A stretch of DNA of 64,000 nt from Thioalkalivibrio sp. ALJT. GTDB lineage: Bacteria > Pseudomonadota > Gammaproteobacteria > Ectothiorhodospirales > Ectothiorhodospiraceae. Shown in pieces: positions 1-64,000 of this stretch. The stretch covers positions 1-64,000 of the forward strand of contig NZ_KB907126.1 in assembly GCF_000381825.1 (NCBI RefSeq). The letters run 5' to 3'. A model generated the notes under the pieces. It ran no database searches. It was not told the origin of the DNA and saw only the letters and a list, made by a program, of their open reading frames with translations. Both the position numbers and the translations under genes were made by a program. Each line of letters opens with the position of its first letter. Positions within the stretch are counted from its first letter, which is position 1.

Positions 1-217
1 GCTCAAAACGCCTTCGCCATTTGGAAACCGTTTGCACCGACACCTGGTGCCGGGCCGCGATGTCTCGCCCGGAAAGGCCCTCGGAACTGTCCAGAATCAG
101 CTCCGCGCGTTGCTTTTCGGCCGCTGGCGTTTTGCGGCGCCGCACCCACTGCTGCAACTCGGCACGCTCAGCATCCGACAGGTCCAGCTTGATCGGTTTG
201 CGACCACGTTGAGCCAT
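1..217 (-). CDS. IS630-type transposase, N-terminal part (cut by window edge)
   Basis: The reading frame starts at ATG 217 and runs off the left edge, so only about 72 N-terminal residues are visible. They begin MAQRGRKPIKLDLSDAERAE and continue into a helix-turn-helix (GLSGRDIAARHQVSVQTVSK) followed by WRRRF. This basic start plus HTH_23/29-like domain is typical of the DNA-binding end of IS630/Tc1-mariner transposases. The DDE catalytic part lies outside the window, so intactness cannot be judged. Bases 218-284 are AT-richer than the surroundings and should hold the right end of the insertion sequence, but I could not define its terminal repeat. Family call is good; exact IS is unknown. Confidence 0.7.
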   Translation of the reverse strand, partial: MAQRGRKPIKLDLSDAERAELQQWVRRRKTPAAEKQRAELILDSSEGLSGRDIAARHQVSVQTVSKWRRRFE

Positions 218-284
218 AACGCCCCCTCTCAAATGGAGATCAACCCATGGCCTATATTGTATAACGAACTAATGTTAAAGCACA

Positions 285-588
285 CTAGGGAGACGCTGAT
301 TTAATCGCACGTCCGCGTTGGTGCCCCCTGTTTTCCGAGGCAAGGCACGTCGTGCAGCGGGTAGTGGTTCTACCCGCAAGCGGCGCAACGCAGGATCGGG
401 CCATATGTATTCAGAATCGGGGGGGGCACCAACCCCACAAGCTATTGAAAGCAGAGGCTCAGCCGCTTTTGCATGTGCACGGCGTTGCGGCTCCCTTGTG
501 CAGAATGACTGCACCGCAGTCACCGCGCCTTGTTCGCACGCAAAAGCGACTCGAGCGCGGACGTGCGATTAAAGCAGCGTCTCCCTAG
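285..588. repeat. Palindromic MITE-like element, copy A (296 bp plus 4-bp target duplication)
   Basis: The element occupies 289-584 and is flanked on both sides by CTAG (285-288 and 585-588). The ends are inverted repeats of about 29 bp: the left reads GGAGACGCTGATTTAATCGC and continues to ACGTCCGCG, and the right end is its reverse complement with one or two mismatches. Inside are small hairpins such as GCGGGTAGTGGTTCTACCCGC. No transposase is encoded. A 4-bp YTAR duplication is the signature of IS5-group transposition, so this is most likely a non-autonomous derivative mobilised in trans. The right CTAG overlaps the stop codon of the neighbouring ADP-ribosylglycohydrolase gene. Confidence 0.8.
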
Positions 589-1361
589 CGCACCGAGTCG
601 AAAACACGGATCACCTCCCGCATCACTGCGGGAATGTGCGGCAGGGCGGACTCGATCATCACATGGGGGATCCCGTGCAGGGGTTCCGCCACGCTGCCCG
701 CAATGGCTGCCAGCGTGTCTGCATCCCCGCCCATGGACACGGCATTGCGCAAGGCATCCTCAAAATCCTCGGATTCCAATGCGCAAACGATGGCCGGTGG
801 AACCGTCCCGGGCGCGGTCTCGTTGTACTCGTGAACCGAACGGAACCCATCCACGCTCGGGCTGAGATCGTAGCCGTACGCAGATTCCAGTGCCGCCCGA
901 ATCCCGGCCGCATCCACGCCTTGCCGAGCAAGCCACACGCCATGCGCCGTCGCCAGCGCACCCTTGAGCCCTTCGGGATGATCGTGACTGACCTCGGTGA
1001 CCTTCCGGGCCCACTCAAGGCACTCATCAAGCGAATGTGTCAGCCATGCGACAGGCGACACCCGCATCGCGCCTCCGTTGCCGAAACTTCCATAGGGGGC
1101 CTGAACGGTTGGCGCCGCGAGCCAGCCAAAGAACTTCTTGCCATATCCACCCAGGTGAGGGGCCGGCCGAACCTTCCGGGCCCACTCCCGCATCGTTTCG
1201 GCCGGATCCTTGTCGTGCAACAGGGCGTCGGCTACCGCGACCGTCATGATGCTGTCGTCGGTAACCCCGTTGCGGTCATTGAACAGCGGGAAGTCCTTCG
1301 TGGTGATGCGCCGAAACTCCCAGGGAGCCCCCACCATGTCACCAATAATAGCTCCGAGCAT
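585..1361 (-). CDS. ADP-ribosylglycohydrolase family protein
   Basis: 258 residues, starting MLGAIIGDMVGAPWEF, the usual N-terminus of the family. ATG 1361 has GGAG eight bases upstream; a longer frame back to 1427 lacks this. The metal-binding motifs TDDS (residues 34-37) and GGDADT (around 211) are both present, so two Mg ions could be held for cleaving ADP-ribose from proteins or small molecules. The family includes DraG-like enzymes, but no dinitrogenase or DraT gene is near, so the substrate is unknown. The stop codon TAG at 585-587 lies within the target duplication of mobile element copy A, so the last residue(s) may have been changed by that insertion. Confidence 0.85.
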   Translation of the reverse strand: MLGAIIGDMVGAPWEFRRITTKDFPLFNDRNGVTDDSIMTVAVADALLHDKDPAETMREWARKVRPAPHLGGYGKKFFGWLAAPTVQAPYGSFGNGGAMRVSPVAWLTHSLDECLEWARKVTEVSHDHPEGLKGALATAHGVWLARQGVDAAGIRAALESAYGYDLSPSVDGFRSVHEYNETAPGTVPPAIVCALESEDFEDALRNAVSMGGDADTLAAIAGSVAEPLHGIPHVMIESALPHIPAVMREVIRVFDSVR

Positions 1362-1796
1362 TCGGCCATCTCCTGTCACAAGCCTGGTGCAGCGGGGATA
1401 TCGACTGAGCGGGGCGGGCGAACTCAACCGTGCTGGTCACGCCACAACGCCTCGGGACCGATCACCGACTCCTCGCCGGATCCGCGCCAGCGTCTGATCG
1501 GCCTGGTCGATGCCCTCAAGGTGGCGTTCGGCACCAGCCTCGGCGCGGGCTGGCCCTGCCGCTCATCGACAGACAACCCCGCACCTCGGTCACGGCCATG
1601 AGATGCGCGTTCGCGTTCGCATCCGCCTTGGGCAGGCGGCCCGTCACCCTGGTGCGTTTCATGTTCCACGGCGACGCCCTCAGGTCATGCGGCGTGTTCA
1701 GGGGCAGTGTACGCAAGGAGGCACGCTGTTTGCGCGCGCAAACAGCGTGCCTCCCGGCAGACGCCGGGCATCCAATGGGCACTGCGCAACGCCCCG
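1362..1796. other. 435-bp gap without a convincing gene
   Basis: The gap lies between the ADP-ribosylglycohydrolase start and the HipA-like stop. Several short overlapping frames exist on both strands but none has a good ribosome site plus recognisable protein. The one clear structure is the 38-bp perfect palindrome at 1717-1754, annotated separately. The region may carry the promoter of the glycohydrolase gene and decayed gene remnants. Confidence 0.5.
1717..1754. repeat. Perfect 38-bp palindrome
   Basis: Positions 1717-1735 (beginning GGAGGCACGCTGTTTGCG) are followed without a spacer by their exact reverse complement. It lies 43 bases past the stop of the HipA-like gene and could act as its transcription terminator, although there is no T-run on either side. 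A no-loop palindrome of this length can also extrude as a cruciform or be a binding site for a dimeric protein. No second copy was seen in the window. Confidence 0.8.
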
Positions 1797-3191
1797 TCAG
1801 GGCGCAACGAGTGCCATGCGCCTTTGCAGCTCGACGGCGTTTTCGGATGCAATTCTGCGAAACGCGGCACTGATGCGGGTGTCATCCGCCACGGTTTGCC
1901 AGTACCCGATCGCGGCGTGACAAGTGGTGACCCACACGCCATGCTCACGAGGCAATGGCAGGGCAGGCTCAAACGTTACCCGCGGCAGCTCACCACCCGG
2001 GAACGGCGCGTACGCCATCGGGAGCATGTCGTAGATCGGGCACAGGACAAGCCGGCCGCCCTCCGGTCGAAAGGCGAGGTTGCCCAGGTGCATGTCGCTA
2101 TTGGCGATCAGTCGGCCGAACCAGGTGATGTGACGGATGGCTGCAACGACCTCCGGCGCCAGCAGACGCTTGTCGGCGAGCCCCTTGGCGAGGGTGTCCC
2201 ATGCCGAAGGCGCGTGGCCGAGCAAGGCCGCGTTCACGGTCTCCAGCGTCACCACCGGGCTGCGGCCGAACAGTCCGTGGCGATCGAAGCGCTCGATCTC
2301 CAGAAACGTGCGGCCCTGTTGCCGGAGGATCCGGCTGGGCGGACTCTGCACACCGGGCAGTCCCGCGACCGCCTCCAGTGCCAGATGCTCCGCGACCAGC
2401 AGATCGGACCAGCGCTGCACGGTCGCGGACTCGTCCGCACCCGAAAACTTCACGATGACGTGGGGACTACGACTGTCCTGCAGATCCCGAAGGGCGGTGA
2501 ACTTCGGGAACTCACCCGCGGCACTGGAGCCCGCAAGACCCAGCGAGATGGCCTCCTCCGCCGCCTTCACATACATCCCTTCGATTTCATCCGCCCCGAG
2601 AATCGGAGGGGGATCCAGGCGGGCCTTCTGCCAGCCCTTGAATGCGGCATCACCAACGACCAGGTTGCCCGGGAGATCGGACCCCACACGACTCAGAACC
2701 CAGAGGATATCGTCGTCACTCCAGGCATCCGGATTGGGTGACACCGCGAGGGTGTCTTGCAAGCGATGCGCCAGCTGGCGCCCGAGGTAGCCCTGGGGGC
2801 GCATATCGTACAAAGGGTATGGCAGACCGGCCCACCATCCTTCGGGATTCTCGTCGTCATCCTCCAAAGGCCAATCCGAGCCACCGAAGTCGGCATGGCA
2901 GCCCTGCGGCTGGATGGGCGACAGCTCCGTGAGCTCGTGCGGCTGGCCGGCTTCATCAATCACACGGATGGGGATGGGCGCGAAGTCGCCTCGCAGCGCT
3001 CTGCGCAGAGCGTAGCGAGTGCGCCGGGCCTGCCCGGCCGCAAGCACGGGCTCGGACGTCTCCTGCAGCAGTCGGTGAAGGGTGGGGACCGACAGCTCGA
3101 GCTCGCGGGCAAGATCGGCTGCACGTGCCGGGGCGAGTCTGGCAAGCGCCAAGCCAAGCCGCTGATGCGCTGCCTCTCGCTTGCTCCTCAT
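1797..3191 (-). CDS. yjjJ: HipA-family serine/threonine kinase, YjjJ (HipH)-like orphan toxin
   Basis: 464 residues. The first 70 or so residues form a winged-helix-like segment (LARELELSVPTLHRLLQE), followed by the HipA kinase fold. The catalytic loop is SDMHLGN (Asp about 366) with a downstream YDML in the place of the metal-binding DFG-type aspartate; KFSGADES is the likely nucleotide-binding lysine region. This architecture and length match E. coli YjjJ, a HipA-like toxin without its own adjacent antitoxin. No HipB-like gene is adjacent here either, so a distant HipB or the fused N-terminal domain may control it. The start ATG 3191 is followed by a basic N-terminus; an AT-rich promoter-like stretch lies upstream at about 3200-3260. 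Confidence 0.85.
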   Translation of the reverse strand: MRSKREAAHQRLGLALARLAPARAADLARELELSVPTLHRLLQETSEPVLAAGQARRTRYALRRALRGDFAPIPIRVIDEAGQPHELTELSPIQPQGCHADFGGSDWPLEDDDENPEGWWAGLPYPLYDMRPQGYLGRQLAHRLQDTLAVSPNPDAWSDDDILWVLSRVGSDLPGNLVVGDAAFKGWQKARLDPPPILGADEIEGMYVKAAEEAISLGLAGSSAAGEFPKFTALRDLQDSRSPHVIVKFSGADESATVQRWSDLLVAEHLALEAVAGLPGVQSPPSRILRQQGRTFLEIERFDRHGLFGRSPVVTLETVNAALLGHAPSAWDTLAKGLADKRLLAPEVVAAIRHITWFGRLIANSDMHLGNLAFRPEGGRLVLCPIYDMLPMAYAPFPGGELPRVTFEPALPLPREHGVWVTTCHAAIGYWQTVADDTRISAAFRRIASENAVELQRRMALVAP

Positions 3192-3310
3192 CCGAACCTG
3201 CCTATTGAAATGATTATTGAGAAGATACTACCTGATTAAGGATCTGATATATAACCCTTCGATTTCTCTCCCAAGCATTTAGTGAAACGATCCTATGGAC
3301 GAACCGGGTT

Positions 3311-3424
3311 CTATCCCTTTTCGGTGGCCCGGCCCACAAAGGCCTCGAACGCCCTTCGACACTCCGCGGGCTCCTCACGCAATCCCATTGCTACAACCAC
3401 CGACTGTACGTCACCCGTCGCCAT
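3311..3424 (-). pseudogene. Possible small gene or 3' gene remnant beside mobile element copy B
   Basis: On the minus strand a coding-like frame ends in TAG at 3311-3313 and reads MATGDVQSVVVAMGLREEPA then CRRAFEAFVGRATEKG. The frame is open upstream to about 3470, where mobile element copy B begins. If the element is removed with one copy of its TTAG duplication, this frame meets a TAA stop directly upstream, so it does not rejoin a longer gene cleanly. It could be a 37-residue peptide from ATG 3424, which has no clear ribosome site, or a decayed tail. I do not recognise the protein. Confidence 0.3.
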
Positions 3425-3472
3425 CACCCTGAATCGAACAGCCGTCGGCCCCACCACACTGGCTGAGGAAGC

Positions 3473-3823
3473 TTAGGGAGACGCTGATTCAATCGCAGCT
3501 CCGCGTTGGCGCCCCCCAGTTTTTTGAAGACAAACGTTCCGAGACAAGGCGCGTCGTGCAGCGGGTAGTGGTTCTACCCGCCCGTTTCTGATGGATTCGG
3601 GGCGCAACGCAGGCTCGGGCCAAATTCATTCAGAATCGGGGGGGCACCAACCCGACAAGCCATTGAAAGCCGGAGCTCGGCCGCCCGTTGTTGATCAAAA
3701 ACGGGCGCGCGCACAGCGTTGCGGTTCACCTGTAGCAGAGTGACTGCACGGCCGTCACCGCGCATCAAACGCACGCAAAAGCGACTCGAGCGCGGACGCG
3801 CGATTCACTCAGCGTCTCCTTAG
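3473..3823. repeat. Palindromic MITE-like element, copy B (343 bp plus TTAG duplication)
   Basis: The element spans 3477-3819 and is bounded by TTAG at 3473-3476 and 3820-3823. Its left end GGAGACGCTGATTCAATCGC and right end GAATCGCGCGTCCGCG-type sequence (read on the other strand) match copy A. Internal blocks shared with copies A, C and D include GCAGCGGGTAGTGGTTCTAC, a CCCGTTGTTGATC...GGG-type hairpin, and CGCAAAAGCGACTCGAGCGC near the right end. It is about 47 bp longer than copy A because of extra internal sequence. The duplicated TTAG fits the IS5-group YTAR target rule. Copies A and B lie in the same orientation. Confidence 0.8.
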
Positions 3824-4021
3824 CCTCGATATCCGGCGCATGCAGCTTCCGGGCGATACGTGTCGACCATCGGCCGACAACCCGGCAGGGCCGGCAGCGC
3901 AATCCCCATCGGAGCAACCTCGCGGCGAGGCGCCTTCTTCCCCCCGGACTGACGCTCAATTAGACTGTTTCCAGCATTGCCAGGCCCCACCCCTGAGCCC
4001 GGGTTACAAGGATACCTGCCG

Positions 4022-5338
4022 GTGTCAGATCACAACGCACCCTCAGCAGAAGACCGCCGCTTCTGGCTTCAGGCCATCATCGACAGCAGCAATGTCGGCA
4101 CCTGGGAGTGGAACGTGCAGACTGGCGAGGTCCGCCTGAACGAACGCTGGGCGGGCATGCTGGGCTATTGCCTGGAGGATCTGCAGCCGGTCTCGATCGA
4201 CACCTGGCGGGCGCTCGCGCACCCGGAGGATCTGCTCCGCTGCGAGGCCGCGCTTGAGGCGCACTTCCAGGGCGATACGGAGTTCTACCACTGCGATGCG
4301 CGCATGCGACACCGCGACGGCTCATGGATCTGGATTCGCGGAAACGGCCGTGTCGTCACGCGCACTCAAGATGGCCTGGCGGAATGGATCGCGGGGTCGC
4401 ACAACGAGATCACCGACATCCGCAAAACCCGGGCGGATCTTGCGAACGCACTGGTTGAATCGCAGGCGCTCGCGCGGCAACTGGATCTGGTACAGAGCAT
4501 TGGCCGGCTCGGGTACTGGAGAGGGAGCCTGGTCACCGGCGAGCTGTACTGGTCGGATGTAATCTACGAAATCTTCGGCGTCGACAAGGCCACCTTCACG
4601 CCCAGCGTGGAGGCCTTCAAGGCCGCGGTCCACCCGGATGATCTGCCGGCCGTCGAGGCCAGCGAACGCCGCGCCAGCGAGACCGGCCTGCACGATGTGG
4701 TGCACCGGATCATCCGACCGGGCGGCGAGATCCGCTGGGTACACGAACTGGCCGACATGCATCCGCGGGGCGATCAGCGCACCTTGCTCGGGACCGTCCG
4801 CGATATCACCGAGCAAAAGGAGCTGGAGCTTCGCCTGCGCCGCCTCTCCAACACCGATGCGCTCACCGGCCTGTACAGCCGCCGCTACTTCATGGAGCAA
4901 CTGGAAAAGGCCTTTGCGGAGTTCCATGCAGCCGGAACGCCGACCAGCGTGGTCATGCTGGACTTTGACCACTTCAAGTCCATCAACGACCGCTACGGCC
5001 ACGCCGCCGGCGACCTGGTGCTCCAGCTCGGGACGCGCTGCATCACCGAACACATCCGGACCAGTGACGTCCCGGCGCGTCTGGGCGGGGAGGAGTTCGC
5101 CGTACTCCTGCCCGAAGCCGATCAGGTCGTCGCCGCCCGCCTGGCCCTGGACATCACCACCGCCATTGCCGACCTCGATCTGAGCGCAACCGGGGCTCGC
5201 CTGAGCACCAGCATCACCTGCGGTGTCGCCACGCTCCGGCCGGATGACGACAGCATTAACGATATTATGAAACGCGCGGATCGCGCCCTTTACCGAGGCA
5301 AGGCCGCCGGCCGCAACCAGGTCATCAGCGCCGCCTGA
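4022..5338 (+). CDS. PAS-PAS-GGDEF diguanylate cyclase
   Basis: 438 residues from GTG 4022, which has AAGGA upstream; an in-frame TTG at 3977 is less likely. There are two PAS/PAC modules (about residues 15-145 and 165-280), the first with GTWEWN and RDGSWIWIRGNG, the second with GYWRG and DITEQKELE, then a GGDEF domain. The active-site motif is GGEEF (355-359), and RTSD sits five residues before it, which forms an inhibitory c-di-GMP site. The protein should therefore make c-di-GMP in response to signals sensed by its PAS domains, with product feedback. No membrane segment is seen, so it is cytosolic. A YcgR-type c-di-GMP receptor occurs later in the window. Confidence 0.9.
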   Translation: MSDHNAPSAEDRRFWLQAIIDSSNVGTWEWNVQTGEVRLNERWAGMLGYCLEDLQPVSIDTWRALAHPEDLLRCEAALEAHFQGDTEFYHCDARMRHRDGSWIWIRGNGRVVTRTQDGLAEWIAGSHNEITDIRKTRADLANALVESQALARQLDLVQSIGRLGYWRGSLVTGELYWSDVIYEIFGVDKATFTPSVEAFKAAVHPDDLPAVEASERRASETGLHDVVHRIIRPGGEIRWVHELADMHPRGDQRTLLGTVRDITEQKELELRLRRLSNTDALTGLYSRRYFMEQLEKAFAEFHAAGTPTSVVMLDFDHFKSINDRYGHAAGDLVLQLGTRCITEHIRTSDVPARLGGEEFAVLLPEADQVVAARLALDITTAIADLDLSATGARLSTSITCGVATLRPDDDSINDIMKRADRALYRGKAAGRNQVISAA

Positions 5339-5468
5339 GGCCGGCGCAACCATGCACCGGCCCGGGCACTCACTCCGGGCCGCTCACCCCACGCCGGGCA
5401 GCGGCTCTTGCCTGCACACAGGTCGGGGTCTAGCGTCTTGCCTTCATCGAGTGATTTCGGATTCTCCT

Positions 5469-5789
5469 ATGCGTCAGTTCTCCCCCGTCGAGCTTCGCGA
5501 CTACCTGCAGCAAACCGATACCCCGCCGTTACTGCTGGACGTACGCGAGCCATGGGAGTTCCAGCGCTGCCATATCGAAGGTTCACGACTCTTGCCGATG
5601 GGCCAGATCCCGAGCGCGACCGGCGAACTCGATCCGGGCATCGAGACCGTCGTGATCTGCCACCATGGCGTGCGCAGTCGGCAGGTTGCCTGGTTCCTGG
5701 AGCGCACCGGATTCACCAACGTGATCAACCTGACCGGCGGCATCGATGCCTGGGCGCGAGACGTAGACCCCGCCATGCCCACCTACTGA
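5469..5789 (+). CDS. Single-domain rhodanese (GlpE/PspE-like sulfurtransferase)
   Basis: 106 residues from ATG 5469. The fold is a single rhodanese domain: LLLDVREPWEFQRCHIEGS near the N-terminus, the active-site loop CHHGVRS with the persulfide cysteine, and TGGIDAWARDVDP at the C-terminus. It should transfer sulfane sulfur from thiosulfate or a persulfide carrier to cyanide or a thiol acceptor in the cytoplasm. The next gene, a glycosyltransferase, follows after nine bases and is probably co-transcribed, although no functional link is obvious. A longer in-frame start at 5352 has no family support. Confidence 0.88.
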   Translation: MRQFSPVELRDYLQQTDTPPLLLDVREPWEFQRCHIEGSRLLPMGQIPSATGELDPGIETVVICHHGVRSRQVAWFLERTGFTNVINLTGGIDAWARDVDPAMPTY

Positions 5790-5798
5790 CGAACACCC

Positions 5799-6539
5799 GT
5801 GCCCCGTACCGACCGTCCCCGGCTCTCGATCATCGTGCCGGCCTGGAACGAGGCTCGCCTGCTGCCGCGAACGCTGGACAACCTGCACGCGGTCGCCCAG
5901 GCCACCGCCATCGGGTACGAACTGATCGTCGTCGACAATGCCTCGACCGATGCCACCGCGCGCATCGCCGGCGAACATGACGCCCGCGTGGTGACGGAGA
6001 TGGAACGCCAGATCAGCCGTGCCCGCAATACCGGCGCCCGCGCAGCCAGCGGCGAATGGCTGCTGTTCGTGGATGCCGACACCTGGCCCGACCGCGAGCT
6101 GCTGCAGGCGACTGTCGCGGCCCTGGCCGGTGGCGAGGTCTGCGGCGGAGGCACTATGGTCGCGTTCGACAATCTGCGTCACCCGGTCTATCGCGCCGGC
6201 GCACGGTCCTGGAACGCCCTGGCCCGGGCTCTCCGGCTCGGGGCTGGCTGTTACCTGTTCTGCACCCGCCGGGCCTTCGCGGCGACCGGCGGCTTCAGCG
6301 AGCGCGTGTACGCCGGCGAGGAAGTCTGGCTGTCGCGCGCCCTGCGCCGCTGGGGCCGGCACCACGGCCAGCGCTTCGTGATCCTGGATGTGCCGGTGTG
6401 CACCTCCGGGCGCAAGGCCGAATGGTTCGGCCCGTTCCGCCAGGCGGGGCTACTCGTTCAGGTCCTGCTAATGCCATGGACCCTGCGCTCACGACGCGGT
6501 TCCTGGTTCTGGTACACCCGCCCCGACAAGCCGGAGTAG
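5799..6539 (+). CDS. Family 2 glycosyltransferase
   Basis: 246 residues from GTG 5799, nine bases after the rhodanese stop. The N-terminal GT-A core shows LSIIVPAWNEARLL, ELIVVDNASTDATARIA and the metal-binding DxD as FVDADTWP (about residues 91-93). A GGFSERVYAGEEVWLSRALR segment matches the acceptor-side ED-type motif. The C-terminal region (LLVQVLLMPW) is hydrophobic and may contact the membrane. Substrate unknown; such short GT2 proteins often act on glycolipids or polyprenyl carriers. Family call is firm, acceptor is not. Confidence 0.85.
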   Translation: MPRTDRPRLSIIVPAWNEARLLPRTLDNLHAVAQATAIGYELIVVDNASTDATARIAGEHDARVVTEMERQISRARNTGARAASGEWLLFVDADTWPDRELLQATVAALAGGEVCGGGTMVAFDNLRHPVYRAGARSWNALARALRLGAGCYLFCTRRAFAATGGFSERVYAGEEVWLSRALRRWGRHHGQRFVILDVPVCTSGRKAEWFGPFRQAGLLVQVLLMPWTLRSRRGSWFWYTRPDKPE

Positions 6540-6652
6540 AGAATACGATCCGCGCACACACGCGCAGGCCGGACGGCGTGCCGCCCGCCGCCCGGCTTCG
6601 GTATACTGCGCGGTCTTTCGTTACGCGCCCTTTATCAGGACCGACCACCGCC

Positions 6653-7858
6653 ATGAACCCCCGCCTCGACCGGCTGCAGCCTTATCCGTTCGAACGCCTG
6701 CGCGCGCTGTTCGCGGATCTCGATCAGCCGCAAGGACTGGAACCCATCGCCCTGTCCATCGGCGAGCCGCGTCACTCCCTGCCGGGGTTTGTGGAGCCGG
6801 TGCTGCGTACCTCTATCCAGGGTTACAACCACTACCCGAGCACCCGGGGCGAACCCGCGCTGCGCGAGGCCATCGCCACCTGGCTGCAGCGCCGCTTTCG
6901 CCTGGATGCGCTGGATGCAGGGCGGGAGGTTCTGCCCGTCAGCGGCACCCGCGAGGCCCTGTTTGCCGTCGCCCAGGCGGTGGTCTCCGATACCCCCGGC
7001 GCGCGCGTGCTGATGCCCAACCCGTTCTACCAGATTTACGAGGGGGCGGCCCTGCTCGCCGGAGCCGAACCCTTGTTTTACGATCTCGCGCCGGAAAACG
7101 GCTACCTGCCGGATTTCTCGACCATCGAGGCCGCCACCTGGGATGCCGTGCAACTGGTCTACATCTGCAACCCCGGCAATCCGGCAGGGGCCTGCATGTC
7201 CGAGACGGCCATGCAGGAACTCATTCGTCTCGCCGACCGGCACAACTTCATTATCGCGGCCGACGAGTGCTACTCCGAGATCTATCACCCCAACGCCGCG
7301 CCGCCGGCCGGGCTGCTGGGGGCCGCGGCGCGAATGGGCAACACCGCCTTCGAACGCTGCGTCGTGTTTCACAGCCTGTCCAAGCGCTCCAACCTGCCGG
7401 GCCTGCGCTCCGGATTCGTCGCCGGCGATGGCGCGCTACTGGACCGCTTTGCGCTCTACCGCACCTATCACGGCTGCACCCTGCCCCCGCCCAGCCAGGC
7501 CGTCAGCCAGGCGGCCTGGGCCGACGAAAGCCACGTCGAGCACAACCGCGCCCTGTACGCAGAGAAGTTCGCGGCGGTTGTGCCCCGCCTCGAGGGCGTG
7601 GTGGACGTCAGCATGCCCGCCGCCGGCTTCTATCTCTGGCCACGGGTGCCGGATGGCGACGACGAGGCCTTCGCCCGCCGCCTGTATGCCGAGGCCGGGG
7701 TCACCGTGCTGCCCGGGCGTTATCTGTCGCGCACCGATCCGGCCAGCGGACACAACCCCGGCGCCGGTCATGTACGCATGGCCCTGGTGGCCGAACCTGC
7801 CGCCTGTATCGAGGCCGCCGAACGCATCGCCGGCCTGTATGAAACCACTACTAATTAA
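6653..7858 (+). CDS. dapC: Succinyldiaminopimelate transaminase
   Basis: 401 residues from ATG 6653. It is a class I/II PLP aminotransferase: substrate and phosphate loops GYNHYPSTRGEPALREAI, CNPGNPAGA, ADECYSEIY and the PLP lysine in SLSKRSNLPGLRSG. It converts N-succinyl-2-amino-6-ketopimelate to N-succinyl-L,L-diaminopimelate in the succinylase branch of lysine and peptidoglycan synthesis. dapD, which makes the preceding intermediate, starts 20 bases downstream, which settles the choice among aminotransferases. The frame is open far upstream through the glycosyltransferase gene, but the family start and local spacing support 6653. Confidence 0.93.
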   Translation: MNPRLDRLQPYPFERLRALFADLDQPQGLEPIALSIGEPRHSLPGFVEPVLRTSIQGYNHYPSTRGEPALREAIATWLQRRFRLDALDAGREVLPVSGTREALFAVAQAVVSDTPGARVLMPNPFYQIYEGAALLAGAEPLFYDLAPENGYLPDFSTIEAATWDAVQLVYICNPGNPAGACMSETAMQELIRLADRHNFIIAADECYSEIYHPNAAPPAGLLGAAARMGNTAFERCVVFHSLSKRSNLPGLRSGFVAGDGALLDRFALYRTYHGCTLPPPSQAVSQAAWADESHVEHNRALYAEKFAAVVPRLEGVVDVSMPAAGFYLWPRVPDGDDEAFARRLYAEAGVTVLPGRYLSRTDPASGHNPGAGHVRMALVAEPAACIEAAERIAGLYETTTN

Positions 7859-7878
7859 TGCCTTAAAAGGGATTCCTG

Positions 7879-8700
7879 ATGTCCGATATCCAGAACACGA
7901 TCGAAACCGCCTTTGAACACCGCGCCGAGATCAACCCGCGCAACGTGGAGACCAGCGTACGTGACGCCGTGAACGAGGCCATGGCCATGCTCGACAGCGG
8001 CCAGGCCCGCGTCGCCGAGAAGAAGGACGGCGACTGGGTGGTCAATGAATGGCTGAAGAAGGCCGTGCTGCTGTCGTTCCGCATCGCCGAGAACGAGTTC
8101 ATCAAGGGCGGCTTCACCAACTACTACGACAAGGTCCCGTCCAAGTATGCCGACACCTCCAGCCGCGACTTCCGCGAAGGCGGCGTGCGCGTGGTGCCGC
8201 CAGCCACCGCGCGCCGCGGCAGCTACATCGCCCCCAACGTGGTGCTGATGCCCTCCTACGTGAACATCGGCGCCTATGTGGACGAGGGCACCATGGTCGA
8301 CACCTGGGCCACCGTCGGTTCCTGCGCCCAGATCGGCAAGAACGTGCATCTGTCCGGCGGCGTCGGCATCGGCGGCGTGCTGGAGCCGCTGCAGGCCGCC
8401 CCGACCATCATCGAGGACAACTGCTTTATCGGCGCACGCTCCGAGGTGGTCGAGGGCGTGATCGTCGAGGAAGGCGCGGTGATCTCCATGGGCGTGTACC
8501 TTGGCCAGTCCACCCGCATCTACGACCGCGAGAACGACGAGATCCTGTACGGTCGCGTGCCGGCCGGCGCGGTGGTGGTGCCAGGCAACCTGCCGTCGAA
8601 GGACGGCAAGTACTCGCTGTACTGCGCGGTGATCGTGAAGCGCGTGGACGAGAAGACCAAGGCCAAGGTCGGCCTGAACGCCCTGCTGCGCGATGTCTGA
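7879..8700 (+). CDS. dapD: 2,3,4,5-tetrahydropyridine-2,6-dicarboxylate N-succinyltransferase
   Basis: 273 residues, the normal length. The C-terminal half shows the hexapeptide left-handed beta-helix ([57 protein letters not shown]). It transfers succinyl from succinyl-CoA to tetrahydrodipicolinate. It lies between dapC and an ArsC-like gene and overlaps the latter by eight bases, so the three are probably translated from one mRNA. The start ATG 7879 fits family alignments ([13 protein letters not shown]). Confidence 0.96.
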
Positions 8701-9055
8701 GGTCACGCTCTACGGGATCGCCAACTGCGACACCGTGCGCAAGGCACGCCGGGCGCTGGATGCGGCCGGCGTGAATGTGCGCTTCGTGGACCTGCGCAAA
8801 GACGGGCTGGACCCGGTGCGTCTGCAGCGCTGGGTCGAGGTCGCGGGCTGGGAGGCCCTGGTGAACCGTCGCGGCACCACCTGGCGCCAACTCCCGGAGG
8901 ACGAACGCGCGGGCATGGATGAGGGCCGCGCGTTCGCGCTGATGCAGGCGCACCCGACGCTGATCAAGCGCCCGGTCATCGAGCACGGCGCCAACGGGGA
9001 GGCACTCGAGGTCGGCTGGAACGCGACCATAGCCGCCCGCCTCGGGGCGGCCTGA
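8693..9055 (+). CDS. ArsC/Spx-like protein, YffB type
   Basis: 120 residues of the arsenate-reductase-like thioredoxin fold: [19 protein letters not shown] at the N-terminus and [18 protein letters not shown] near the end. Only the first cysteine of a CxxC is kept (CDTV), as in YffB and unlike Spx with CxxC. In E. coli yffB sits next to dapE, so the location beside dapC-dapD repeats a known but unexplained link with the succinylase lysine pathway. It overlaps dapD by eight bases. YffB binds glutathione in Pseudomonas; the true substrate here is unknown, and arsenate reduction is not implied. Confidence 0.85.
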
Positions 9056-9085
9056 GTCCCCGGCGTACGGCTCACCACCGTGTGC

Positions 9086-9118
9086 ACCCCGCATCGCCGC
9101 GAACTGATCGCGGGGTCA
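9086..9118. terminator. Hairpin between convergent genes, possible bidirectional terminator
   Basis: ACCCCGC at 9086-9092 pairs with GCGGGGT at 9110-9116, extended inwards by ATC/GAT with one bulge. It lies between the convergent ArsC-like gene and the small hypothetical gene, just where a shared terminator is expected. There is no T-tract, so the call rests on position and stem only. Confidence 0.35.
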
Positions 9119-9349
9119 GGGGTGTACGCGGTCCGGCCCGGCAGATTCGCCGGACTCGCCTGCTGCCTCCTGTGCAGCAGGCGAGTCCGGAGCCTGTCGT
9201 AACCAGGCCTCCCGCAATTCGATCTCGCGCCCGCCCGACTCCGGTGCCGGCACATCCGCATAGGGGTCCGGGTCCAGACGTCCGTCATGCCAGGCCCAGA
9301 GGAGATACCCGGCGTTCAACAGCGCCAGGATCAGCACGACCCAGCGCAT
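9116..9349 (-). CDS. Small membrane-anchored hypothetical protein downstream of coaX
   Basis: 77 residues. Residues 1-20 (MRWVVLILALLNAGYLLWAW) form one membrane segment or uncleaved signal anchor; the rest is acidic and rich in Pro, Ser and Gly and likely faces the periplasm. I do not recognise a domain. It starts immediately after the coaX stop (9350), so it is the third gene of a birA-coaX-orf operon. In related genomes a SPOR-domain or similar cell-envelope protein often follows birA-coaX; here any C-terminal domain is absent, so this could be a shortened version. Function unknown. Confidence 0.6.
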   Translation of the reverse strand: MRWVVLILALLNAGYLLWAWHDGRLDPDPYADVPAPESGGREIELREAWLRQAPDSPAAQEAAGESGESAGPDRVHP

Positions 9350-10120
9350 TCAGGAAGCCTCCCAGTGCGCCAGCTCCCACAGGCCATCCAGCACCAGGTT
9401 CGGGAAGATCGCCGACTCCGTGCGCATCAGCGGCGCCAGCCAATAGGCATCCCCTCCGGTCAGCCAGCATGCAGGCTGCGGACGGGCACCGGCACCCGCG
9501 TGCGCGATCAGACCATCCAGTGCGGCGACCAGCCCCAGCCCCCAGCCCCGCTCCAGGGCCTCGGTACTGTTCAGGCCTGGAGTGGCATCCAGGCCTTCCG
9601 GCCATTGCGTGGCCCCGCGTGGGGCAATGCGATCGGACAGGCGCCCCTGCAGGGTCTCCCAGCCCAGCTGCCGTCCGGGAAACAGATAGCCGCCGGCATG
9701 GCCGCCGTCCGCCTGCAACATATCCACAGTCACCGCGGTGCCCGCATCCACGACCACGACCGCCCCGCTGGCATGGGCACGGGCCGCGACCAGCGCACAG
9801 TAGCGATCCACCCCCAGCTGGTCCGCTGCATAGGCACTATGCAGGCCATGCGGCCCGTCCGCGGCGACACGTACCATGTGCACCGAGGCCGCCACCCCGC
9901 TGGCCGCGAGCGCCGCACGAAACGCCCGTTCACGTGCCTCCGGCCCCACACGGGATACCCATACGGCCCTGATTGCGCCCTCCTGCGCCATGGAACCGAG
10001 GGCCCGCGCGCAACCCTCCGTCTGCCGGTTCGCCCCGGAACCCACGACTTGTCCGTCAGCCGCACGCACCTGCCACTTCACACGGCTGCTGCCGATATCC
10101 ACCAGTGCCACGTCAGACAT
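9350..10120 (-). CDS. coaX: Type III pantothenate kinase
   Basis: 256 residues from ATG 10120, chosen because GGAG lies eight bases upstream; the ATG at 10126 is too close to that site. The ASKHA-type motifs are ALVDIGSSRVKW (phosphate 1), LGVDRYCAL and VVVDAGTAVTVD. It phosphorylates pantothenate in the first step of coenzyme A synthesis, is insensitive to CoA feedback and needs a monovalent cation. The start overlaps the end of birA by eight bases, so the two are translationally coupled. The asparagine usual in DxGN is serine here (DIGSS), a common gammaproteobacterial variant. Confidence 0.92.
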   Translation of the reverse strand: MSDVALVDIGSSRVKWQVRAADGQVVGSGANRQTEGCARALGSMAQEGAIRAVWVSRVGPEARERAFRAALAASGVAASVHMVRVAADGPHGLHSAYAADQLGVDRYCALVAARAHASGAVVVVDAGTAVTVDMLQADGGHAGGYLFPGRQLGWETLQGRLSDRIAPRGATQWPEGLDATPGLNSTEALERGWGLGLVAALDGLIAHAGAGARPQPACWLTGGDAYWLAPLMRTESAIFPNLVLDGLWELAHWEAS

Positions 10121-10949
10121 ATTCATCGCTCCGTACCGACACTTCTCCGGAATGCAGGAGGCGCACACCTTCGCCGTCGAACTCGACCCGCAAGCACCCA
10201 CTGTCCGGGTCGATCCCGCGGGCGCAACCCTGGCGACCCTCGTCCAGCACCCGGACGGCGCGGCCGCGAAGGCTGTCCAGACGCGCAAGCTCCGATTCCA
10301 GCGGACGGATACCCTGGCGCAGCAGCCCCGGGTGGATCAGACACTGGCGGGCAATGATCTCTGCGGCGATCGCTACCTGCCCCGGAACCGGGGCCATCAT
10401 CTGTGCGGCCAGATCCGTGACCGCTCGCCCGAGCGACAGTGCGGCGGCGCCTGTGCGGTTCAGGCCAATCCCGACGACCAGCCACCCGGGACGGCCTGGC
10501 TGCGGCTGGCGCTGTTCCACCAGGACCCCCCCCAGCTTTGCCGGCCCGACGACCAGGTCATTGGGCCACTTCAGCCGCACGCGGTCCACACCCAACGCCT
10601 CCAGGGCCTGAATCACGCCGACCCCAACGCCCACCGGGTAGGCCGACGGCACCGGCCCTGGCGGCAACGGCCAGGCCAGCGACAGCGCCAGCCCCGCCCC
10701 GGGCGGTGACTGCCAGACGCGCCCGCGACGACCCCGGCCCGCTGTCTGCTCCAGCGCCATACAGACCCGCGCCGGGCCACCCACAGCGCCACAGGTATCC
10801 AGCAAATAGCGGTTGGTCGAGTCCACCGACTTCACCACCTCCACGCTCGGCGCAATGGCGCCGGTACCGGCCAGCAGGCGCTCCAAATACGCCTTCAGCC
10901 GCGCACTTTCCGCCGCCATAATGCACACTGTGGAAGGGTTCTCGCTCAT
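10113..10949 (-). CDS. birA: Biotin--[acetyl-CoA-carboxylase] ligase without DNA-binding domain
   Basis: 278 residues from ATG 10949 (alternatives 11030 and 10919; none has a strong ribosome site). The catalytic domain is complete: VDSTNRYLL, the biotinyl-AMP loop [17 protein letters not shown], and [10 protein letters not shown], with an SH3-like C-terminus. Only about 40 residues precede the catalytic core and they lack the winged helix of E. coli BirA. The enzyme should biotinylate the AccB carrier but not act as a bio-operon repressor by itself. It is the first gene of birA-coaX and is divergent from a lytic transglycosylase gene. Confidence 0.9.
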
Positions 10950-11028
10950 CGGGATCGGTACTGGGCTCGTGCGAGTCAGGGGGGCAGGATTGAACGCAAG
11001 GCAACATGGTAAGCATTCCGCCGGTCGC

Positions 11029-11775
11029 ATGCTGCGATTGACCGCGGTGCTCGCAGGAATGCTGCTGGCGATCCCGGCAAGCGCCGAGCTTTACACCTAC
11101 CGGGATGCATCGGGTGCACGGGTCCTGACGGACGAACGCCCGCAGGGACAGCCCTACGAGACCATCCGCTCGTCCGGTACGGGCACTTCCGCCGCGTCCG
11201 GCCCAACTCAGGACAACTGGTCGCGCAGTGAGATGTTCGTGTTCGAGGGCCCCGGAGGCGAGCGCCTGCTCACCAACCAGCGGCAGCAGGACGCGGGCAT
11301 GGAACTGATCGCGACCTTCGGCCGCCCTACCGCCCGCGTCCAGTGCGGCAACCGCGCGCACCGGGCGCTCGCCAGTGGCGGCGGCGAATTCGCCGAACTC
11401 ATTCATCACGCGGCGGCCCGGCAGGGCCTGGACCCGACCCTGGTCCAGGCCGTGATCCATGTCGAGTCCTGTTTCGATCCACAGGCGGTTTCAAGCGTTG
11501 GCGCCCATGGCCTCATGCAGTTGATGCCGGCCACGGCTGCGGAGCTGGGGGTATCCGACCGCTTTGATCCGGCACAGAACATCGACGGCGGAACGCGCTA
11601 TCTCGTGGCCATGCTCGAGCGTTTCGACGGCGATCTGGATCTGGCCCTGGCGGCGTACAATGCGGGGCCGGGGGCAGTGGAACGCCACGGTGGCATCCCG
11701 CCGTTCCGCGAGACGCAGGCCTACGTCCAGCGGGTTCGCGCGCAATACGGCGGGGGCAACGGACGTCCCGACTGA
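11029..11775 (+). CDS. Periplasmic lytic transglycosylase (DUF4124 plus SLT domain)
   Basis: 248 residues from ATG 11029. A signal peptide runs to about Ala19 (IPASA). Next comes a DUF4124-type beta segment ([18 protein letters not shown]) and then an SLT domain of about 120 residues with the catalytic glutamate in [10 protein letters not shown], the [10 protein letters not shown] motif and [18 protein letters not shown]. It should cut peptidoglycan glycan strands between MurNAc and GlcNAc to give 1,6-anhydro ends. The start is 79 bases from birA, so the two promoters are divergent. No lipobox is present, so the protein is soluble in the periplasm. Confidence 0.88.
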
Positions 11776-11838
11776 GCCTGTCCGTATGCCAGGAAAAGCC
11801 AGCACCCAGGTTGCGAAACTCCCGGGGGATTCCCTGCG

Positions 11839-12162
11839 TCAGCGACCCTGCGGCTTCTCCCGGCCACAGTTCCAGCACTGGGTAAACTGGGGTTCAATCA
11901 CCTCGCCACAGTGCGCACACTTCCAGTCACGGCCGTCATGTTTCGGCTCGCCTTCGAAGTATTCCAGGATGATCGCCCGCGCCTCTTCCGCCTGCTCCTC
12001 GTGCACCACCATGATCCGGGCCCAGGTCTCGGTCGGCGGGACTTCCCCGGCGGCACTGTACAGCCCGGCCTGATTGGCGTAGGCCGGGATCCCGGCCTCC
12101 CGCAACAGGTTCTCGACAAATCCGGCCATGACCGGATCGGCGGCGGAGTAAACGGTCCTCAT
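11839..12162 (-). CDS. DUF2007 domain protein with C-terminal zinc ribbon
   Basis: 107 residues. The N-terminal 70 residues (MRTVYSAADPVMAGFVENLL, then GIPAYANQAG) match the small DUF2007 putative signal-transducing domain, and the last 25 residues carry WKCAHCGEVIEPQFTQCWNC, a four-cysteine zinc ribbon. Cytosolic; no known biochemical role. The gene is convergent with the lytic transglycosylase gene and is followed by no partner in the same direction. Confidence 0.8.
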   Translation of the reverse strand: MRTVYSAADPVMAGFVENLLREAGIPAYANQAGLYSAAGEVPPTETWARIMVVHEEQAEEARAIILEYFEGEPKHDGRDWKCAHCGEVIEPQFTQCWNCGREKPQGR

Positions 12163-12225
12163 GGGCAGGACCGTAGCATGCCGTTGGGCGTGCTGCAGCC
12201 ACCATGACGCACCGGCACCGGAGTG

Positions 12226-12843
12226 TTACTGGACGGTGCCCTGATTGGCCGCCTGGAAGTATTCCATCGCCTTCTGGATGGCGAAGAACGGCGCCTCGTC
12301 CAGCGCTTCCCGCGTGTGCGGCAGGTTGATGTCCGCATGGTACTTGCGCATCGCCAGTACATGGATGGGCAGCTCACGAGCGAACATCGGGTTCTCGAAA
12401 TTGAAGTACTGCCCGAGCCCCAGCACCAGCGCCTTGCGCTCTGCGGCGTCCAGATCATCCGGCGTTACATGCACGTCCGGGAGCTGCCCGGCCTGACCGT
12501 CCACGCTCACCACCACCTGGCGATCGGCCGGGTTCAAAGCAGGCACGGCATCGCCGTTCACCAGCTCCAGTTCCTCGGACAGATCAAGGTAGCCCTTCGC
12601 GAGAATATGACCATGCGGCTGGAATACCTTGCTGGACATGTTCACCGCCCACAGCTCCAGGGCCTCTTTCAGCTCCTGCGCCGCCTGAACCTCGCCCAGT
12701 GCGAACAATTGCTGGGCGTAGAGGATGTCCCATACCCAGACCTGCCCGTATTCGGGCAACTCGCCTGCGGCCTCCACCGAAACCTTGCGCAGGTCCGGCT
12801 GCGAGGGATCAGGAGCATGCAGTGTCAGGGTAAACTCGGCCAA
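12226..12843 (-). CDS. Conserved hypothetical protein, TTG start
   Basis: 205 residues. I place the start at TTG 12843 (MAEFTLTLHAPDPSQPDLRK), because GGAGAA lies seven bases upstream and the frame above it is not protein-like. An early segment reads WVWDILYAQQLFALGEVQAAQELKEALELW, mainly helical, and the end reads LDEAPFFAIQKAMEYFQAANQ. No signal peptide or membrane segment. I do not recognise the family. The gene is divergent from ppk, sharing a 190-bp upstream region that contains a Pho-box-like site, so phosphate control of both genes is possible but unproven. Confidence 0.7.
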   Translation of the reverse strand: MAEFTLTLHAPDPSQPDLRKVSVEAAGELPEYGQVWVWDILYAQQLFALGEVQAAQELKEALELWAVNMSSKVFQPHGHILAKGYLDLSEELELVNGDAVPALNPADRQVVVSVDGQAGQLPDVHVTPDDLDAAERKALVLGLGQYFNFENPMFARELPIHVLAMRKYHADINLPHTREALDEAPFFAIQKAMEYFQAANQGTVQ

Positions 12844-12970
12844 GGGGCTTCTCCGAAAGGCAACTAAAGGTGCTGCGTGGATATATCCGACAAGTATAAC
12901 GGCAGGGGCCTCGGCTCCGCAGTTCAGCCACCCGTGCCGGGGCCTTCGGGTACCGCCCAACCACCAGCTC

Positions 12971-12988
12971 CATTCATAAAACTGACAT
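12971..12988 (+). promoter_or_regulatory. Putative Pho box (PhoB site) upstream of ppk
   Basis: CATTCAT, four A bases, then CTGACAT: two 7-bp direct half-sites compared with the consensus CTGTCAT, with 5/7 and 6/7 matches and the correct 4-bp spacer. It lies 45 bases upstream of the ppk start, where PhoB would replace a -35 element. Polyphosphate kinase genes are known members of the Pho regulon in several proteobacteria. Confidence 0.55.
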
Positions 12989-13033
12989 AATGACGCCATA
13001 CACTCGCGGACCCACTTCTGCCGTGAGTCGTGC

Positions 13034-15118
13034 ATGCCGGATGCCGACATGAGCCAACCCGAACTGTTCCTGAATCGCGAACTGTCCCTGCTGGAGTTCA
13101 ACCGCCGGGTGCTCGCCCTCGCCCAGGACCCGAGCTTTCCGCTGCTCGAGCGGCTGCGCTACCTGAGCATTTCCTCCACCAACCTGGACGAATTCTTTGA
13201 AGTCCGGGTGGGCTCGCTGCGCCAGCAGGTCGAGCTGAACGTGCAGGCCCCGGGCCCCGACGGCCTCTCGGCCGCCGAACAGCTGCGCCAGATTGCCCCG
13301 CGCGCGCACGAACTGGTCGCCGATCAGTACCGCACGCTCAACGACGAGCTGATTCCCGCCCTCGCGGCCGAGGGCATCCATTTTGTGCGCCGCACACACT
13401 GGGATGCCGCCCAGCGCGACTGGGTGCGGCAGTACTTCCACGAGCAGCTGCAACCGGTACTCAGCCCGATCGGGCTGGACCCCGCGCATCCGTTCCCGCG
13501 CATCCTGAACAAGAGCCTGAACTTCATCGTCACATTACAGGGCAAGGACGCCTTCGGTCGCGAATCCGGCCGCGCCGTTGTCCAGGCCCCGCGCTCCCTG
13601 CCGCGCCTCGTACGCCTGCCGCCCGCGGTTGCCGGCGGCGACAACCACTTCGTGCTGCTGTCCTCCATCCTGCACGCCCACGTGGACGAATTGTTCAAGG
13701 GCATGAAGGTCACCGGCTGTTATCAATTCCGGCTGACGCGCAACTCCGACCTGTTCGTGCAGGAGGAGGAGATCGACGACCTGCTGAATGCCCTGGAGGG
13801 CGAGCTGCCGCAGCGCAACTACGGCGCGGGTGTACGCCTCGAGGTCGCGGACAACTGCCCGCAGGAGGCCGCCGCATTCCTGTTGCAGCAGTTCAACCTG
13901 TCACCCGAAGACCTCTATCAGGTCACCGGCCTGGTCAACCTGAACCGGCTGATGGCGGTACACGATCTGGTGGACCGGCCGGATCTCAAGTTCCCGCCGC
14001 TGGTACCTGCATTGCCGCGCCACGACGCGACCGGCTCCGGCATCTTCGCCTGCATTCGCGAGCAGGAGCTGCTGCTGCACCACCCGTATCAGTCATTCAT
14101 GCCGGTGGTGGAATTCCTGCGCCAGGCCGCGGCCGACCCGCGAGTGCTGGCCATCAAGCAGACGCTCTACCGCACCGGAACCCGATCGCCACTGGTGGAG
14201 ACCCTGATCGCGGCCGCCCAGGCCGGCAAGGAAGTCACCGTGGTCATCGAGCTGCGTGCCCGCTTCGACGAGGCGGACAACATCGAACTGGCCAACCGCA
14301 TGCAGGATGCCGGGGTCCACGTCACTTACGGCGTGGTGGGGTACAAGACCCATGCCAAGCTGGCGCTGGTCGTGCGCCGCGATGGCGATCACATTACCCG
14401 CTACGCCCATCTGGGCACGGGCAACTACCATTCCGGTACCGCCAAGGCCTACACGGATCTCGGCCTGCTGACCGCAGACCCGGTCCTCACCGAGGATGTC
14501 CACCGCGTATTCCAGCAACTGACCGGCCTGGGCAAGGTCTCCCGGCTGCGCGCGCTGCTGCAGGCGCCGTTCCGCCTGCACGACGCAATGGTGGAAAAGA
14601 TCGACCGCGAGATCGAAAACGCCCGCGCCGGGCGCCCCGCACGCATCGTCGCGCGCATGAATTCGCTCAACGAGGCCCTCATCATCCAGGCCCTGTACCG
14701 GGCTTCTCAGGCCGGGGTCCCGATCCAGCTGATCGTGCGCGGGATCTGCAGCCTGCGCCCCGGCGTGCCCGGCATCTCGGAAACCATCGAGGTCCGCTCG
14801 GTGCTCGGCCGCTTTCTGGAACACTCGCGCGTGTTCTACTTCGAGAACGCCGGCGAACCCGAGGTCTTCATCTCCAGCGCCGACTGGATGCCGCGCAACT
14901 TCTTCCGTCGCGTCGAGGTCGCCTCTCCCGTTCGCGACCCCGAACTGCGCGACCGCGTGGCCGAGGAATCCCTGTTCAACTACCTGCGTGACACCGCCAC
15001 CGCCTGGTCCCTGCAGCCGGACGGCAGCTACACCCGCATTCGACCCGCCGACGACCAGGCACCCTACTCCGCACAGGAGGCCCTCACAACCGCTCTGGCG
15101 GGGTCTACCGCCGGCTGA
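13034..15118 (+). CDS. ppk1: Polyphosphate kinase 1
   Basis: 694 residues, the usual PPK1 length. The N-terminal domain begins LFLNRELSLLEFNRRVLALA and STNLDEFFEVRVG. The phospholipase-D-like catalytic half has the autophosphorylated histidine in GYKTHAKLALVVRR and a second in YAHLGTGNYHSGTAKAYTDL. It reversibly builds polyphosphate from ATP at the inner membrane. Start ATG 13034 or 13049 (MSQPELF); neither has a strong ribosome site. A Pho-box-like sequence precedes it. ppx, the degrading enzyme, lies 1.7 kb downstream on the other strand, separated by a REC-HDOD gene and a mobile element. Confidence 0.96.
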   Translation: MPDADMSQPELFLNRELSLLEFNRRVLALAQDPSFPLLERLRYLSISSTNLDEFFEVRVGSLRQQVELNVQAPGPDGLSAAEQLRQIAPRAHELVADQYRTLNDELIPALAAEGIHFVRRTHWDAAQRDWVRQYFHEQLQPVLSPIGLDPAHPFPRILNKSLNFIVTLQGKDAFGRESGRAVVQAPRSLPRLVRLPPAVAGGDNHFVLLSSILHAHVDELFKGMKVTGCYQFRLTRNSDLFVQEEEIDDLLNALEGELPQRNYGAGVRLEVADNCPQEAAAFLLQQFNLSPEDLYQVTGLVNLNRLMAVHDLVDRPDLKFPPLVPALPRHDATGSGIFACIREQELLLHHPYQSFMPVVEFLRQAAADPRVLAIKQTLYRTGTRSPLVETLIAAAQAGKEVTVVIELRARFDEADNIELANRMQDAGVHVTYGVVGYKTHAKLALVVRRDGDHITRYAHLGTGNYHSGTAKAYTDLGLLTADPVLTEDVHRVFQQLTGLGKVSRLRALLQAPFRLHDAMVEKIDREIENARAGRPARIVARMNSLNEALIIQALYRASQAGVPIQLIVRGICSLRPGVPGISETIEVRSVLGRFLEHSRVFYFENAGEPEVFISSADWMPRNFFRRVEVASPVRDPELRDRVAEESLFNYLRDTATAWSLQPDGSYTRIRPADDQAPYSAQEALTTALAGSTAG

Positions 15119-15231
15119 CGCGACACCCATGGCCGGGCGCGGGGGCCCCGGCCCCGCGCTTGACCCTATCCTTCGGACAACCGAACCTGAAAGTCACAAA
15201 CTCCTTACAGGCACGCGCATCCGGACCCCCT

Positions 15232-16443
15232 ATGAAGATCCTGATACTGGAAGACGAAGCACTCATGGCGGATCTTCTCGAGACACTCGTTCGTGGCCTT
15301 TATCCCGATTCCGACATTTTCCAGGCGAGTTCCATCACCGAGGCGCTGCAGCTCTGGGACGAGACGCACCACGATCTGGTGCTGTCGGACCTGTCACTGC
15401 CCGACGGCAATGGGCTGGACTTCCTGCGACGGGCGGCCATCGATGGCCGCGTCACGCCCATTGTCATCATTACCGCGCACCCGGACCGTAACAGCGTCCA
15501 GCGTGCCGCTCGCTACGGCGTACGGGGTTTTATTTCCAAGCCCTTCGAAGCGGAACTGGTGCAGGACCGCCTGCAACAGATACTGGCCGGGGGAACCGCT
15601 ACCGAGCCGCTATCCGAACAAAATGGGGACGGCGCGGAGATTCCCGCCCTGGAGGAAGCCCTGCATCTGGCCGAATCCGGGAACCTGAGGCTGCCTACAC
15701 CGGTCGATCTCGACGCACTGCGGGAACTGAGGGAGCGAGCCGACACACTCCCCCTGTCCGAACTGGAGAAGGCCTGGCAGGACATTCCGTCCCTGGTCAC
15801 GCGCCTGATCGATGCATCCAACGGCAGTGCACTGCGGCGAACCGACACCCCCAATAGCTCGCTACGCGAGGCCCTGCAGGTTCTGGGCATCCCCACCGCC
15901 CTGAATCTGGCAATGGCCATGGCCCTCGATCTCACCACCACACTTCAGGACCCCACCCTCCAGACCCGCGCCCGGCATTACCAGGAACAGAGCGAACGCG
16001 TGGCTCACCAGGCTGCGGCCCTGGGTCGCAGCCTGCGGGCGGACGCCAGCCTTTGCTTCACCGCCGGATTGATGCACCGCCTGGGCGAGCTAGCGGTCAT
16101 CGCCACCGCACAGCGCTGCATCCTTAAGGGCGGCACCCTCGACCCAGCCGCCCTGGATACCGCGCTCGCTGGGGCCTGGCCCGCTCGAATGGCCGTGGCA
16201 CTGAAGTCGCGTCTGCGCCTTTCTCTCCCGTTGAAGCAGATGATTGGGGCAGCCCACGGCTTCGGTCTGGGCAGCGGCCAAATCTATCTGCCGATCATGC
16301 GCACTGCCTTTTTGCTGACCAATGGGGAAGCGGACTCCGCTGAATGCCAGAAACTTCTGAGGCGCCTTGGTCTGTCAGACTATGACACGACTGGCGAGAT
16401 ACCCGGCCAACAGGTCTCGCCCCAGGGAAACGCCAATCAGTGA
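15232..16443 (+). CDS. Response regulator with HDOD output domain
   Basis: 403 residues from ATG 15232. The REC domain (1-125) has the acidic pair E7/D8, phospho-acceptor Asp53 in LVLSDLSLPDGNG and the lysine in GFISKPFEAE. After a linker of about 60 residues comes an HDOD domain (LEKAWQDIPSLVTRLIDAS, LREALQVLGIPTALNLAMA, CFTAGLMHRLGELAVI). HDOD proteins act in signalling, often on c-di-GMP or motility, but lack a complete HD catalytic centre. No sensor kinase is adjacent. The last residues run to the border of a decayed mobile element, so the C-terminal tail may have been altered by the insertion. Confidence 0.85.
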   Translation: MKILILEDEALMADLLETLVRGLYPDSDIFQASSITEALQLWDETHHDLVLSDLSLPDGNGLDFLRRAAIDGRVTPIVIITAHPDRNSVQRAARYGVRGFISKPFEAELVQDRLQQILAGGTATEPLSEQNGDGAEIPALEEALHLAESGNLRLPTPVDLDALRELRERADTLPLSELEKAWQDIPSLVTRLIDASNGSALRRTDTPNSSLREALQVLGIPTALNLAMAMALDLTTTLQDPTLQTRARHYQEQSERVAHQAAALGRSLRADASLCFTAGLMHRLGELAVIATAQRCILKGGTLDPAALDTALAGAWPARMAVALKSRLRLSLPLKQMIGAAHGFGLGSGQIYLPIMRTAFLLTNGEADSAECQKLLRRLGLSDYDTTGEIPGQQVSPQGNANQ

Positions 16444-16524
16444 ACAAGCTCGCGTCCGGCACCCAGGGCATCCGGGGCAGGACGCTCCCACAGCGAGTAG
16501 CGCATCAACCCCTTCCTTGCAGGA

Positions 16525-16762
16525 CTCGGGGCGCAACACCGGGTCAGTGAATCTGGAGTACCACTCCCGCACGTGACTGAAGACAGAGAGGCAGCCGCGT
16601 GATTGAAAGCGGGGCTCGGCCGCCCGTTTTTGATCAAAAACGGGCGCGCGCACAGCGTTGCGGTTCACCTGTAGCAGAATGACTGCACGGCCGTCACCGC
16701 GCATTAAACGCACGCAAAAGCGACTCGAGCGCGGACGTGCGATTCAATCAGCGTCTCCTTAA
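16525..16762. repeat. Palindromic element, copy C (left end decayed)
   Basis: The right end ATTCAATCAGCGTCTCC stops at 16758 and is followed by TTAA (16759-16762), which fits YTAR. From about 16600 it is almost identical to the right half of copy B, including the hairpin CCCGTTTTTGATCAAAAACG and GCAGAATGACTGCACGGCCG. Leftward, similarity continues weakly to about 16525 (GGGGCGCAAC) and the left terminal repeat cannot be found, so this copy is truncated or diverged. The rest of the gap between the HDOD gene and ppx (16444-16524 and 16763-16844) shows nothing recognisable. Confidence 0.7.
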
Positions 16763-16844
16763 GGGAGAGAGGCTTACTGGAATCCCCTCCCGGCCAGAAG
16801 CCCCCGACAATCGCCGCAGACCAAGCGATAATTCCTGTCGACCG

Positions 16845-18344
16845 TCAGGCGAACTCGAGCTGCAGTGCATGGCGGGCCCATTCCTCGCGCTCGGCATCGA
16901 GGTCGGCCCGAGTCAGGGTATGGGCATCCAGCCACCCTGTCGCGAAGCGCAGCGTGAGCCCGTCCACGGTCGCCTCGATACGCTCCAGCGGCACTGGATC
17001 CGGCGCCCGCGAGCGATGCAGCAGCACGGCCAGGCGCAACAGCACCGCCATATACCGGAAGGTTCCCGCACGATCCTCTCGCACACCGCTCAGCAGCTTG
17101 GGTTTCAGGCTCCGCCGGTGCAGCCGCACCAGCAGCGCAAGCTCCGCCTGCTCCGGCTGCGAAAACCCGGGCAGGTCAGCCCACCTGAGGATGTATTCGC
17201 CGTGCTTGTGGTACTTGCTGTGGGCCAGGGCGAGGCCGATCTCGTGCAGCTCGGCGGCCCAGTCCAGGCGCTCGGCGTCGTCCTCGTCCAGCCCCCAGGC
17301 GGCGCGTACCGCCGTCACCAGGCGTGCCAGCGTGGCCTGGACGCGCTCGGCCTGGGCCGCGTCCACCGCAAAGCGCCGGCGCAGATGATGAATGGTACGC
17401 CCGCGCACGTCCTCGTGCCGGAAGCGCCCCAGCAGGTCATGCACCACGCCCTCGCGCAGCGCCCCGTCGGAGGGATGCAGGCGCTCGATGCCCAGCGCCT
17501 CGAACGCCCCCAGCAGCACCGCCAGTCCGCCCGCGATGACCGGCGCCCGCTCCGCCACCAGGCCGGGAAACTCCAGCCCGTCGATCGAGCCCTGCTCGAT
17601 CAGTGCGTCCCGCAGACGCTCGAGGGCCCTCCGGTCCATGCCCGGCGCCGGGTCCAGGCCCGACTCCTGCACCATGCGATCCAGCGCAAGGATCGTGCCC
17701 GAGGCCCCGAGCGCCTGATCCCAGCCCGCCGCCCGGTAGGCGCTGGCAATCGGCTGCAGCTCCTGCTCCGCCCGCAGCCGGGCGGCATCGAAGGCCTTGC
17801 GACTCAGCTTGCCGTCGGCAAAGAAGCGTCGGGTAAAGGTCACGCACCCCATCTCCAGGCTCTCGGCCAGAACCGGCTCGAAGCGTTCCCCGATAATGAA
17901 CTCGGTGCTCCCGCCGCCGATATCCATCACCAGGCGCCGGCCACTGTCATCCGCCAGCGTGTGGGCCACGCCGAGGTAGATCAGTCGTGCCTCCTCGCGC
18001 CCGGCGATGATCTCCACCGGATGCCCGAGCGCCTGTTCTGCCGACCGCAGAAAGGCCCGGCTATCGTGCATCTGGCGCAGCGTGTTGGTTCCAACCACCC
18101 GCACATGACCACGCGGCAGTTGACGCAACCGCTGGCCGAAACGATCCAGGCACTCCAAAGCACGCTGGCCGACCTCCGGATCCAGCTGTCCCTGATCGTC
18201 GAGGCCGCTGGCGAGCCGCACCATCTCCTTGAGCCGGTCGACCTTCAGGACCTCTCCGTCCTGACGCCGCGCCACGATCATGTGGAAGCTGTTGGACCCG
18301 AGGTCAACGGCGGCGACGGTCTCGCTTTGCTGTGCATCCTGCAT
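16845..18344 (-). CDS. ppx: Exopolyphosphatase (Ppx/GppA family)
   Basis: 499 residues. The ASKHA ATPase-fold core shows VAAVDLGSNSFHMIVA, VVGTNTLRQM, AGREEARLIYLGVA and VMDIGGGSTEFIIG; the C-terminal part is the HD-like helical domain (WAAELHEIGLALAHSKYHKH). It removes terminal phosphates from polyphosphate and may also act on pppGpp. The length with the C-terminal domain fits Ppx. The start is two bases after the stop of sixA, so egtD-sixA-ppx forms one minus-strand transcript. Together with ppk it balances the polyphosphate pool. Confidence 0.95.
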   Translation of the reverse strand: MQDAQQSETVAAVDLGSNSFHMIVARRQDGEVLKVDRLKEMVRLASGLDDQGQLDPEVGQRALECLDRFGQRLRQLPRGHVRVVGTNTLRQMHDSRAFLRSAEQALGHPVEIIAGREEARLIYLGVAHTLADDSGRRLVMDIGGGSTEFIIGERFEPVLAESLEMGCVTFTRRFFADGKLSRKAFDAARLRAEQELQPIASAYRAAGWDQALGASGTILALDRMVQESGLDPAPGMDRRALERLRDALIEQGSIDGLEFPGLVAERAPVIAGGLAVLLGAFEALGIERLHPSDGALREGVVHDLLGRFRHEDVRGRTIHHLRRRFAVDAAQAERVQATLARLVTAVRAAWGLDEDDAERLDWAAELHEIGLALAHSKYHKHGEYILRWADLPGFSQPEQAELALLVRLHRRSLKPKLLSGVREDRAGTFRYMAVLLRLAVLLHRSRAPDPVPLERIEATVDGLTLRFATGWLDAHTLTRADLDAEREEWARHALQLEFA

Positions 18345-18346
18345 CT

Positions 18347-18859
18347 CTAGCGCGCCTCCCGTTCACCCAGGCTTTCCAGTATCTTGCGGGGCAGATGCCA
18401 CACCAGCGTCATCGGTCCGGACAGCGAACCCGCCAGCCCGCAGGCATCACCCTTGCCCATATGCACCAGAGTCCGCCCCCCGGGCGCGCCCAGCAAACAG
18501 CTGGCCAGGAGCGACAGGTCGGGCTCGTGGCCCACAAGCACCAGTCCGCCGTTCGCCGGCAGGTTGCGGGCCAGGGCCTCGACCTCCAGCCCGGCGGGTT
18601 GCCCCGGAGCCAGCCATTTCTTCTGCCGCACCGGCACATCCAGTGCCTGGGAAAGGGGGATCGCCGTCTGCCGGGCGCGCAGATAGGGGCTGCACAGGAG
18701 CTCCACGGAAACCGGCAGTAGATCGCCCAGCGCCTGGGCCATGCGCACCGCGCTGACCTGCCCCTTCTCGGTCAGCGGGCGGTCACGATCGGCCCCGTCC
18801 CAGTCACCGGGATTACCGGCCTGGGCGTGCCGCACCAGCACCAGCCGCGGTTCCCGCAT
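18347..18859 (-). CDS. sixA: SixA-type phosphohistidine phosphatase (histidine phosphatase superfamily)
   Basis: 170 residues from ATG 18859. It shows the catalytic RHxxAG motif LVLVRHAQAGNPG at the N-terminus, PYLRARQTA with the second arginine, and the second catalytic histidine in LVLVGHEPDLSLLA. Short proteins of this form remove phosphate from phosphohistidine, in E. coli on PtsO of the nitrogen phosphotransferase system. It lies six bases after egtD and two before ppx. Co-location with ppx is common in proteobacteria and suggests a link to phosphate or polyphosphate signalling. Confidence 0.88.
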   Translation of the reverse strand: MREPRLVLVRHAQAGNPGDWDGADRDRPLTEKGQVSAVRMAQALGDLLPVSVELLCSPYLRARQTAIPLSQALDVPVRQKKWLAPGQPAGLEVEALARNLPANGGLVLVGHEPDLSLLASCLLGAPGGRTLVHMGKGDACGLAGSLSGPMTLVWHLPRKILESLGEREAR

Positions 18860-18864
18860 GCCGT

Positions 18865-19887
18865 TCAGGCCGCCCCGGGCCGCAGCAGGAACAGGGAATA
18901 CCAGTCCTCGGGCGCCGACCACTCGGCCTCGTGTTCCAACCCGGCCGCCGCCAGCAGACGAGCGACCGCCTCGCGGCTGAACTTGCGCGAGATCTCGGTG
19001 CGGATGATCTCGCCGGCCGCAATCTCCAGGCGAGCCTCGAGCTCCGAGACCTGTACGACCTGGTCGCGACGCGCCACCAGGTGCATCTCGATCCGCGAAT
19101 GCTCTTCCACGAAGGGCGCGCGGTGATCGAAACCCTCGGGGTCGAAATCCGCCCCAAGCTCCGTATTCAGGACCGACAGCAGGTTCAGGTTGAACGCCGC
19201 GGTGACCCCCGCCGCATCGTTATAGGCCGCTTCCAGCACCGGACGCGGCTTGACCCGGTCCAGACCCAGCAACAGGCGATCCTCCGCATGCATTGTCGCG
19301 CGGATCCGGGTCAGCAGGGCGGCGGCCTCTGGGTCCTCGAAGTTGCCCAGACTGCTGCCGAGAAAGGCGAACAGTCGGGGGCCGTCATCGCGCGCGCCCG
19401 AGACCTCGCCCAGGTGACCCAGGGCGGCCGCGTAGTCACCGCACAGGCTGTCCACCCGCAGTTGACCGAAGCGCTGCAGGAGTCGCTCGCCCGCCTCGTC
19501 CAGGATCTCGCCACATACGTCATTGGCGACGTAATGGGGCGCCGCCACGCGCCGCTCCAGGGCAGCCAGCAGGTATTCGGTCTTGCGCGAGGTGCCGCTG
19601 CCCAGCTCGAACAGCGTGCGGGCGCCGGATGCCTCCACGATCGCGTCGGCATGGTGCTCCAGGAGCTCGGCCTCCAGGCGGGTCGGATAGTATTCCGGCG
19701 TGTCGCAAATCGCATCGAACAGCTGCGAGCCCCGTGCATCGTAGAAGTACTTGGGCGGCAGCGAACGCGGCGGCTGGAGCATCCCGGCGCGGAACTCGGC
19801 CAGCAGTTCGGCGTGGGCATCGCGCTCTTCCACCACGCGACGGCTGTATTGGGGCGAAACGGACACAGCGCTGGCGTTGGCTGACAT
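18865..19887 (-). CDS. egtD: L-histidine N-alpha-methyltransferase
   Basis: 340 residues, normal EgtD length. Motifs: LPPKYFYDARGSQLFDAICD and PEYYPTRLEAELL at the N-terminus, the SAM-binding LFELGSGTSRKTEYLL, FLGSSLGNF, and the C-terminal EISRKFSREAV. It trimethylates histidine to hercynine, the first committed step to ergothioneine. It is divergent from egtC-egtB with only 83 bases between starts, so a shared control region is likely. Downstream are sixA and ppx. Confidence 0.94.
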   Translation of the reverse strand: MSANASAVSVSPQYSRRVVEERDAHAELLAEFRAGMLQPPRSLPPKYFYDARGSQLFDAICDTPEYYPTRLEAELLEHHADAIVEASGARTLFELGSGTSRKTEYLLAALERRVAAPHYVANDVCGEILDEAGERLLQRFGQLRVDSLCGDYAAALGHLGEVSGARDDGPRLFAFLGSSLGNFEDPEAAALLTRIRATMHAEDRLLLGLDRVKPRPVLEAAYNDAAGVTAAFNLNLLSVLNTELGADFDPEGFDHRAPFVEEHSRIEMHLVARRDQVVQVSELEARLEIAAGEIIRTEISRKFSREAVARLLAAAGLEHEAEWSAPEDWYSLFLLRPGAA

Positions 19888-19970
19888 ACGGGCTTCCGTA
19901 TCTGGAGGGTTTGCGGCACGCTAGCACGAAACTTGTGACGTCCCAACTGTCCCCAGGGAAGCCCGGAACA

Positions 19971-20753
19971 ATGTGCCGACACCTCGCTTATCTGGGTCCC
20001 TCGATCACGCTGCGCAGCCTGATCCTGGACCCGCCTCATAATTTGATTGAACAGGCGATCGCGCCCGGCGAACTGGTCTACGCCCGCGTCAACGGCGACG
20101 GCTTCGGCTTCGGCTGGTTCGGGGCGACGGGAACGGCGCGCCATTATCGCCGCGCCGACCCGCTCTGGCAGGACCCGAACCTGGAGGACCTGGCCAGCGA
20201 CATGACCCAGCCCCTGTGGATTGCAGCCATCCGCAGCGCGACGCCGGGCTTCGGCGGCGACACCGTCAACGCCCAGCCCTTCGCCCGGGACGGCCTGCTG
20301 TACAGCCACAACGGGCTGATCAATCGGTTTCGACCCGACATCCGACGCCAGATCCAGAACCTCCTCGGCCACGAGGTCGAGTCCACCATCGAAGGCACCA
20401 CGGACTCGGAACACCTGTTCGCCCTGATCCGGCAATACCTGGCCGATGACGAGAACGCCACCCTGGAGGGCGCCCTGGGCGAAGCGTTTGCGACCATCGC
20501 GAGCTGGCTGGGAGAGGACACCGCCTTGCTGAACGTGATCCTGTCCGACGGGCGCCGCATCATCGCCAGCCGCCACGCGATTAATGCGCCCTGCCCCAGC
20601 CTCTACTACACCACCGATGACGAGACGTTCCCCGAGGGCAGTACGATCGTGGCCTCGGAACCGCTGACAGACCGCGAACGCTGGCGCCCGGTCCCGCCGG
20701 GGCACCTGCTCATTCTCGACCCGGATGAACCGCCGGAACTCCTGGCACTCTAG
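19971..20753 (+). CDS. egtC: Ergothioneine biosynthesis glutamine-amidotransferase-like hydrolase
   Basis: 260 residues from ATG 19971, giving MCRHLAYLGPS with the nucleophile cysteine at position 2 after Met removal. The class II amidotransferase fold is shown by DGFGFGWF, IRSATPGFGGDTVNAQPF, LLYSHNGLINRF and TTDSEHLFAL. EgtC removes the glutamate from gamma-glutamyl-hercynylcysteine sulfoxide. Its presence implies that the partner EgtB uses gamma-glutamylcysteine. egtB follows after 15 bases. Confidence 0.9.
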   Translation: MCRHLAYLGPSITLRSLILDPPHNLIEQAIAPGELVYARVNGDGFGFGWFGATGTARHYRRADPLWQDPNLEDLASDMTQPLWIAAIRSATPGFGGDTVNAQPFARDGLLYSHNGLINRFRPDIRRQIQNLLGHEVESTIEGTTDSEHLFALIRQYLADDENATLEGALGEAFATIASWLGEDTALLNVILSDGRRIIASRHAINAPCPSLYYTTDDETFPEGSTIVASEPLTDRERWRPVPPGHLLILDPDEPPELLAL

Positions 20754-20768
20754 GGCCCACTGAGTCTT

Positions 20769-21971
20769 GTGCACAATCCACCGCTCATGAACGCCATCAA
20801 TCCGCTTGCGCAGCCCGACGCACCCGACCTGCTGGAGTGCCTGTCCATACAGCACGCCCGCCTGAACGCTGCACTGGAGACCACCCCGAAACATCAGTGG
20901 CGCAATCAATACCATCCGGATCTCAGCCCCATGGGCTGGCATTACACCCACTGCCACTTCATCGAGGCCATCTGGCTGCAAGAACGCATCCTCGGTAACG
21001 CCCCGCGCGCGCGCCGGGACTGGCACGACCTCTATTTTCCGGAGCTGAGCCCCAAGTGGCGGCGCGGCGGCCGGCTGCCGCCAGCAGAAGACCTCCTCGA
21101 CTGGGGACAGGCCTGCCAGCACCGACATCTGGATTTGCTGCGCCAGATGCCGGATGTGCGCCGCCACCCGCTGCTTGCGAACGACTACCTGACCGGCTTT
21201 CTGGCCCAGCACCATGCCATGCATCTGGAGAGCCTCGAACAGGTGCGCTGGTTCGCACGCCTGCAGCGGCCCGCGACACTGGATACACGCGTACCGAACC
21301 CGCAGCCACAACGTCCGAACGAATGGATCGACTTCCCCGGGGGCGAGACCTGGATCGGCAGCGAGGCGATCACGGCTTTCGATAACGAACGCGGCACCCA
21401 CCGGGTCCACCTCGGGCCGCATGCCGTTTGTGCACAACCGGTCACGAATGCCGAGATGCTGGCATTCATCGAGGCCGGCGGGTACCAGCCGGGCCCCCAC
21501 TGGGACCCGGAAGCGACCGCCTGGCTGCAAGAGACCGGCATCGCGGCGCCTCTCGGCTGGCGCTGCCTGCCCGACGGCACCCGCGTGCAGACGTTGCCAG
21601 ATGGCACCCGCCCCCTGGATCCGCAGGCCCCCGTGGTCGGGCTCTCCTGGTACGAGGCCAGCGCCTATGCCCGTTGGCGCGGGGCGCGCCTGCCCCACGA
21701 GCACGAATGGGAACGGGCCCGCCAGGCCGGCGCACTACACGACACCGGTGAGGTATGGGAATGGTGCGGCAATACCTTCCACCCGTATCCGGGGTTCCGC
21801 CCCTACCCATACGAGGAATACTCCAGCCCGTGGTTTGATGGCCAGCACTATGTCCTGCGTGGTGGCAGCGCATGGAGCGACCCGCTCCTCAAGCGGCCCT
21901 CCATGCGCAACTTTTTCACCCCGGACAAACGGCACGTGTTCGCCGGCCTGCGCCTGGCGCGCGACCTGTAG
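20769..21971 (+). CDS. egtB: Ergothioneine biosynthesis sulfoxide synthase
   Basis: 400 residues from GTG 20769 (ATG 20787 is possible). The N-terminal DinB-like half carries iron ligands: His58 in GWHYTHCHF and the HxxxH pair in LAQHHAMHLESLEQ. The C-terminal half is the FGE-sulfatase/C-type-lectin fold (WIDFPGGETWIGS, VVGLSWYEASAYARWRGARL, VLRGGSAWSDP). It is a non-haem iron enzyme that uses O2 to join hercynine to the sulfur donor. With egtC and egtD it completes the route except for EgtA (gamma-glutamylcysteine ligase) and the C-S lyase EgtE, which are not in the window. Confidence 0.92.
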   Translation: MHNPPLMNAINPLAQPDAPDLLECLSIQHARLNAALETTPKHQWRNQYHPDLSPMGWHYTHCHFIEAIWLQERILGNAPRARRDWHDLYFPELSPKWRRGGRLPPAEDLLDWGQACQHRHLDLLRQMPDVRRHPLLANDYLTGFLAQHHAMHLESLEQVRWFARLQRPATLDTRVPNPQPQRPNEWIDFPGGETWIGSEAITAFDNERGTHRVHLGPHAVCAQPVTNAEMLAFIEAGGYQPGPHWDPEATAWLQETGIAAPLGWRCLPDGTRVQTLPDGTRPLDPQAPVVGLSWYEASAYARWRGARLPHEHEWERARQAGALHDTGEVWEWCGNTFHPYPGFRPYPYEEYSSPWFDGQHYVLRGGSAWSDPLLKRPSMRNFFTPDKRHVFAGLRLARDL

Positions 21972-22063
21972 CGCATGCCGGCGTAGCGACTGGTAGCATC
22001 CACCATAACCCGCGACAACCGGATTCGGCAGGCCTGTGATCCTGCCTCAGGAGATTCCCGATC

Positions 22064-22825
22064 ATGCACCGAAGAAGCCTTTTTCCCGCCCCCGTACCGG
22101 CTCGGTGGATCGCCGCGCTGGTGACCCTGTTGCTGGCGTTTCCCGCATTCGCAATGGCGGACGACAGCGGCACCACGCTTATCCTGACCGGCAAGAGCGA
22201 ACGCCAGGTCGACAACGACCGCATGACTGTCCTGATGCAGACCGAGGCCCGCGCCCCGGAGGCCGCAGCGGCGGCTGCAGATGTCAATCGCACCATGGAG
22301 GCCGCACTGGAACGGGCTGCCACGCTGGATGCCGTCGAGGCACGAACCATCGGCTACTCCACGCGTGCCATCCACGACCCCGACGACCGCAGTCGCATCC
22401 GCGCATGGCAGGTTCAGCAAAATCTCGAGCTCACCAGCGGTGATTTTGACGGCCTTGGCAAACTCGTCGGTGTCCTGCAGCAGGAGGCGCTCACCGTCAG
22501 CCAGATCCGGTTTTCCCTCAGCACCGGCGCACGCCGGGAACACCGCGAGGCCATGATCGAAGAGGCCATGGCGGACCTCAAGGATCAGGCCCGCGTGCTC
22601 GCTCGCACGCTGGGTGCCACCCATCTGCAAACCCTCAAGGTCGAGCTGCCGGATGAACGCCACAGCGGTCCGCAGCCCATCATGGCCATGCGCGCCATGG
22701 ACGAGTCCGCCAGTGCGCCGGCACTGGAGGCCGGGCATTCCACCCTGCGGCTCAGTCTGCGCGGCCGCCTGCGCGCAGTCGGCGCCGAGACCCTGCGCGG
22801 CCGGATCCGAGGCCCGAACTACTGA
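22064..22825 (+). CDS. Periplasmic SIMPL-domain (DUF541) protein
   Basis: 253 residues with a signal peptide to about Ala30 (LAFPAFA). The rest is a SIMPL/DUF541 domain: TLILTGKSERQVDNDRMTV, then a long helix, TIGYSTRAIHDPDDRSRIRAW and the closing STLRLSLRGRL. Relatives include E. coli YggE and the periplasmic BP26 antigen, which oligomerise and are linked to oxidative stress; the exact job is unknown. A good ribosome site (CAGGAGA) precedes ATG 22064. It lies 92 bases after egtB in the same direction. Confidence 0.83.
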   Translation: MHRRSLFPAPVPARWIAALVTLLLAFPAFAMADDSGTTLILTGKSERQVDNDRMTVLMQTEARAPEAAAAAADVNRTMEAALERAATLDAVEARTIGYSTRAIHDPDDRSRIRAWQVQQNLELTSGDFDGLGKLVGVLQQEALTVSQIRFSLSTGARREHREAMIEEAMADLKDQARVLARTLGATHLQTLKVELPDERHSGPQPIMAMRAMDESASAPALEAGHSTLRLSLRGRLRAVGAETLRGRIRGPNY

Positions 22826-22849
22826 TCATCCGCTCACAGCACCTCGGAA

Positions 22850-23010
22850 AACGCGGCTATCGATACACGCTCGCATGGCCAGCCCGGGTTTTCCGAGACG
22901 GGGCACGGCCCGCAGCGGGTACTACCCACCGGGTTTTGATTTGGCCGGGTTCTGACGCATTCCGCTCTTTGCCGCAGGGCCGCGGGCCGCAACGCGCACA
23001 GCGGGCTACT
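22850..23010. repeat. Diverged relative of the palindromic element
   Basis: Between the SIMPL gene and the next minus-strand gene lies a degraded copy. The blocks GGGTTTTCCGAGACGGGGCAC, GCAGCGGGTACTACCC and CCGGGTTCTGACGCATTCC (22884-22970) line up with the same order of blocks in copies A and B. No clear ends or target duplication were found. The left part TCGATACACGCTCGC resembles the left end of the copy between cheR and cheV, suggesting a second subfamily. Confidence 0.5.
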
Positions 23011-23014
23011 GCAT

Positions 23015-23704
23015 TCAGCGCGCGAGTTCCAGCGCCAGTTCGCCGTCACGCACCTCGATGGCCTCGATGCCGGCACGCAGCTGCTGGAAGGGCTCCAGCC
23101 CCAGCAGGTCCTCGTCCTTCAGCCCCCCCAGCCAGGCATCCGGCAGGGGGACTCCGGCGACGCTCACGCCCACCAGACGCGCATGCACCTGCCCGTCTCC
23201 GGCCTCGAAACGCACGCCGGAACGTACGTTCAGCACGCGCCCGCCCAGCAGCGGGAACTCCTCAGGCACGTCGATCCGAATCCGGGTACTGACCTGCCCC
23301 GGAGTCAGGCGAAGCGCCACCCGCTCGGCCAGGTCCGGGTCCTGCGCGATCAGGGCATTCAGTTCGCGCTCGCTGAACCGTATCCTGCGAGCGTCGGCAT
23401 GTTCTTCATACAGCTCGGGGACCAGCGGCTCGGCCTCGGCATCGAGATCGATGATCGCGTCGCCCGTTTCGGCATCCGGGCGCGGTGCGGCGTCGCGCGG
23501 GCCCAGTGCTCGCAGCTTGGCCTCCAGCTCAGTCTGCTCCTGCACATTCAGCGTGACCGGCTCGGGGGCACCCGACTGCAAGTGAATAATGCCCCAGAAT
23601 CCGACCCATATCAGCGCCAGAATCAGCAGGATCATCAGGTACCGCGGGGGGCGCCCACTGGAACGGTGCGGGGCGGGCGCAGAGGGATCATTGTTCTTGG
23701 CCAT
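23015..23704 (-). CDS. Membrane-anchored hypothetical protein downstream of flgL
   Basis: 229 residues from ATG 23704. After a basic, proline-rich start there is one membrane segment (YLMILLILALIWVGFWGIIHL), then a periplasmic part with an acidic linker and a beta-rich domain (RIRFSERELNALIAQDPDLA, VSTRIRIDVPEEFPLLGGRVLNV). The FSERELNAL pattern resembles DUF2140/YpmS-like membrane proteins, but I am not sure of the family. It is 74 bases after flgL in the same direction and could be read through from the flagellar operon, although its position at the end of that operon does not prove a flagellar role. Confidence 0.65.
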   Translation of the reverse strand: MAKNNDPSAPAPHRSSGRPPRYLMILLILALIWVGFWGIIHLQSGAPEPVTLNVQEQTELEAKLRALGPRDAAPRPDAETGDAIIDLDAEAEPLVPELYEEHADARRIRFSERELNALIAQDPDLAERVALRLTPGQVSTRIRIDVPEEFPLLGGRVLNVRSGVRFEAGDGQVHARLVGVSVAGVPLPDAWLGGLKDEDLLGLEPFQQLRAGIEAIEVRDGELALELAR

Positions 23705-23778
23705 GCCAGACTCTCGCAATCAAAAAGGCTTCATGGTCGCACAAAGGCCGCCACCACGAACGCCCGGCCGGAGCCGGC

Positions 23779-24999
23779 TCAGAGGAAGTCGAACAGGGAC
23801 AGTCGGTTGACCTGGGTATAGGTCTGCTGAGCGGCCTGCAGGGCCACCTGCTGCTGGTTGAAGCGGCTGATCGCCTCGGCATAGTCGAGATCACGGATCT
23901 CGGACACGGCGCTGTTCAAATCCACCAGCCGATCCTCGTTCACATCCCGTTGCTGGTCGAACGCCTGCAGACGGGACCCGACCTCGGCACGGATCGAGTT
24001 GAAATTGCGCAGCGCGGCGTCCAGATCGGCGAAGGCGGTATTGCTCGCGGTGGCCAGTTTCGCCCGGGTCGTGCCGCTGGCGCCGCCTTCTTCGAGGGCC
24101 CCGATGACGGCATCCAGCGTCTCGAATACACTCTTGTCACGGGCCGGGCGCGACTGTACCTCGTCGCCGACCTCCGGCGTGCCGCTGAGCGTGATCGAAC
24201 GCCCCTCGAAAGCGATCGCCGCGCCGGGGGCGTAAGGCCCCGAGGCGACTGTCGCACCGCCCTCATCCTCAATCACATATCCAAGCTCACCCCCACCCAG
24301 GTCCTCGAACGACAGGGTGTAGGTCTGGTCGTTCAGCGCGGCCGAGTCGCTGACCTCGGTCTTCTCGATCACCAGGCGACTGCCCGGCACCTGGTTCGTG
24401 ACCTCGGCCCCGACCCGGCCGTCGTTCTCCGGGATGGCCATGAACACCCGCTCCCCGTCATCCCCTACCGGGAGCTTGCGGCTGGGCGAGATCGCGACTT
24501 CACGAACACTCCCCGCCCCCGTCGCCCCGTCATAACGCACCGATCCCGCCCCATCCTGCTGGAAAGGCTGCTGGAGGGAACGCGTACCACCAAACAGGTA
24601 TTCGCCATTCGGGTCTCGGGTATTCGCGATATCCAGCAACCCGTCACGCAACTGCCGCAGCTCCCCTGCGATATAGCTGCGAGTCTCGTCGTTCTGGCTG
24701 TCGTTGTTGCCGGCCACCACGAGCTCGCGCGCGCGCTGTAACAGCTCCGTGCCGCCCTGCAGCGCCGACTCCTCCTGCTGGAGCCGCGGCTGGGTGTTAT
24801 CGATATTGCGCTGGTACTGCTGCGTCGTCTGGATGATGCGTTCGAACTGGTTGACCTGGGTCATCCCGCTCGGGTCATCGGACGGTTTCAGAATGCGTTC
24901 GCCCCGTCCCATCTGCAGCGAGGTGCGATTCAGCTCGCTCTGACCACGCTGAATCTGGTCGATTCCAGTCTGGAAGATCTGGGTGGTCGAGATGCGCAT
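23779..24999 (-). CDS. flgL: Flagellar hook-filament junction protein FlgL (HAP3)
   Basis: 406 residues. The N-terminal flagellin-like coiled region MRISTTQIFQTGIDQIQRGQ and LKPSDDPSGMTQVNQFERII, and the C-terminal helix ending FNQQQVALQAAQQTYTQVNR and LSLFDFL, are typical. It joins hook to filament above FlgK and is exported unfolded through the flagellar type III apparatus with the chaperone FlgN. Last gene of the flgB-L operon, 23 bases after flgK. Confidence 0.95.
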   Translation of the reverse strand: MRISTTQIFQTGIDQIQRGQSELNRTSLQMGRGERILKPSDDPSGMTQVNQFERIIQTTQQYQRNIDNTQPRLQQEESALQGGTELLQRARELVVAGNNDSQNDETRSYIAGELRQLRDGLLDIANTRDPNGEYLFGGTRSLQQPFQQDGAGSVRYDGATGAGSVREVAISPSRKLPVGDDGERVFMAIPENDGRVGAEVTNQVPGSRLVIEKTEVSDSAALNDQTYTLSFEDLGGGELGYVIEDEGGATVASGPYAPGAAIAFEGRSITLSGTPEVGDEVQSRPARDKSVFETLDAVIGALEEGGASGTTRAKLATASNTAFADLDAALRNFNSIRAEVGSRLQAFDQQRDVNEDRLVDLNSAVSEIRDLDYAEAISRFNQQQVALQAAQQTYTQVNRLSLFDFL

Positions 25000-25022
25000 G
25001 GCCGTGTCTCCCGGTGGGCTGG

Positions 25023-26909
25023 CTAGCGGCGGACTGCGCCGAGCAGTGAATCGAACAGCGAATTACTGACCGAGATGACCTGGGCCGCCGCCTGGTAAGC
25101 CTGCTGGTAGCGGATCAGATCCGCCGCCTCTTCATCCAGATTGACGCCGGACACCGCCTCGCGCTGGGCCCGTGCCTGTTCCAGTTGCGCATCCGCGGAC
25201 TCCTGCGCAACCTGGGCCTGCCGCGTGCGGGTCCCGACCTGCGCCAGCAGGCTGTTGTAACCATCACCGAACGTACGGTTGCCCCCGACCAGGCGCTCGT
25301 CCGCAAGGTCGTTCATGGCCAGCATGTTGCGATTGTCCCCGGGGAAGCCCTCATTGCTGCCCACTTCGAAGACATCCCCGTCCGCGGGCGTCCCGCGGAT
25401 CTCCATCTCCCAGCCGTTGGCGCTGACCGTGGTGACCCCGTCCGGATCCAGCGCGAAAGTCTCGCCGTTGACCTCGAATGCCTGCGCCGCAGCATCGAAT
25501 GTCACCACCGCATCATCCAGCAGCTGCGGGGCATCGGCATCGACAGCCCGTACCGATGCAATGCGGGCGCTGCCCGTGTTGTCCTCGTCCTGATCGGCGC
25601 GGACGGCCGCGGCCGCCGCGATACCCGCGGGATCGGTCATCTCCACCGCGAGATCCCGTGCACCGGCCCGGCTGGGCTGGATCCGCCACTGATCACCATC
25701 CACGGCCCCGGCCAGTCCGTCGACGTCAATGATCAGACCATCGACCGGTTCCGCAACACCGTTGCCATCGAGAGTGAGGGTCGTCGTCTCGCCATCCGCC
25801 AGCCGTGTCAGCTGGTAGTCAGCACCATCAAAGCCGAGCCGGTAATCCGACGTCGTCAGATCGCGGGTATCACCGAAGCTGACCTCGGGATTGGCGCCCG
25901 CGGCATTGCCCGGAAACGCGCGCACCGCTGGCGCACCAATATCAAAGATATCGGCGCCCAGTGCACCGTTCTGGTCCAGGCCCAGGTTGTTCTGCTGATT
26001 AAACTCCGCACCGATGCTGATCGCCAGCCGGCCGAGGGTGTTACGGGCCTCGTCGATGACCCCCGTTCGCGTTTCCAGCAGCGCGCCCAGTTCGCCCCCC
26101 TGGACAAAGCGCGAGATGTTCACCGGGTCCCCGCTCGTGGCCAGTCCGATATCCGGGGCACGCGGGTCGCCGGTCAGGGGCTCCGCCACCAGCTCGCGAT
26201 TATCGCCACCCAGCACCAGCGCCTGGCCGTTCCCCACGAACACGTTGACCGCTCCATCGTCCTGTTCGGTCACGCGCACATTGACCTTCTCGGCCAGTTC
26301 GTTCAGCACGCGATCGCGTTGGTCGAGGAGGTCATTGGGGGCCCCCTGCGTGGACTTCGCGACGATCTCGCGATTGAGGCCCGCGACCGCTCGGGTCAGC
26401 GCATTGGTCTCCTCGACATTGGTGCGGATCTGGCCGTTGAGGATGTCGCCCTGCTCTTCGAGCCGCTGATCGATGGAGCGGAAGCGTTCGGCCAGCGACT
26501 CGGACTCGGTCAGGAACACCGTGCGCGCAGCGCTGGAGGCAGGGTCGTTCGCCAGGTCCTGGCCGGCGTCGAAGAAGTCCTGCAGAACCGGGGCAAGCCC
26601 GGAACTGGAACTGCCCAGCAGATCGTCGATACGACCGGACAGCGCGGCCCGCAGCTCCGCATTGGATTGCGCCGAGATCGAATTGCGCAGCTGCGTATTC
26701 ACAAAATCGTCCGAGATGCGGCGAACCGTGTCCACCTGCACACCCTGCCCCTGGAAACTGCCCCCGAGGAACTGCGGTTTCAGATTGGACAGCTCGGTGC
26801 GCTGGCGGCTGTAACCTTCGGTCGCGGAGTTGGCGATGTTGTTGCTGGTGGTGCCGATCGCACGCTGGAACGCCAGCAACGCGGAGGTACCAATACCGGA
26901 TGCACTCAT
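25023..26909 (-). CDS. flgK: Flagellar hook-associated protein FlgK (HAP1)
   Basis: 628 residues. N-terminal ALLAFQRAIGTTSNNIANSA and GYSRQRTELS, and the C-terminal SGVNLDEEAADLIRYQQAYQ with AAQVISVSNSLFDSLLGAVR, match the conserved ends of FlgK; the variable middle is acidic, as expected of a surface domain. It is the first junction protein between hook and filament. It lies 62 bases after flgJ, a gap large enough for an additional promoter. Confidence 0.95.
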   Translation of the reverse strand: MSASGIGTSALLAFQRAIGTTSNNIANSATEGYSRQRTELSNLKPQFLGGSFQGQGVQVDTVRRISDDFVNTQLRNSISAQSNAELRAALSGRIDDLLGSSSSGLAPVLQDFFDAGQDLANDPASSAARTVFLTESESLAERFRSIDQRLEEQGDILNGQIRTNVEETNALTRAVAGLNREIVAKSTQGAPNDLLDQRDRVLNELAEKVNVRVTEQDDGAVNVFVGNGQALVLGGDNRELVAEPLTGDPRAPDIGLATSGDPVNISRFVQGGELGALLETRTGVIDEARNTLGRLAISIGAEFNQQNNLGLDQNGALGADIFDIGAPAVRAFPGNAAGANPEVSFGDTRDLTTSDYRLGFDGADYQLTRLADGETTTLTLDGNGVAEPVDGLIIDVDGLAGAVDGDQWRIQPSRAGARDLAVEMTDPAGIAAAAAVRADQDEDNTGSARIASVRAVDADAPQLLDDAVVTFDAAAQAFEVNGETFALDPDGVTTVSANGWEMEIRGTPADGDVFEVGSNEGFPGDNRNMLAMNDLADERLVGGNRTFGDGYNSLLAQVGTRTRQAQVAQESADAQLEQARAQREAVSGVNLDEEAADLIRYQQAYQAAAQVISVSNSLFDSLLGAVRR

Positions 26910-26971
26910 GCGGTACCCCCCCGGCGGCAGGCCGGTTCAGAGATTCGATTGTGGCGCGTGTTGTTCATGCC

Positions 26972-28021
26972 CTACCCCTCGTGACGGGTAACGGCCGCCG
27001 CGGCCGTAACTTGAGTCGCTCCGTCGCTCTGATGCGTGGCGAGCTGGTCCCGTACCCGCAGAACCTTGTCGGCATAGGCCGGGTCCGTCGCGTAACCCGC
27101 CGCCTGCAACTCACGGATGTACTGCGCATCATCCCCGGCCTGCAGGGCCCGGTGATAGCGCGGATTGTTGCGAATGAACTCGACATAATCGGCAAACGAT
27201 TCCGCCGGATCGGCATAGGCACGAAAACGCGCCTGCTCGCGCTGCGCGACACCGTCTCGAAACTCCAGCGTACCCACGGAGACACTGGCCCCGTCCCAGC
27301 GGCTATCGGCCTTGATACCGAACAGGTTAAAACTCGGCTGGCCATCGGGCCGGGTCGGCACATGACGGCCCCAGCCCGTCTCCAGCGCACTCTGTGCGAG
27401 CAAGATGCCCGGCTCGATGCCCAGTTCCGCCGCCGCATCACGCGCCATCGGCTCCAGGGTCTGCACGAACTCGGCCGGATCCTGTGGCGGCCAGGCCACC
27501 GGGGTCGGCGTCGGCGCCTGTTCCACTTCGGGACGGTTCGTTACTTCGGTGGCAGACGCGGGCTGCTGCGGCCCCACCGGCGGCAGCTCCGGTGCGGCGT
27601 CGCCCCGGGGGGCACGCAGGGTATCCAGTTCCGCTCGCCGCCGCGGCAGCTCGAGCGCGGCCTGGCGCTCGGGGGCATCCGGGGCCTCGGCATCAACGGG
27701 CTGCTGCGCCGAGAGCTGGCGCATCAGGGCGTCGCGCAGGCCGATCCCTTCGCCCTGGCTCATGGCCCTGGCGAATTCCTGGTCCTGCATCTCCAGGTAC
27801 ATCCGGCTCTGGTCGTTATCGAACAGGCCATCGCCCAGCGAGGCCTCCCGCATCTGCTTCAGCATCTGCCCGATCAGCATGGCCTCGAACTCGCGGGCAA
27901 CCCGCTCCAGCCCCTGCTGATCGCCCGCACGCGCGCCGCGCGCGAGGTCCTGCAGCCCGCCAGGGTCTGCCGCCAGGGCCGCACGGGTCTGCATCCGGGT
28001 ATCGACGCCCGAGTCGATCAT
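26972..28021 (-). CDS. flgJ: Flagellar rod-cap protein and peptidoglycan hydrolase FlgJ
   Basis: 349 residues with two domains. The N-terminal rod-cap part (EFEAMLIGQMLKQMREASLG, MYLEMQDQEFARAMSQGEGI) is followed by a Pro/Gln-rich linker and a glucosaminidase domain (PGILLAQSALETGWGRHVP, FNLFGIKADSRWDG, YADPAESFADYVEFIRNNPR). It caps the growing rod and opens the murein for it. Its ATG overlaps the flgI stop by one base. Confidence 0.95.
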   Translation of the reverse strand: MIDSGVDTRMQTRAALAADPGGLQDLARGARAGDQQGLERVAREFEAMLIGQMLKQMREASLGDGLFDNDQSRMYLEMQDQEFARAMSQGEGIGLRDALMRQLSAQQPVDAEAPDAPERQAALELPRRRAELDTLRAPRGDAAPELPPVGPQQPASATEVTNRPEVEQAPTPTPVAWPPQDPAEFVQTLEPMARDAAAELGIEPGILLAQSALETGWGRHVPTRPDGQPSFNLFGIKADSRWDGASVSVGTLEFRDGVAQREQARFRAYADPAESFADYVEFIRNNPRYHRALQAGDDAQYIRELQAAGYATDPAYADKVLRVRDQLATHQSDGATQVTAAAAVTRHEG

Positions 28022-29238
28022 CAGATCACCACCAGCTCCGCGCGCAGCGCACCCGCCTCGCGCAGGGCCTCCAGGATCGCGACCAGATCCCCCGGCGCCG
28101 CACCCACGTTGTTCACCGCGCGCACGATCTCGTTCAGCGAGGTGCCCGGATCGAACAGGAACATGGTGTTGTCACCCTCTTCGATCGCGATATCGGTATC
28201 CGGCTGGACCGCCGTCTCGCCCTCGGCCAGGGGGGCGGGCTGCACCACCTGTGGTGCCTCGCTGATGGTCACGGTCAGGCTGCCGTGGGAGACCGCAGCC
28301 GGAGTGACCTGCACGCTGGACCCGATCACCACAGTCCCGGTGCGCGAGTTGACGATCACCCGTGCCGGCGGCGTGCCCCGTTCGATGGGCAAGTTCTCCA
28401 GCTCGGCCACGAATCCGACCCGATGGTCCGGGTTCGACGGCGCACGCACGCGTACGGATGAACCATCCAGGGCCTGGGCCACGCCCTGGCCGAAGGTATC
28501 GTTGACCGTCTCCACCAGGCGGTTAGCCGTCGTGAAATCCGGTCGATTAAGATTCAGGGTCACGTACTCGCCCTGAGCAAAGGCGGTGGGGACCTCGCGC
28601 TCGACCGTCGCCCCGTTGGGGATGCGCCCGACGCTGGGCACGTTGACCGTAATGCGCGAACCATCCGTCCCTTCCGCACCGAAGCCACCCACGACCAGGT
28701 TGCCCTGGGCAATGCTGTAGGTCTGCCCGTCGGCGCCCTTGAGCGGCGTCATCAGCAGCGTACCGCCCCGCAGACTGGTCGCATTACCCATGGAGGACAC
28801 GGTCACGTCAATGCGCTGCCCGGCCTTGGCGAACGGCGGCAGTTCGGCCGTCACCATCACCGCCGCCACATTGCGCAGCTGCGGATTTCCGGCATCCGGT
28901 GTGAGCCCCAGTTGCCCCAGCATGTTGTTCAGGCTCTGTACGGTGAACGGGGTCTGGGTGGTCTGGTCCCCTGTCCCGTCAAGCCCGACCACCAGGCCGT
29001 AGCCGATGAGCTGGTTGTCCCGGACGCCGGAAATACTGGCCACGTCCTTGACCCGTTCCATGTAGTTGCGCTCCTGCAGCGCGGCCTGTTGCTGGATGGC
29101 GGTCTGGGCCGACACCGAGGCGTTGCCCAGACCGGCCACCAGGAGTACGACCAGAACCAGCAGCAGCGCCCGGCGCCAGTCACCGGACCACCGGGCCCAC
29201 GGGCCGGAACCGTGTTGCTTGAGGGGGATGGAATCCAT
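28021..29238 (-). CDS. flgI: Flagellar P-ring protein FlgI
   Basis: 405 residues from ATG 29238, which has GAGG six bases upstream; an ATG at 29259 lies seven codons higher without such a site. A signal peptide of about 45 residues ([24 protein letters not shown]) directs it to the periplasm. The mature start [21 protein letters not shown] and [12 protein letters not shown] are hallmarks. It forms the peptidoglycan ring that acts as a bushing for the rod. Confidence 0.95.
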
Positions 29239-29265
29239 GTCGTACCTCGCCGCCGTCATGCCGGA

Positions 29266-29964
29266 TCAGAAGGGCCACATCGGGCTGTTGAAGAAGCGGG
29301 TGATCCAGCCGGGGGTATTGCTGTCCGCCAGCACGCCGGACCCGCCGTAGTACACCCGCGCATTCGCGACCTGGGTCGAGAGCACGGTGTTGTTCGTGGT
29401 CACGTCCACCGGACGCACGATGCCGCGAAAGCGCACATATTCCTCGCCCTGGTTAATGCCCAGCCACTTCTCGCCCTGGATCACCAGGTTCCCGTTCGGC
29501 AGCACCTCGGCCACGGTCACGGTGATCTCGCCGTCCAGCTGATTGCTCTGGGCAGAATCCCCGGAGCCCCCGAAACTGCGCGAGCTGGAATTGCTGGCGC
29601 CGAACAACGGGCGCCCGTTGAGGGTGGCATCGCGTCCGAAGGCCGTGAGATTGCCCAGTTCCAGATCGGCATCCTTCGAGGTAGAGGTGGAAGCCGACTT
29701 CTGCGCCTGCGTGCTCTCGGCCAGGATCACGGTGAGGATGTCGCCGACATTGCGCGCCTTGTAGTCCTCGAACAGGCCCTGGGAATGGGCCGCCTGATAA
29801 ATGCCACCGTTGTTCTGCGCCTGCGGAACCGGCTGCGCCGGCATCACCGGGTGGTAGGCAGGGTCGTCCCCCGGCTGGGTGGGCTGAGTGGCCGCGCAGG
29901 CCGACAGCAGCAGGGCCATGCCGGCGGCGAGCGCGGGGCGAAGCAGGTGTCGGGGGCGATTCAT
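29266..29964 (-). CDS. flgH: Flagellar L-ring lipoprotein FlgH
   Basis: 232 residues. The lipobox is LLSAC with Cys23 as the lipidated residue. Conserved segments GGIYQAAHSQGLFEDYKARN, VGDILTVILAES and LVIQGEKWLGINQGEEYVRF, then GIVRPVDVTTNNTVLSTQVA, are all present. It forms the outer-membrane ring of the basal body. Starts four bases after flgG. Confidence 0.95.
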   Translation of the reverse strand: MNRPRHLLRPALAAGMALLLSACAATQPTQPGDDPAYHPVMPAQPVPQAQNNGGIYQAAHSQGLFEDYKARNVGDILTVILAESTQAQKSASTSTSKDADLELGNLTAFGRDATLNGRPLFGASNSSSRSFGGSGDSAQSNQLDGEITVTVAEVLPNGNLVIQGEKWLGINQGEEYVRFRGIVRPVDVTTNNTVLSTQVANARVYYGGSGVLADSNTPGWITRFFNSPMWPF

Positions 29965-29968
29965 CCCG

Positions 29969-30757
29969 TCACCCGATCGTCTGGTTGACGAACTGCAGCG
30001 ACTGGTCGGCCGCGGAGATCGCCTTGGAGTTGACCTCGTAGGCGCGCTGGGTCTCGATCATGTTGACCAGCTCCTCGGCGATGTTCACGTTCGAGGTCTC
30101 GAGCATCCCCTGGATCACGGTGCCGGTGCCATTCAGCCCCGGCAGGGACTGCTGTGCGACCCCCGAGGCCGCGCTCTCGCGAAACAGGTTCTCGCCTACG
30201 GCCTGCAGACCGGCCGGGTTCACAAAATCCGCCAGCTGGATGTTCCCGAGCTCCACCGGCGCCGCCTCGCCCGGGATCTGCGCGCTCACCGTGCCATCCT
30301 TGCCAATGGTCAGCGACTGGGTATCCTCCGGCACGAACAGGCCCGGCTGCAGGGGGTAGCCGTTGGACATCACGACCTGGCCATCCGAATTCAGCTGGAA
30401 ACTGCCGTCACGGGTGTAACCCACGTTGCCGTCCGGTAGCAGGATCTGGAAGAAACCGCGGCCCTCGATGGCGATATCCAGCGAGTTGTCCGTCTGCTGC
30501 AGATTGCCCTGCTCGAACATCTTCTCGGTGGAGACGGCGCGCACCCCGGTGCCGATCTGCAGGCCCGACGGCAACTGCCGATCCTGAGTGGCCTGGGCAC
30601 CCGGCTGGCGTACCGTCTGATAGATCAGATCCTCGAATACCGCACGATCTTTCTTGAAGCCCGTGGTATTCACGTTGGCCAGGTTGTTCGAGACCGTCGA
30701 CATGCGCGTGTGCTGCGCGTCGAGGCCGGTCTTGGCGATCCACAGTGCCTGGTTCAT
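29969..30757 (-). CDS. flgG: Flagellar distal rod protein FlgG
   Basis: 262 residues, normal length. N-terminal ALWIAKTGLDAQHTRMSTVS and NNLANVNTTGFKKDRAVFED; C-terminal LETSNVNIAEELVNMIETQR and AYEVNSKAISAADQSLQFVN. The central LSIAIEGRGFFQILLP-type loop is typical of distal rod proteins. It builds the outer part of the rod. It lies 45 bases after flgF. Confidence 0.95.
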   Translation of the reverse strand: MNQALWIAKTGLDAQHTRMSTVSNNLANVNTTGFKKDRAVFEDLIYQTVRQPGAQATQDRQLPSGLQIGTGVRAVSTEKMFEQGNLQQTDNSLDIAIEGRGFFQILLPDGNVGYTRDGSFQLNSDGQVVMSNGYPLQPGLFVPEDTQSLTIGKDGTVSAQIPGEAAPVELGNIQLADFVNPAGLQAVGENLFRESAASGVAQQSLPGLNGTGTVIQGMLETSNVNIAEELVNMIETQRAYEVNSKAISAADQSLQFVNQTIG

Positions 30758-30802
30758 GGTGTTCTCCTGTTTTCTCTCAAGTGCCGCGCGAGGCCCCGGC
30801 GA

Positions 30803-31549
30803 TTAACCGAGGCCCAGCAGGCGGTTACTGCTCTGTTCCAGCGAGTTGGCGCTGTCCATCATCTTCACCTGCATCTCGAAGTGACGGGACAGCTCGATCA
30901 TTCGTGTCAGCGCCTCCACGGTGTTCACGTTGCTGCCCTCCAGCATTCCCGAGACAACCCGGACTGCGGCATCGGCGGGCGCAGCGCCCCCGTCCGCCAG
31001 GCGGAACAGGCCGTCATCCCCGCGCTGGAGCGTCTCCGTGTCCGGATTGACCAGGCGGATGCGTTCCACCGCCGCCAGGGCCTCCGGCCCGACGCCCAGA
31101 GGTTGCACACTGATCGTGCCGTCGGTACCCACTTCGATCTTCTCCGCCGGCGGGATGGCAATCGGTCCCCCGTCCCCCAGAACCTGATGCCCCTGCGCCG
31201 TGCGCAGCAGGCCGAAGGCATCCACGTGCAGGGAGCCGGCGCGGGTGTAGCCTTCTTCGCCATCGGGCCCCTGAACCGCGATAAAGCCCTCGCCATCGAT
31301 GGCGATATCCAGGTCGCGTCCGGTGCTCTTCATCACGCCCTTGCTGAAATCCACCGCCTCGTTGCCCACCTGGGCGTAGTCACGCGAGGCATGGACCGGA
31401 CCTCGCACCGGTGCGGTATCCGCCGTGGCCAGCGCTTGGCGGAAACCATCCGTGTTGGCGTTGGCCAGGTTGTGGTTATTGATGGCCTGTGCGTGCATCG
31501 TCTCCTTCGCACCGGACATCGCGATGTACAGAAATCGATCCATGCTCAA
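30803..31549 (-). CDS. flgF: Flagellar proximal rod protein FlgF
   Basis: 248 residues. Begins MDRFLYIAMSGAKETMHAQA after a one-residue extension, the FlgF hallmark (MDxLLYxAMxGA), and ends with EGSNVNTVEALTRMIELSRH and FEMQVKMMDSAN. It forms part of the proximal rod between FlgBC and FlgG. It follows flgE after 26 bases. Confidence 0.95.
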   Translation of the reverse strand: MSMDRFLYIAMSGAKETMHAQAINNHNLANANTDGFRQALATADTAPVRGPVHASRDYAQVGNEAVDFSKGVMKSTGRDLDIAIDGEGFIAVQGPDGEEGYTRAGSLHVDAFGLLRTAQGHQVLGDGGPIAIPPAEKIEVGTDGTISVQPLGVGPEALAAVERIRLVNPDTETLQRGDDGLFRLADGGAAPADAAVRVVSGMLEGSNVNTVEALTRMIELSRHFEMQVKMMDSANSLEQSSNRLLGLG

Positions 31550-31575
31550 GCCCTCACCGTTTATTTATCCGATAT

Positions 31576-32823
31576 TTAGCGGATATTGATGATTGTCTGC
31601 GTGATCTGGTCAGCCGTGGAGATCGTCTGCGCATTCGCCTGGAAGTTGCGCTGCGCAGTAATCAGGTTCACCAGCTCCTGGGCAATATCCACATTGGCGG
31701 CCTCCAGTGCCCCCGCCTGAATGGTCCCCAGGTTGCTGGTGCCAGGGGCCGCCAACACGGGATCACCCGCGGCAAAGGTCTCGGCCCAATTGTTGTTACC
31801 CAGCTTTTCCAGTCCCTGCGGATTGGTGAAATTGGCCATCGCGACCTGCCCGAGCACCCTGGATTGCCCATTGGTGAAACGGGCGAACACCACCCCCGAG
31901 TCATCGATATCCACGCCGGTCAGGCGTCCGGAGGCGAAACCGTCCTGGCTCAGGTCGTTCACCGCGAAGTCACCGCCAAACTGGGTCGTACCCCCGAAAT
32001 CGAGCTCGGTGTCCAGACCGGCCGCGCCATTGGGGAAGTCGGGGGTGGTGAGGTTGAACGTGGTAGGTTCCTCCAGCGTTCCGGAATTGTTGAACGACAG
32101 GTCGAACGGCCCTGCGTCAAAGGCCACCGGGTCGCCGGCGGCATCGACACCCGCCTCGACCCGGGCGTGGGCCTGCCACTCAAGGTCGGCCGTCTTGACG
32201 AAGAAGAGGTTTGCATCCCTGGCCGTTCCGAGAGAGTCGTACACCGTCAAGGCGGTCGAAAAGTTGTAGGTATCCGGATCCGCCGCATCGAAAAGGGCGG
32301 GATCAAGGTTTTCTGCGTCCGAACGAAGATTGACCAGGGCCTCGATCTCGCCGGTCGCCTGCGGGTCCGCATCGCCCGTCTGCAACCGAATGTCATTAAG
32401 CTGCCCGGTATTGAATTCCGGGTCTGCCGCACTCGCATTCTGCGGCGGATAGCCCTGTAACTGCTGCCCCTGGTTGTTCACCAGAAAGCCGTCACGGTCT
32501 ACCTGAAACTCGCCGGCCCGCGTGTACACGGTGTTCCCCTGATCATTAAGGACAAAGAAACCCTCGCCGTTGATCGCCAGATCCAGGCCGTTCTCCGTGA
32601 ACTCGGTCCGCCCCTGCGAGAACTGCTGGGTGACCGCCTGCAGCCGGGTCCCGGACCCGATCGCGGTCTGGCTGATGCCCCCGAAGGTCTGGGCGAAGAC
32701 ATCACCGAACTCCGCACGCGAACGTTTGAAGCCCGTGGTCCCCGCGTTGGACACATTGTGACCGGTCGTCTGCAGGTCGGCCTGGGCCGCATTGAGTCCG
32801 CTCAATCCGATATTGAAGGGCAT
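31576..32823 (-). CDS. flgE: Flagellar hook protein FlgE
   Basis: 415 residues. The N-terminus MPFNIGLSGLNAAQADLQTT and TGHNVSNAGTTGFKRSRAEF is conserved; the middle carries the variable hook-surface domain; the C-terminus ALEAANVDIAQELVNLITAQ and RNFQANAQTISTADQITQTI forms the inner tube with the N-terminus. About 130 copies polymerise into the hook, with FlgD as cap. Starts 42 bases after flgD. Confidence 0.95.
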   Translation of the reverse strand: MPFNIGLSGLNAAQADLQTTGHNVSNAGTTGFKRSRAEFGDVFAQTFGGISQTAIGSGTRLQAVTQQFSQGRTEFTENGLDLAINGEGFFVLNDQGNTVYTRAGEFQVDRDGFLVNNQGQQLQGYPPQNASAADPEFNTGQLNDIRLQTGDADPQATGEIEALVNLRSDAENLDPALFDAADPDTYNFSTALTVYDSLGTARDANLFFVKTADLEWQAHARVEAGVDAAGDPVAFDAGPFDLSFNNSGTLEEPTTFNLTTPDFPNGAAGLDTELDFGGTTQFGGDFAVNDLSQDGFASGRLTGVDIDDSGVVFARFTNGQSRVLGQVAMANFTNPQGLEKLGNNNWAETFAAGDPVLAAPGTSNLGTIQAGALEAANVDIAQELVNLITAQRNFQANAQTISTADQITQTIINIR

Positions 32824-32865
32824 GGGTGATTCCTCCGTTAAGGTTTATGCGCCGCCGACCGGCCG

Positions 32866-33540
32866 TCAGCCGCCAATACGTCGTACATCCGCAAAGCTGA
32901 TCTCGCCCAGACCCTGCACGGTCAGTGCCAATCCGGCGTCCGGGTCCATCGCAACACTCTCCACGCGGGCATCGAGAAAGGTATCCACGGCCTCCGCCTG
33001 CGTTCCGGAACGCGCCGTGGCCTTGAATTCGTAGACGCCCGGGGGCGCCAGGGTCCCGTCGTCACGCTCGCCATTCCAGGCAAACTCCTGCAGGCCGCTG
33101 CCGGCCGCCCCCAGGTTCATGCGGCGGATGCGTTCTCCATTCGGGCTGTAGACATCGATCTGCAACTCCTCCGTGGAACGCTCCAGGTCGACCGCCCCGT
33201 TGAGACGCCCGTCAGGACCCAGCTCGCCAAACTCCACGGGGACCAGCACATCCTTGCCCACCAGCGAGGCCGCCTGCAGGGTCTGGTTCTGCCCCAGCGA
33301 CTGCGCCAGCTTCTCGAACGACTTCGACAACTGCTCAATCCCGGTCACCGTCGAGAACTGGGCCATCTGTCCCAGGAAATCGCCGTTTTCCATAGGGTCC
33401 ATCGGGTCCTGGTTCTCAAGCTGGGTGGTCATCAGCTTCAGGAAATCCGATTGGCCCAAACGGTCCATCTCGCCTTCCGGCTTCTTGTCAGGACGCGAAA
33501 GGCCGAGACGATCCAGCAATTCGGGGGATATCTGTGTCAT
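32866..33540 (-). CDS. flgD: Flagellar hook-cap / hook assembly protein FlgD
   Basis: 224 residues. The N-terminal conserved motif is DFLKLMTTQLENQDPMDPME and NGDFLGQMAQFSTVTGIEQL. The C-terminal part holds the FlgD Ig-like/tudor hybrid (LQEFAWNGERDDGTLAPPGV). It caps the growing hook and guides FlgE subunits. Eleven bases separate it from flgC. Confidence 0.94.
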   Translation of the reverse strand: MTQISPELLDRLGLSRPDKKPEGEMDRLGQSDFLKLMTTQLENQDPMDPMENGDFLGQMAQFSTVTGIEQLSKSFEKLAQSLGQNQTLQAASLVGKDVLVPVEFGELGPDGRLNGAVDLERSTEELQIDVYSPNGERIRRMNLGAAGSGLQEFAWNGERDDGTLAPPGVYEFKATARSGTQAEAVDTFLDARVESVAMDPDAGLALTVQGLGEISFADVRRIGG

Positions 33541-33551
33541 GGTGAATTCCT

Positions 33552-33971
33552 CTAGCCCTGGCCGATCTGCAATGTGCGCTGGAGCAGCTGACGCGAGGTC
33601 TCCATCACCTCCACGTTCGCTTCGTAATTGCGCGAGGCAGACATCATGTTCGCCATCTCCTCGACCACGCTGATGGCCGGCCGGAAGATATAGCCCTCCT
33701 CGTTCGCCTGCGGGTGATGCGGCTCGTAATGCGCATGCGGTGCCGCCTGCGACTCGGTAATACCCGCAACCCGCACGGACGTCGCCGCACCATTGGGGCT
33801 GGCCTGGTCCATCACGCTCTGAAACAGCACCTGCTTGGCGCGATAGGCCTCATCCGGGTTGGTGGCCGCCGTGTTCGCATTGGCCAGGTTGGAGGCCACG
33901 GTATTCAAGCGCACCGACTGCGCCGACAACGCCGAGGCAGAAGTATTGAAGAGGCTGAAAAGGTTGCTCAC
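33552..33971 (-). CDS. flgC: Flagellar proximal rod protein FlgC
   Basis: 139 residues. N-terminus LFNTSASALSAQSVRLNTVA and SNLANANTAATNPDEAYRAK, C-terminus EEMANMMSASRNYEANVEVM and ETSRQLLQRTLQIGQ. It forms the proximal rod with FlgB and FlgF. Lies 27 bases after flgB. Confidence 0.95.
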   Translation of the reverse strand: MSNLFSLFNTSASALSAQSVRLNTVASNLANANTAATNPDEAYRAKQVLFQSVMDQASPNGAATSVRVAGITESQAAPHAHYEPHHPQANEEGYIFRPAISVVEEMANMMSASRNYEANVEVMETSRQLLQRTLQIGQG

Positions 33972-33998
33972 GACATCGATCTCCCGTTCCGATCCGGC

Positions 33999-34406
33999 TT
34001 AACGATCGCCACGCAGGGCCTCGCGGATACCGGACACCCGGCGGTTAAGAAATTCGAGACTGCTCTGGTACTGGACGGCGTTCTCCGCAAAGGCCGCTCT
34101 CTCCATCTGCGGATCAACCGTGTTGCCATCCAGCGACGGCTGTGACGGGACGCGATAAAGCGCTTCCACGGACCCGTTCATGCCGCCAGCGCCGGGATCC
34201 AGGTGGGCCGCCTGGCTGCGCGCCAGGGGCAAGGTGTTGCCGCCACCGGCAGCCGCCTCGAGCACCGCGCGGAAATCGATGTCACGTGCCTTGTAGTTCG
34301 GGGTATCGGCGTTGGCGATGTTGGATGCCAGCAGCTCCATGCGCTGAGCGCGTACGTTGACTGCCTGCGGCAGAATCCCCATTGCCTTGTCCAGAGAAAG
34401 ACTCAT
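33999..34406 (-). CDS. flgB: Flagellar proximal rod protein FlgB
   Basis: 135 residues. N-terminus LSLDKAMGILPQAVNVRAQR and MELLASNIANADTPNYKARD; C-terminus QMERAAFAENAVQYQSSLEF with LNRRVSGIREALRG. It is the first rod protein and the first gene of the flgBCDEFGHIJKL operon. A sigma-54-type promoter lies about 80-95 bases upstream of its start. Confidence 0.95.
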   Translation of the reverse strand: MSLSLDKAMGILPQAVNVRAQRMELLASNIANADTPNYKARDIDFRAVLEAAAGGGNTLPLARSQAAHLDPGAGGMNGSVEALYRVPSQPSLDGNTVDPQMERAAFAENAVQYQSSLEFLNRRVSGIREALRGDR

Positions 34407-34483
34407 CGCTATCTTCCCGGCCGCCTCTGGCGGTCTGTTGTTGCGAATGCGGGGCGCAACGACGGCCCCTTGCAGGAGGATTG

Positions 34484-34501
34484 ATGCAAGGGGTATGCCA
34501 G
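34484..34501 (-). promoter_or_regulatory. Sigma-54 type promoter upstream of flgB
   Basis: On the minus strand TGGCAT, five bases, TTGCA. GG and GC stand 12 bases apart as in the -24/-12 consensus TGGCAC-N5-TTGC, with one mismatch in the first element. RpoN with FlrC/FleQ-type activators drives rod and hook genes in vibrios and pseudomonads. The TTGCA half is also one arm of an inverted repeat, CCCCTTGCA/TGCAAGGGG, over 34467-34493. Confidence 0.55.
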
Positions 34502-34604
34502 GAACTCAAGGGAAGGAATGCGAGCAAACGCTCCAGACCGGTACGGGACACTCGCCTGGACTGCGATTGCGACTGCGGTGCCATTGCGGCACCGGGCTGC
34601 AGAT

Positions 34605-35420
34605 TCAGGATTTGACGCGCAGAACCGAGCCGTATTCGGTGCGAACTGTCTCGAAGGCGTCGCTGTAGGGGCCTGCCGTCTCGGAAGCGCCAAGAAACAG
34701 ATAACCACCGGGGTTCATCTGCCGCGCAATACCGTCAAGAACCTGTCGCTTGGTGTCAGCGGAAAAATAGATCAACACGTTGCGGCAGAACACCAGGTCG
34801 AACTTGCCCAGGGCGGTGTAGCGATCGACCAGGTTGAGCTTCTGGAAGCGACACCGGCGCTGCACCTCCGGAATCACCCTGTGGCCGTCCGCCACCTCCT
34901 CGAAAAAGCGCGCCCGGCGCGCCTCGCTCAACCCGCGCACGATGCTCAGACCGTCGTAGACGGCTCGACGCGCATCCTCGAGCACCTGTTCCGACAAATC
35001 CGTACCGAGGATGGAGACCGGCACCTTCCGCGGCGGCCGTGACTCCTCCCATTCGGAGACCACCATCGAGATACTGTAGGCCTCCTGGCCGCTGGAGCAG
35101 GCCGCCGACCAGACCTTGATGCTGCCCCCGCGAGCCGAGAGTTCCGGCAACAGCACATGGCGCAGGATCTCGAACGGAAAGCCATCCCGAAACCAGGAAG
35201 TCTCGTTGGTGGTCATCGCGTCGATGACGCGCGTGCGCAGCCGCGGGTTGGGCGACTGGCGCATCGCCCTCAGCAGTTCCGGAACACTCTCGAAGCTGAA
35301 CTCTTCCAGCAGCCGCGACAGGCGGCTGGACACCAGGTACTGCCGGCTGTCACCCAGCACCAGGCCGCAGCAGTCCCGCAGGAAACGGGAGAATTCTTCG
35401 TAGTCGCGGGAATCGATCAC
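34605..35420 (-). CDS. cheR: Chemotaxis protein methyltransferase CheR
   Basis: 271 residues. The N-terminal CheR helical domain (YEEFSRFLRDCCGLVLGDSR) is followed by the SAM-binding domain: TTNETSWFRDGFPFEILRHV, KVWSAACSSGQEAYSISMVV, and FDLVFCRNVLIYFSADTKRQ. It methylates glutamates of methyl-accepting receptors. Position between cheV and flgB matches the Pseudomonas cheV-cheR-flgBCDE arrangement. The 198-bp gap to flgB holds the sigma-54 promoter. Confidence 0.94.
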   Translation of the reverse strand: MIDSRDYEEFSRFLRDCCGLVLGDSRQYLVSSRLSRLLEEFSFESVPELLRAMRQSPNPRLRTRVIDAMTTNETSWFRDGFPFEILRHVLLPELSARGGSIKVWSAACSSGQEAYSISMVVSEWEESRPPRKVPVSILGTDLSEQVLEDARRAVYDGLSIVRGLSEARRARFFEEVADGHRVIPEVQRRCRFQKLNLVDRYTALGKFDLVFCRNVLIYFSADTKRQVLDGIARQMNPGGYLFLGASETAGPYSDAFETVRTEYGSVLRVKS

Positions 35421-35454
35421 TGGTTCATCCCTGAGCGCAGTCCAACATGCTCTG

Positions 35455-35795
35455 TCGAGACGGATTCATGTACACGCTCGCGGCACCCCGGGCCTTCCGA
35501 GGCCCGAAGCGCTGCGCAGCCGGCAGTGGCTCTACTCGCCCGTTGTTGACGGATGCGGGCCGGAACCCGGGATCGGGCAACCCCGGGAGCCTGTCGGGTC
35601 TGGGTGATCGTCGCGAGCGTTGCGGGGGCGCGAGGCCCGTTTTTCGGTCTCGCGAGGCGCAGGGTGAAACCATGTAACGCGAGAGCGAGAAAAGGGACCG
35701 CTGTCCCGCACACGCAGCGGTTCCGTCCCCAATCCGACAGGCCTCCGGGTACCAGCCCCGGCGATTCGAGCACGAGTGTGTACATGAACCGTTTG
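35455..35795. repeat. Diverged palindromic element between cheR and cheV
   Basis: The 545-bp gap between cheR and cheV has no convincing gene. It contains a diverged member of the element family: ACGGATTCATGTACACGCTCG at the left and CGAGTGTGTACATGAACCG-type sequence at the right form inverted ends, and the interior repeats the order of blocks seen in copies A and B (CTTCCGAGGCCCGAAG, GGCAGTGGCTCTACTCGCCC, GGGATCGGGC). The end sequence differs from GGAGACGCTG, so this seems a separate subfamily. The rest of the gap to 35965 shows only high-GC sequence, probably with the cheR promoter. Confidence 0.55.
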
Positions 35796-35965
35796 ATTCC
35801 TTCGTAATGGATGATGACGCGTTCCCGACAAAACCGTGCGCGGCCACAAGCCACTCAGTATACGGGGTCCGGCGCGGTGCGGCACGGGGCCTGCGGCGGC
35901 ACAAACCGGCCAGCGCACGCCGGTCGGCGCTGACCCGGCGGCAATCCGCCGCCGCTTGCCGGGGC

Positions 35966-36904
35966 TCATCCGGGGGGCCGGTCCGGATGCCGGGTCTGGT
36001 CCAGCACGGCAACCGCCAGTTCGTCCGGGTCGAATTTCGACAGGAACGCGTCGGCACCGACCCGTCGAACCATATCCGTATTGAACTCTCCGCTCAACGA
36101 GGAATGCAGCAGGATCTTCAGATCCTGCAGCTCCGGGTTGTCCCGAATCCGCGTCGTCAGCGTATAACCATCCATACGCGGCATTTCGATATCGGAGATG
36201 ATCAGTTCCACCACATCCCGCACCGGGCCCTCGGCTGCGGTCTGCTCGAGAAACTCCAGCGCCTCCAGTCCATCCTTGAAGGTCTGGTAATCGAAACCCA
36301 GGCCCTGGATCGCGCCTTCGATCTGCTTGCGCGCGACCACCGAGTCATCGACGATCACGATCTTGCGTGCCTGCTGACTCGCCGCATCCTCGCGGAGTGA
36401 TGCCGACACCTCGGTCGGTAACGGGTTGACGATCGACAACACACGTTCAACATCGATGATCTCGACCAGCTTGTTGTCGATTTCCGTGACCGCAACCAGG
36501 AACGAATCCGTCCCGGTACCGCGCGGCGGGGATTTCACGTCCTGCCAGTTCACGTTGACGATCCGGTCCACCGCAGACACCAGAAAGCCCTGGATCGCGC
36601 GGTTGAATTCGGTGACCACCACCTTTTGACCGGCGCCGGTATCCGCTGCTGCCGCGCCGCGCAGCCCCATCGCCCGCGCCAGGTCGATGATCGGCACTGT
36701 GCGGCCGCGCAAGGTCGCGACACCCCGTACCAGGCTCATGGAACCGGGGAGCTGGCGTAGCGGCGGCGACGGGATCACCTCCCGCACCTTGAACACGTTG
36801 ATCCCGAAGGCTTGCGACCCACCGAGGTGGAACAGCAACAGTTCCATCCGGTTCTGCCCCACCATCTGCGTGCGCTGATTCACATCGTCAATGAATTGAC
36901 TCAT
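35966..36904 (-). CDS. cheV: Chemotaxis coupling protein CheV (CheW-REC)
   Basis: 312 residues from ATG 36904 with AAGGAG upstream. The CheW-like domain (about 1-160: FHLGGSQAFGINVFKVREVI, LVRGVATLRGRTVPIIDLAR) couples receptors to CheA; the REC domain (about 185-305) has KIVIVDDSVVARKQIEGAIQ, the phospho-aspartate in LIISDIEMPRMDGY and the lysine in DAFLSKFDPDEL. It likely acts as a coupling protein and phosphate sink for adaptation. It is upstream of cheR and divergent from flgA. Confidence 0.95.
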   Translation of the reverse strand: MSQFIDDVNQRTQMVGQNRMELLLFHLGGSQAFGINVFKVREVIPSPPLRQLPGSMSLVRGVATLRGRTVPIIDLARAMGLRGAAAADTGAGQKVVVTEFNRAIQGFLVSAVDRIVNVNWQDVKSPPRGTGTDSFLVAVTEIDNKLVEIIDVERVLSIVNPLPTEVSASLREDAASQQARKIVIVDDSVVARKQIEGAIQGLGFDYQTFKDGLEALEFLEQTAAEGPVRDVVELIISDIEMPRMDGYTLTTRIRDNPELQDLKILLHSSLSGEFNTDMVRRVGADAFLSKFDPDELAVAVLDQTRHPDRPPG

Positions 36905-37076
36905 CCTGCCGCTCTCCTTGTCCCGCAGCGCCAACGACGCAGGCAATCCTCGAAACCTCAGTGTGCACCGAGCGCGGCATGCCTGTCACCGCAAGTCCCG
37001 TCACGGTCGGCCTGCCCCCGCCCTATCCCGATAACGGCCGCCCCTGCCGGGGCTTGAATCCACGCCATCGCCGGTA

Positions 37077-37093
37077 CTGGCACAACATCTGCA
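37077..37093 (+). promoter_or_regulatory. Sigma-54 type promoter upstream of flgA
   Basis: TGGCAC, six bases, TGCA: GG and GC are 12 bases apart, with a perfect -24 element and a -12 of CTGC in place of TTGC. It lies about 100 bases upstream of flgA, in the 292-bp divergent region shared with cheV, which otherwise shows no gene. Confidence 0.55.
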
Positions 37094-37196
37094 TGCCTTG
37101 AAACAAGAGGAGAACGTGCAGTGACGGGTTCCCTGCGACAACACCCGCCGGCCACCAGGCCGCTGCAGCTTCGCGACCGGCAGACAGGAACCGGAT

Positions 37197-37925
37197 ATGA
37201 ACACATCAGCCCCAAAGAACGCCGCGCGCGCGCCCTGGACAGCCCTCGGCCTGTGCCTACTGCTGTTACTGTCTGCCTCGGCGAAGGCCGAGATCCACCC
37301 GGTGGCGGATATCCGCCTGGCCGCCGAAGCGTTCCTGATGCAGCAGTTGGAGGCCGACGCGGACGCCGATATTCAGATCGAGATCGGGCAGCTCGACAAC
37401 CGGCTACGACTGGCCTACTGCCATGAGGGTCTGAACGCGAGCTTTCCGCCAGGCGGCCGCCGCGAAGGCAATACCGCCATCCACCTCCAGTGCGCAGGTC
37501 CGGTCACGTGGCAGCTCTACGTACCCGCCACGGTAGAACGCCATGCCCGTGTCCTGGTCGCCAACCGCAGCCTGCCGCGCCAGCACGTCCTGACCGCGGG
37601 CGACCTGCGCTTCCAGCGCATTGAGACATCGCGTCACGCCGGCAGCTATCATGAAGACAAATCCGAACTGGTGGGACAACAGACCCGCCGCAATATCCGG
37701 TCCGGCCAGATCATCGGCACCCAGCATGTAACCCAGCGCGAAATCATCAGCCGCGGTCAGCGTGTCACGATCCTGGCAGAGAACGGCGCCATCGCGATTC
37801 GCATGCAGGGAGAGGCGCTGGAAAACGGCACCCTCGGTGACCGCATCCGGGTCAAGAACACCTCTTCCGGGCGCGTGGTGGAAGGCGAGATCCAGGCCTC
37901 CGGAGACGTCCGCGTCGCGCTATGA
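37197..37925 (+). CDS. flgA: Flagellar P-ring assembly chaperone FlgA
   Basis: 242 residues with a signal peptide (TALGLCLLLLLSASAKA). The C-terminal SAF-like part is clear: ARVLVANRSLPRQHVLTAGD and RSGQIIGTQHVTQREIISRG, with IAIRMQGEALENGTLGDRIR near the end. It helps FlgI assemble the P ring in the periplasm. Starts after AGGA at seven bases. First of flgA-flgM-flgN-ycgR. Confidence 0.93.
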   Translation: MNTSAPKNAARAPWTALGLCLLLLLSASAKAEIHPVADIRLAAEAFLMQQLEADADADIQIEIGQLDNRLRLAYCHEGLNASFPPGGRREGNTAIHLQCAGPVTWQLYVPATVERHARVLVANRSLPRQHVLTAGDLRFQRIETSRHAGSYHEDKSELVGQQTRRNIRSGQIIGTQHVTQREIISRGQRVTILAENGAIAIRMQGEALENGTLGDRIRVKNTSSGRVVEGEIQASGDVRVAL

Positions 37926-38032
37926 ATCATCGTCATGTGACGCCCGTTCCATAATGAACGCCATCGGCACTACAGTTTCAGTGTACGTAGCCGTTAACAC
38001 CTGCAGCACAGTTACAACGACAGGACTTCACC

Positions 38033-38344
38033 ATGGATATCAAGGGCCTCAACTCGAACAACCTGCGCCCGGACAGCCCGAGTACCTCGGTGAAAGGCCG
38101 CGAGCCCACGGACCGAGCCTCCAGCCAGCCCCAGGGCGCGGGCAACGCCCCCGTGGCGGGCGACGACTCGGTCGCCCTCACCAGCGCCGCCAAGGCCATG
38201 AACGCCGCCGGCAGCAATACCGCCGCGCCGTTTGATGCCGCGCGCGTGGCCGAACTGCGCGAGGCCATCGCGAACGGCAACTATCCGATCGACAACGAAC
38301 AACTGGCCGACCGCATGATCGACCTTGAACGCATGCTGCGCTAA
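38033..38344 (+). CDS. flgM: Anti-sigma-28 factor FlgM
   Basis: 103 residues; N-terminal disordered stretch (MDIKGLNSNNLRPDSPSTSV) and C-terminal sigma-binding helices (FDAARVAELREAIANGNYPI, DNEQLADRMIDLERML). It binds FliA until the hook is complete and is then exported, releasing late-gene transcription. It lies 107 bases after flgA, and flgN starts four bases downstream. Confidence 0.92.
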   Translation: MDIKGLNSNNLRPDSPSTSVKGREPTDRASSQPQGAGNAPVAGDDSVALTSAAKAMNAAGSNTAAPFDAARVAELREAIANGNYPIDNEQLADRMIDLERMLR

Positions 38345-38348
38345 CTCC

Positions 38349-38834
38349 ATGAATGCCGACACGCGCCAACGCCTGCAACACTCCCTGGAGACCTCGATCC
38401 GTCTGGCTCACCAGCTCGAGGATACCCTGCTCCAGGAAACCCGCGCGGTCGAGGGGCGCGAGCCCGAGACCCTGCAAACCGTCGTCGCCAGCAAGCAGGC
38501 ACTCTTGCAGGAACTCGAGGCCGAGACCCGCCAACAGCAACAAATCGCCGAATCCGAAAACGAGGTCTTCACACCTGCCGGCATGGCACGCCTGCTCTCG
38601 CGACTCGACGACACTGCGACCCTGGACGACCACTGGCAGGCCCTGCGCCAGTCCATCGAACGCTGCAACACTCTGAACCAGGGCAACGCCCGCCTGATCG
38701 AACGCGATCGCCAACGCGTGGAACTGTCCATGCAGATCCTGCGCGGCGAAGACGTTGGCCCCGCCACCACCTACGACCCCTACGGCCGCACGCGCCCTAA
38801 CAACCGGGGTGGGCGTCCGATCACTCAGGCCTGA
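38349..38834 (+). CDS. flgN: Flagellar export chaperone FlgN
   Basis: 161 residues from ATG 38349, four bases after flgM. Nearly all helical (LETSIRLAHQLEDTLLQETR, LQTVVASKQALLQELEAETR) with a late FlgN-type motif LNQGNARLIERDRQRVELSM. It escorts FlgK and FlgL to the export gate. Identification rests on length, helical pattern, the LxxKQALLxxLE signature and the place after flgM. Confidence 0.88.
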   Translation: MNADTRQRLQHSLETSIRLAHQLEDTLLQETRAVEGREPETLQTVVASKQALLQELEAETRQQQQIAESENEVFTPAGMARLLSRLDDTATLDDHWQALRQSIERCNTLNQGNARLIERDRQRVELSMQILRGEDVGPATTYDPYGRTRPNNRGGRPITQA

Positions 38835-38916
38835 TGGATTTCTGCTCGCGACCGCTGGCTTTCCGAGCCACGCCTGAGTACCTTGCGCCCTGACATCCAC
38901 CTGACGTTATGGACGT

Positions 38917-39633
38917 ATGGACGAAACCGAATACACGGTCGATCACCCTGCGCGCATTGCCGCGATCCTCAAGGATCTGGACCACAAGCTCACCCTGATC
39001 AGCGTGCGGCTCACCGAAGACGGCCCGCTGTTCGGGTCGGCACTGGTCCGCCTGGACCCGACGGCCAGGGAGATCTTTCTCGACGAATTGACCCCTTCCC
39101 GGGCCCACGAGCATGTGCAAACGGGGCAGGCATTGCGCGTGTTCGCAGCCCTGCGCGGGATTGCCGTGCGTTTTTCCAGCACCGTCACACGAATCGAGCA
39201 GGAAGCACAGGGCGCACTCTATGTATGCCCCTATCCGGAATCGCTGTACTACCTGCAACGAAGAGAGACGTTTCGTGCGCATATCCCGATGGCCGAGCGC
39301 CCCGCGGTCGAACTGTCCAGCCAGGGCTGGTCACAACCGGTCATTGGTGAGCTCACGGACCTGTCCGCCTGCGGTATGTGCATCGAACTGCCGACCACGA
39401 CCCTGGACACGCTCAAGGCCGGGAGCCCCACCAGCTTCTCCAACCTGTTGCTACCGGAAGTCCGCGAACGGCTGTCCGGCCAACTCCAACTGGCCAACCG
39501 CCGTCGGAGTGTTCGCGATGGCTACGAATCCGCCGGCTTCGAGATTGTCGGATCGGACCAGTGGCTGGAACGCCAGATCAACATCGCCCTGCTCTACTAT
39601 CAGCGTGAAGCACGGCGCCGTTCCATGGAATGA
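38917..39633 (+). CDS. ycgR: Flagellar brake protein YcgR (PilZ, c-di-GMP receptor)
   Basis: 238 residues. The N-terminal YcgR domain (about 1-108) is followed by a PilZ domain with the c-di-GMP motifs RRETFR (115-120) and DLSACG (148-153). On binding c-di-GMP it acts on the motor to slow or bias rotation. The order flgM-flgN-ycgR equals the Pseudomonas flgM-flgN-flgZ cluster. The GGDEF protein at 4.0-5.3 kb is one possible source of the ligand. Confidence 0.92.
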   Translation: MDETEYTVDHPARIAAILKDLDHKLTLISVRLTEDGPLFGSALVRLDPTAREIFLDELTPSRAHEHVQTGQALRVFAALRGIAVRFSSTVTRIEQEAQGALYVCPYPESLYYLQRRETFRAHIPMAERPAVELSSQGWSQPVIGELTDLSACGMCIELPTTTLDTLKAGSPTSFSNLLLPEVRERLSGQLQLANRRRSVRDGYESAGFEIVGSDQWLERQINIALLYYQREARRRSME

Positions 39634-39670
39634 ACCACACCGTGGCGCCGATCAATCATATGCCGCGCAC

Positions 39671-39695
39671 AAAAAAGGCCGCTTGAGCGGCCTTT
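39671..39695 (-). terminator. Rho-independent terminator of tRNA-Pro (may also serve ycgR)
   Basis: GGCCGC-TTGA-GCGGCC stem-loop with six A on the plus strand at its left side. Read on the minus strand it is AAAGGCCGCTCAAGCGGCC followed by six T, directly downstream of tRNA-Pro. On the plus strand it has only three T after the stem and could weakly end the ycgR transcript. Confidence 0.8.
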
Positions 39696-39711
39696 CCGGT
39701 TCCTGCGATTT

Positions 39712-39788
39712 TGGTCGGGACGGCAGGATTTGAACCTGCGACCCTCTGCACCCCATGCAGATGCGCTACCAGGCTGCGCCACGCCCCG
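39712..39788 (-). tRNA. tRNA-Pro (anticodon GGG)
   Basis: 77 nt including encoded CCA (39712-39714). It folds as a cloverleaf: acceptor CGGGGCG/CGTCCCG, D arm with AGCCTGGTAGC, anticodon stem TCTGC/GCAGA with loop ATGGGGT, giving anticodon GGG, and T arm GCAGG-TTCAAAT-CCTGC. It closely resembles E. coli proL. Its terminator lies 16 bases downstream. Confidence 0.95.
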
Positions 39789-39944
39789 AAGCCGCGAATC
39801 ATAGCGGATTATCGCCCTTCACGAAAGCTCCGACGGCAATTTTCCGACCTTTCCCGGGAAGCACGTGATCCATGTGCACACTCGCCGCGCGTCCGTGACT
39901 GCAGGAAACCCGACGCCTCCCAACGCATACGGGATCCGGCGGTT

Positions 39945-40301
39945 TCAGACCCGCAGCACCTTCAGGATCGATTCGAGTTCGGAGATCGTGTCCTGGATCA
40001 CCTGCCGGGCGTGCTGCCGATCGTCCTTGGCCTCGTCACCAGAGAGCTTCTGGCGGGCACCGTTGATGGTGTAGCCCTCTTCATACAGCAGCGTGCGAAT
40101 CTGACGGATCAGGATCACATCCTGGCGCTGGTAATACCGCCGATTGCCGCGCCGCTTGACCGGCTCCAGCATCGGGAACTCCTGCTCCCAGTAGCGCAGC
40201 ACGTGCGGCTTAACCTGGCACAGTTCGGCGACTTCGCCAATCGTGAAGTACCGCTTGCCCGGGATTGCCGGGAGTTCCTGATGGTTACTCGCCTCCAGCA
40301 T
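39945..40301 (-). CDS. MerR-family transcription regulator (ihfA-linked type)
   Basis: 118 residues. Winged [23 protein letters not shown] then [20 protein letters not shown], followed by the MerR helix [20 protein letters not shown] and a coiled C-terminus. No effector cysteines are present, so metal sensing is unlikely. The gene overlaps the end of ihfA by 17 bases; a MerR gene after pheT-ihfA is a conserved but poorly understood neighbour in Gammaproteobacteria. The 156 bases to tRNA-Pro show no other gene. Confidence 0.88.
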
Positions 40302-40584
40302 AGCTTTCTACCCGCTCGCGCAGCTTTTGGCCGGGGCGGAAGGTCACCACGCGCCGGGCCGAAACCGGGATCTCTTCCCCCGTCTTGGGATTGCGGCCGG
40401 GCCGCTGATTCTTGTCGCGCAGGATGAAGTTTCCGAAGCCGGAGAGCTTCACGCCCTCGCCCGCTTCCAGCGACTGGCGCATCTCCTCGAAAAACATCTC
40501 GACGAATTCCTTGGCCTCGCGCTTGTTGAGACCGAGTTCTTCATTCAGCGCGGCGGCCAGATCCGCCTTGGTTACAGCTGCCAT
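40285..40584 (-). CDS. ihfA: Integration host factor subunit alpha
   Basis: 99 residues, typical length. [40 protein letters not shown], the beta-arm [20 protein letters not shown] and [20 protein letters not shown] are the IHF-alpha signature. With IhfB it bends DNA and supports sigma-54 promoters such as those proposed for the flagellar genes here. Starts three bases after the pheT stop. Confidence 0.96.
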
Positions 40585-40587
40585 TGG

Positions 40588-42947
40588 CTATTGCCTCAGG
40601 GTTGCGTTGAAGCGGGCCTGAAGATGCTGCACCACCGCCGCGGTGACACTGGCCACATCCTGTTCATCTAGGGTGCGATCAAAAGCCCGTAAAATCAAGC
40701 CCAAAGCAAGGCTTTTTTCTTCCGGATTCAGGCCCTTGCCACGGTACACATCGAACAGACGAACGTCCTGCAGCAGCTCCAGCTCGAGCTCGTCGATCGC
40801 CGCCAGCACTGCACCGGCCGGGACCGAATCCGGCACCACCAGTGCCAGATCGCGGCGAATGGACGGATACGCCGACAAGGCCCGGAACTGCGCCACCGGC
40901 GCCCGCGCCACAACGGTCGCGTCGAGGTCGAACAGATACACCGCCCCCACATCGAAGCGCTCGCACAACCTCGGATGTAACCGCCCAACCCAGCCGACCG
41001 GCTTGCCATCCAGCCGCACGCGGGCCGATTGTCCGTCATGCAGGGCAGGATGTCCCTCCGCAGAAAAGTCCAGCGTTCCCTCTGCTTGCGCACATAACGT
41101 CTCGACCACGCCCTTGGCATCAAAGAAATCGTACCGGCGGCGTTCCCCTTCCCAAATCTCCGGACGGGTATAACCTCCCAGAAGTCCCGCCAGCCGCGGT
41201 TCCTGGCGCAGGCCAGATGCATCCGGAACAAAGCGCAAACCCTGTTCAAACAGTCGCAGATCGCTTTGCTGCCGCGCCTGATTATAGGCCGCGGTGGTCA
41301 CCAGTCCGGGCCACAGGCCCGGGCGCATCACCGCCAGATCCGCCGAGATCGGATTGGCCAGGGCCAGCGGCTCCACCTCGGGATAGAAGGCCTGCGCGAC
41401 CTCGCGCGCAATAAAGCTGAAGCTGATCACCTCGTGGAACCCGCGCCGCGCCAGCCCCGAACGCAGGGACCGCAGGCCGTCGGTCGTGCCCGCCGGACCC
41501 ACCGGCTGCGGCAGCGTCTGGGGCAGCCGGTCATAGCCATGTACCCGCGCCAGCTCTTCAATCAGGTCCTCCTCGCGCGCCAGATCGAAGCGGGCCCGCG
41601 GCGCATGCACCGTCCAGCCCTCGGCACTGCCCTGAATCCGGCAATCCAACGCCGCGAGGATGCGTTCCACCTCGTCCTGCGCCAGCGCCACACCGAGCAG
41701 GCGCTCGATCCGTTCGGGGCGCAGCGCAATGGCCTGCTCCGCATGGGTCGTCGGGGCCTCGCCGCACTGGACGACCGGCCCGCACTGGCCACCGCAGATC
41801 TGCAGAAGCAGGCTCGTCGCACGCTCCATCGCCGCAGGCACCAGCGTCGGATCGACGCCGCGCTCGAAGCGATGCGAGGCATCGGTATGCAGGCCGTGGG
41901 CGCGGGCCCGGCCGGCCAACGCCCGCGGAGTGAAATGGGCACATTCCAGCACCACCCGCGTCGTGGCATCGTCCACCGCACTGGCGGCCCCGCCCATCAC
42001 GCCGGCCAGGGCCTGTGGCTCGGCGTCGTTCGCAATCACCAGGTCCTGCGGCGCAAGCGTCACGGTCTGATCGCCACCCAGCAGCGTCAGGCGCTCCCCT
42101 TCACGCCCCCGGCGCACTCGAATGCGATCCCCGACCCGTTCCGCATCAAAGGCATGCAGGGGCTGCCCCAGTTCCAGCATCACGTAATTGGTGACATCGA
42201 CAATCGCGCTCAACGGACGCACACCGGCGCGCCGCAGCCGCTCGCGCATCCACAACGGCGTGGCCGCCCTGGCATCGAGGCCCTCCAGCACGCGCGCGGC
42301 ATACAGCGGACAGGCCTCGGCATCCTCGACTTCCACCGCAACCTGCGCAGCGCCTGCGACCGGTGCGGCCTCCACCCCAGCGGCCTGCAGCGGCCGGTCC
42401 AGGAGCGCCGAGCACTCGCGGGCAATCCCGCGCATACCGAGGCAGTCAGCGCGGTTCGGGGTCAGATCAACCTCGAGGATGGTGTCATCCAAACCTAGCG
42501 CGGCGCGCAGATCCGCACCGGCTTCGAGCTCCGGAGGCAATGCCATCAACCCCTCGGCGTCTTCGGCAAGTCCGAGCTCCCGAGCCGAACACAGCATCCC
42601 CGCAGAGGCGACGCCGCGCAGTTTCGATTTCTTGATCTTGAAGTTGTCGGGCAGCACCGCGCCGACCACCGCGACCGGTGCACGCATCCCCTCGTGTACG
42701 TTGGGGGCCCCGCAGACGATCGTCAGCGGTTCGTCGCCCCCCGCATCGACCCGGCAGACACGCAGGCGATCGGCGTCCGGATGGGGTTCCACCGCAAGCA
42801 CGTGCCCCACCCGCACACCGGTAAACGCCGGGGCCGCCGCCTCCATCGCATCCAGTTCCAGACCCGCCATGGTCAGGCGGTGGCCCAGTTGTTCCGGGGT
42901 CTCATCAAACTGCAGCCATTCCTGCAGCCATTGCACACTGATACGCA

Positions 42948-42948
<1 letters not shown>
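40588..42948 (-). CDS. pheT: Phenylalanine--tRNA ligase beta subunit
   Basis: 786 residues. It has the N-terminal tRNA-binding EMAP-like domain (GVRVGHVLAVEPHPDADRLR), B3/B4 editing domain (DVTNYVMLELGQPLHAFDAE), B5 domain, the catalytic-like core and the C-terminal anticodon-binding FDX-ACB domain (FRALSAYPSIRRDLALVVPD). With PheS it forms the alpha2-beta2 enzyme. Its ATG overlaps the pheS stop (TAATG). Confidence 0.96.
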
Positions 42949-44478
<1,530 letters not shown>

Positions 44479-44498
44479 GTCTTTCTTCCTCGGTCAGA

Positions 44499-44696
44499 TC
44501 AACGGTACGGCAGCATTTTGCGCACGGAGGCAACATCAACCTCGTGCACCATGGCCGGACTGCGCAGTTGACGCTTACGCTTGGTGGATTTCTTGGTCAG
44601 GATGTGGCTGCGGTGCGACTGAAACCGCTTGAACTTCCCGGACCCGGTACGGGCGAAGCGCTTGGCCGCACCCCGATTGGTCTTGATCTTCGGCAT
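44499..44696 (-). CDS. rpmI: 50S ribosomal protein L35
   Basis: 65 residues from ATG 44696 ([20 protein letters not shown], then [20 protein letters not shown]), the normal form. An upstream in-frame codon at 44711 would overlap the ribosome site GGAGAGAG. It lies 102 bases after infC, a leader long enough for the L20 operator known in enterobacteria. Confidence 0.97.
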
Positions 44697-44798
44697 TACT
44701 CTCTCCGGCATTTGGAGTCGTACCCAATTCGGGCCGACCGTTTATGGGAGGACCGGCAGGTATGCGGAGACCTGCGCGATCCTTGTTGCCTGACCGGC

Positions 44799-45317
44799 CT
44801 ACTTCTTCTTGCCGGTCAGCACCATGATCATCTGGCGACCTTCCATCTTCGGGCGCTGCTCAATGACCGCGATATCGGCCATATCCTGCTCGATCTTGTC
44901 CAGCAGTTCGCCGCCCAGCTCCTGGTGGCGCATCTCGCGACCACGGAAGCGGATGGTCACCTTGCCCTTGTCACCGGCCTCGATGAAGCGGCGCAGGTTG
45001 CGAAGCTTGACCTGGTAGTCGCCCTCGTCCGTACCCGGACGGAACTTCACTTCCTTGATCTGGATCTGCTTCTGCTTCTTCTTGGCTTCCTGCGCCTTCT
45101 TCGCCTGCTCGAACTTGTACTTGCCGTAGTCCATGATCCGGGCTACGGGGGGCTCGGCATTGGGCGAGATCTCGACCAGGTCCAGACCGTTCTCCGCGGC
45201 CATTTCCAGGGCCTCTGCCGTCCTGCAGACACCGCGGTTCTCGCCCTCGGCGTCGATCAATCGAATCTGCGGACACGTAATCTGGTCGTTCAGACGGACC
45301 GTTTTCGCTGCGCTAAT
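44799..45317 (-). CDS. infC: Translation initiation factor IF-3, AUU start codon
   Basis: 172 residues if translation starts at ATT 45317 (then [12 protein letters not shown]). GGAG stands eight bases before this ATT, and the encoded N-terminus aligns with the IF-3 N-domain; the first in-frame standard start (TTG 45260) would delete the first 19 residues. AUU is the known rare start of infC and lets IF-3 repress its own translation. Core motifs: [48 protein letters not shown]. It follows thrS after 20 bases. Confidence 0.95.
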
Positions 45318-45337
45318 AGCCTTTTCTCCAGTTCAAG

Positions 45338-47254
45338 TCAGTGATGACGACCGGCAACCTCCTCCCGGAGGCGCTCGCCGAAGTCCTCAACGCTCATCAC
45401 ACCAAGGTCTTCACCGCTTCGCGTGCGCACCGCCACCTGGCCGTTTTCCATTTCCTTGTCTCCAAGGACCAGCAGATACGGCACGCGCTTGAGCGTGTGC
45501 TCGCGAATCTTAAAGCCGATCTTCTCGTTTCTCAAGTCTGCCTCGACGCGGAAACCCTTGTCACGCAGCGCCTTGGTCACTTCCTCGGCGTAGGCATCCT
45601 GGCGCTCGGTGATGGTCAGCACCTCGGCCTGCACCGGGGTCAACCAGGTCGGGAAGTGCCCGGCGTAGTGTTCGATCAGCACGCCGAAGAAGCGCTCCAC
45701 CGAACCCAGCAGCGCACGGTGGATCATGATCGGGCGCCGCCGCTCGTTATCTTCGGCCACGTATTCCATGTCGAAGCGCTCGGGCAGGTTAAAGTCCAGC
45801 TGCACCGTGGAGCACTGCCATTCGCGGCCGATCGCGTCGTGGATCTTGATGTCGATCTTCGGGCCGTAGAAGGCGCCGCCGCCCTCGTCCACCGAATACT
45901 CCAGCCCCTTCTTCTCGATGGCGGAGCGCAGTGACGCGGTCGCGTGCTCCCAGATCGCGTCGGAGCCGACCGCATCTTCCGGTTTGGTCGAGAGGTTCAC
46001 GTCGAACTTCTCGAAGCCGAAGGTCTGCAGGACCGCCAGCGTCAGGTCGATGACGGCCATCACCTCGGCCTCGATCTGGTCCTCGCGGCAGAAAATATGG
46101 GCGTCGTCCTGGGTGAAGCCGCGCACGCGCATCAGGCCGTGCAACGCCCCGGACATCTCGCGGCGATACACCGTGCCCATCTCCGCCCAGCGCAGCGGCA
46201 GGTCGCGGTAGGAGTGCAGCCGGTCCTTGTACATCAGCACATGGAACGGGCAGTTCATCGGCTTGAGCTGGAAGGCCTGGTGTTCGTCCTCCATCGGCTC
46301 GTACATGGATTCCGAATAGAAATCCGCGTGGCCGGAGGTCTTCCACAGGTCCAGGTTCGCGATATGCGGCGACACGACGAAGTCGTAGCCGGCCTTCTCG
46401 TGCATGTCGTACCAGTACTTCTCGATCTCGCGGCGGATGCGCGCGCCCTTCGGGTGCCAGAACACCAGGCCGCCGCCGGCCTCGTCCTGGATCGAGAACA
46501 GGTCCAGCTCCTGGCCGATCTTGCGGTGATCGCGGCGCTCGGCTTCCTTCAGGCGTTCCAGGTACTCCTTCAGCTGGTCCTTGTTCGCCCAGGCGGTGCC
46601 GTAGATGCGCTGCAGCATCTCGTTGTCGGAGTCGCCACGCCAGTAGGCACCGGCCACCTTGGTCAGCTTGAAGGCCTTCAGCTTGCCGGTGGACGGGATA
46701 TGCGGGCCGCGGCAGAGATCAACAAAGTCGCCCTGCTTGTACAGCGAGATGTTCTCGCCCTGCGGGATCGACGCGATGATCTCCGCCTTGTACGCCTCGC
46801 CCATGTCGCGGAAGTACTTCACCGCCTCGTCGCGGTCCATCAGCGAGCGCTCCACCGGCAGGTCCTGCTTGGCCAGCTCCTTCATGCGCTTCTCGATCTT
46901 TGCCAGATCCTCCGGCGTGAAGCCGCGGTCATAGGCAAAGTCGTAGTAGAAACCGTTCTCGATGGTCGGCCCGATGGTGACCTGCGCGTCGGGAAAGAGC
47001 TGCTTGACCGCCTGCGCCATCAAATGCGCGGTCGAATGCCGGATGATCTCCACCCCCTCCGGGTCGCGGTCTGTGACGATCGCGAGCTCGGCGTCATCGT
47101 CGATCTCGTGGCGGGCATCCACCAGCTGGCCGTTCACCTTGCCGGCCAGGGTCGCCTTGGCGAGGCCCGGACCGATGTCCTTGGCGACATCCAGCACGGT
47201 GACCGGGTGATCGAACTCGCGGCGGCTGCCGTCGGGGAGGGTTACTGCGGGCAT
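45338..47254 (-). CDS. thrS: Threonine--tRNA ligase
   Basis: 638 residues from ATG 47254 with AAGGAG seven bases upstream. Domains in order: TGS ([20 protein letters not shown]), editing domain with the HxxxH motif ([19 protein letters not shown]), class II core ([60 protein letters not shown]), and anticodon domain at the C-terminus. First gene of thrS-infC-rpmI-rplT. Confidence 0.97.
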
Positions 47255-47414
47255 TGCGAGGCTCCTTCGCCGACCCATACGCGGGGTCGAACGTCGCGTT
47301 TGAAAAAACGTTTAAAAAAAGGATTGCCGGAAACGACAACGGCGCGCAGCGTAGCACACGCCCCGCGCCGTCGGCAGGTTTCCCGGCCCGCTGCCGGGAT
47401 TCCTGGAGGCCGAC

Positions 47415-48398
47415 TTACATGTTGCCTTCGATGAACAGGTAGGTCCGGTTCACGTTCGGGCGGTGCCAGTCATCGTAGTGACGCAGATGCTTGAACTCGT
47501 CCAGGTCCGCGAGTCGGTCCACCACCTCGCTCAGGGATTCCCAGTCTTCGATCCCCGCGCGTACTTCGCGCACCAGCAGCTCGAGGTAATCGCCGGTGTC
47601 CTGGCGTGCCTCGGCCATGTCCGTCGCGCGACCATGCCCTGGCACCACGATCTCAGGGTCAATGGACTCCAGGTGCCGGAAGGCCTCCAGCTTTTTCACC
47701 GGGTTGCTGAACGGGTGGATGCCCAGCATGCGCTCGGTGTAGACGATGTCACCGGTGAAGACGACGTCCTCGCCCGGCAGGTGGACCATGATGTCACCCG
47801 GGAAATGGGCATCCCCGGCATAGATCAGTTCGAAGTCCACGCCGCCGACTGTCAGGGTGTGGTCCTCGGCATCAATGGGGTTCGGTGCCGGAACCGGCTC
47901 GGTCCCCTCCATCGCCCCCTCACCCACGGCGTTGGCCAGCGAGGCAATCTGCCCCTCGCCCCGCTCGGCCTGGGTACTCGCCGTCCGCTGCAGCGCCACC
48001 AGCTCCGCACCCTGATCAAGGAAGTACCCGTTCCCCAGCCAGCGATGGTCCTGCGAGCCCACGGAGATCACGTGCGTGATCGGCTGGTCGGTCACGCCGG
48101 CAATCGCCTTTTCCATGCGCTGGGCCACCTTGTAGCTCGGCCCCGAATCGATCAGCACCACGCCCTCGTCCGTGACCACAAAGCCGGTGTTGTTGGTGAA
48201 CCCCACATTGACCGGCGAGCGGTTCTCGAGCGAGCCGTAGAAGTAATAGACCCGGTCGGTCAGCTGGATCGGCTCCAGCACCTTTTCGATTGGGCGATCC
48301 AGCGGCGCGTCCTCCGCCTGCACCGCTATGCCGAGCCCCATGAGACTCAGCGCGAGAAGCGCCGCCTGACCCTGACGCAGAAAAACATTCAATGCCAT
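47415..48398 (-). CDS. Periplasmic metallo-beta-lactamase-fold protein with an incomplete zinc motif
   Basis: 327 residues. A signal peptide ends near Ala28 (GLGIAVQA). The fold is MBL (SoxH/quinoprotein-relay-like): TNNTGFVVTDEGVVLIDSGP, later ligands AGDAHFPGD, FTGDIVYTERM and VPGHGRATDMA. The first motif HxHxDH is altered: residues 113-118 read VGSQDH, so the two leading histidines are Val113 and Ser115, and only Asp117-His118 remain. It may hold one metal or have a changed function. It is separate from neighbours: 160 bases upstream of thrS and 151 bases after the TVP38-like gene. Those gaps show no gene. Confidence 0.8.
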   Translation of the reverse strand: MALNVFLRQGQAALLALSLMGLGIAVQAEDAPLDRPIEKVLEPIQLTDRVYYFYGSLENRSPVNVGFTNNTGFVVTDEGVVLIDSGPSYKVAQRMEKAIAGVTDQPITHVISVGSQDHRWLGNGYFLDQGAELVALQRTASTQAERGEGQIASLANAVGEGAMEGTEPVPAPNPIDAEDHTLTVGGVDFELIYAGDAHFPGDIMVHLPGEDVVFTGDIVYTERMLGIHPFSNPVKKLEAFRHLESIDPEIVVPGHGRATDMAEARQDTGDYLELLVREVRAGIEDWESLSEVVDRLADLDEFKHLRHYDDWHRPNVNRTYLFIEGNM

Positions 48399-48549
48399 CT
48401 GATGGTTACCCCCTGGACCTGGTCACGCACTTGGCGAGCGGCCAAATCAATCCCGAAAGTCTTCAGACGTAAAACCCATGGCTCTTGTTCCACAATAAAG
48501 CGTGGGGAATAGCGAAATCGAATGCACCCCTTCAGATACGAGACCCGAA

Positions 48550-49245
48550 TCACCCCCTGCGGGCCTGCCCGCGCCAAGTGCGAACCGCGGTCACGCCCCA
48601 GCGCGCCAGAAGCGGAAACACACCCGTGGCGACCAGGGAGAGCAGCAGCACCGGCGACAGCAGCCCGTCCAGCCTCTGCAACTGCCCCAGCTGCGTACCG
48701 GCATTGGCGAAAACGGCCGTGGCCGGCAGCATCCCCACCAGCGACACCCAGAAATAAGTCCAGGTCCGGATTGGCAGGAGTCCCATCCCGGCATTCACCA
48801 ACAGGAACGGGAACACCGGAATCATCCGCAACGCGAAAAGATAGAACGCCCCCTCGCGGACAAAGCCTTCATTGATCCGCCGCAGCTGCCGCCCGTACCG
48901 CCGTTGCACCGCGTCGCGCGCCAGCGCGCGGGCCGCCAGGAAGGTCAGCGTTGCACCCAGCGTGGAGGCGAGGGAAGACAGCAAGGTCCCCCAGACCACC
49001 CCGAACAGGGCACCGCCCGCCAGGGTCATCACCACGATGCCCGGCACGGAAAACGCGGCGACCACTGCATACACCACAAAAAACAACGCGGCCGTGGACA
49101 GGGGCCGCGCATCCCGCCACACCTCCATCTCCCCGCGTGCGGCCCTCAGGCTCTCGACGTCCAGCCCCGCCCCCGCTCCGGCCAGCAGCCAGACGCCGAC
49201 CAGAGCCGTCAGCGCGGCCAGCAGCCCCCAGTAGTAACGGTTCAA
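48550..49245 (-). CDS. TVP38/TMEM64 (DedA-like) membrane protein
   Basis: 231 residues from TTG 49245, which has GAGGAA seven bases upstream; no ATG or GTG gives a sensible N-terminus. About six hydrophobic segments are present, and the family signature is FSVPGIVVMTLAGGALFGVV, WGTLLSSLASTLGATLTFLA and MIPVFPFLLVNAGMGLLPIR with TWTYFWVSLVGMLPATAVFA. Relatives of this SNARE-associated/VTT group are lipid scramblase-like proteins; the substrate here is unknown. Divergent from srkA, with starts 61 bases apart. Confidence 0.85.
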   Translation of the reverse strand: MNRYYWGLLAALTALVGVWLLAGAGAGLDVESLRAARGEMEVWRDARPLSTAALFFVVYAVVAAFSVPGIVVMTLAGGALFGVVWGTLLSSLASTLGATLTFLAARALARDAVQRRYGRQLRRINEGFVREGAFYLFALRMIPVFPFLLVNAGMGLLPIRTWTYFWVSLVGMLPATAVFANAGTQLGQLQRLDGLLSPVLLLSLVATGVFPLLARWGVTAVRTWRGQARRG

Positions 49246-49306
49246 GCGCGGTTCCTCGCGTGCATCACCCCGAAAACCATGCGCGGCAAACCCGTACACT
49301 GCAAGG

Positions 49307-50302
49307 ATGAACACATCGCAACCGCATCCGTACGACGCACTCAAGCCCGGCGTCATCCTCGACGCGGTCGAAACCACCGGCCTGCGCTGCGACGGGCGCC
49401 TGCTGGCACTGAACAGCTACGAGAACCGGGTCTACCAGGTCGGCATCGAAGACGCCACGCCGGTGATCGCCAAGTTCTACCGGCCCGGGCGCTGGTCGCC
49501 GGATGCCATCCGGGAGGAACATGCCTTCAGCCAGGAACTCGCCGCGCGCGAGGTCCCGGTCGTGGCCCCGCTTGCGGACGACCGGGGCGAAACGCTGCAC
49601 GAACACGCGAGCTTCCTGTTCGCCGTCTACCCGCGCTGCGGTGGGCGCGCGCCGGATCTGGAGCAGCGCGACACGCTGGTCCGCATTGGCCGTTTCATCG
49701 CGCGTATCCACGAGGTCGGGCGCGCCGCCCGTTTTCGCGAGCGCCCGGTACTGGATCCCGTTCCGCGTGGGGAGGAGGCGCGCCAGGCCGTGCTCGCCTC
49801 CGGCTATCTGCCACTGGAACTCGAGTCCGTCTACCGCGACCTCAGCGCCGACCTGCTCGAACGCATCCAGCACACACTCGACAGCATTGGCCCAGTCCCG
49901 CAACTGCGCCTGCACGGAGACACCCACCCCGGCAACATCCTGTGGACCGACGCCGGGCCGCATTTCGTGGATCTGGACGATGCCTGCACCGGCCCTGCAA
50001 TGCAGGATCTGTGGATGTTCCTGTCCGGCGAGCCCTCGGAAATGGCCTGGCAGATGCAGGCCCTGCTGGAAGGCTACGAGACCTTCGTGCCGCTGGATCG
50101 GCGCGAGCTTGGCCTGATCGCCCCGCTGCGCACCCTGCGCATCCTGCGGCATGCCGCCTGGCTGGCCCGCCGCGCCGACGACCCCGCCTTCATCGACGGC
50201 TTCCCGGTCTTCTACACCCCGCGCTACTGGGAAGACCACATCCTCACCCTGCGCGAGCAGGCCGCGGCCCTCGACGAACCCGCGCTCGAGCTGGGTTACT
50301 GA
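49307..50302 (+). CDS. srkA: Stress response kinase A (RdoA/YihE-like Ser/Thr kinase)
   Basis: 331 residues. Aminoglycoside-phosphotransferase-like fold with SYENRVYQVGIEDATPVIAK (nucleotide lysine), catalytic LRLHGDTHPGNILW and metal-binding HFVDLDDACTGPA. In E. coli this kinase counters MazF-linked programmed cell death and protects against oxidative stress; dsbA follows it there but not here. Confidence 0.9.
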   Translation: MNTSQPHPYDALKPGVILDAVETTGLRCDGRLLALNSYENRVYQVGIEDATPVIAKFYRPGRWSPDAIREEHAFSQELAAREVPVVAPLADDRGETLHEHASFLFAVYPRCGGRAPDLEQRDTLVRIGRFIARIHEVGRAARFRERPVLDPVPRGEEARQAVLASGYLPLELESVYRDLSADLLERIQHTLDSIGPVPQLRLHGDTHPGNILWTDAGPHFVDLDDACTGPAMQDLWMFLSGEPSEMAWQMQALLEGYETFVPLDRRELGLIAPLRTLRILRHAAWLARRADDPAFIDGFPVFYTPRYWEDHILTLREQAAALDEPALELGY

Positions 50303-50318
50303 ACCACCGGCCCCGGCC

Positions 50319-50873
50319 TCATCGCAGATTCCGGATCAGCTCCAGCACCGAGTCGCGGGTGTCATCCAGGGCCGTCAGCAGCGCCTCCTCCGCCTCGCGG
50401 GCCGATTCGTCGTCCCCGTGCAGGTGCCGCGCATGCTGCGCCCAGGTGGTATGCAGGTGGCGCCCATGCGCCGGCAGTGGCTCCGGCAAGACGGAGGTCA
50501 GGTCCCGCACGCTGGCTGCGCGGCCCCAGCCCCGAATCCAGGTTTCCGCATCGCCAATCCCGGCTGGCGCATCGCTCTCGACCGGGTGGAAATAACGCCG
50601 GTAAAGAACCACCTGCTGGAGTTCGTTGACCTCGCGCGTCAGTTCGAAGGACGCCTGGCGCCAGTTGCGGTGCAGTTCCGATGTCTCGTTGCGCCAAGTG
50701 TTGTAGCCGAGGGAGGAGATCGCGATCATCAGCGAGATCATGGCGACGCTGTGCCGACGCAGTTGGGCCCGTATCCGGTGCCTCCGAGGAACCCGGAGGA
50801 CATCAGCCCTCGGAGCTCGACGCCAGACTCCGGCTACCAGATGCCTGAACCAGCTTTTCAGCTTGCCGCCCAT
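50319..50873 (-). CDS. Hypothetical single-pass membrane protein
   Basis: 184 residues from ATG 50873 (MGGKLKSWFRHLVAGVWRRA). A strongly basic N-terminus precedes one membrane segment (VAMISLMIAISSLGYNTWRN), followed by a helical, charged domain (HRNWRQASFELTREVNELQQ, VVLYRRYF) and SAREAEEALLTALDDTRDSV at the end. It looks like a small inner-membrane protein with a periplasmic helical bundle. No family recognised. It is convergent with srkA, 16 bases apart. Confidence 0.6.
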   Translation of the reverse strand: MGGKLKSWFRHLVAGVWRRAPRADVLRVPRRHRIRAQLRRHSVAMISLMIAISSLGYNTWRNETSELHRNWRQASFELTREVNELQQVVLYRRYFHPVESDAPAGIGDAETWIRGWGRAASVRDLTSVLPEPLPAHGRHLHTTWAQHARHLHGDDESAREAEEALLTALDDTRDSVLELIRNLR

Positions 50874-50887
50874 TGACGCTCGCCTCA

Positions 50888-50938
50888 CTGAAACCAGGGA
50901 AACACTGATCAATGTTTCCCCAAGGCTTTCTGTTTCAG
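50888..50938. repeat. Minimal hairpin relic of the palindromic element
   Basis: GGAAACACTGATCAATGTTTCC (50898-50919, shown here as its parts GGAAACA and TGTTTCC around CTGATCAA) consists of the two outer ends of the element type found at 56828-57124, fused with no interior. It is enclosed by a second inverted repeat CTGAAAC/GTTTCAG (50888-50894 and 50932-50938). Flanks are CCAG and CCAA, so no target duplication remains. It is upstream of the hypothetical membrane protein gene; 50939-51013 shows nothing else. Confidence 0.6.
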
Positions 50939-51013
50939 TAACTAGCGTCTTTCACCGGCCTTTCCCATGCCCGGGCGTCCGGGTCTGCGGTGCCGGCGTC
51001 CAGTCCCTCTGCC

Positions 51014-51784
51014 TCAGGCGGAAACGCCTTCCGGCCGCGTCCCCACAATGGCGCCCAGGCCACGGTAGTGTTCCAGGAGCTGGCGGCCACTGGCGACCAG
51101 TTCATCGGTGACCTCCAGTCCGAAGTCACCGGCCACCCGCCGGATCTGTTCGGTGCCCGTCGCCGGCGCCTCGATCACGCGCCACAGCAGGCGGGCACCG
51201 AGCGGATTCAGCTCGGCGAAGCGCACGCGCTCCTCGCCCGAGCGGTAGGCCAGCAGATAGGTCGGGACCTCGCCCGGCTGTTCCGGCTGGAACTCCGTCC
51301 CGATGCGATGCACCGGGTACTCGTAGGCGAGCAGACGTGCGGTGGTGGAGAACACCGGGACCCCGGTCATCAGGTCGCCTGTGCAGTCGAGGTCCGCGGG
51401 GCACCTATCCTCGGCGTAGACCAGCTCCGTCTCGACCCGCTCGTAATGGGCCAGCTCCGCCAGAAACGGCGGGTCGCCGGGCTGCGCCATGCGTTCCTCC
51501 GCCAGGTAGCGCACGAACTCCGCCGCCAGCTGCGGGAAGTACGGCGTCTCGCAGCCATGATCGCGGTAGAAATCGCGCACCAGTTGCTCCCAGGCGGCGG
51601 TCTCCAGCAACCCGCGCAGGACCGGAAACCCCCTGGCCAGCAGGTTCGCCACGTTATTGAAGAACAGCCGTCGGTAGATCCCCAGTCGCCGGCTCTCGAT
51701 CCCCTCCGGCGCCGGGTAGCGTTCGGGGTCGCGCAGGTGCCGCGCGAACGCCTCCTGGATCTGCTGGAAGTCAGTCTCAGGCAT
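51014..51784 (-). CDS. hvfC: DUF2063 (HvfC/BufC-like) partner protein of the MNIO enzyme
   Basis: 256 residues from ATG 51784, overlapping the DUF692 gene by eight bases. N-terminal DUF2063 domain: FQQIQEAFARHLRDPERYPA, RRLGIYRRLFFNNVANLLAR, GFPVLRGLLETAAWEQLVRD, DFYRDHGCETPYFPQLAAEF. The C-terminal half is beta-rich. In characterised systems this protein binds the precursor peptide and the DUF692 enzyme and is needed for modification. Last gene of the operon. Confidence 0.88.
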   Translation of the reverse strand: MPETDFQQIQEAFARHLRDPERYPAPEGIESRRLGIYRRLFFNNVANLLARGFPVLRGLLETAAWEQLVRDFYRDHGCETPYFPQLAAEFVRYLAEERMAQPGDPPFLAELAHYERVETELVYAEDRCPADLDCTGDLMTGVPVFSTTARLLAYEYPVHRIGTEFQPEQPGEVPTYLLAYRSGEERVRFAELNPLGARLLWRVIEAPATGTEQIRRVAGDFGLEVTDELVASGRQLLEHYRGLGAIVGTRPEGVSA

Positions 51785-52661
51785 GCAGGATACGATCCTC
51801 ATCGCCGGCCCGCGCCCGGAGCTGCAGATCGCGGATGCGGTCGGTTTCCGCCAGCAGCTCCTCCAGCGGCGGGAAATTGAAATCACGTTCGAGCAGCGTC
51901 GGCACCGGGCCGATACGCGCGTAGGTCTCGCCCAGCAGATCCCAGACATCATTGCAGATCGGCTGGCCATGGGTATCGACGCGCAGATCCGGGGCCTCCA
52001 CCTCGTGCCCCGCGATATGCAGATAGCGCACCCGCTCCAGCGGCATCGCGTCGAGGAAATCGGTCGGCGCATACCCATGGTTGATGCTGTTGACGACCAC
52101 GTTATTTACGTCCAGCAGCAGGTCGCAGTCGGCCTCCTCCAGCACCGCGCGAACAAACGTGATCTCGTCGAGTTCAGCCCCCACCGGGGTGTAATACGAA
52201 ACATTCTCCAGCGCCATCCGGCGCCCGAGGATGTCCTGCACCTGACGTACGCGGTCGGCCACATAGTGCACCGCCGCCTCGGTAAACGGGATCGGCATCA
52301 GGTCATACAGATGCCCGTGGCCATCGCCACAAGCAGAAAGGTGTTCGCTGTAGTCCTCGATCCCGTGGGTGTCCAGGAAGCTCCGCAGGTCCTGCAGGAA
52401 GTTTCGATCCAGCGGGCGCGGCCCGCCAATGTCCAGCGACAGCCCGTGGCAGACAAAGGGCTGGGCCTCGGTGTATTCGCGAAAGATGCGCCCCAGGCGT
52501 CCGCCCAGATGCATCCAGTTCTCTGGCGCCGCCTCGAAGAAGCCCAGGCGTTCCGTCGCCTCCGGGGCCTCGGCCAGCGGGCCCAGAAGGGCCCGCCGCA
52601 AACCGAGCCCGGCACCGCTGACGCGGGCCGGGTTGACGGGCTTGATACCCCTAGCCGCCAC
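51777..52661 (-). CDS. hvfB: DUF692 multinuclear non-haem iron-dependent oxidative enzyme (MNIO; HvfB/BufB-like)
   Basis: 294 residues from GTG 52661, chosen because GAGGGAA precedes it and no other usual start lies near the family start; it overlaps the precursor gene by 11 bases. The TIM-barrel shows the family order: GLGLRRALL, FFEAAPENWMHLGG, FVCHGLSLDIGG, IEDYSEHLSACG, MALENVSYYTPV, LLDVNNVVVNSINHGY, YLHIAGHE, LERDFNFPPLEELL, with His, Glu, Asn and Asp ligands for two or three irons. Relatives oxidise cysteines of a repeat peptide to oxazolone-thioamide or thiooxazole groups. Substrate should be the peptide encoded just upstream. Confidence 0.92.
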   Translation of the reverse strand: MAARGIKPVNPARVSGAGLGLRRALLGPLAEAPEATERLGFFEAAPENWMHLGGRLGRIFREYTEAQPFVCHGLSLDIGGPRPLDRNFLQDLRSFLDTHGIEDYSEHLSACGDGHGHLYDLMPIPFTEAAVHYVADRVRQVQDILGRRMALENVSYYTPVGAELDEITFVRAVLEEADCDLLLDVNNVVVNSINHGYAPTDFLDAMPLERVRYLHIAGHEVEAPDLRVDTHGQPICNDVWDLLGETYARIGPVPTLLERDFNFPPLEELLAETDRIRDLQLRARAGDEDRILHA

Positions 52662-52974
52662 AGGTTCCCTCGCCGCAGGCGCCTTCGGAATCCTTGTCAT
52701 CGCCGGATCCGCCGCAGGTGCCTTCGCCACAGCTGCCTTCGCCACAGCTGCCTTCGCTGTCCTTGGGTTCGCCGGCACCACCGCAGGTGCCTTCGCCGCA
52801 GGTGCCTTCGCCGCAGGCTCCTTCAGCCAGCATCAGCGGCGACTGGCCACCCTGCTGATAGCCGTGGTTCAGGTCGGCCGATGCGAACACCGGGCTGGTG
52901 GCCATGGCCATGCCGATCGCCGCGCTGCCGACGGCCCCGGCGAGGGTCTTGGTGGAAAACAGATCGTTCTTCAT
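52651..52974 (-). CDS. hvfA: Secreted Cys-rich EGxCG repeat precursor peptide (HvfA/bufferin-like RiPP)
   Basis: 107 residues from ATG 52974 with AGGAG seven bases upstream. Residues 1-31 form a Sec-type signal (KTLAGAVGSAAIGMAMATSP, cleavage after VFA). A short spacer (DLNHGYQQGGQSPLMLA) leads to eight EGxCG motifs with x being Ala, Thr or Ser; cysteines are 54, 59, 64, 77, 82, 87, 100 and 105. Spacers AGEPKDS and SGDDKDS split them 3+3+2. HvfA of Haemophilus has EGKCG repeats that its MNIO enzyme modifies for copper binding; here Lys is replaced. Modification and copper binding are inferred. Confidence 0.85.
   Translation of the reverse strand: MKNDLFSTKTLAGAVGSAAIGMAMATSPVFASADLNHGYQQGGQSPLMLAEGACGEGTCGEGTCGGAGEPKDSEGSCGEGSCGEGTCGGSGDDKDSEGACGEGTCGG
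52654..52824 (-). repeat. 69-bp tandem repeat encoding the EGxCG modules
   Basis: Codons 51-73 and 74-96 of the precursor gene are a near-exact 23-residue duplication (EGACGEGTCGEGTCGG then AGEPKDS; EGSCGEGSCGEGTCGG then SGDDKDS), followed by an 11-residue partial third copy. The nucleotide sequence repeats GCCTTCGCCGCAGGTGCC-like units on the plus strand. Such repeats change number easily by slippage, so strains may differ in cysteine count. Confidence 0.85.
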
Positions 52975-53062
52975 GATGTCGCTCCTCATTTTGCGATTAT
53001 GGACCCTTTGGCTAAGACTCCTGGGGTCCGTTCAGTCATGGCTGCTCGTGCAGCTCTTGGTA

Positions 53063-53683
53063 TTACCCCCTGTTCATCATCCTCCGACGGATGTAGTAGT
53101 CGACGCTGACATAGCGCCCCGCCCCCCAGAAGAACAGAACCAGCAGCATCACGAAGAAGGTCGCCGCCATCTCGATCCCGTTATTCACGATGGCGAAGCT
53201 CCCGGTCTCGGTCAGCCAGTTGTAGTTGCCATGTTCCTGCAGGATGGCCTTGGCCCGGTCCAGGCGCATCTGTGCCTCTTCGATCCCGGAACAGTTGAAC
53301 AGACACATCATCGGGTCGGAGATGCGCTGCCAGCCGTGCTCGAGATGTACCGTGACTGCCGCCACGACCATTGTGATCATCAGCGGGATGGAGAACCACC
53401 GCGTCGCCAGCCCAAGCAGCAGCGCGATCGCGCCCAGCACCTCGGCATAGGCCGACAAGAGCACCATCAGATACGGAAAAGGCAGGCCGAGACCCCAGTC
53501 GGGATTCCCGTACCACATCACCACGTTCGAACTCGGCAAAAAACCATCCAGCTTGTTGGTCCCCGCCATCCAGAACACCGGGGCGAGGTAGAGCCGTAAA
53601 AGCAAGGGCGCCAGGAAGTCCGCGCCTCGCGTCCAGTCCAGCCAGCCCTGTATCCGTACTGCCAATGCTCCCGTTGCGCTCAT
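53063..53683 (-). CDS. hvfD: DoxX-family membrane protein (HvfD-like)
   Basis: 206 residues from ATG 53683 (GGAG nine bases upstream). Four membrane segments are visible: FLAPLLLRLYLAPVFWMAGT, YLMVLLSAYAEVLGAIALLL, WFSIPLMITMVVAAVTVHLE and MAATFFVMLLVLFFWGAGRY, with a periplasmic-type insert holding two cysteines (CLFNCSG). DoxX proteins are quinone-linked membrane proteins, and one accompanies DUF692-DUF2063 loci such as hvfABCD. Here it is the first gene, 88 bases before the precursor gene, which begins its own translation with a strong site. Confidence 0.87.
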   Translation of the reverse strand: MSATGALAVRIQGWLDWTRGADFLAPLLLRLYLAPVFWMAGTNKLDGFLPSSNVVMWYGNPDWGLGLPFPYLMVLLSAYAEVLGAIALLLGLATRWFSIPLMITMVVAAVTVHLEHGWQRISDPMMCLFNCSGIEEAQMRLDRAKAILQEHGNYNWLTETGSFAIVNNGIEMAATFFVMLLVLFFWGAGRYVSVDYYIRRRMMNRG

Positions 53684-53866
53684 GGTGCTAATCTCCATTT
53701 CGTCTGCGACTGAAGGAAAGCCTAGACCGACAGCCGTACAAGCACGCGGGGTCAGGCGCCAGCGTTTATGTTCGAGCGTCCAGATCCCACTCATGACCCC
53801 GATCCCCGGCAACCGGTTGCACAAAGGTCCAAGGTGAACCCCAATCACAAGAAAAAAGGACGTTCG

Positions 53867-54799
53867 ATGGATATCAGCCCCCACGAAGACGTACTGTCGA
53901 CGGTACTGGCGGCCTACAACCTGCGGGCGCGCATCGACACCAATCCACGGCTGTGCGGGGAGTGGCAGCTCAGCACTGCGGGTTCGGGGAATGCCAGCTT
54001 TCACCTGGTCGGCGAGGGCGGCTGCTATCTGCACATGGAGGACATGACACCGGTCTGGATGGAAGCCGGCGACCTGCTATTGCTGCCCCACGATGACTGG
54101 CACCTGATGGCCAGCCGCGACACCGTGCCCGATCGGGAAAACCACCTGACGCTGGTCGAAGGTACAGATCCGCCGGACACCCCGGTCACGCAGCTACTGT
54201 GCGGGCACTTCGAGTTCGATTCCGGCCGGCGCAACCCGATCCTGGCCGCCCTTCCCGGTCACATCATCATCCGCCGGCGCGAGTCCGGCGAGCGCCTGGC
54301 GCACCTGGCGGACCTGATGAACATCGAACTCGCGGAGCGCTCCTCGGGCTACCGCCCGGTGCTGGACCGTCTGGCGGATACCCTGTTCGTGATGGCCGTG
54401 CGCCACCACATCTGCTCACAACGCGAACACTCGGAGGGATCCCTGATCGCGGCCCTGGCGGATGATCGCATCCGCCGCGCGCTGGATGCCCTGCATGCCC
54501 GGCCCGAGGCGAGCTGGACCCTGGAAGGCCTCGCCAGCGAGGCGGCCATGTCGCGCAGCAGCTTCGCCGAGCGGTTCCACACCCTGGTCGGGCAGACCCC
54601 CATCGACTATCTGACACAGTGGCGCATGGTCCTGGCCGAGCGGCTGCTGCGCGATGGCCGCGAATCGGTCGCCAGCGTGATGGACGCGGTGGGCTATACC
54701 TCGGAGGCGGCCTTTCGCAAGGCCTTCAAGCGGGTACATGGTTTCGGGCCAGGACGCCTCCGGCAACTGCTGCGCCGCCTGGGGTCCGGCCCGACCTGA
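53867..54799 (+). CDS. AraC-family regulator with N-terminal cupin, divergent from the peptide locus
   Basis: 310 residues from ATG 53867 (AAGGA upstream). N-terminal cupin (FHLVGEGGCYLHMEDMTPVW, MEAGDLLLLPHDDWHLM) and C-terminal double HTH (WTLEGLASEAAMSRSSFAER, FHTLVGQTPIDYLTQWRMVL, ESVASVMDAVGYTSEAAFRK) of the AraC_binding_2/cupin_6 type. It is divergent from the DoxX gene with 183 bases between starts, which makes it the likely regulator of the peptide operon. Effector unknown; the cupin metal-type residues (His, Cys) leave a metal or thiol signal possible. Confidence 0.88.
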   Translation: MDISPHEDVLSTVLAAYNLRARIDTNPRLCGEWQLSTAGSGNASFHLVGEGGCYLHMEDMTPVWMEAGDLLLLPHDDWHLMASRDTVPDRENHLTLVEGTDPPDTPVTQLLCGHFEFDSGRRNPILAALPGHIIIRRRESGERLAHLADLMNIELAERSSGYRPVLDRLADTLFVMAVRHHICSQREHSEGSLIAALADDRIRRALDALHARPEASWTLEGLASEAAMSRSSFAERFHTLVGQTPIDYLTQWRMVLAERLLRDGRESVASVMDAVGYTSEAAFRKAFKRVHGFGPGRLRQLLRRLGSGPT

Positions 54800-54808
54800 C
54801 GACAGCGG

Positions 54809-55222
54809 TCAGAAGGTATTGGCGACGCTGGCCACACCCGGTGCTCGCGAGCGGACCAGGCGTTCAACGACATTCTTGAGATCCAGCGTAGAACGCGGGC
54901 AGCCGACACAGGCCCCCTTCAAGCGGACGCGCACGGTACGTCCATCGAGTTCCACAAACTCGATATCACCCCCGTCCTGCATCAGGATGCGACGTGCCTC
55001 CTCGATCGCGGCCCGTACCGCATCCTCGTCGATCGGCCCGTCCGCCGGTACGTCCGCGGCCTCGCGTGCGGCAAACGTCTGGGCCCGATCCAGGCGCAGG
55101 GCAAGCTCCGGATCGAGTTCCTCGATCGCGTCCAGCTCATCTTCGCTGTAGAAGTGGTCGGGGTCATCGCGCAGCAGATGCGACACGTCCACCATCACCT
55201 GTGCATTGTCGGGTCCAGCCAT
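54809..55222 (-). CDS. NifU C-terminal-domain protein (Fe-S scaffold/carrier)
   Basis: 137 residues from ATG 55222, which has GGAGG seven bases upstream. The C-terminal 75 residues are a NifU domain: VRAAIEEARRILMQDGGDIE, FVELDGRTVRVRLKGACVGC then PRSTLDLKNVVERLV, with the cluster-binding CxxC. The N-terminal half (DDPDHFYSEDELDAIEELDP) is acidic. Such proteins hold or pass Fe-S clusters; the nearby sdhB with three clusters is a plausible client. The same frame remains open upstream through a YgfX-like region (next entry). Confidence 0.85.
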   Translation of the reverse strand: MAGPDNAQVMVDVSHLLRDDPDHFYSEDELDAIEELDPELALRLDRAQTFAAREAADVPADGPIDEDAVRAAIEEARRILMQDGGDIEFVELDGRTVRVRLKGACVGCPRSTLDLKNVVERLVRSRAPGVASVANTF

Positions 55223-55765
55223 GCTCGCGCCTCCGGGTACTCGGCTTTTGGCCAGTATAGCAACGCCCCGCTGCAGCCCGGCGCGAAGCCGCACCCGCCA
55301 GCCGGGATCCGCGACCTCGCGCGCCGGGGGCCAGCGTAGCCGCACCCGGAGCCGGCGCAGATCCTCCGCATCCATACGCCCGGCATGCAGCCACAGCCGC
55401 CAGACCCGACCGGAGTCCCGCACCCGTACCACCAGCACCACCAGGCGCCAGAAAACCCGCGACTCGGGCAACACATCGACCCAGTCGACCTGCTCCTGGC
55501 GCAGGCCCTCGGCCGTGGCAAGCCAGGTTGCCCCCTCGGAAGTCTGACCCAGCCAGTCCCAGGCGGGCGGCTGCGCATACCACTGCCACCACCATCCGCT
55601 TACGGCCAGCACAACGACCGAAGCCAGCGCCCACAAGGGGCTGTATACCAGCACATAGCCGGCCACAAGCAGGAACAAAAGGACCTGACCCGCGCGCGCG
55701 AGCCGGGGCAGCACCGGGTCAGGCCGGAGGCGCAGCCTGAGCGGCGGCGCGGATCGCCGGGACAA
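54809..55765 (-). CDS. YgfX-like membrane region in frame with the NifU domain (fusion ORF)
   Basis: 318 codons from ATG 55765 without a stop. Residues 1-181 resemble YgfX/CptA: basic N-terminus, two close membrane segments (GQVLLFLLVAGYVLVYSPLW, ALASVVVLAVSGWWWQWYAQ) and a cytosolic part (VFWRLVVLVVRVRDSGRVWR). This start overlaps sdhE by 47 bases, the classical sdhE-ygfX arrangement. There is no stop before the NifU ATG, so translation from 55765 gives a membrane-anchored YgfX-NifU protein, while initiation at 55222 gives soluble NifU. A sequencing indel hiding a stop cannot be excluded. Confidence 0.65.
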   Translation of the reverse strand: MSRRSAPPLRLRLRPDPVLPRLARAGQVLLFLLVAGYVLVYSPLWALASVVVLAVSGWWWQWYAQPPAWDWLGQTSEGATWLATAEGLRQEQVDWVDVLPESRVFWRLVVLVVRVRDSGRVWRLWLHAGRMDAEDLRRLRVRLRWPPAREVADPGWRVRLRAGLQRGVAILAKSRVPGGASMAGPDNAQVMVDVSHLLRDDPDHFYSEDELDAIEELDPELALRLDRAQTFAAREAADVPADGPIDEDAVRAAIEEARRILMQDGGDIEFVELDGRTVRVRLKGACVGCPRSTLDLKNVVERLVRSRAPGVASVANTF

Positions 55766-55973
55766 GCCGGGCTATCCCTGCGTCCACCGTGGTCTGGCGA
55801 CCCATGACCACATCCAGCAGCACATTATCGGGGTAGTCGAGCAGGCGCTCGAAGGCATCGCGACCCTCCTGGTCCAGTTGCGCATATCCCTGCGCGAGAA
55901 ACTGCCCGAGCAGCCAGTCATTCTCCAGCATGCCGCGGCGGCAGCGCCAGCGGGTCCGGCTGTCGGGTTCCAT
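55719..55973 (-). CDS. sdhE: Succinate dehydrogenase flavinylation factor SdhE
   Basis: 84 residues from ATG 55973 (GTG and TTG codons directly precede). The RGxxE motif is CRRGMLENDWLLGQF, followed by the helical bundle (FERLLDYPDNVLLDVVMGRQ). It promotes covalent FAD attachment to SdhA. It lies 136 bases after sdhB in the same direction, separated by a REP-like inverted pair, and overlaps the ygfX-like ORF. Confidence 0.92.
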   Translation of the reverse strand: MEPDSRTRWRCRRGMLENDWLLGQFLAQGYAQLDQEGRDAFERLLDYPDNVLLDVVMGRQTTVDAGIARLVPAIRAAAQAAPPA

Positions 55974-55995
55974 CACCAAAAACCCCGCCCAGCCC

Positions 55996-56081
55996 CCCCG
56001 TAGGAGCCTGCTTGCAGGCGAAACCCCCGCCCGCGTCCGACTTTGGCAGGGGCATTCGCCTGCAAGCAGGCTCCTACGGGG
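55996..56081. repeat. REP-like inverted pair between sdhB and sdhE
   Basis: Two 27-bp arms, 55996-56022 (CCCCGTAGGAGCCTGCTTGC then AGGCGAA) and its exact reverse complement at 56055-56081, flank a 32-bp spacer. Each arm contains its own CCTGC-TT-GCAGG hairpin. The motif GTAGGAGC...GCGAA is the form of REP elements widespread in pseudomonads and relatives, usually moved by RAYT transposases. It may stabilise or end the sdhCDAB mRNA before sdhE. Confidence 0.8.
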
Positions 56082-56109
56082 ACTGAACCGCCGTTGTACA
56101 GCCGGTGGC

Positions 56110-56811
56110 TCACAGCGACTTCTTGAGCATGGTGCGGCGGATGTCGCTGATGGCCCGGCTCGGGTTCAGGCCCTTCGGGCAGACCTGGGTGCAGTTCATG
56201 ATGGTGTGGCAACGGTAAAGCTTCCAGGCATCGTCCAGCTCGGCCAGGCGGTGATCGGTGGCCTCGTCGCGGCTGTCCTGGATGAAGCGCGCGGCCTGCA
56301 GCAGTGCGGCCGGGCCGAGGAATTTGTCCGGGTTCCACCAGTACGACGGGCAGGCCGCGGAACAGCAGCCGCACAGGATGCACTCGTACAGCCCGTCCAG
56401 CTGGTCGCGATCCTGCGGGCTCTGTTTGCGTTCGACCTCGGGCTCCGGGCTGTCATTGACCAGCCAGGGCTCGGCTCTTCGGTACTGGTCCCAGAAGTTG
56501 TCCATGTCCACGATCAGGTCGCGGATCACCGGCATCCCCGGAAACGGGCGCAGCGTGACCGGCGCTTCCAGGTCGGCCAGCGGCGTAATACAGGCCAGGC
56601 CGTTCACGCCATTGATGTTCATGCCGTCGGAACCGCAGACCCCGTGCTGACAGGAGCGACGAAAGCCCAGGGAGTCGTCCTGCTCCTTCAACAGCAGCAG
56701 TGCATCCAGCAGCATCATCCCCGGCTCGATCTGATCATCAGTCAGGGTGAAGCGCTGCATCTTCGGCAGCGTGTCCGTCTCCGGGTTGAAGCGGTAGATC
56801 GAGAATTCCAT
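56110..56811 (-). CDS. sdhB: Succinate dehydrogenase iron-sulfur subunit
   Basis: 233 residues. Cluster motifs: [2Fe-2S] region SCQHGVCGSDGMNINGVNGL with a further Cys in ACITPL, [4Fe-4S] motif CILCGCCSAACPSYWW and [3Fe-4S] motif CHTIMNCTQVCPKGLNP. It carries electrons from SdhA to quinone. The ribosome site AGAGGAAGGAAC precedes ATG 56811. The end of a mobile element lies only 12 bases upstream of that ribosome region, so sdhB is separated from sdhA by 381 bases instead of the usual few. Confidence 0.96.
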   Translation of the reverse strand: MEFSIYRFNPETDTLPKMQRFTLTDDQIEPGMMLLDALLLLKEQDDSLGFRRSCQHGVCGSDGMNINGVNGLACITPLADLEAPVTLRPFPGMPVIRDLIVDMDNFWDQYRRAEPWLVNDSPEPEVERKQSPQDRDQLDGLYECILCGCCSAACPSYWWNPDKFLGPAALLQAARFIQDSRDEATDHRLAELDDAWKLYRCHTIMNCTQVCPKGLNPSRAISDIRRTMLKKSL

Positions 56812-56823
56812 CCGTTCCTTCCT

Positions 56824-57128
56824 CTAGGGAAACACTGATCAATGCACGCGTTCGCGCTCGAGTCACTTTTGCGTGCGAACAAGGCGCGGCGACTGCCGTG
56901 CAGTCATTCTGCACAAGGAAGCCGCAACGCCGTGCGCGCGCCCGTTTTTGATCAACAACGGGCGGCCGAGCCCCTTCGGGGTTGGCACCCCAGGTTCCCC
57001 GATCCTGCGTTGCGCCCAGAATCCATCAGAAACGGGCGGGTAGAACCACTACCCGCTGCTCGACGCGCCTTGTCTCGGAAAACCTGGGGTGCCAACGCGA
57101 GCGTGTGCATTGATCAGTGTTTCCCTAG
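56824..57128. repeat. Palindromic MITE-like element, copy D, inside the sdh operon (297 bp plus CTAG duplication)
   Basis: The element spans 56828-57124 between CTAG repeats at 56824-56827 and 57125-57128. Its ends are GGAAACACTGATCAATGCAC and the exact reverse complement, a variant of the GGAGACGCTGATT ends of copies A-C. Its interior is the reverse orientation of copies A and B (GCGGGTAGAACCACTACCCG near the right). Nested hairpins include CCCGTTTTTGATCAACAACG and AACCTGGGGTGCCAAC pairing with GTTGGCACCCCAGGTT. The sdh transcript must run through it. Bases 57129-57192 up to the sdhA stop show nothing else. Confidence 0.85.
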
Positions 57129-57192
57129 CGCGTGCCGCTGCGATTCGCCGTGCGAACCGCATCCCGCGTCGCATTGCATTCCCGGAGAACCA

Positions 57193-58968
57193 TTAGTACA
57201 CGCGCTCCTTCGGCGGGAACGAAGCCACGGTGTTCGGCTGGGTGCGCACCGGCTTGTAGTCCAGGCTGTCGTCCGCCAACGAGTACAGGCTGTGCTTGAG
57301 CCAGTGCTGGTCGTCGCGCTCGGGGAAGTCGATGCGCGAATGCGCCCCGCGGCTCTCCTCGCGCCCCAGCGCAGAGCGGATGGTCGCGATCGCACAATCC
57401 ATCAGATTCTCCAGCTCCATCGCCTCCACCCGCGCGGTGTTGAAGGTCGCCGAGTGGTCCGCGATCACCGCGTGGTTCAGACGCTCGCGCAGCGCGCGGA
57501 CCTTCTCCACCCCCTCGCGCATCACCGCGTCGGTGCGGAATACCGAGCAGTGGTCCTCCATCACCTTGCGCAATTCGCGCTTGAGCGGCTCGACCTGCTC
57601 CGCGGAGCCATCGCCCGGGTCCTTGCGGTCCCAGCGCGTCAGCCGCGCCAGCGCCTGCTCCACCGCGGTCTCGTCCAGCGGCCGGTGATAGCGGTTCTCG
57701 GCCAGGTATTCGAGGATGTGGTTGGCCGCCGCGCGCCCGAACACCAGGATATCCAGCAGCGAATTGCCGCCCAGGCGGTTGGCCCCATGCACCGAGACGC
57801 AAGCGGCCTCGCCAGCCGCATACAGCCCCGGCACCGGGTCCTCCGGGGTGTCCTTGACCGGCGCTACCACCTGGCCGAAGCGGTTGGTCGGGATCCCGCC
57901 CATGCTGTAGTGGCAGGTCGGGAACACCGGGATCGGGGCCTCGATCGGGTCCACGCCAAGGAAGGTCATGCTCGACTCGCGGATACCCGGCAGGCGGCTG
58001 CGGATGGTGTCCGCACCCAGGTGGCGCAGGTCGAGCAGAACATGATCGGCATTGCGCCCGCAGCCGCGCCCCTCGCGCACTTCGGTGGCAATCGCACGCG
58101 AGACCACGTCGCGCGAGGCCAGGTCCTTGGCCCGCGGGGCATAGCGCTCCATGAAGCGCTCGCCCTCGGCGTTGATCAGAAACCCGCCCTCGCCTCGCGC
58201 GCCCTCGGTAATCAGCATGCCGCGCCCGGCGATCCCGGTCGGGTGGAACTGGACGAACTCCATGTCCTCCAGCGGCACCCCGGCGCGCAGCGCCATCGCC
58301 ATGCCGTCCCCGGTATTGATCAGGGCATTGGTGGTAGTACGAAACAGCTGCCCCGCCCCGCCGGTCGCGATCAGCGTGGTCTTGGCCTCGATCACGATCG
58401 GCTCGCCGGTCAGGATCTCGAAGGCCAGTACACCGAGCACGAAGCCCTGCGCGTCGCGCAGCAGGTCCACCGCGAAATACTCGTCAAAAAAATGCGTGCG
58501 TGCGCGCAGGTTCTGCTGGTACAGCGAATGCAGGATCGCATGCCCGGTACGGTCGGCCGCCGCACAGGTGCGCGCCGCCTGATCCTGGCCGAAGTTCTGA
58601 CTCTGCCCGCCGAACGCGCGCTGGTAGATGTTGCCGTTGTCCAGGCGCGAGAACGGGACGCCGAAGTGGTCCAGCTCGTAGACCACCTTGGGCGCGGCGC
58701 GGCACATGTACTCGATTGCGTCCTGGTCGCCCAGGTAGTCCGAACCCTTCACGGTATCGAACATGTGCCAGTGCCAGGAGTCGGGCAGCACGTTGGCCAG
58801 CGCGGCGTTCACCCCGCCCTGCGCGGCCACCGTGTGCGAGCGCGTGGGAAACACCTTGGAGACCACCGCGACCTTGGCATCGCCGTTGGACAGCTGCAGG
58901 GCGGCACGCAGGCCCGCACCGCCGGCGCCGATGATCAGGGCGTCGAATTTGCGCCGTGCCACGTTCAT
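57193..58968 (-). CDS. sdhA: Succinate dehydrogenase flavoprotein subunit
   Basis: 591 residues from ATG 58968 (AGGGA upstream). The FAD-binding Rossmann start is [18 protein letters not shown], the covalent-FAD histidine region is [16 protein letters not shown], and active-site segments [20 protein letters not shown] and [15 protein letters not shown] are present. It oxidises succinate to fumarate in the TCA cycle. SdhE, encoded downstream, is its flavinylation factor. Confidence 0.97.
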
Positions 58969-58978
58969 GCCAGTCCCT

Positions 58979-59317
58979 TCATGCAAGCCCCGCTCGAATC
59001 AGAATGAAAAACGCCCATAGGCCCGTCAGGAGCAACCCTCCGCCGCCGAGTACGAACACAACAAGCCGTGCACCGGGGGCATGTACGTAGTCCATCACCA
59101 CATCGCGCAGACCGATCCAGGCATGCAGCCAGAGCAACAGGACGAATACCGCCGTCACAAGCCCCACCACGGGGTGTCCCATCACCGCCTGCCAGGCCGC
59201 ATGGTCCGGCGGCGCGGCGAGCACGAAGAATCCCAGGGCAAGGACCACGTACACACCCACGTAGACCGCCGTGATGCGTTGCAGCAGCCAGGCGCGCTGT
59301 CCGCTCAGCAGCTTCAC
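58979..59317 (-). CDS. sdhD: Succinate dehydrogenase membrane anchor subunit SdhD
   Basis: 112 residues from GTG 59317, which overlaps the sdhC stop as GTGA; the frame is open a few codons higher. Three membrane segments are seen ([60 protein letters not shown]) and the haem-ligand/quinone motif [15 protein letters not shown]. It anchors SdhAB and helps bind quinone. Confidence 0.92.
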
Positions 59318-59694
59318 AGGATCAACCCCAGCCACACCAGCGCGGTGGCCAGAAGCCCGGCGTACAGGGCATCACGCGCCGTACGCAACGAGCCCTCACG
59401 GTCCTCGCCGATGCCGAATTCCATCAACATATAGCGAATGCCGGCGAACAGGTGATGCAGCAGCCACCACAGCCCCATTGCCAGCGCCGCAAGACCGAGC
59501 GGATGCTGAATGATCGCCACCGCCCGTGCGAAGCCCTCGGGACTCGCCAGTGAGTGGTCCAGCAGCCAAAGCAACACGGGAATCGACAGAATCAGGAAGA
59601 CACCGGTAATCCGATGCAGAATGGAGACCACGGCATTCAGCGGGAACCGGATCTTGCGTAAATCCAGAAAGACGGGACGCCCCTGCCGAGTCAT
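59314..59694 (-). CDS. sdhC: Succinate dehydrogenase cytochrome b556 subunit SdhC
   Basis: 126 residues, first gene of sdhCDAB. Signature FPLNAVVSILHRITGVFLIL near the N-terminus and the haem-b histidine in WWLLHHLFAGIRYMLMEFG; three membrane segments. The 176-bp region to ygfZ on the other strand holds the divergent promoters; I could not single out a -35/-10 pair with confidence. Confidence 0.95.
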   Translation of the reverse strand: MTRQGRPVFLDLRKIRFPLNAVVSILHRITGVFLILSIPVLLWLLDHSLASPEGFARAVAIIQHPLGLAALAMGLWWLLHHLFAGIRYMLMEFGIGEDREGSLRTARDALYAGLLATALVWLGLIL

Positions 59695-59870
59695 ACCACC
59701 CCCATGAATGTAAAAAAGAAAATCAGGGCTGACACCCTGCAGCTGGTTCGTCTACTATCGAGCCGCCTGGTTCAGCTTACCACCCCAACCCCCGGCCGTG
59801 CGCCCCGTGCCCCGAGACCGAATCGGACCCGGCGGCGGACGACCGCGAGCGTCTCCACGGGAGATTTTCG

Positions 59871-60917
59871 ATGCGCGAAGACTGGAAGCACCACTTGATT
59901 GACGCTGGCGCCGAGTTCGAGCAGGACGACCTCCTGCACTACGGCAACCCGGAGCGCGAATGCCGCATGGCTGTCAACGGCGAGGTGATCTGCGACCTCT
60001 CCCATCGCGGCCTGCTGGAGGTGCGCGGTGACGACGCCACCGACTTCCTTCAGGGCCAGTTCGGCAATGACATCCGCGCGGTGGACACCGGACACAGCCA
60101 GCTGTCCAGCTACTCCAGCCCGAAGGGTCGGGCCTACGCCGTCTTCCGCGTACTGCGCACCCGCGACGGCTACCTCCTGGAGATGCCGGCCGACCGTATC
60201 GAGCCGGTGGCCAAGCGTCTGCAGATGTTCGTGCTGCGCGCCAACGTCATCATCGAGCAGGCCGGCGACTCGCGCATCCATTTCGGCCTTTCCGGCCCGG
60301 ATGCGGAAAAGGAACTGCAAGGCGTCCTGGGCGTGTGCCCCGGCGCACCCGAAGAGGTAATCGAGAAGAATGGCGTAACCGTCGTCCGGGTACCCGGACT
60401 GCACCCGCGCTTCGAGTTGTTCGGCGAAATCGACGCGATGCGCAAGACCTGGGACAGCCTCAATGTCCACGCGGCCCCGGTGGGCCCGCGCGACTGGGCC
60501 CTGCTGGACATCCTCGCCGGGGTCCCCTCCGTGGTGGAGGAGACCAGCGAAATGTTCGTGCCGCAGATGCTCAACCTGCATGCCCTGGGCGCGATCAGTT
60601 TCGAAAAGGGCTGTTACCCCGGGCAGGAGGTGGTGGCGCGCATGCATTACCTCGGCAAGCTCAAGCGGCGCATGTTCCGCCTGGCCATCCACAGCCAGAC
60701 CCCGCCGCAGCCCGGCTCGCCGGTCTTTCGCGCGGACGGCAAACCGGAACAGTCGGATGGCGAGATCGTCGCGGCCGAACTCCACCCGGACGGGCTCTAC
60801 TCCGCCCTTGCGGTCGTGCAGGTGGCCGCCGCGGAAGGCGAATTGCGCTGGGACGCACCGGATGGCGCGAAGGCCGAGGTCATCGAGCTCCCCTACGCCG
60901 TCCCGGAAGGAGCCTGA
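59871..60917 (+). CDS. ygfZ: tRNA-modifying / Fe-S folate-binding protein YgfZ
   Basis: 348 residues, GcvT-like fold. Motifs: LSHRGLLEVRGDDATDFLQG, SSYSSPKGRAYAVFRVLRT and the diagnostic KGCYPGQEVVARMHYLGKLK (KGCYxGQE). YgfZ/IBA57 supports folate-dependent maintenance of certain Fe-S enzymes such as MiaB. In E. coli ygfZ is divergent from sdhE-ygfX; here it is divergent from sdhCDAB-sdhE-ygfX, the same neighbourhood with the sdh genes inserted. Confidence 0.93.
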   Translation: MREDWKHHLIDAGAEFEQDDLLHYGNPERECRMAVNGEVICDLSHRGLLEVRGDDATDFLQGQFGNDIRAVDTGHSQLSSYSSPKGRAYAVFRVLRTRDGYLLEMPADRIEPVAKRLQMFVLRANVIIEQAGDSRIHFGLSGPDAEKELQGVLGVCPGAPEEVIEKNGVTVVRVPGLHPRFELFGEIDAMRKTWDSLNVHAAPVGPRDWALLDILAGVPSVVEETSEMFVPQMLNLHALGAISFEKGCYPGQEVVARMHYLGKLKRRMFRLAIHSQTPPQPGSPVFRADGKPEQSDGEIVAAELHPDGLYSALAVVQVAAAEGELRWDAPDGAKAEVIELPYAVPEGA

Positions 60918-60920
60918 CAC

Positions 60921-61085
60921 ATGCGCTTCCTGTTCTTCTTTTTCGTCCTGATCCTGCTGGCGCTGTGGGCGGCCTTTTTCAGCCGCCCCAACAACCCTAC
61001 CCTGTCCAACTGGCTGTACGTGGTCGCCGGTGTACTGAGCGTACTGTTCCTGGTCGGCTACCTGCGACTGGATGGCGTGATCTAG
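60921..61085 (+). CDS. 54-residue membrane protein downstream of ygfZ
   Basis: ATG 60921 follows the ygfZ stop by three bases and has AAGGAG eight bases upstream. The protein (MRFLFFFFVLILLALWAAFF, then SRPNNPTLSNWLYVVAGVLS and VLFLVGYLRLDGVI) has two membrane segments joined by a short polar loop. No family recognised. The strong ribosome site and coupled position support translation. Confidence 0.75.
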   Translation: MRFLFFFFVLILLALWAAFFSRPNNPTLSNWLYVVAGVLSVLFLVGYLRLDGVI

Positions 61086-61116
61086 GAGCCTGGCCCCTGC
61101 CCGCCACCGCCGGGCC

Positions 61117-62565
61117 TCAGGAGGCCAGGCGGTGGCGGTGCTCGTCGGATGCAGACGCGGGCTGGCCCAGACGCCGCTCCAGCTCACGTACGCCGCGGGC
61201 ATGCACGCCGGACAGCGCGAACCCCGCCACCCGACCCCGGGCGTAATACTCGAGATGGCGCCCGGTGCCGTCACCGACGATCTCGACCCACTCGCCCGCG
61301 CCCGCATCGCTCTGCTGCGGCGGGCGCACGTTCAACGGCAGACTCGAGGTCTTGACCTGCACGATGCCCGCATCCGGCTGGTAGGCCGTGGGCTCGCCGG
61401 AGAGGGTGCGTGCCAGCGCCGCCGCCTGCCCGCGCAAGGTCTCCACATAGGGCCGCAGGCGGCCGTCGAACTCGCAGCCATCGCCCAGGGCGTGAATCGC
61501 CGGGTCCGTGGTTCCCAGGAAGGCATCGACCTCAATGCCCTGGTGACAGGCAAGCCCGATACGCTCTGCCAACGCCCGGTTGGGCACCAGACCCAGGGCA
61601 CTGATCACGACTTCGGCCTCGATCGTGTCTCCACCCGCCAGGGACAGTCGTCGGCAACCCTGCTCACTCATCTCGATCCGTTCCACCGTAGCCCCGGTAT
61701 GCCACTGCACGCCACACGCTTCGAGGGCCGCGCGCAGATCCTCCGCCAGTAACGACGGGAGCAGCCCGGACAGCGGCCCCGGCGCACGTTCCACCAGCGC
61801 AACCGGATAGCCACCGGCACTCAGGTCATCTGCGAGTTCACAGCCCACAAGACCAGCACCGATGATCGCCACCCGGGTCCGTTCCGGGGCGGCAGCGCCG
61901 GCTTCCAGCGCCACACGCAAGCGACGGTAGTCATCCAGACTGTTCACCACCAGCGGGGCCTCGGCACCACCGGCAAACGCCAGCTGTCGCGGCCGCGCAC
62001 CGGTTGCCAGTACCAGCTGCCCGTAGGCGATACCCCCGCGCGGGGTGATTACGCGCTTGCGTTCGCGCTGGACATCCAGCACCCGCAGGAACGGCATCAG
62101 CTCGATGCGCAGGCGGGCCGCACGCGCCGGTCCGGTTTCCTCGACCAGGTCCGCGGGCGCTACCTCGCGCTGGATGGCATTGGAAAGGCGTGGCTTGCTG
62201 TAATAATCGCCGGAATCCGCAGTAATCAGACGGATGGTACGGTGCGGATCCCGCTCGCGCAGGGACTCGGCCAGCGCCCAGCCCGCCATGCCGCCACCGA
62301 TGATCACGATCGCGTCCGGATCATTGCCGCCTTCGGGCCCGCTCCAGACACTTGCTACGGCAGTGGTATCGGGCTCGGCCGCGCGCGGCTCCAGGGCCGT
62401 GAAGTCGGCCTTGGTCACGTTACAGTCGGGACAGTACCAGTCATCCGGGATGTCCTCGAAGCGGGTGCCGGGTGCGAGCCCGGAATCCGGATCGCCCCTG
62501 GCCTCGTCGTAGATGTAGCCACACACCTTGCAGATGTAGCGTTTGAAATCGTCGGTGTTGCTCAT
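61117..62565 (-). CDS. Rubredoxin / NAD(P)H:rubredoxin reductase fusion
   Basis: 482 residues from ATG 62565, which overlaps the DUF302 stop (TGATG) and has GGAGG seven bases upstream. Residues 1-55 are a rubredoxin with iron ligands Cys12, Cys15, Cys45 and Cys48 ([20 protein letters not shown]). After a linker, residues about 85-480 are a flavin reductase: FAD motif [20 protein letters not shown] motif [17 protein letters not shown] and the FAD closing motif [10 protein letters not shown]. Electrons should pass from NAD(P)H through FAD to the fused rubredoxin. The partner may be the acyl-CoA-dehydrogenase-like protein upstream in the operon or an oxygen-detoxifying enzyme. Confidence 0.9.
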
Positions 62566-62945
62566 CACGCGGCCTCCAGGCTGTCGAGAATGGCCTGCAG
62601 TTTTGGATCCAGTTCGGCCCCGATCGCCTGCAGGTCGGGCTCACCCCATGGGGCAAACACCGCACTGGCAGGTCGCGTGCTGACCCGCAGGACATCGCCT
62701 TCACCGGACACATGAATACGCAGCGGGATATCGATGCCGGCGGGCTTGCAGGCCTGCCAGACCCGCACGGCGTAATGGGGGTGGAACACCTCGAGAATCT
62801 GGTCGGTCGGGACCTCGACCCCGATCCTCGCCGCATTGGCCTGGCCGTTGATATGTGAGACCAGCTTCAGGCCCTGGGCCTCGATCGCCTGCTTCAGACG
62901 CTCCACGGCGTTCTCCGGGTCCATTCGGGTGATGGTTTGCAACAT
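62565..62945 (-). CDS. DUF302 domain protein
   Basis: 126 residues from ATG 62945 with AGGGAA upstream. DUF302 pattern: [60 protein letters not shown], then [18 protein letters not shown]. No signal peptide, so cytosolic. DUF302 proteins often occur in sulfur and metal contexts but have no assigned reaction. It lies between the acyl-CoA-dehydrogenase-like gene (65 bases) and the rubredoxin fusion (overlap). Confidence 0.85.
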
Positions 62946-63010
62946 GGGGATTCCCTGGATTCGGGGCGCGCCCCCGGTCACACCGGGGCCGGCCGGGTTG
63001 GGGCACGAAT

Positions 63011-64000
63011 TCAATGCGCGTGAATCCGCGCCAGCTCCTTGCGCAGGTGCTTGATCGCGGGCGTCACGATGGCGACAAAGTACGACTCGCGGAGCTTGCG
63101 CTGGGCCGCGGCATCCGCCTTGTAACCGCGCGCACCACAATGCAGCAGCGCGGACTGCGAGGCGCGCAGCGACATCTCGGAACCGGTCAGGCGCAACTGC
63201 AGCACATCGGCAAAGAACGCCTCGGAGTCATCGAACGGGGTCTCCGCCAGCGCGTAGCAGGCGCTACGGGCATCCCCCAGCACCTCCTCCAGTTCACCCA
63301 CCTGGTCATCCAGGTACCCATTCACATGTGCCAGGGTCTCGTTGGCCTCGCGCATGGTCTGGATACAGCCATCAATCAGCCCCAGCCCCATGCCCATCTG
63401 CAGCAGCACGAAGCCGGGACGGATGCGGCGGATGTACTCCGGCAACGGGTCGGCGAGGATATGGGCATCCGGCACGAACACCCGGTCAAAGTGGCAGCCG
63501 AAGGTGCGCGAGCCCTCCAGTGCGGTGAATTCCGGGCAGGCGGTCAGGCTAAAACCGGGATCAGCGCAGTTGATCAGCGCCATCAGCGGCCGCGGATTGT
63601 CACCGGTGGTGCGGAAGATGGCACCGAAATAGTGATCCTGGCCCAGATTCGAGACCCAGGGCAGCGCGCCGGAGACCACGTAACCACCGTCGACCCGCTC
63701 GGCCGTCAGTTTCAGGTCCTCGATATTGGCGAACCATTTCATCGGGTTGGACAGCGCAGTGGCGCCCAGCGCCTCGGCGTTGGCCAGCTTCGGCAGGGCC
63801 TCGCGCTTCAGTACGTCGGAGGCGCTGTTCTCGACATACCAGGCGCAGGCGTTCTGACACCAGGCGACAAAGCCGGTGGTCATGCATTCGGCGGAAATCA
63901 CCTCGGTCGCGCGGATGGCCCCGGCGATATCGGTGCTCGCCGTCGCGTTCTGGCTGGCCAGATGACGCTTGAAGGCGCCCAGGCGACCGGCCTCGCGCAG
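63011..64000 (-). CDS. Acyl-CoA-dehydrogenase-like flavoprotein (5' end outside window)
   Basis: 329 residues are visible and the frame is open to the right edge (LREAGRLGAFKRHLASQNAT), so the true start lies beyond it. Middle domain: ALGATALSNPMKWFANIEDL, LKLTAERVDGGYVVSGALPW and VFVPDAHILADP; C-terminal helices: SLRASQSALLHCGARGYKAD and RKLRESYFVAIVTPAIKHLR. The substrate is unknown; the linked rubredoxin/reductase suggests a redox role, perhaps a DszC/SfnB-like flavin monooxygenase rather than beta-oxidation. No acyl-CoA synthetase or thiolase is near in the window. Confidence 0.8.
   Translation of the reverse strand: MREAGRLGAFKRHLASQNATASTDIAGAIRATEVISAECMTTGFVAWCQNACAWYVENSASDVLKREALPKLANAEALGATALSNPMKWFANIEDLKLTAERVDGGYVVSGALPWVSNLGQDHYFGAIFRTTGDNPRPLMALINCADPGFSLTACPEFTALEGSRTFGCHFDRVFVPDAHILADPLPEYIRRIRPGFVLLQMGMGLGLIDGCIQTMREANETLAHVNGYLDDQVGELEEVLGDARSACYALAETPFDDSEAFFADVLQLRLTGSEMSLRASQSALLHCGARGYKADAAAQRKLRESYFVAIVTPAIKHLRKELARIHAH

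Follow-up and report, generated by a model that had tools for sequence, protein, structure and literature searches.

The right-hand end of this stretch of Thioalkalivibrio DNA raises the question of what an acyl-CoA dehydrogenase (ACAD)-like flavoprotein does beside a rubredoxin reductase. In the window, i.e. the whole 64,000-nucleotide stretch analysed (1-64000 of contig NZ_KB907126.1), three genes were confirmed, all on the minus strand: a 483-aa rubredoxin-rubredoxin reductase fusion (61117-62568), a DUF302 protein (62565-62951; PF03625, 1.6e-06; start codon picked by homology) and the window part of an ACAD-fold flavoprotein (63011-64000; PF02771, 3.6e-10), whose gene leaves the window. 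The genes are tightly spaced, as the earlier note had described, and those of DUF302 and the reductase fusion overlap by 4 nt. The extension to the right that this note had called for placed the likely start of the ACAD gene at 64150 in the contig (379 aa). Beyond it, outside the window on the same contig, lie an OsmC gene (64185-64748; OsmC, 3.1e-21), 34 bp from the ACAD start, a sigma-54-like box, judged against the sigma-54 consensus, importer 1, an activator, importer 2 and a cyanase. The operon order is OsmC, ACAD-fold flavoprotein, DUF302 and rubredoxin-rubredoxin reductase; back to back with it stand the two NitT-type ABC importers, the sigma-54 regulator and the cyanase, so that a cyn-type set of cyanase, ABC importer and sigma-54 activator is present. 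The NCBIfam and Pfam HMM labels used throughout are annotations and denote putative functions.

The fusion protein had been read as a complete NAD(P)H-to-rubredoxin chain, and this reading held. Its Pfam matches are to Rubredoxin (6.8e-23), Pyr_redox_2 (2.2e-46) and Rbx_binding (1.5e-10), and it carries the Fe-binding cysteines, the FAD/NAD(P)H glycine motifs and the rubredoxin-binding domain expected of rubredoxin and its reductase. The four Fe-binding cysteines were kept in 47/47 aligned relatives and the nucleotide-binding glycines in 45/45. Among the best 80 of 556 matches, gamma- and betaproteobacterial loci carried rubredoxin in 31/31 cases and the reductase in 30/31, an HcaD-like ferredoxin reductase was found in 10/22 alpha/other loci, and none of the 16 cyanobacterial loci had a reductase; the class labels are our own assignment, and relatives within one class are not independent. 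At locus L082, a 2Fe-2S ferredoxin occupies the rubredoxin position.

The AF2 model of the ACAD-fold protein (pLDDT 92.9) was closest to dehydrogenases, with isovaleryl-CoA dehydrogenase 4kto as best match (Z 42.2, 354 residues, rmsd 2.3). This fold similarity, together with matches to ACAD profiles, would suit an ordinary acyl-CoA dehydrogenase with rubredoxin as its electron acceptor, a very improbable reading on the evidence that follows. A Thr replaces the catalytic Glu of the C-terminal EGT motif in 18/18 family rows, and this residue, Thr363, is invariant in 56 aligned sequences; Glu is found in 14/19 ACAD reference rows, and as the other 5/19 also lack it in that column, the replacement alone is not decisive. 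The ACAD motif TEPxxGSD is replaced by an SNPMK-type loop. No match to ETF (PF01012) was obtained in the own genome, listed as 100% complete (0/1; control positive in 10/14), nor was any profile match to PF00441, PF08028 or SfnB (TIGR04022), or a second match to the ACAD-fold protein. Among the ORFs read around the operon no beta-oxidation or acyl-CoA genes were seen, in agreement with the earlier note. In the tree, the 18-row flavoprotein family formed a separate clade (100/100), and 19 ACADs stood apart (99/98). The missing base at the usual position, the lack of an ETF match and the tree placement led us to set aside the ordinary dehydrogenase as the probable identity of the flavoprotein, and the sequence evidence supports the suggestion of an electron-fed flavoprotein outside beta-oxidation.

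The same tree took in, together with true ACADs, HsaA-like proteins and the SfnB reference L144, a true SfnB with 616 bits to TIGR04022. Long-branch warnings were obtained for L144, L116 and L141, and the grouping of HsaA-like rows with the flavoprotein family may be spurious; the seven rows carrying a monooxygenase label include two FadE16-like ones, L124 and L129, in a profile scan of all but L132 and L133. The flavoprotein family and L144 both have a Pro directly after the replaced base. DszC-type chains were absent from the fold match lists, which carries no weight as evidence. Membership of the SfnB/DszC group was rejected by profile and tree; judged by sequence, the flavoprotein is not a DszC or SfnB protein but a member of its own clade. 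That placement, outside the SfnB/HsaA group, and the absence of an SfnB match from the own genome both weigh on a further reading, desulfurisation of organosulfur compounds (sulfonates or sulfones) by a DszC/SfnB-like flavin monooxygenase, where the adjacent cyanase would reflect shared nitrogen/sulfur control. It draws on the importer binding proteins SBP1 and SBP2, which match the SsuA family, below its cut-off, and on distant relatives adjoining cysteine synthase on pANL-type plasmids, but it leaves aside a cyanase linkage seen in four bacterial groups, and we hold it to be quite unlikely. The pANL region is presumably sulfur-regulated. The excerpts of PMC8049743 hold nothing on the pANL ACAD gene. 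Of the original proposal of a monooxygenase or desulfurising system, sulfur chemistry remains plausible by way of thiocyanate and rhodanese, whereas kinship with DszC/SfnB is unsupported.

Relatives of the flavoprotein are found in alpha-, beta- and gammaproteobacteria and in cyanobacteria; a sister subfamily has an AhpD-like protein as partner instead of OsmC. Since the ORF-based gene calls were mechanical, and wrong or antisense ORFs hid operon genes in L022, L023 and L026, the recount was made with phmmer; genes of L179 and L180, as well as the one that follows cynS, were named by eye. OsmC, ACAD, DUF302 and reductase genes were all present in 11/11 loci of the window's family, the own locus included, and OsmC lay directly upstream (<=400 bp, same strand) in 60/66 assessable loci of four bacterial groups among the best 80 of 556 matches. 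The arrangement is therefore not due to chance, and the expected conservation of the neighbourhood was observed. The OsmC of the locus has a single Cys, the usual OsmC pattern being two.

The counts over 69 distant loci given below come from the best 80 of 556 matches and exclude 11 Thioalkalivibrio loci (L029-L039). DUF302, which had been proposed as a third component, was found in only 4/69 of them and was rejected as an essential part; by this distribution it is a lineage accessory, and OsmC, cyanase and a NitT-type importer recur instead. The AF2 model of DUF302 (pLDDT 92.5) was most similar to the DUF302 structure 1q9u (TM 0.86), and at E <= 0.001 the fold search returned only 1q9u, the hypothetical protein 1j3m and 7tj1 (three chains). 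The last entry is titled fluoride transporter, and the fold matches gave no function. A two-domain rhodanese with intact active-site Cys was present in 25/69 loci.

A cyanase gene was detected within 10 kb of the flavoprotein gene in 42 of these 69 loci, across four bacterial groups, and was missing in 12/38 loci with full flanks, again among the best 80 of 556 matches; of the relatives in the plasmid collection, 3/7 read had a cyanase. Within the window's family, cyanase and ACAD genes lay no more than 10.5 kb apart in all 17 ACAD-positive genomes, whereas any cynS match was obtained in only 4/20 ACAD-negative genomes, one of these stop-broken and below cut-off (Fisher 5.9e-07). Among 299 evenly sampled Pseudomonadota genomes, 11/13 ACAD-positive ones carried cyanase versus 33/286 others (10/12 without the own genome, Fisher 7.8e-08), and 8/13 had it within 11 kb of the ACAD gene. 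As related genomes are not independent, these p values are generous. The recurrent partners OsmC, cyanase and NitT-type importer point to thiocyanate/cyanate nitrogen metabolism.

The importer adjoining the operon is of the SBP1 type. A SBP1-type importer also follows the thiocyanate hydrolase (scn) genes in 4/4 gammaproteobacterial loci (448-467 bits to SBP1 vs 107-118 to SBP2), with the gamma subunit above the TIGR03887 cut-off in 3/3 scanned and cyanase nearby in 3/4, and the scn binding proteins share one clade with 20/23 SBP1s of OsmC-ACAD loci (SH-aLRT 99). Cyanase clusters without ACAD had the SBP2 type in 3/3 cases, and no SBP1 match was obtained in four nitrile hydratase control loci. 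The scn-SBP1 link was rejected as universal, since it holds for 4/6 scn loci and two plasmid-borne alphaproteobacterial loci lack any SBP1-type gene up to 8 kb away; as a wider search of 398 genomes gave no scn match above cut-off, the link rests on few loci. In the 299-genome sample, 12/14 SBP1-type proteins adjoined the flavoprotein family (3 OsmC type, 9 AhpD type), with SBP1 beside an OsmC-type ACAD in only 3/13 genomes. Sixty distant clusters had a binding protein nearby; in 28 of them SBP1 was the only importer type seen, together with cyanase in 15 of these. The other 32 had SBP2 only, and SBP1 was rejected as the importer of every cluster.

These SBP2-only clusters, with the cyanase-cluster importer, would fit a cyanide monooxygenase, which would use the same electron chain to convert diffusing cyanide into cyanate, with ABC importers for cyanate and rhodanese as a side defence. 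The cyanase link and the frequency of rhodanese also favour it, as does the oxidation of cyanide to cyanate by peroxide, a pretreatment mentioned in the excerpts of PMC6627978. We consider it unlikely, as it leaves unexplained both the SBP1 shared with thiocyanate hydrolase loci and the position of SBP1 importers mostly beside the flavoprotein family.

We tentatively propose, with somewhat less than even confidence, that the flavoenzyme, fed by NAD(P)H through rubredoxin, oxidises imported thiocyanate to cyanate for cyanase; for the gene set as a whole, a role as an inducible route for the use of thiocyanate as nitrogen, perhaps also sulfur, source has a nearly even chance of being right. Thiocyanate would enter through importer 1. 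Electrons from NAD(P)H would travel by way of the reductase and then rubredoxin to the FAD bound in the ACAD-fold protein, and this protein would convert thiocyanate into cyanate, probably using O2. The sulfur would go to OsmC, with its single Cys, and to rhodanese or DUF302 at loci that have them, and cyanase would convert the cyanate into ammonia and CO2. What the sequence itself shows is the gene set, its domains and conserved neighbours, the loss of the usual dehydrogenase base, a genome with no ETF match, the sigma-54 activator with its boxes and the importer type; which way the electrons flow, whether O2 is used, what the substrate and product are and how the sulfur is handled are our inference. 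Cyanate could also arise from a different small anion with a C-N or C-S bond (e.g. hypothiocyanite, cyanamide or isocyanide), through chemistry that is reductive or involves no redox step, as the family is distinct from the references tested and the fold class holds non-dehydrogenases such as 3-sulfinopropionyl-CoA desulfinase; with no positive evidence for any such substrate, it is improbable.

A more specific form of the thiocyanate proposal, which we regard as speculative and rather doubtful, builds on hypothiocyanite chemistry. It would make the enzyme a cytoplasmic, redoxin-fed ACAD-fold thiocyanate monooxygenase and a third biological thiocyanate route: S-oxygenation would reach the hypothiocyanite level, and OsmC (AhpD-like in the sister subfamily) would take the sulfur as persulfide and free cyanate. 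The OsmC/cyanase and AhpD subfamilies would then provide proteobacteria and cyanobacteria with nitrogen and sulfur.

Should experiments bear it out, the thiocyanate-cyanate-ammonia nutrient route would be new. This widespread cluster would then offer an enzyme, an importer and a regulator as candidates for thiocyanate use, of which it would be a genomic marker, and an ACAD-fold enzyme that, rather than donating electrons to ETF, receives them from rubredoxin or ferredoxin. Cultured hosts are Guyparkeria and Thioalkalivibrio, with Synechococcus elongatus for the sister subfamily. In excerpts of the Guyparkeria papers, growth on thiocyanate for energy is reported for SCN-R1 alone, though all Guyparkeria carry cyn genes (PMC9032823), and the cyanase activity of SCN-R1 was not measurable (PMC6504805); OsmC, acyl-CoA and rubredoxin are unmentioned in both. 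Among the papers listed by searches of open-access PMC, none could be recognised by its title, the opening of its abstract or its excerpts as a description of an OsmC-ACAD-rubredoxin reductase cluster; the excerpts of PMC5596200 are unrelated to it.

Among known systems, the fold is shared with SCAD and IVD (Z about 40-42), but the flavoprotein lacks Glu at the usual base position, an ETF and any acyl-CoA context seen. SfnB, DszC and HsaA are alike in fold superfamily, in the need for reduced flavin and, for SfnB L144, in the Pro after the replaced base; such monooxygenases obtain electrons via a free-flavin reductase, whereas the flavoprotein stands in a separate clade and apparently receives them from rubredoxin or ferredoxin. 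Judged by its partners, we take it to be cytoplasmic. According to excerpts of the respective papers, cynFABDS of Pseudomonas pseudoalcaligenes CECT5344 (PMC6627978) has the same sigma-54 activator, ABC importer, cyanase and sigma-54 promoter, to which the present locus adds a second importer, different in type, and the OsmC-ACAD-DUF302-rubredoxin reductase operon. The scnABC cluster (PMC5328954) is likewise followed by a NitT/TauT importer, yet its cobalt enzyme hydrolyses thiocyanate to carbonyl sulfide (PMC5744179), and the own genome has no thiocyanate hydrolase match (PF02979, TIGR03887). Finally, the TcDH pathway of Thioalkalivibrio, in the portions available of PMC5328954, PMC5744179 and PMC6504805, shares cyanate, the product predicted here, but relies on a periplasmic copper enzyme serving energy supply; as its thiocyanate-oxidising Thioalkalivibrio hosts lack cyanase (PMC6504805), the present operon, with flavoprotein and cyanase, would be a separate route.

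The three genes described in the earlier note, for a rubredoxin-reductase fusion (61117-62568), a DUF302 protein (62565-62951) and an ACAD-fold flavoprotein (from 63011, running off the window), were all present on the minus strand. Extending the sequence to the right, as had been proposed, placed the start of the ACAD gene near 64150 on contig NZ_KB907126.1, which begins with the window, and revealed a further gene ahead of it, encoding an OsmC protein (64185-64748, minus strand), which brings the operon to four genes. Divergent from it, on the plus strand, lie ABC importer 1 (ATPase, 65145-66008; substrate-binding protein SBP1, 66054-67337; permease, 67334-68173), a GAF/sigma-54 activator (68255-70000), ABC importer 2 (SBP2, permease and ATPase, 70186-73433) and the cyanase gene cynS (73483-73914). 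By eye, the gene after cynS (73978-76467) seems to join a periplasmic binding domain to GGDEF-EAL domains, and it follows cynS in the related loci L019, L021 and L026 too. A sigma-54-like box was detected upstream of OsmC (64794-64810, minus strand), and such boxes appeared at all eight loci scanned of the 11 in the family; as the threshold gives 17 sites in 20 kb of the related locus L018, the evidence is this recurrence and not the single box.

The order OsmC, ACAD, DUF302, reductase was repeated in ten more loci of the same family, all four genes being present in 11/11 with the window's own included; importer 2 was missing from L021 and L026. The ACAD gene was found in 17 of 37 family genomes, always with a cyanase 2.9-10.5 kb away (17/17), versus a cynS match in 4/20 ACAD-negative genomes (Fisher 5.9e-07, a generous value because related genomes are not independent). 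One of these four, in the near-complete genome G005 (contig C2, 421721-421900), is a remnant of 60 profile positions with one internal stop, an apparent loss of the pathway.

A family profile search of genome contigs returned at least 556 relatives, the best 80 of which were analysed, including 69 distant loci outside Thioalkalivibrio records. The neighbourhood comparison suggested earlier revealed a conserved unit among these best 80, with OsmC directly upstream of ACAD in 60 of the 66 distant loci for which the upstream DNA covers 1 kb or more. The six others were gammaproteobacterial, five from Halomonas or Vreelandella, whose loci carry OsmC at another place, and one from Thalassolituus. 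Within the same 69 distant loci, a substrate-binding protein of either type lay within 10 kb in 60, a cyanase within 10 kb in 42 (26/38 where both 9 kb flanks were available), a two-domain rhodanese in 25 and DUF302 in 4. Two alphaproteobacterial clusters had a 2-hydroxychromene-2-carboxylate isomerase-type gene adjoining the rhodanese (L059:12086-12706, L112:9977-10582), and on a Polymorphobacter plasmid a DUF302 gene directly follows nitrile hydratase-like genes (L194:6588-8321), which links DUF302 to C-N chemistry a second time. In a plasmid collection, the stretches of 3/7 relatives read contained cyanase (Marinobacter and Acetobacter, where it is annotated, and Caballeronia). An even sample of 299 Pseudomonadota genomes contained the ACAD gene in 13 and cyanase in 44, the latter in 11/13 ACAD-positive versus 33/286 other genomes (10/12 with the own genome excluded, Fisher 7.8e-08, likewise generous given relatedness); in 8/13 it lay within 11 kb of the ACAD gene.

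The flavoprotein showed an ACAD fold in its AF2 model (pLDDT 92.9), the nearest folds being isovaleryl- and glutaryl-CoA dehydrogenases (Z 41-42; best Foldseek E 4e-17). In the EGT motif, the catalytic Glu, present in 14/19 ACAD references, was replaced by Thr in 18/18 family rows, and this Thr was invariant across a 56-row alignment; in place of TEPxxGSD the family has SNPMK or a close variant, which reads SNTVK in the Neisseria row. A tree set the 18 family rows alongside 19 ACADs and seven rows with matches to PF08028 or SfnB models, including a true SfnB (L144, 616 bits) and the HsaA-like L131 and L141. In it the family rows formed their own clade (100/100), with a deeper place unsure owing to long branches. 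They grouped neither with the ACADs nor with the SfnB and HsaA-like rows, so the kinship to DszC and SfnB in the earlier note did not hold; its observation of the operon was right, and its electron-fed idea is supported. No ETF and no other ACAD were found in the whole genome. Therefore, given the Thr, the separate clade and these absences, the protein is very unlikely to be a dehydrogenase that hands its electrons to ETF; its natural partner is the rubredoxin chain encoded beside it.

Among the best 80 of at least 556 relatives, with classes taken from record titles, rubredoxin was present in 31/31 gamma- and betaproteobacterial loci and the reductase in 30/31; an HcaD-like ferredoxin reductase was found instead in 10/22 alphaproteobacterial or unassigned loci, and in L082 a 2Fe-2S ferredoxin occupies the rubredoxin position. 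This exchange argues that a one-electron carrier feeds the flavoprotein. The reductase was absent from the stretches of all 16 cyanobacterial loci of this set (0/16), where photosynthetic ferredoxin could be the donor.

SBP1 and SBP2 are clearly different types (about 118 bits shared vs about 1000 self). SBP1-type importers follow four thiocyanate hydrolase (scn) loci of relatives (448-467 bits vs 107-118 for SBP2), the gamma subunit scoring above the TIGR03887 cut-off in three scanned loci and matching by phmmer (456 bits) in the fourth; in a tree, the scn binding proteins shared a clade with 20/23 ACAD-linked SBP1s (SH-aLRT 99). The SBP2 type was found in three cyanase clusters that lack the ACAD gene (757-798 vs 103-116 bits). 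Against thiocyanate, SBP1 stood beside the gene in only 3/13 OsmC-type genomes of the 299-genome sample, no SBP1 match lay within 8 kb of two plasmid-borne alphaproteobacterial scn loci, and among the best 80 of at least 556 relatives SBP2 alone was found in 32/60 distant clusters and SBP1 in 28/60. Transport of both anions by SBP2 importers may account for this, or a different precursor may be used by the clusters with SBP2 only. Cyanase was still present in 15 of the 28 loci of this set whose sole importer type seen was SBP1. Weighing these points, we regard thiocyanate as the likeliest single substrate and cyanate as the likeliest product; we hold the former tentatively, at slightly under an even chance, and consider a cyanate-forming role of the cluster probable.

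A reverse SBP1 search of the 299 genomes gave 14 places: three adjoin OsmC-ACAD, nine an AhpD-like gene with the sister, pANL-type ACAD, and two (L179 on G125:C43, L180 on G149:C45) large genes resembling sensor kinases and response regulators by eye, with no ABC1- or permease-type match nearby; their SBP1-type proteins are possibly sensors of the same anion. At the nine sister places the order is AhpD-like gene, ACAD, SBP1-type importer, no cyanase match occurs in the surrounding stretches, and the ACADs share the SNxMK and Thr-Pro signatures of the window family (SNAMK and Thr-Pro in 9/9 rows). Relatives that share 27-31% identity with the window protein occupy comparable positions in Roseomonas, with an AhpD-like gene, and on plasmids of S. 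elongatus, where a DUF4242 gene precedes them and cysteine synthase is nearby; the binding protein of UTEX 3055 is of the SBP1 type. These sister arrangements hint that the same chemistry may serve sulfur supply. Closer relatives (about 44% identical) in Neisseria gonorrhoeae (L118) and on a Moraxella osloensis plasmid (L113) have an AhpD-like gene ahead, not OsmC; in L118 a rubredoxin-like ORF follows, and the stretch gave no reductase match. The 2.17 Mb L118 record, filed as a plasmid, looks by its size like a misfiled chromosome.

The cluster is most simply read as a widespread unit for thiocyanate-to-cyanate assimilation. We infer that importer 1 would bring thiocyanate into the cell, that electrons would pass from NAD(P)H through reductase and rubredoxin to reduce FAD, and that a flavin oxygen species derived from O2 would attack thiocyanate. 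The sulfur would be accepted by OsmC, which has one invariant Cys (position 170 is Ser in 82/82), with release of cyanate, and passed on by rhodanese where present (active-site Cys kept in 26/26 aligned); cyanase would perform the last step. No description of this cluster was found in the open-access literature searched. A separate route fits the published thiocyanate-oxidising Thioalkalivibrio, described in PMC6504805 and PMC5744179 as using a copper enzyme without cyanase, whereas the cluster here combines a flavoprotein with cyanase.
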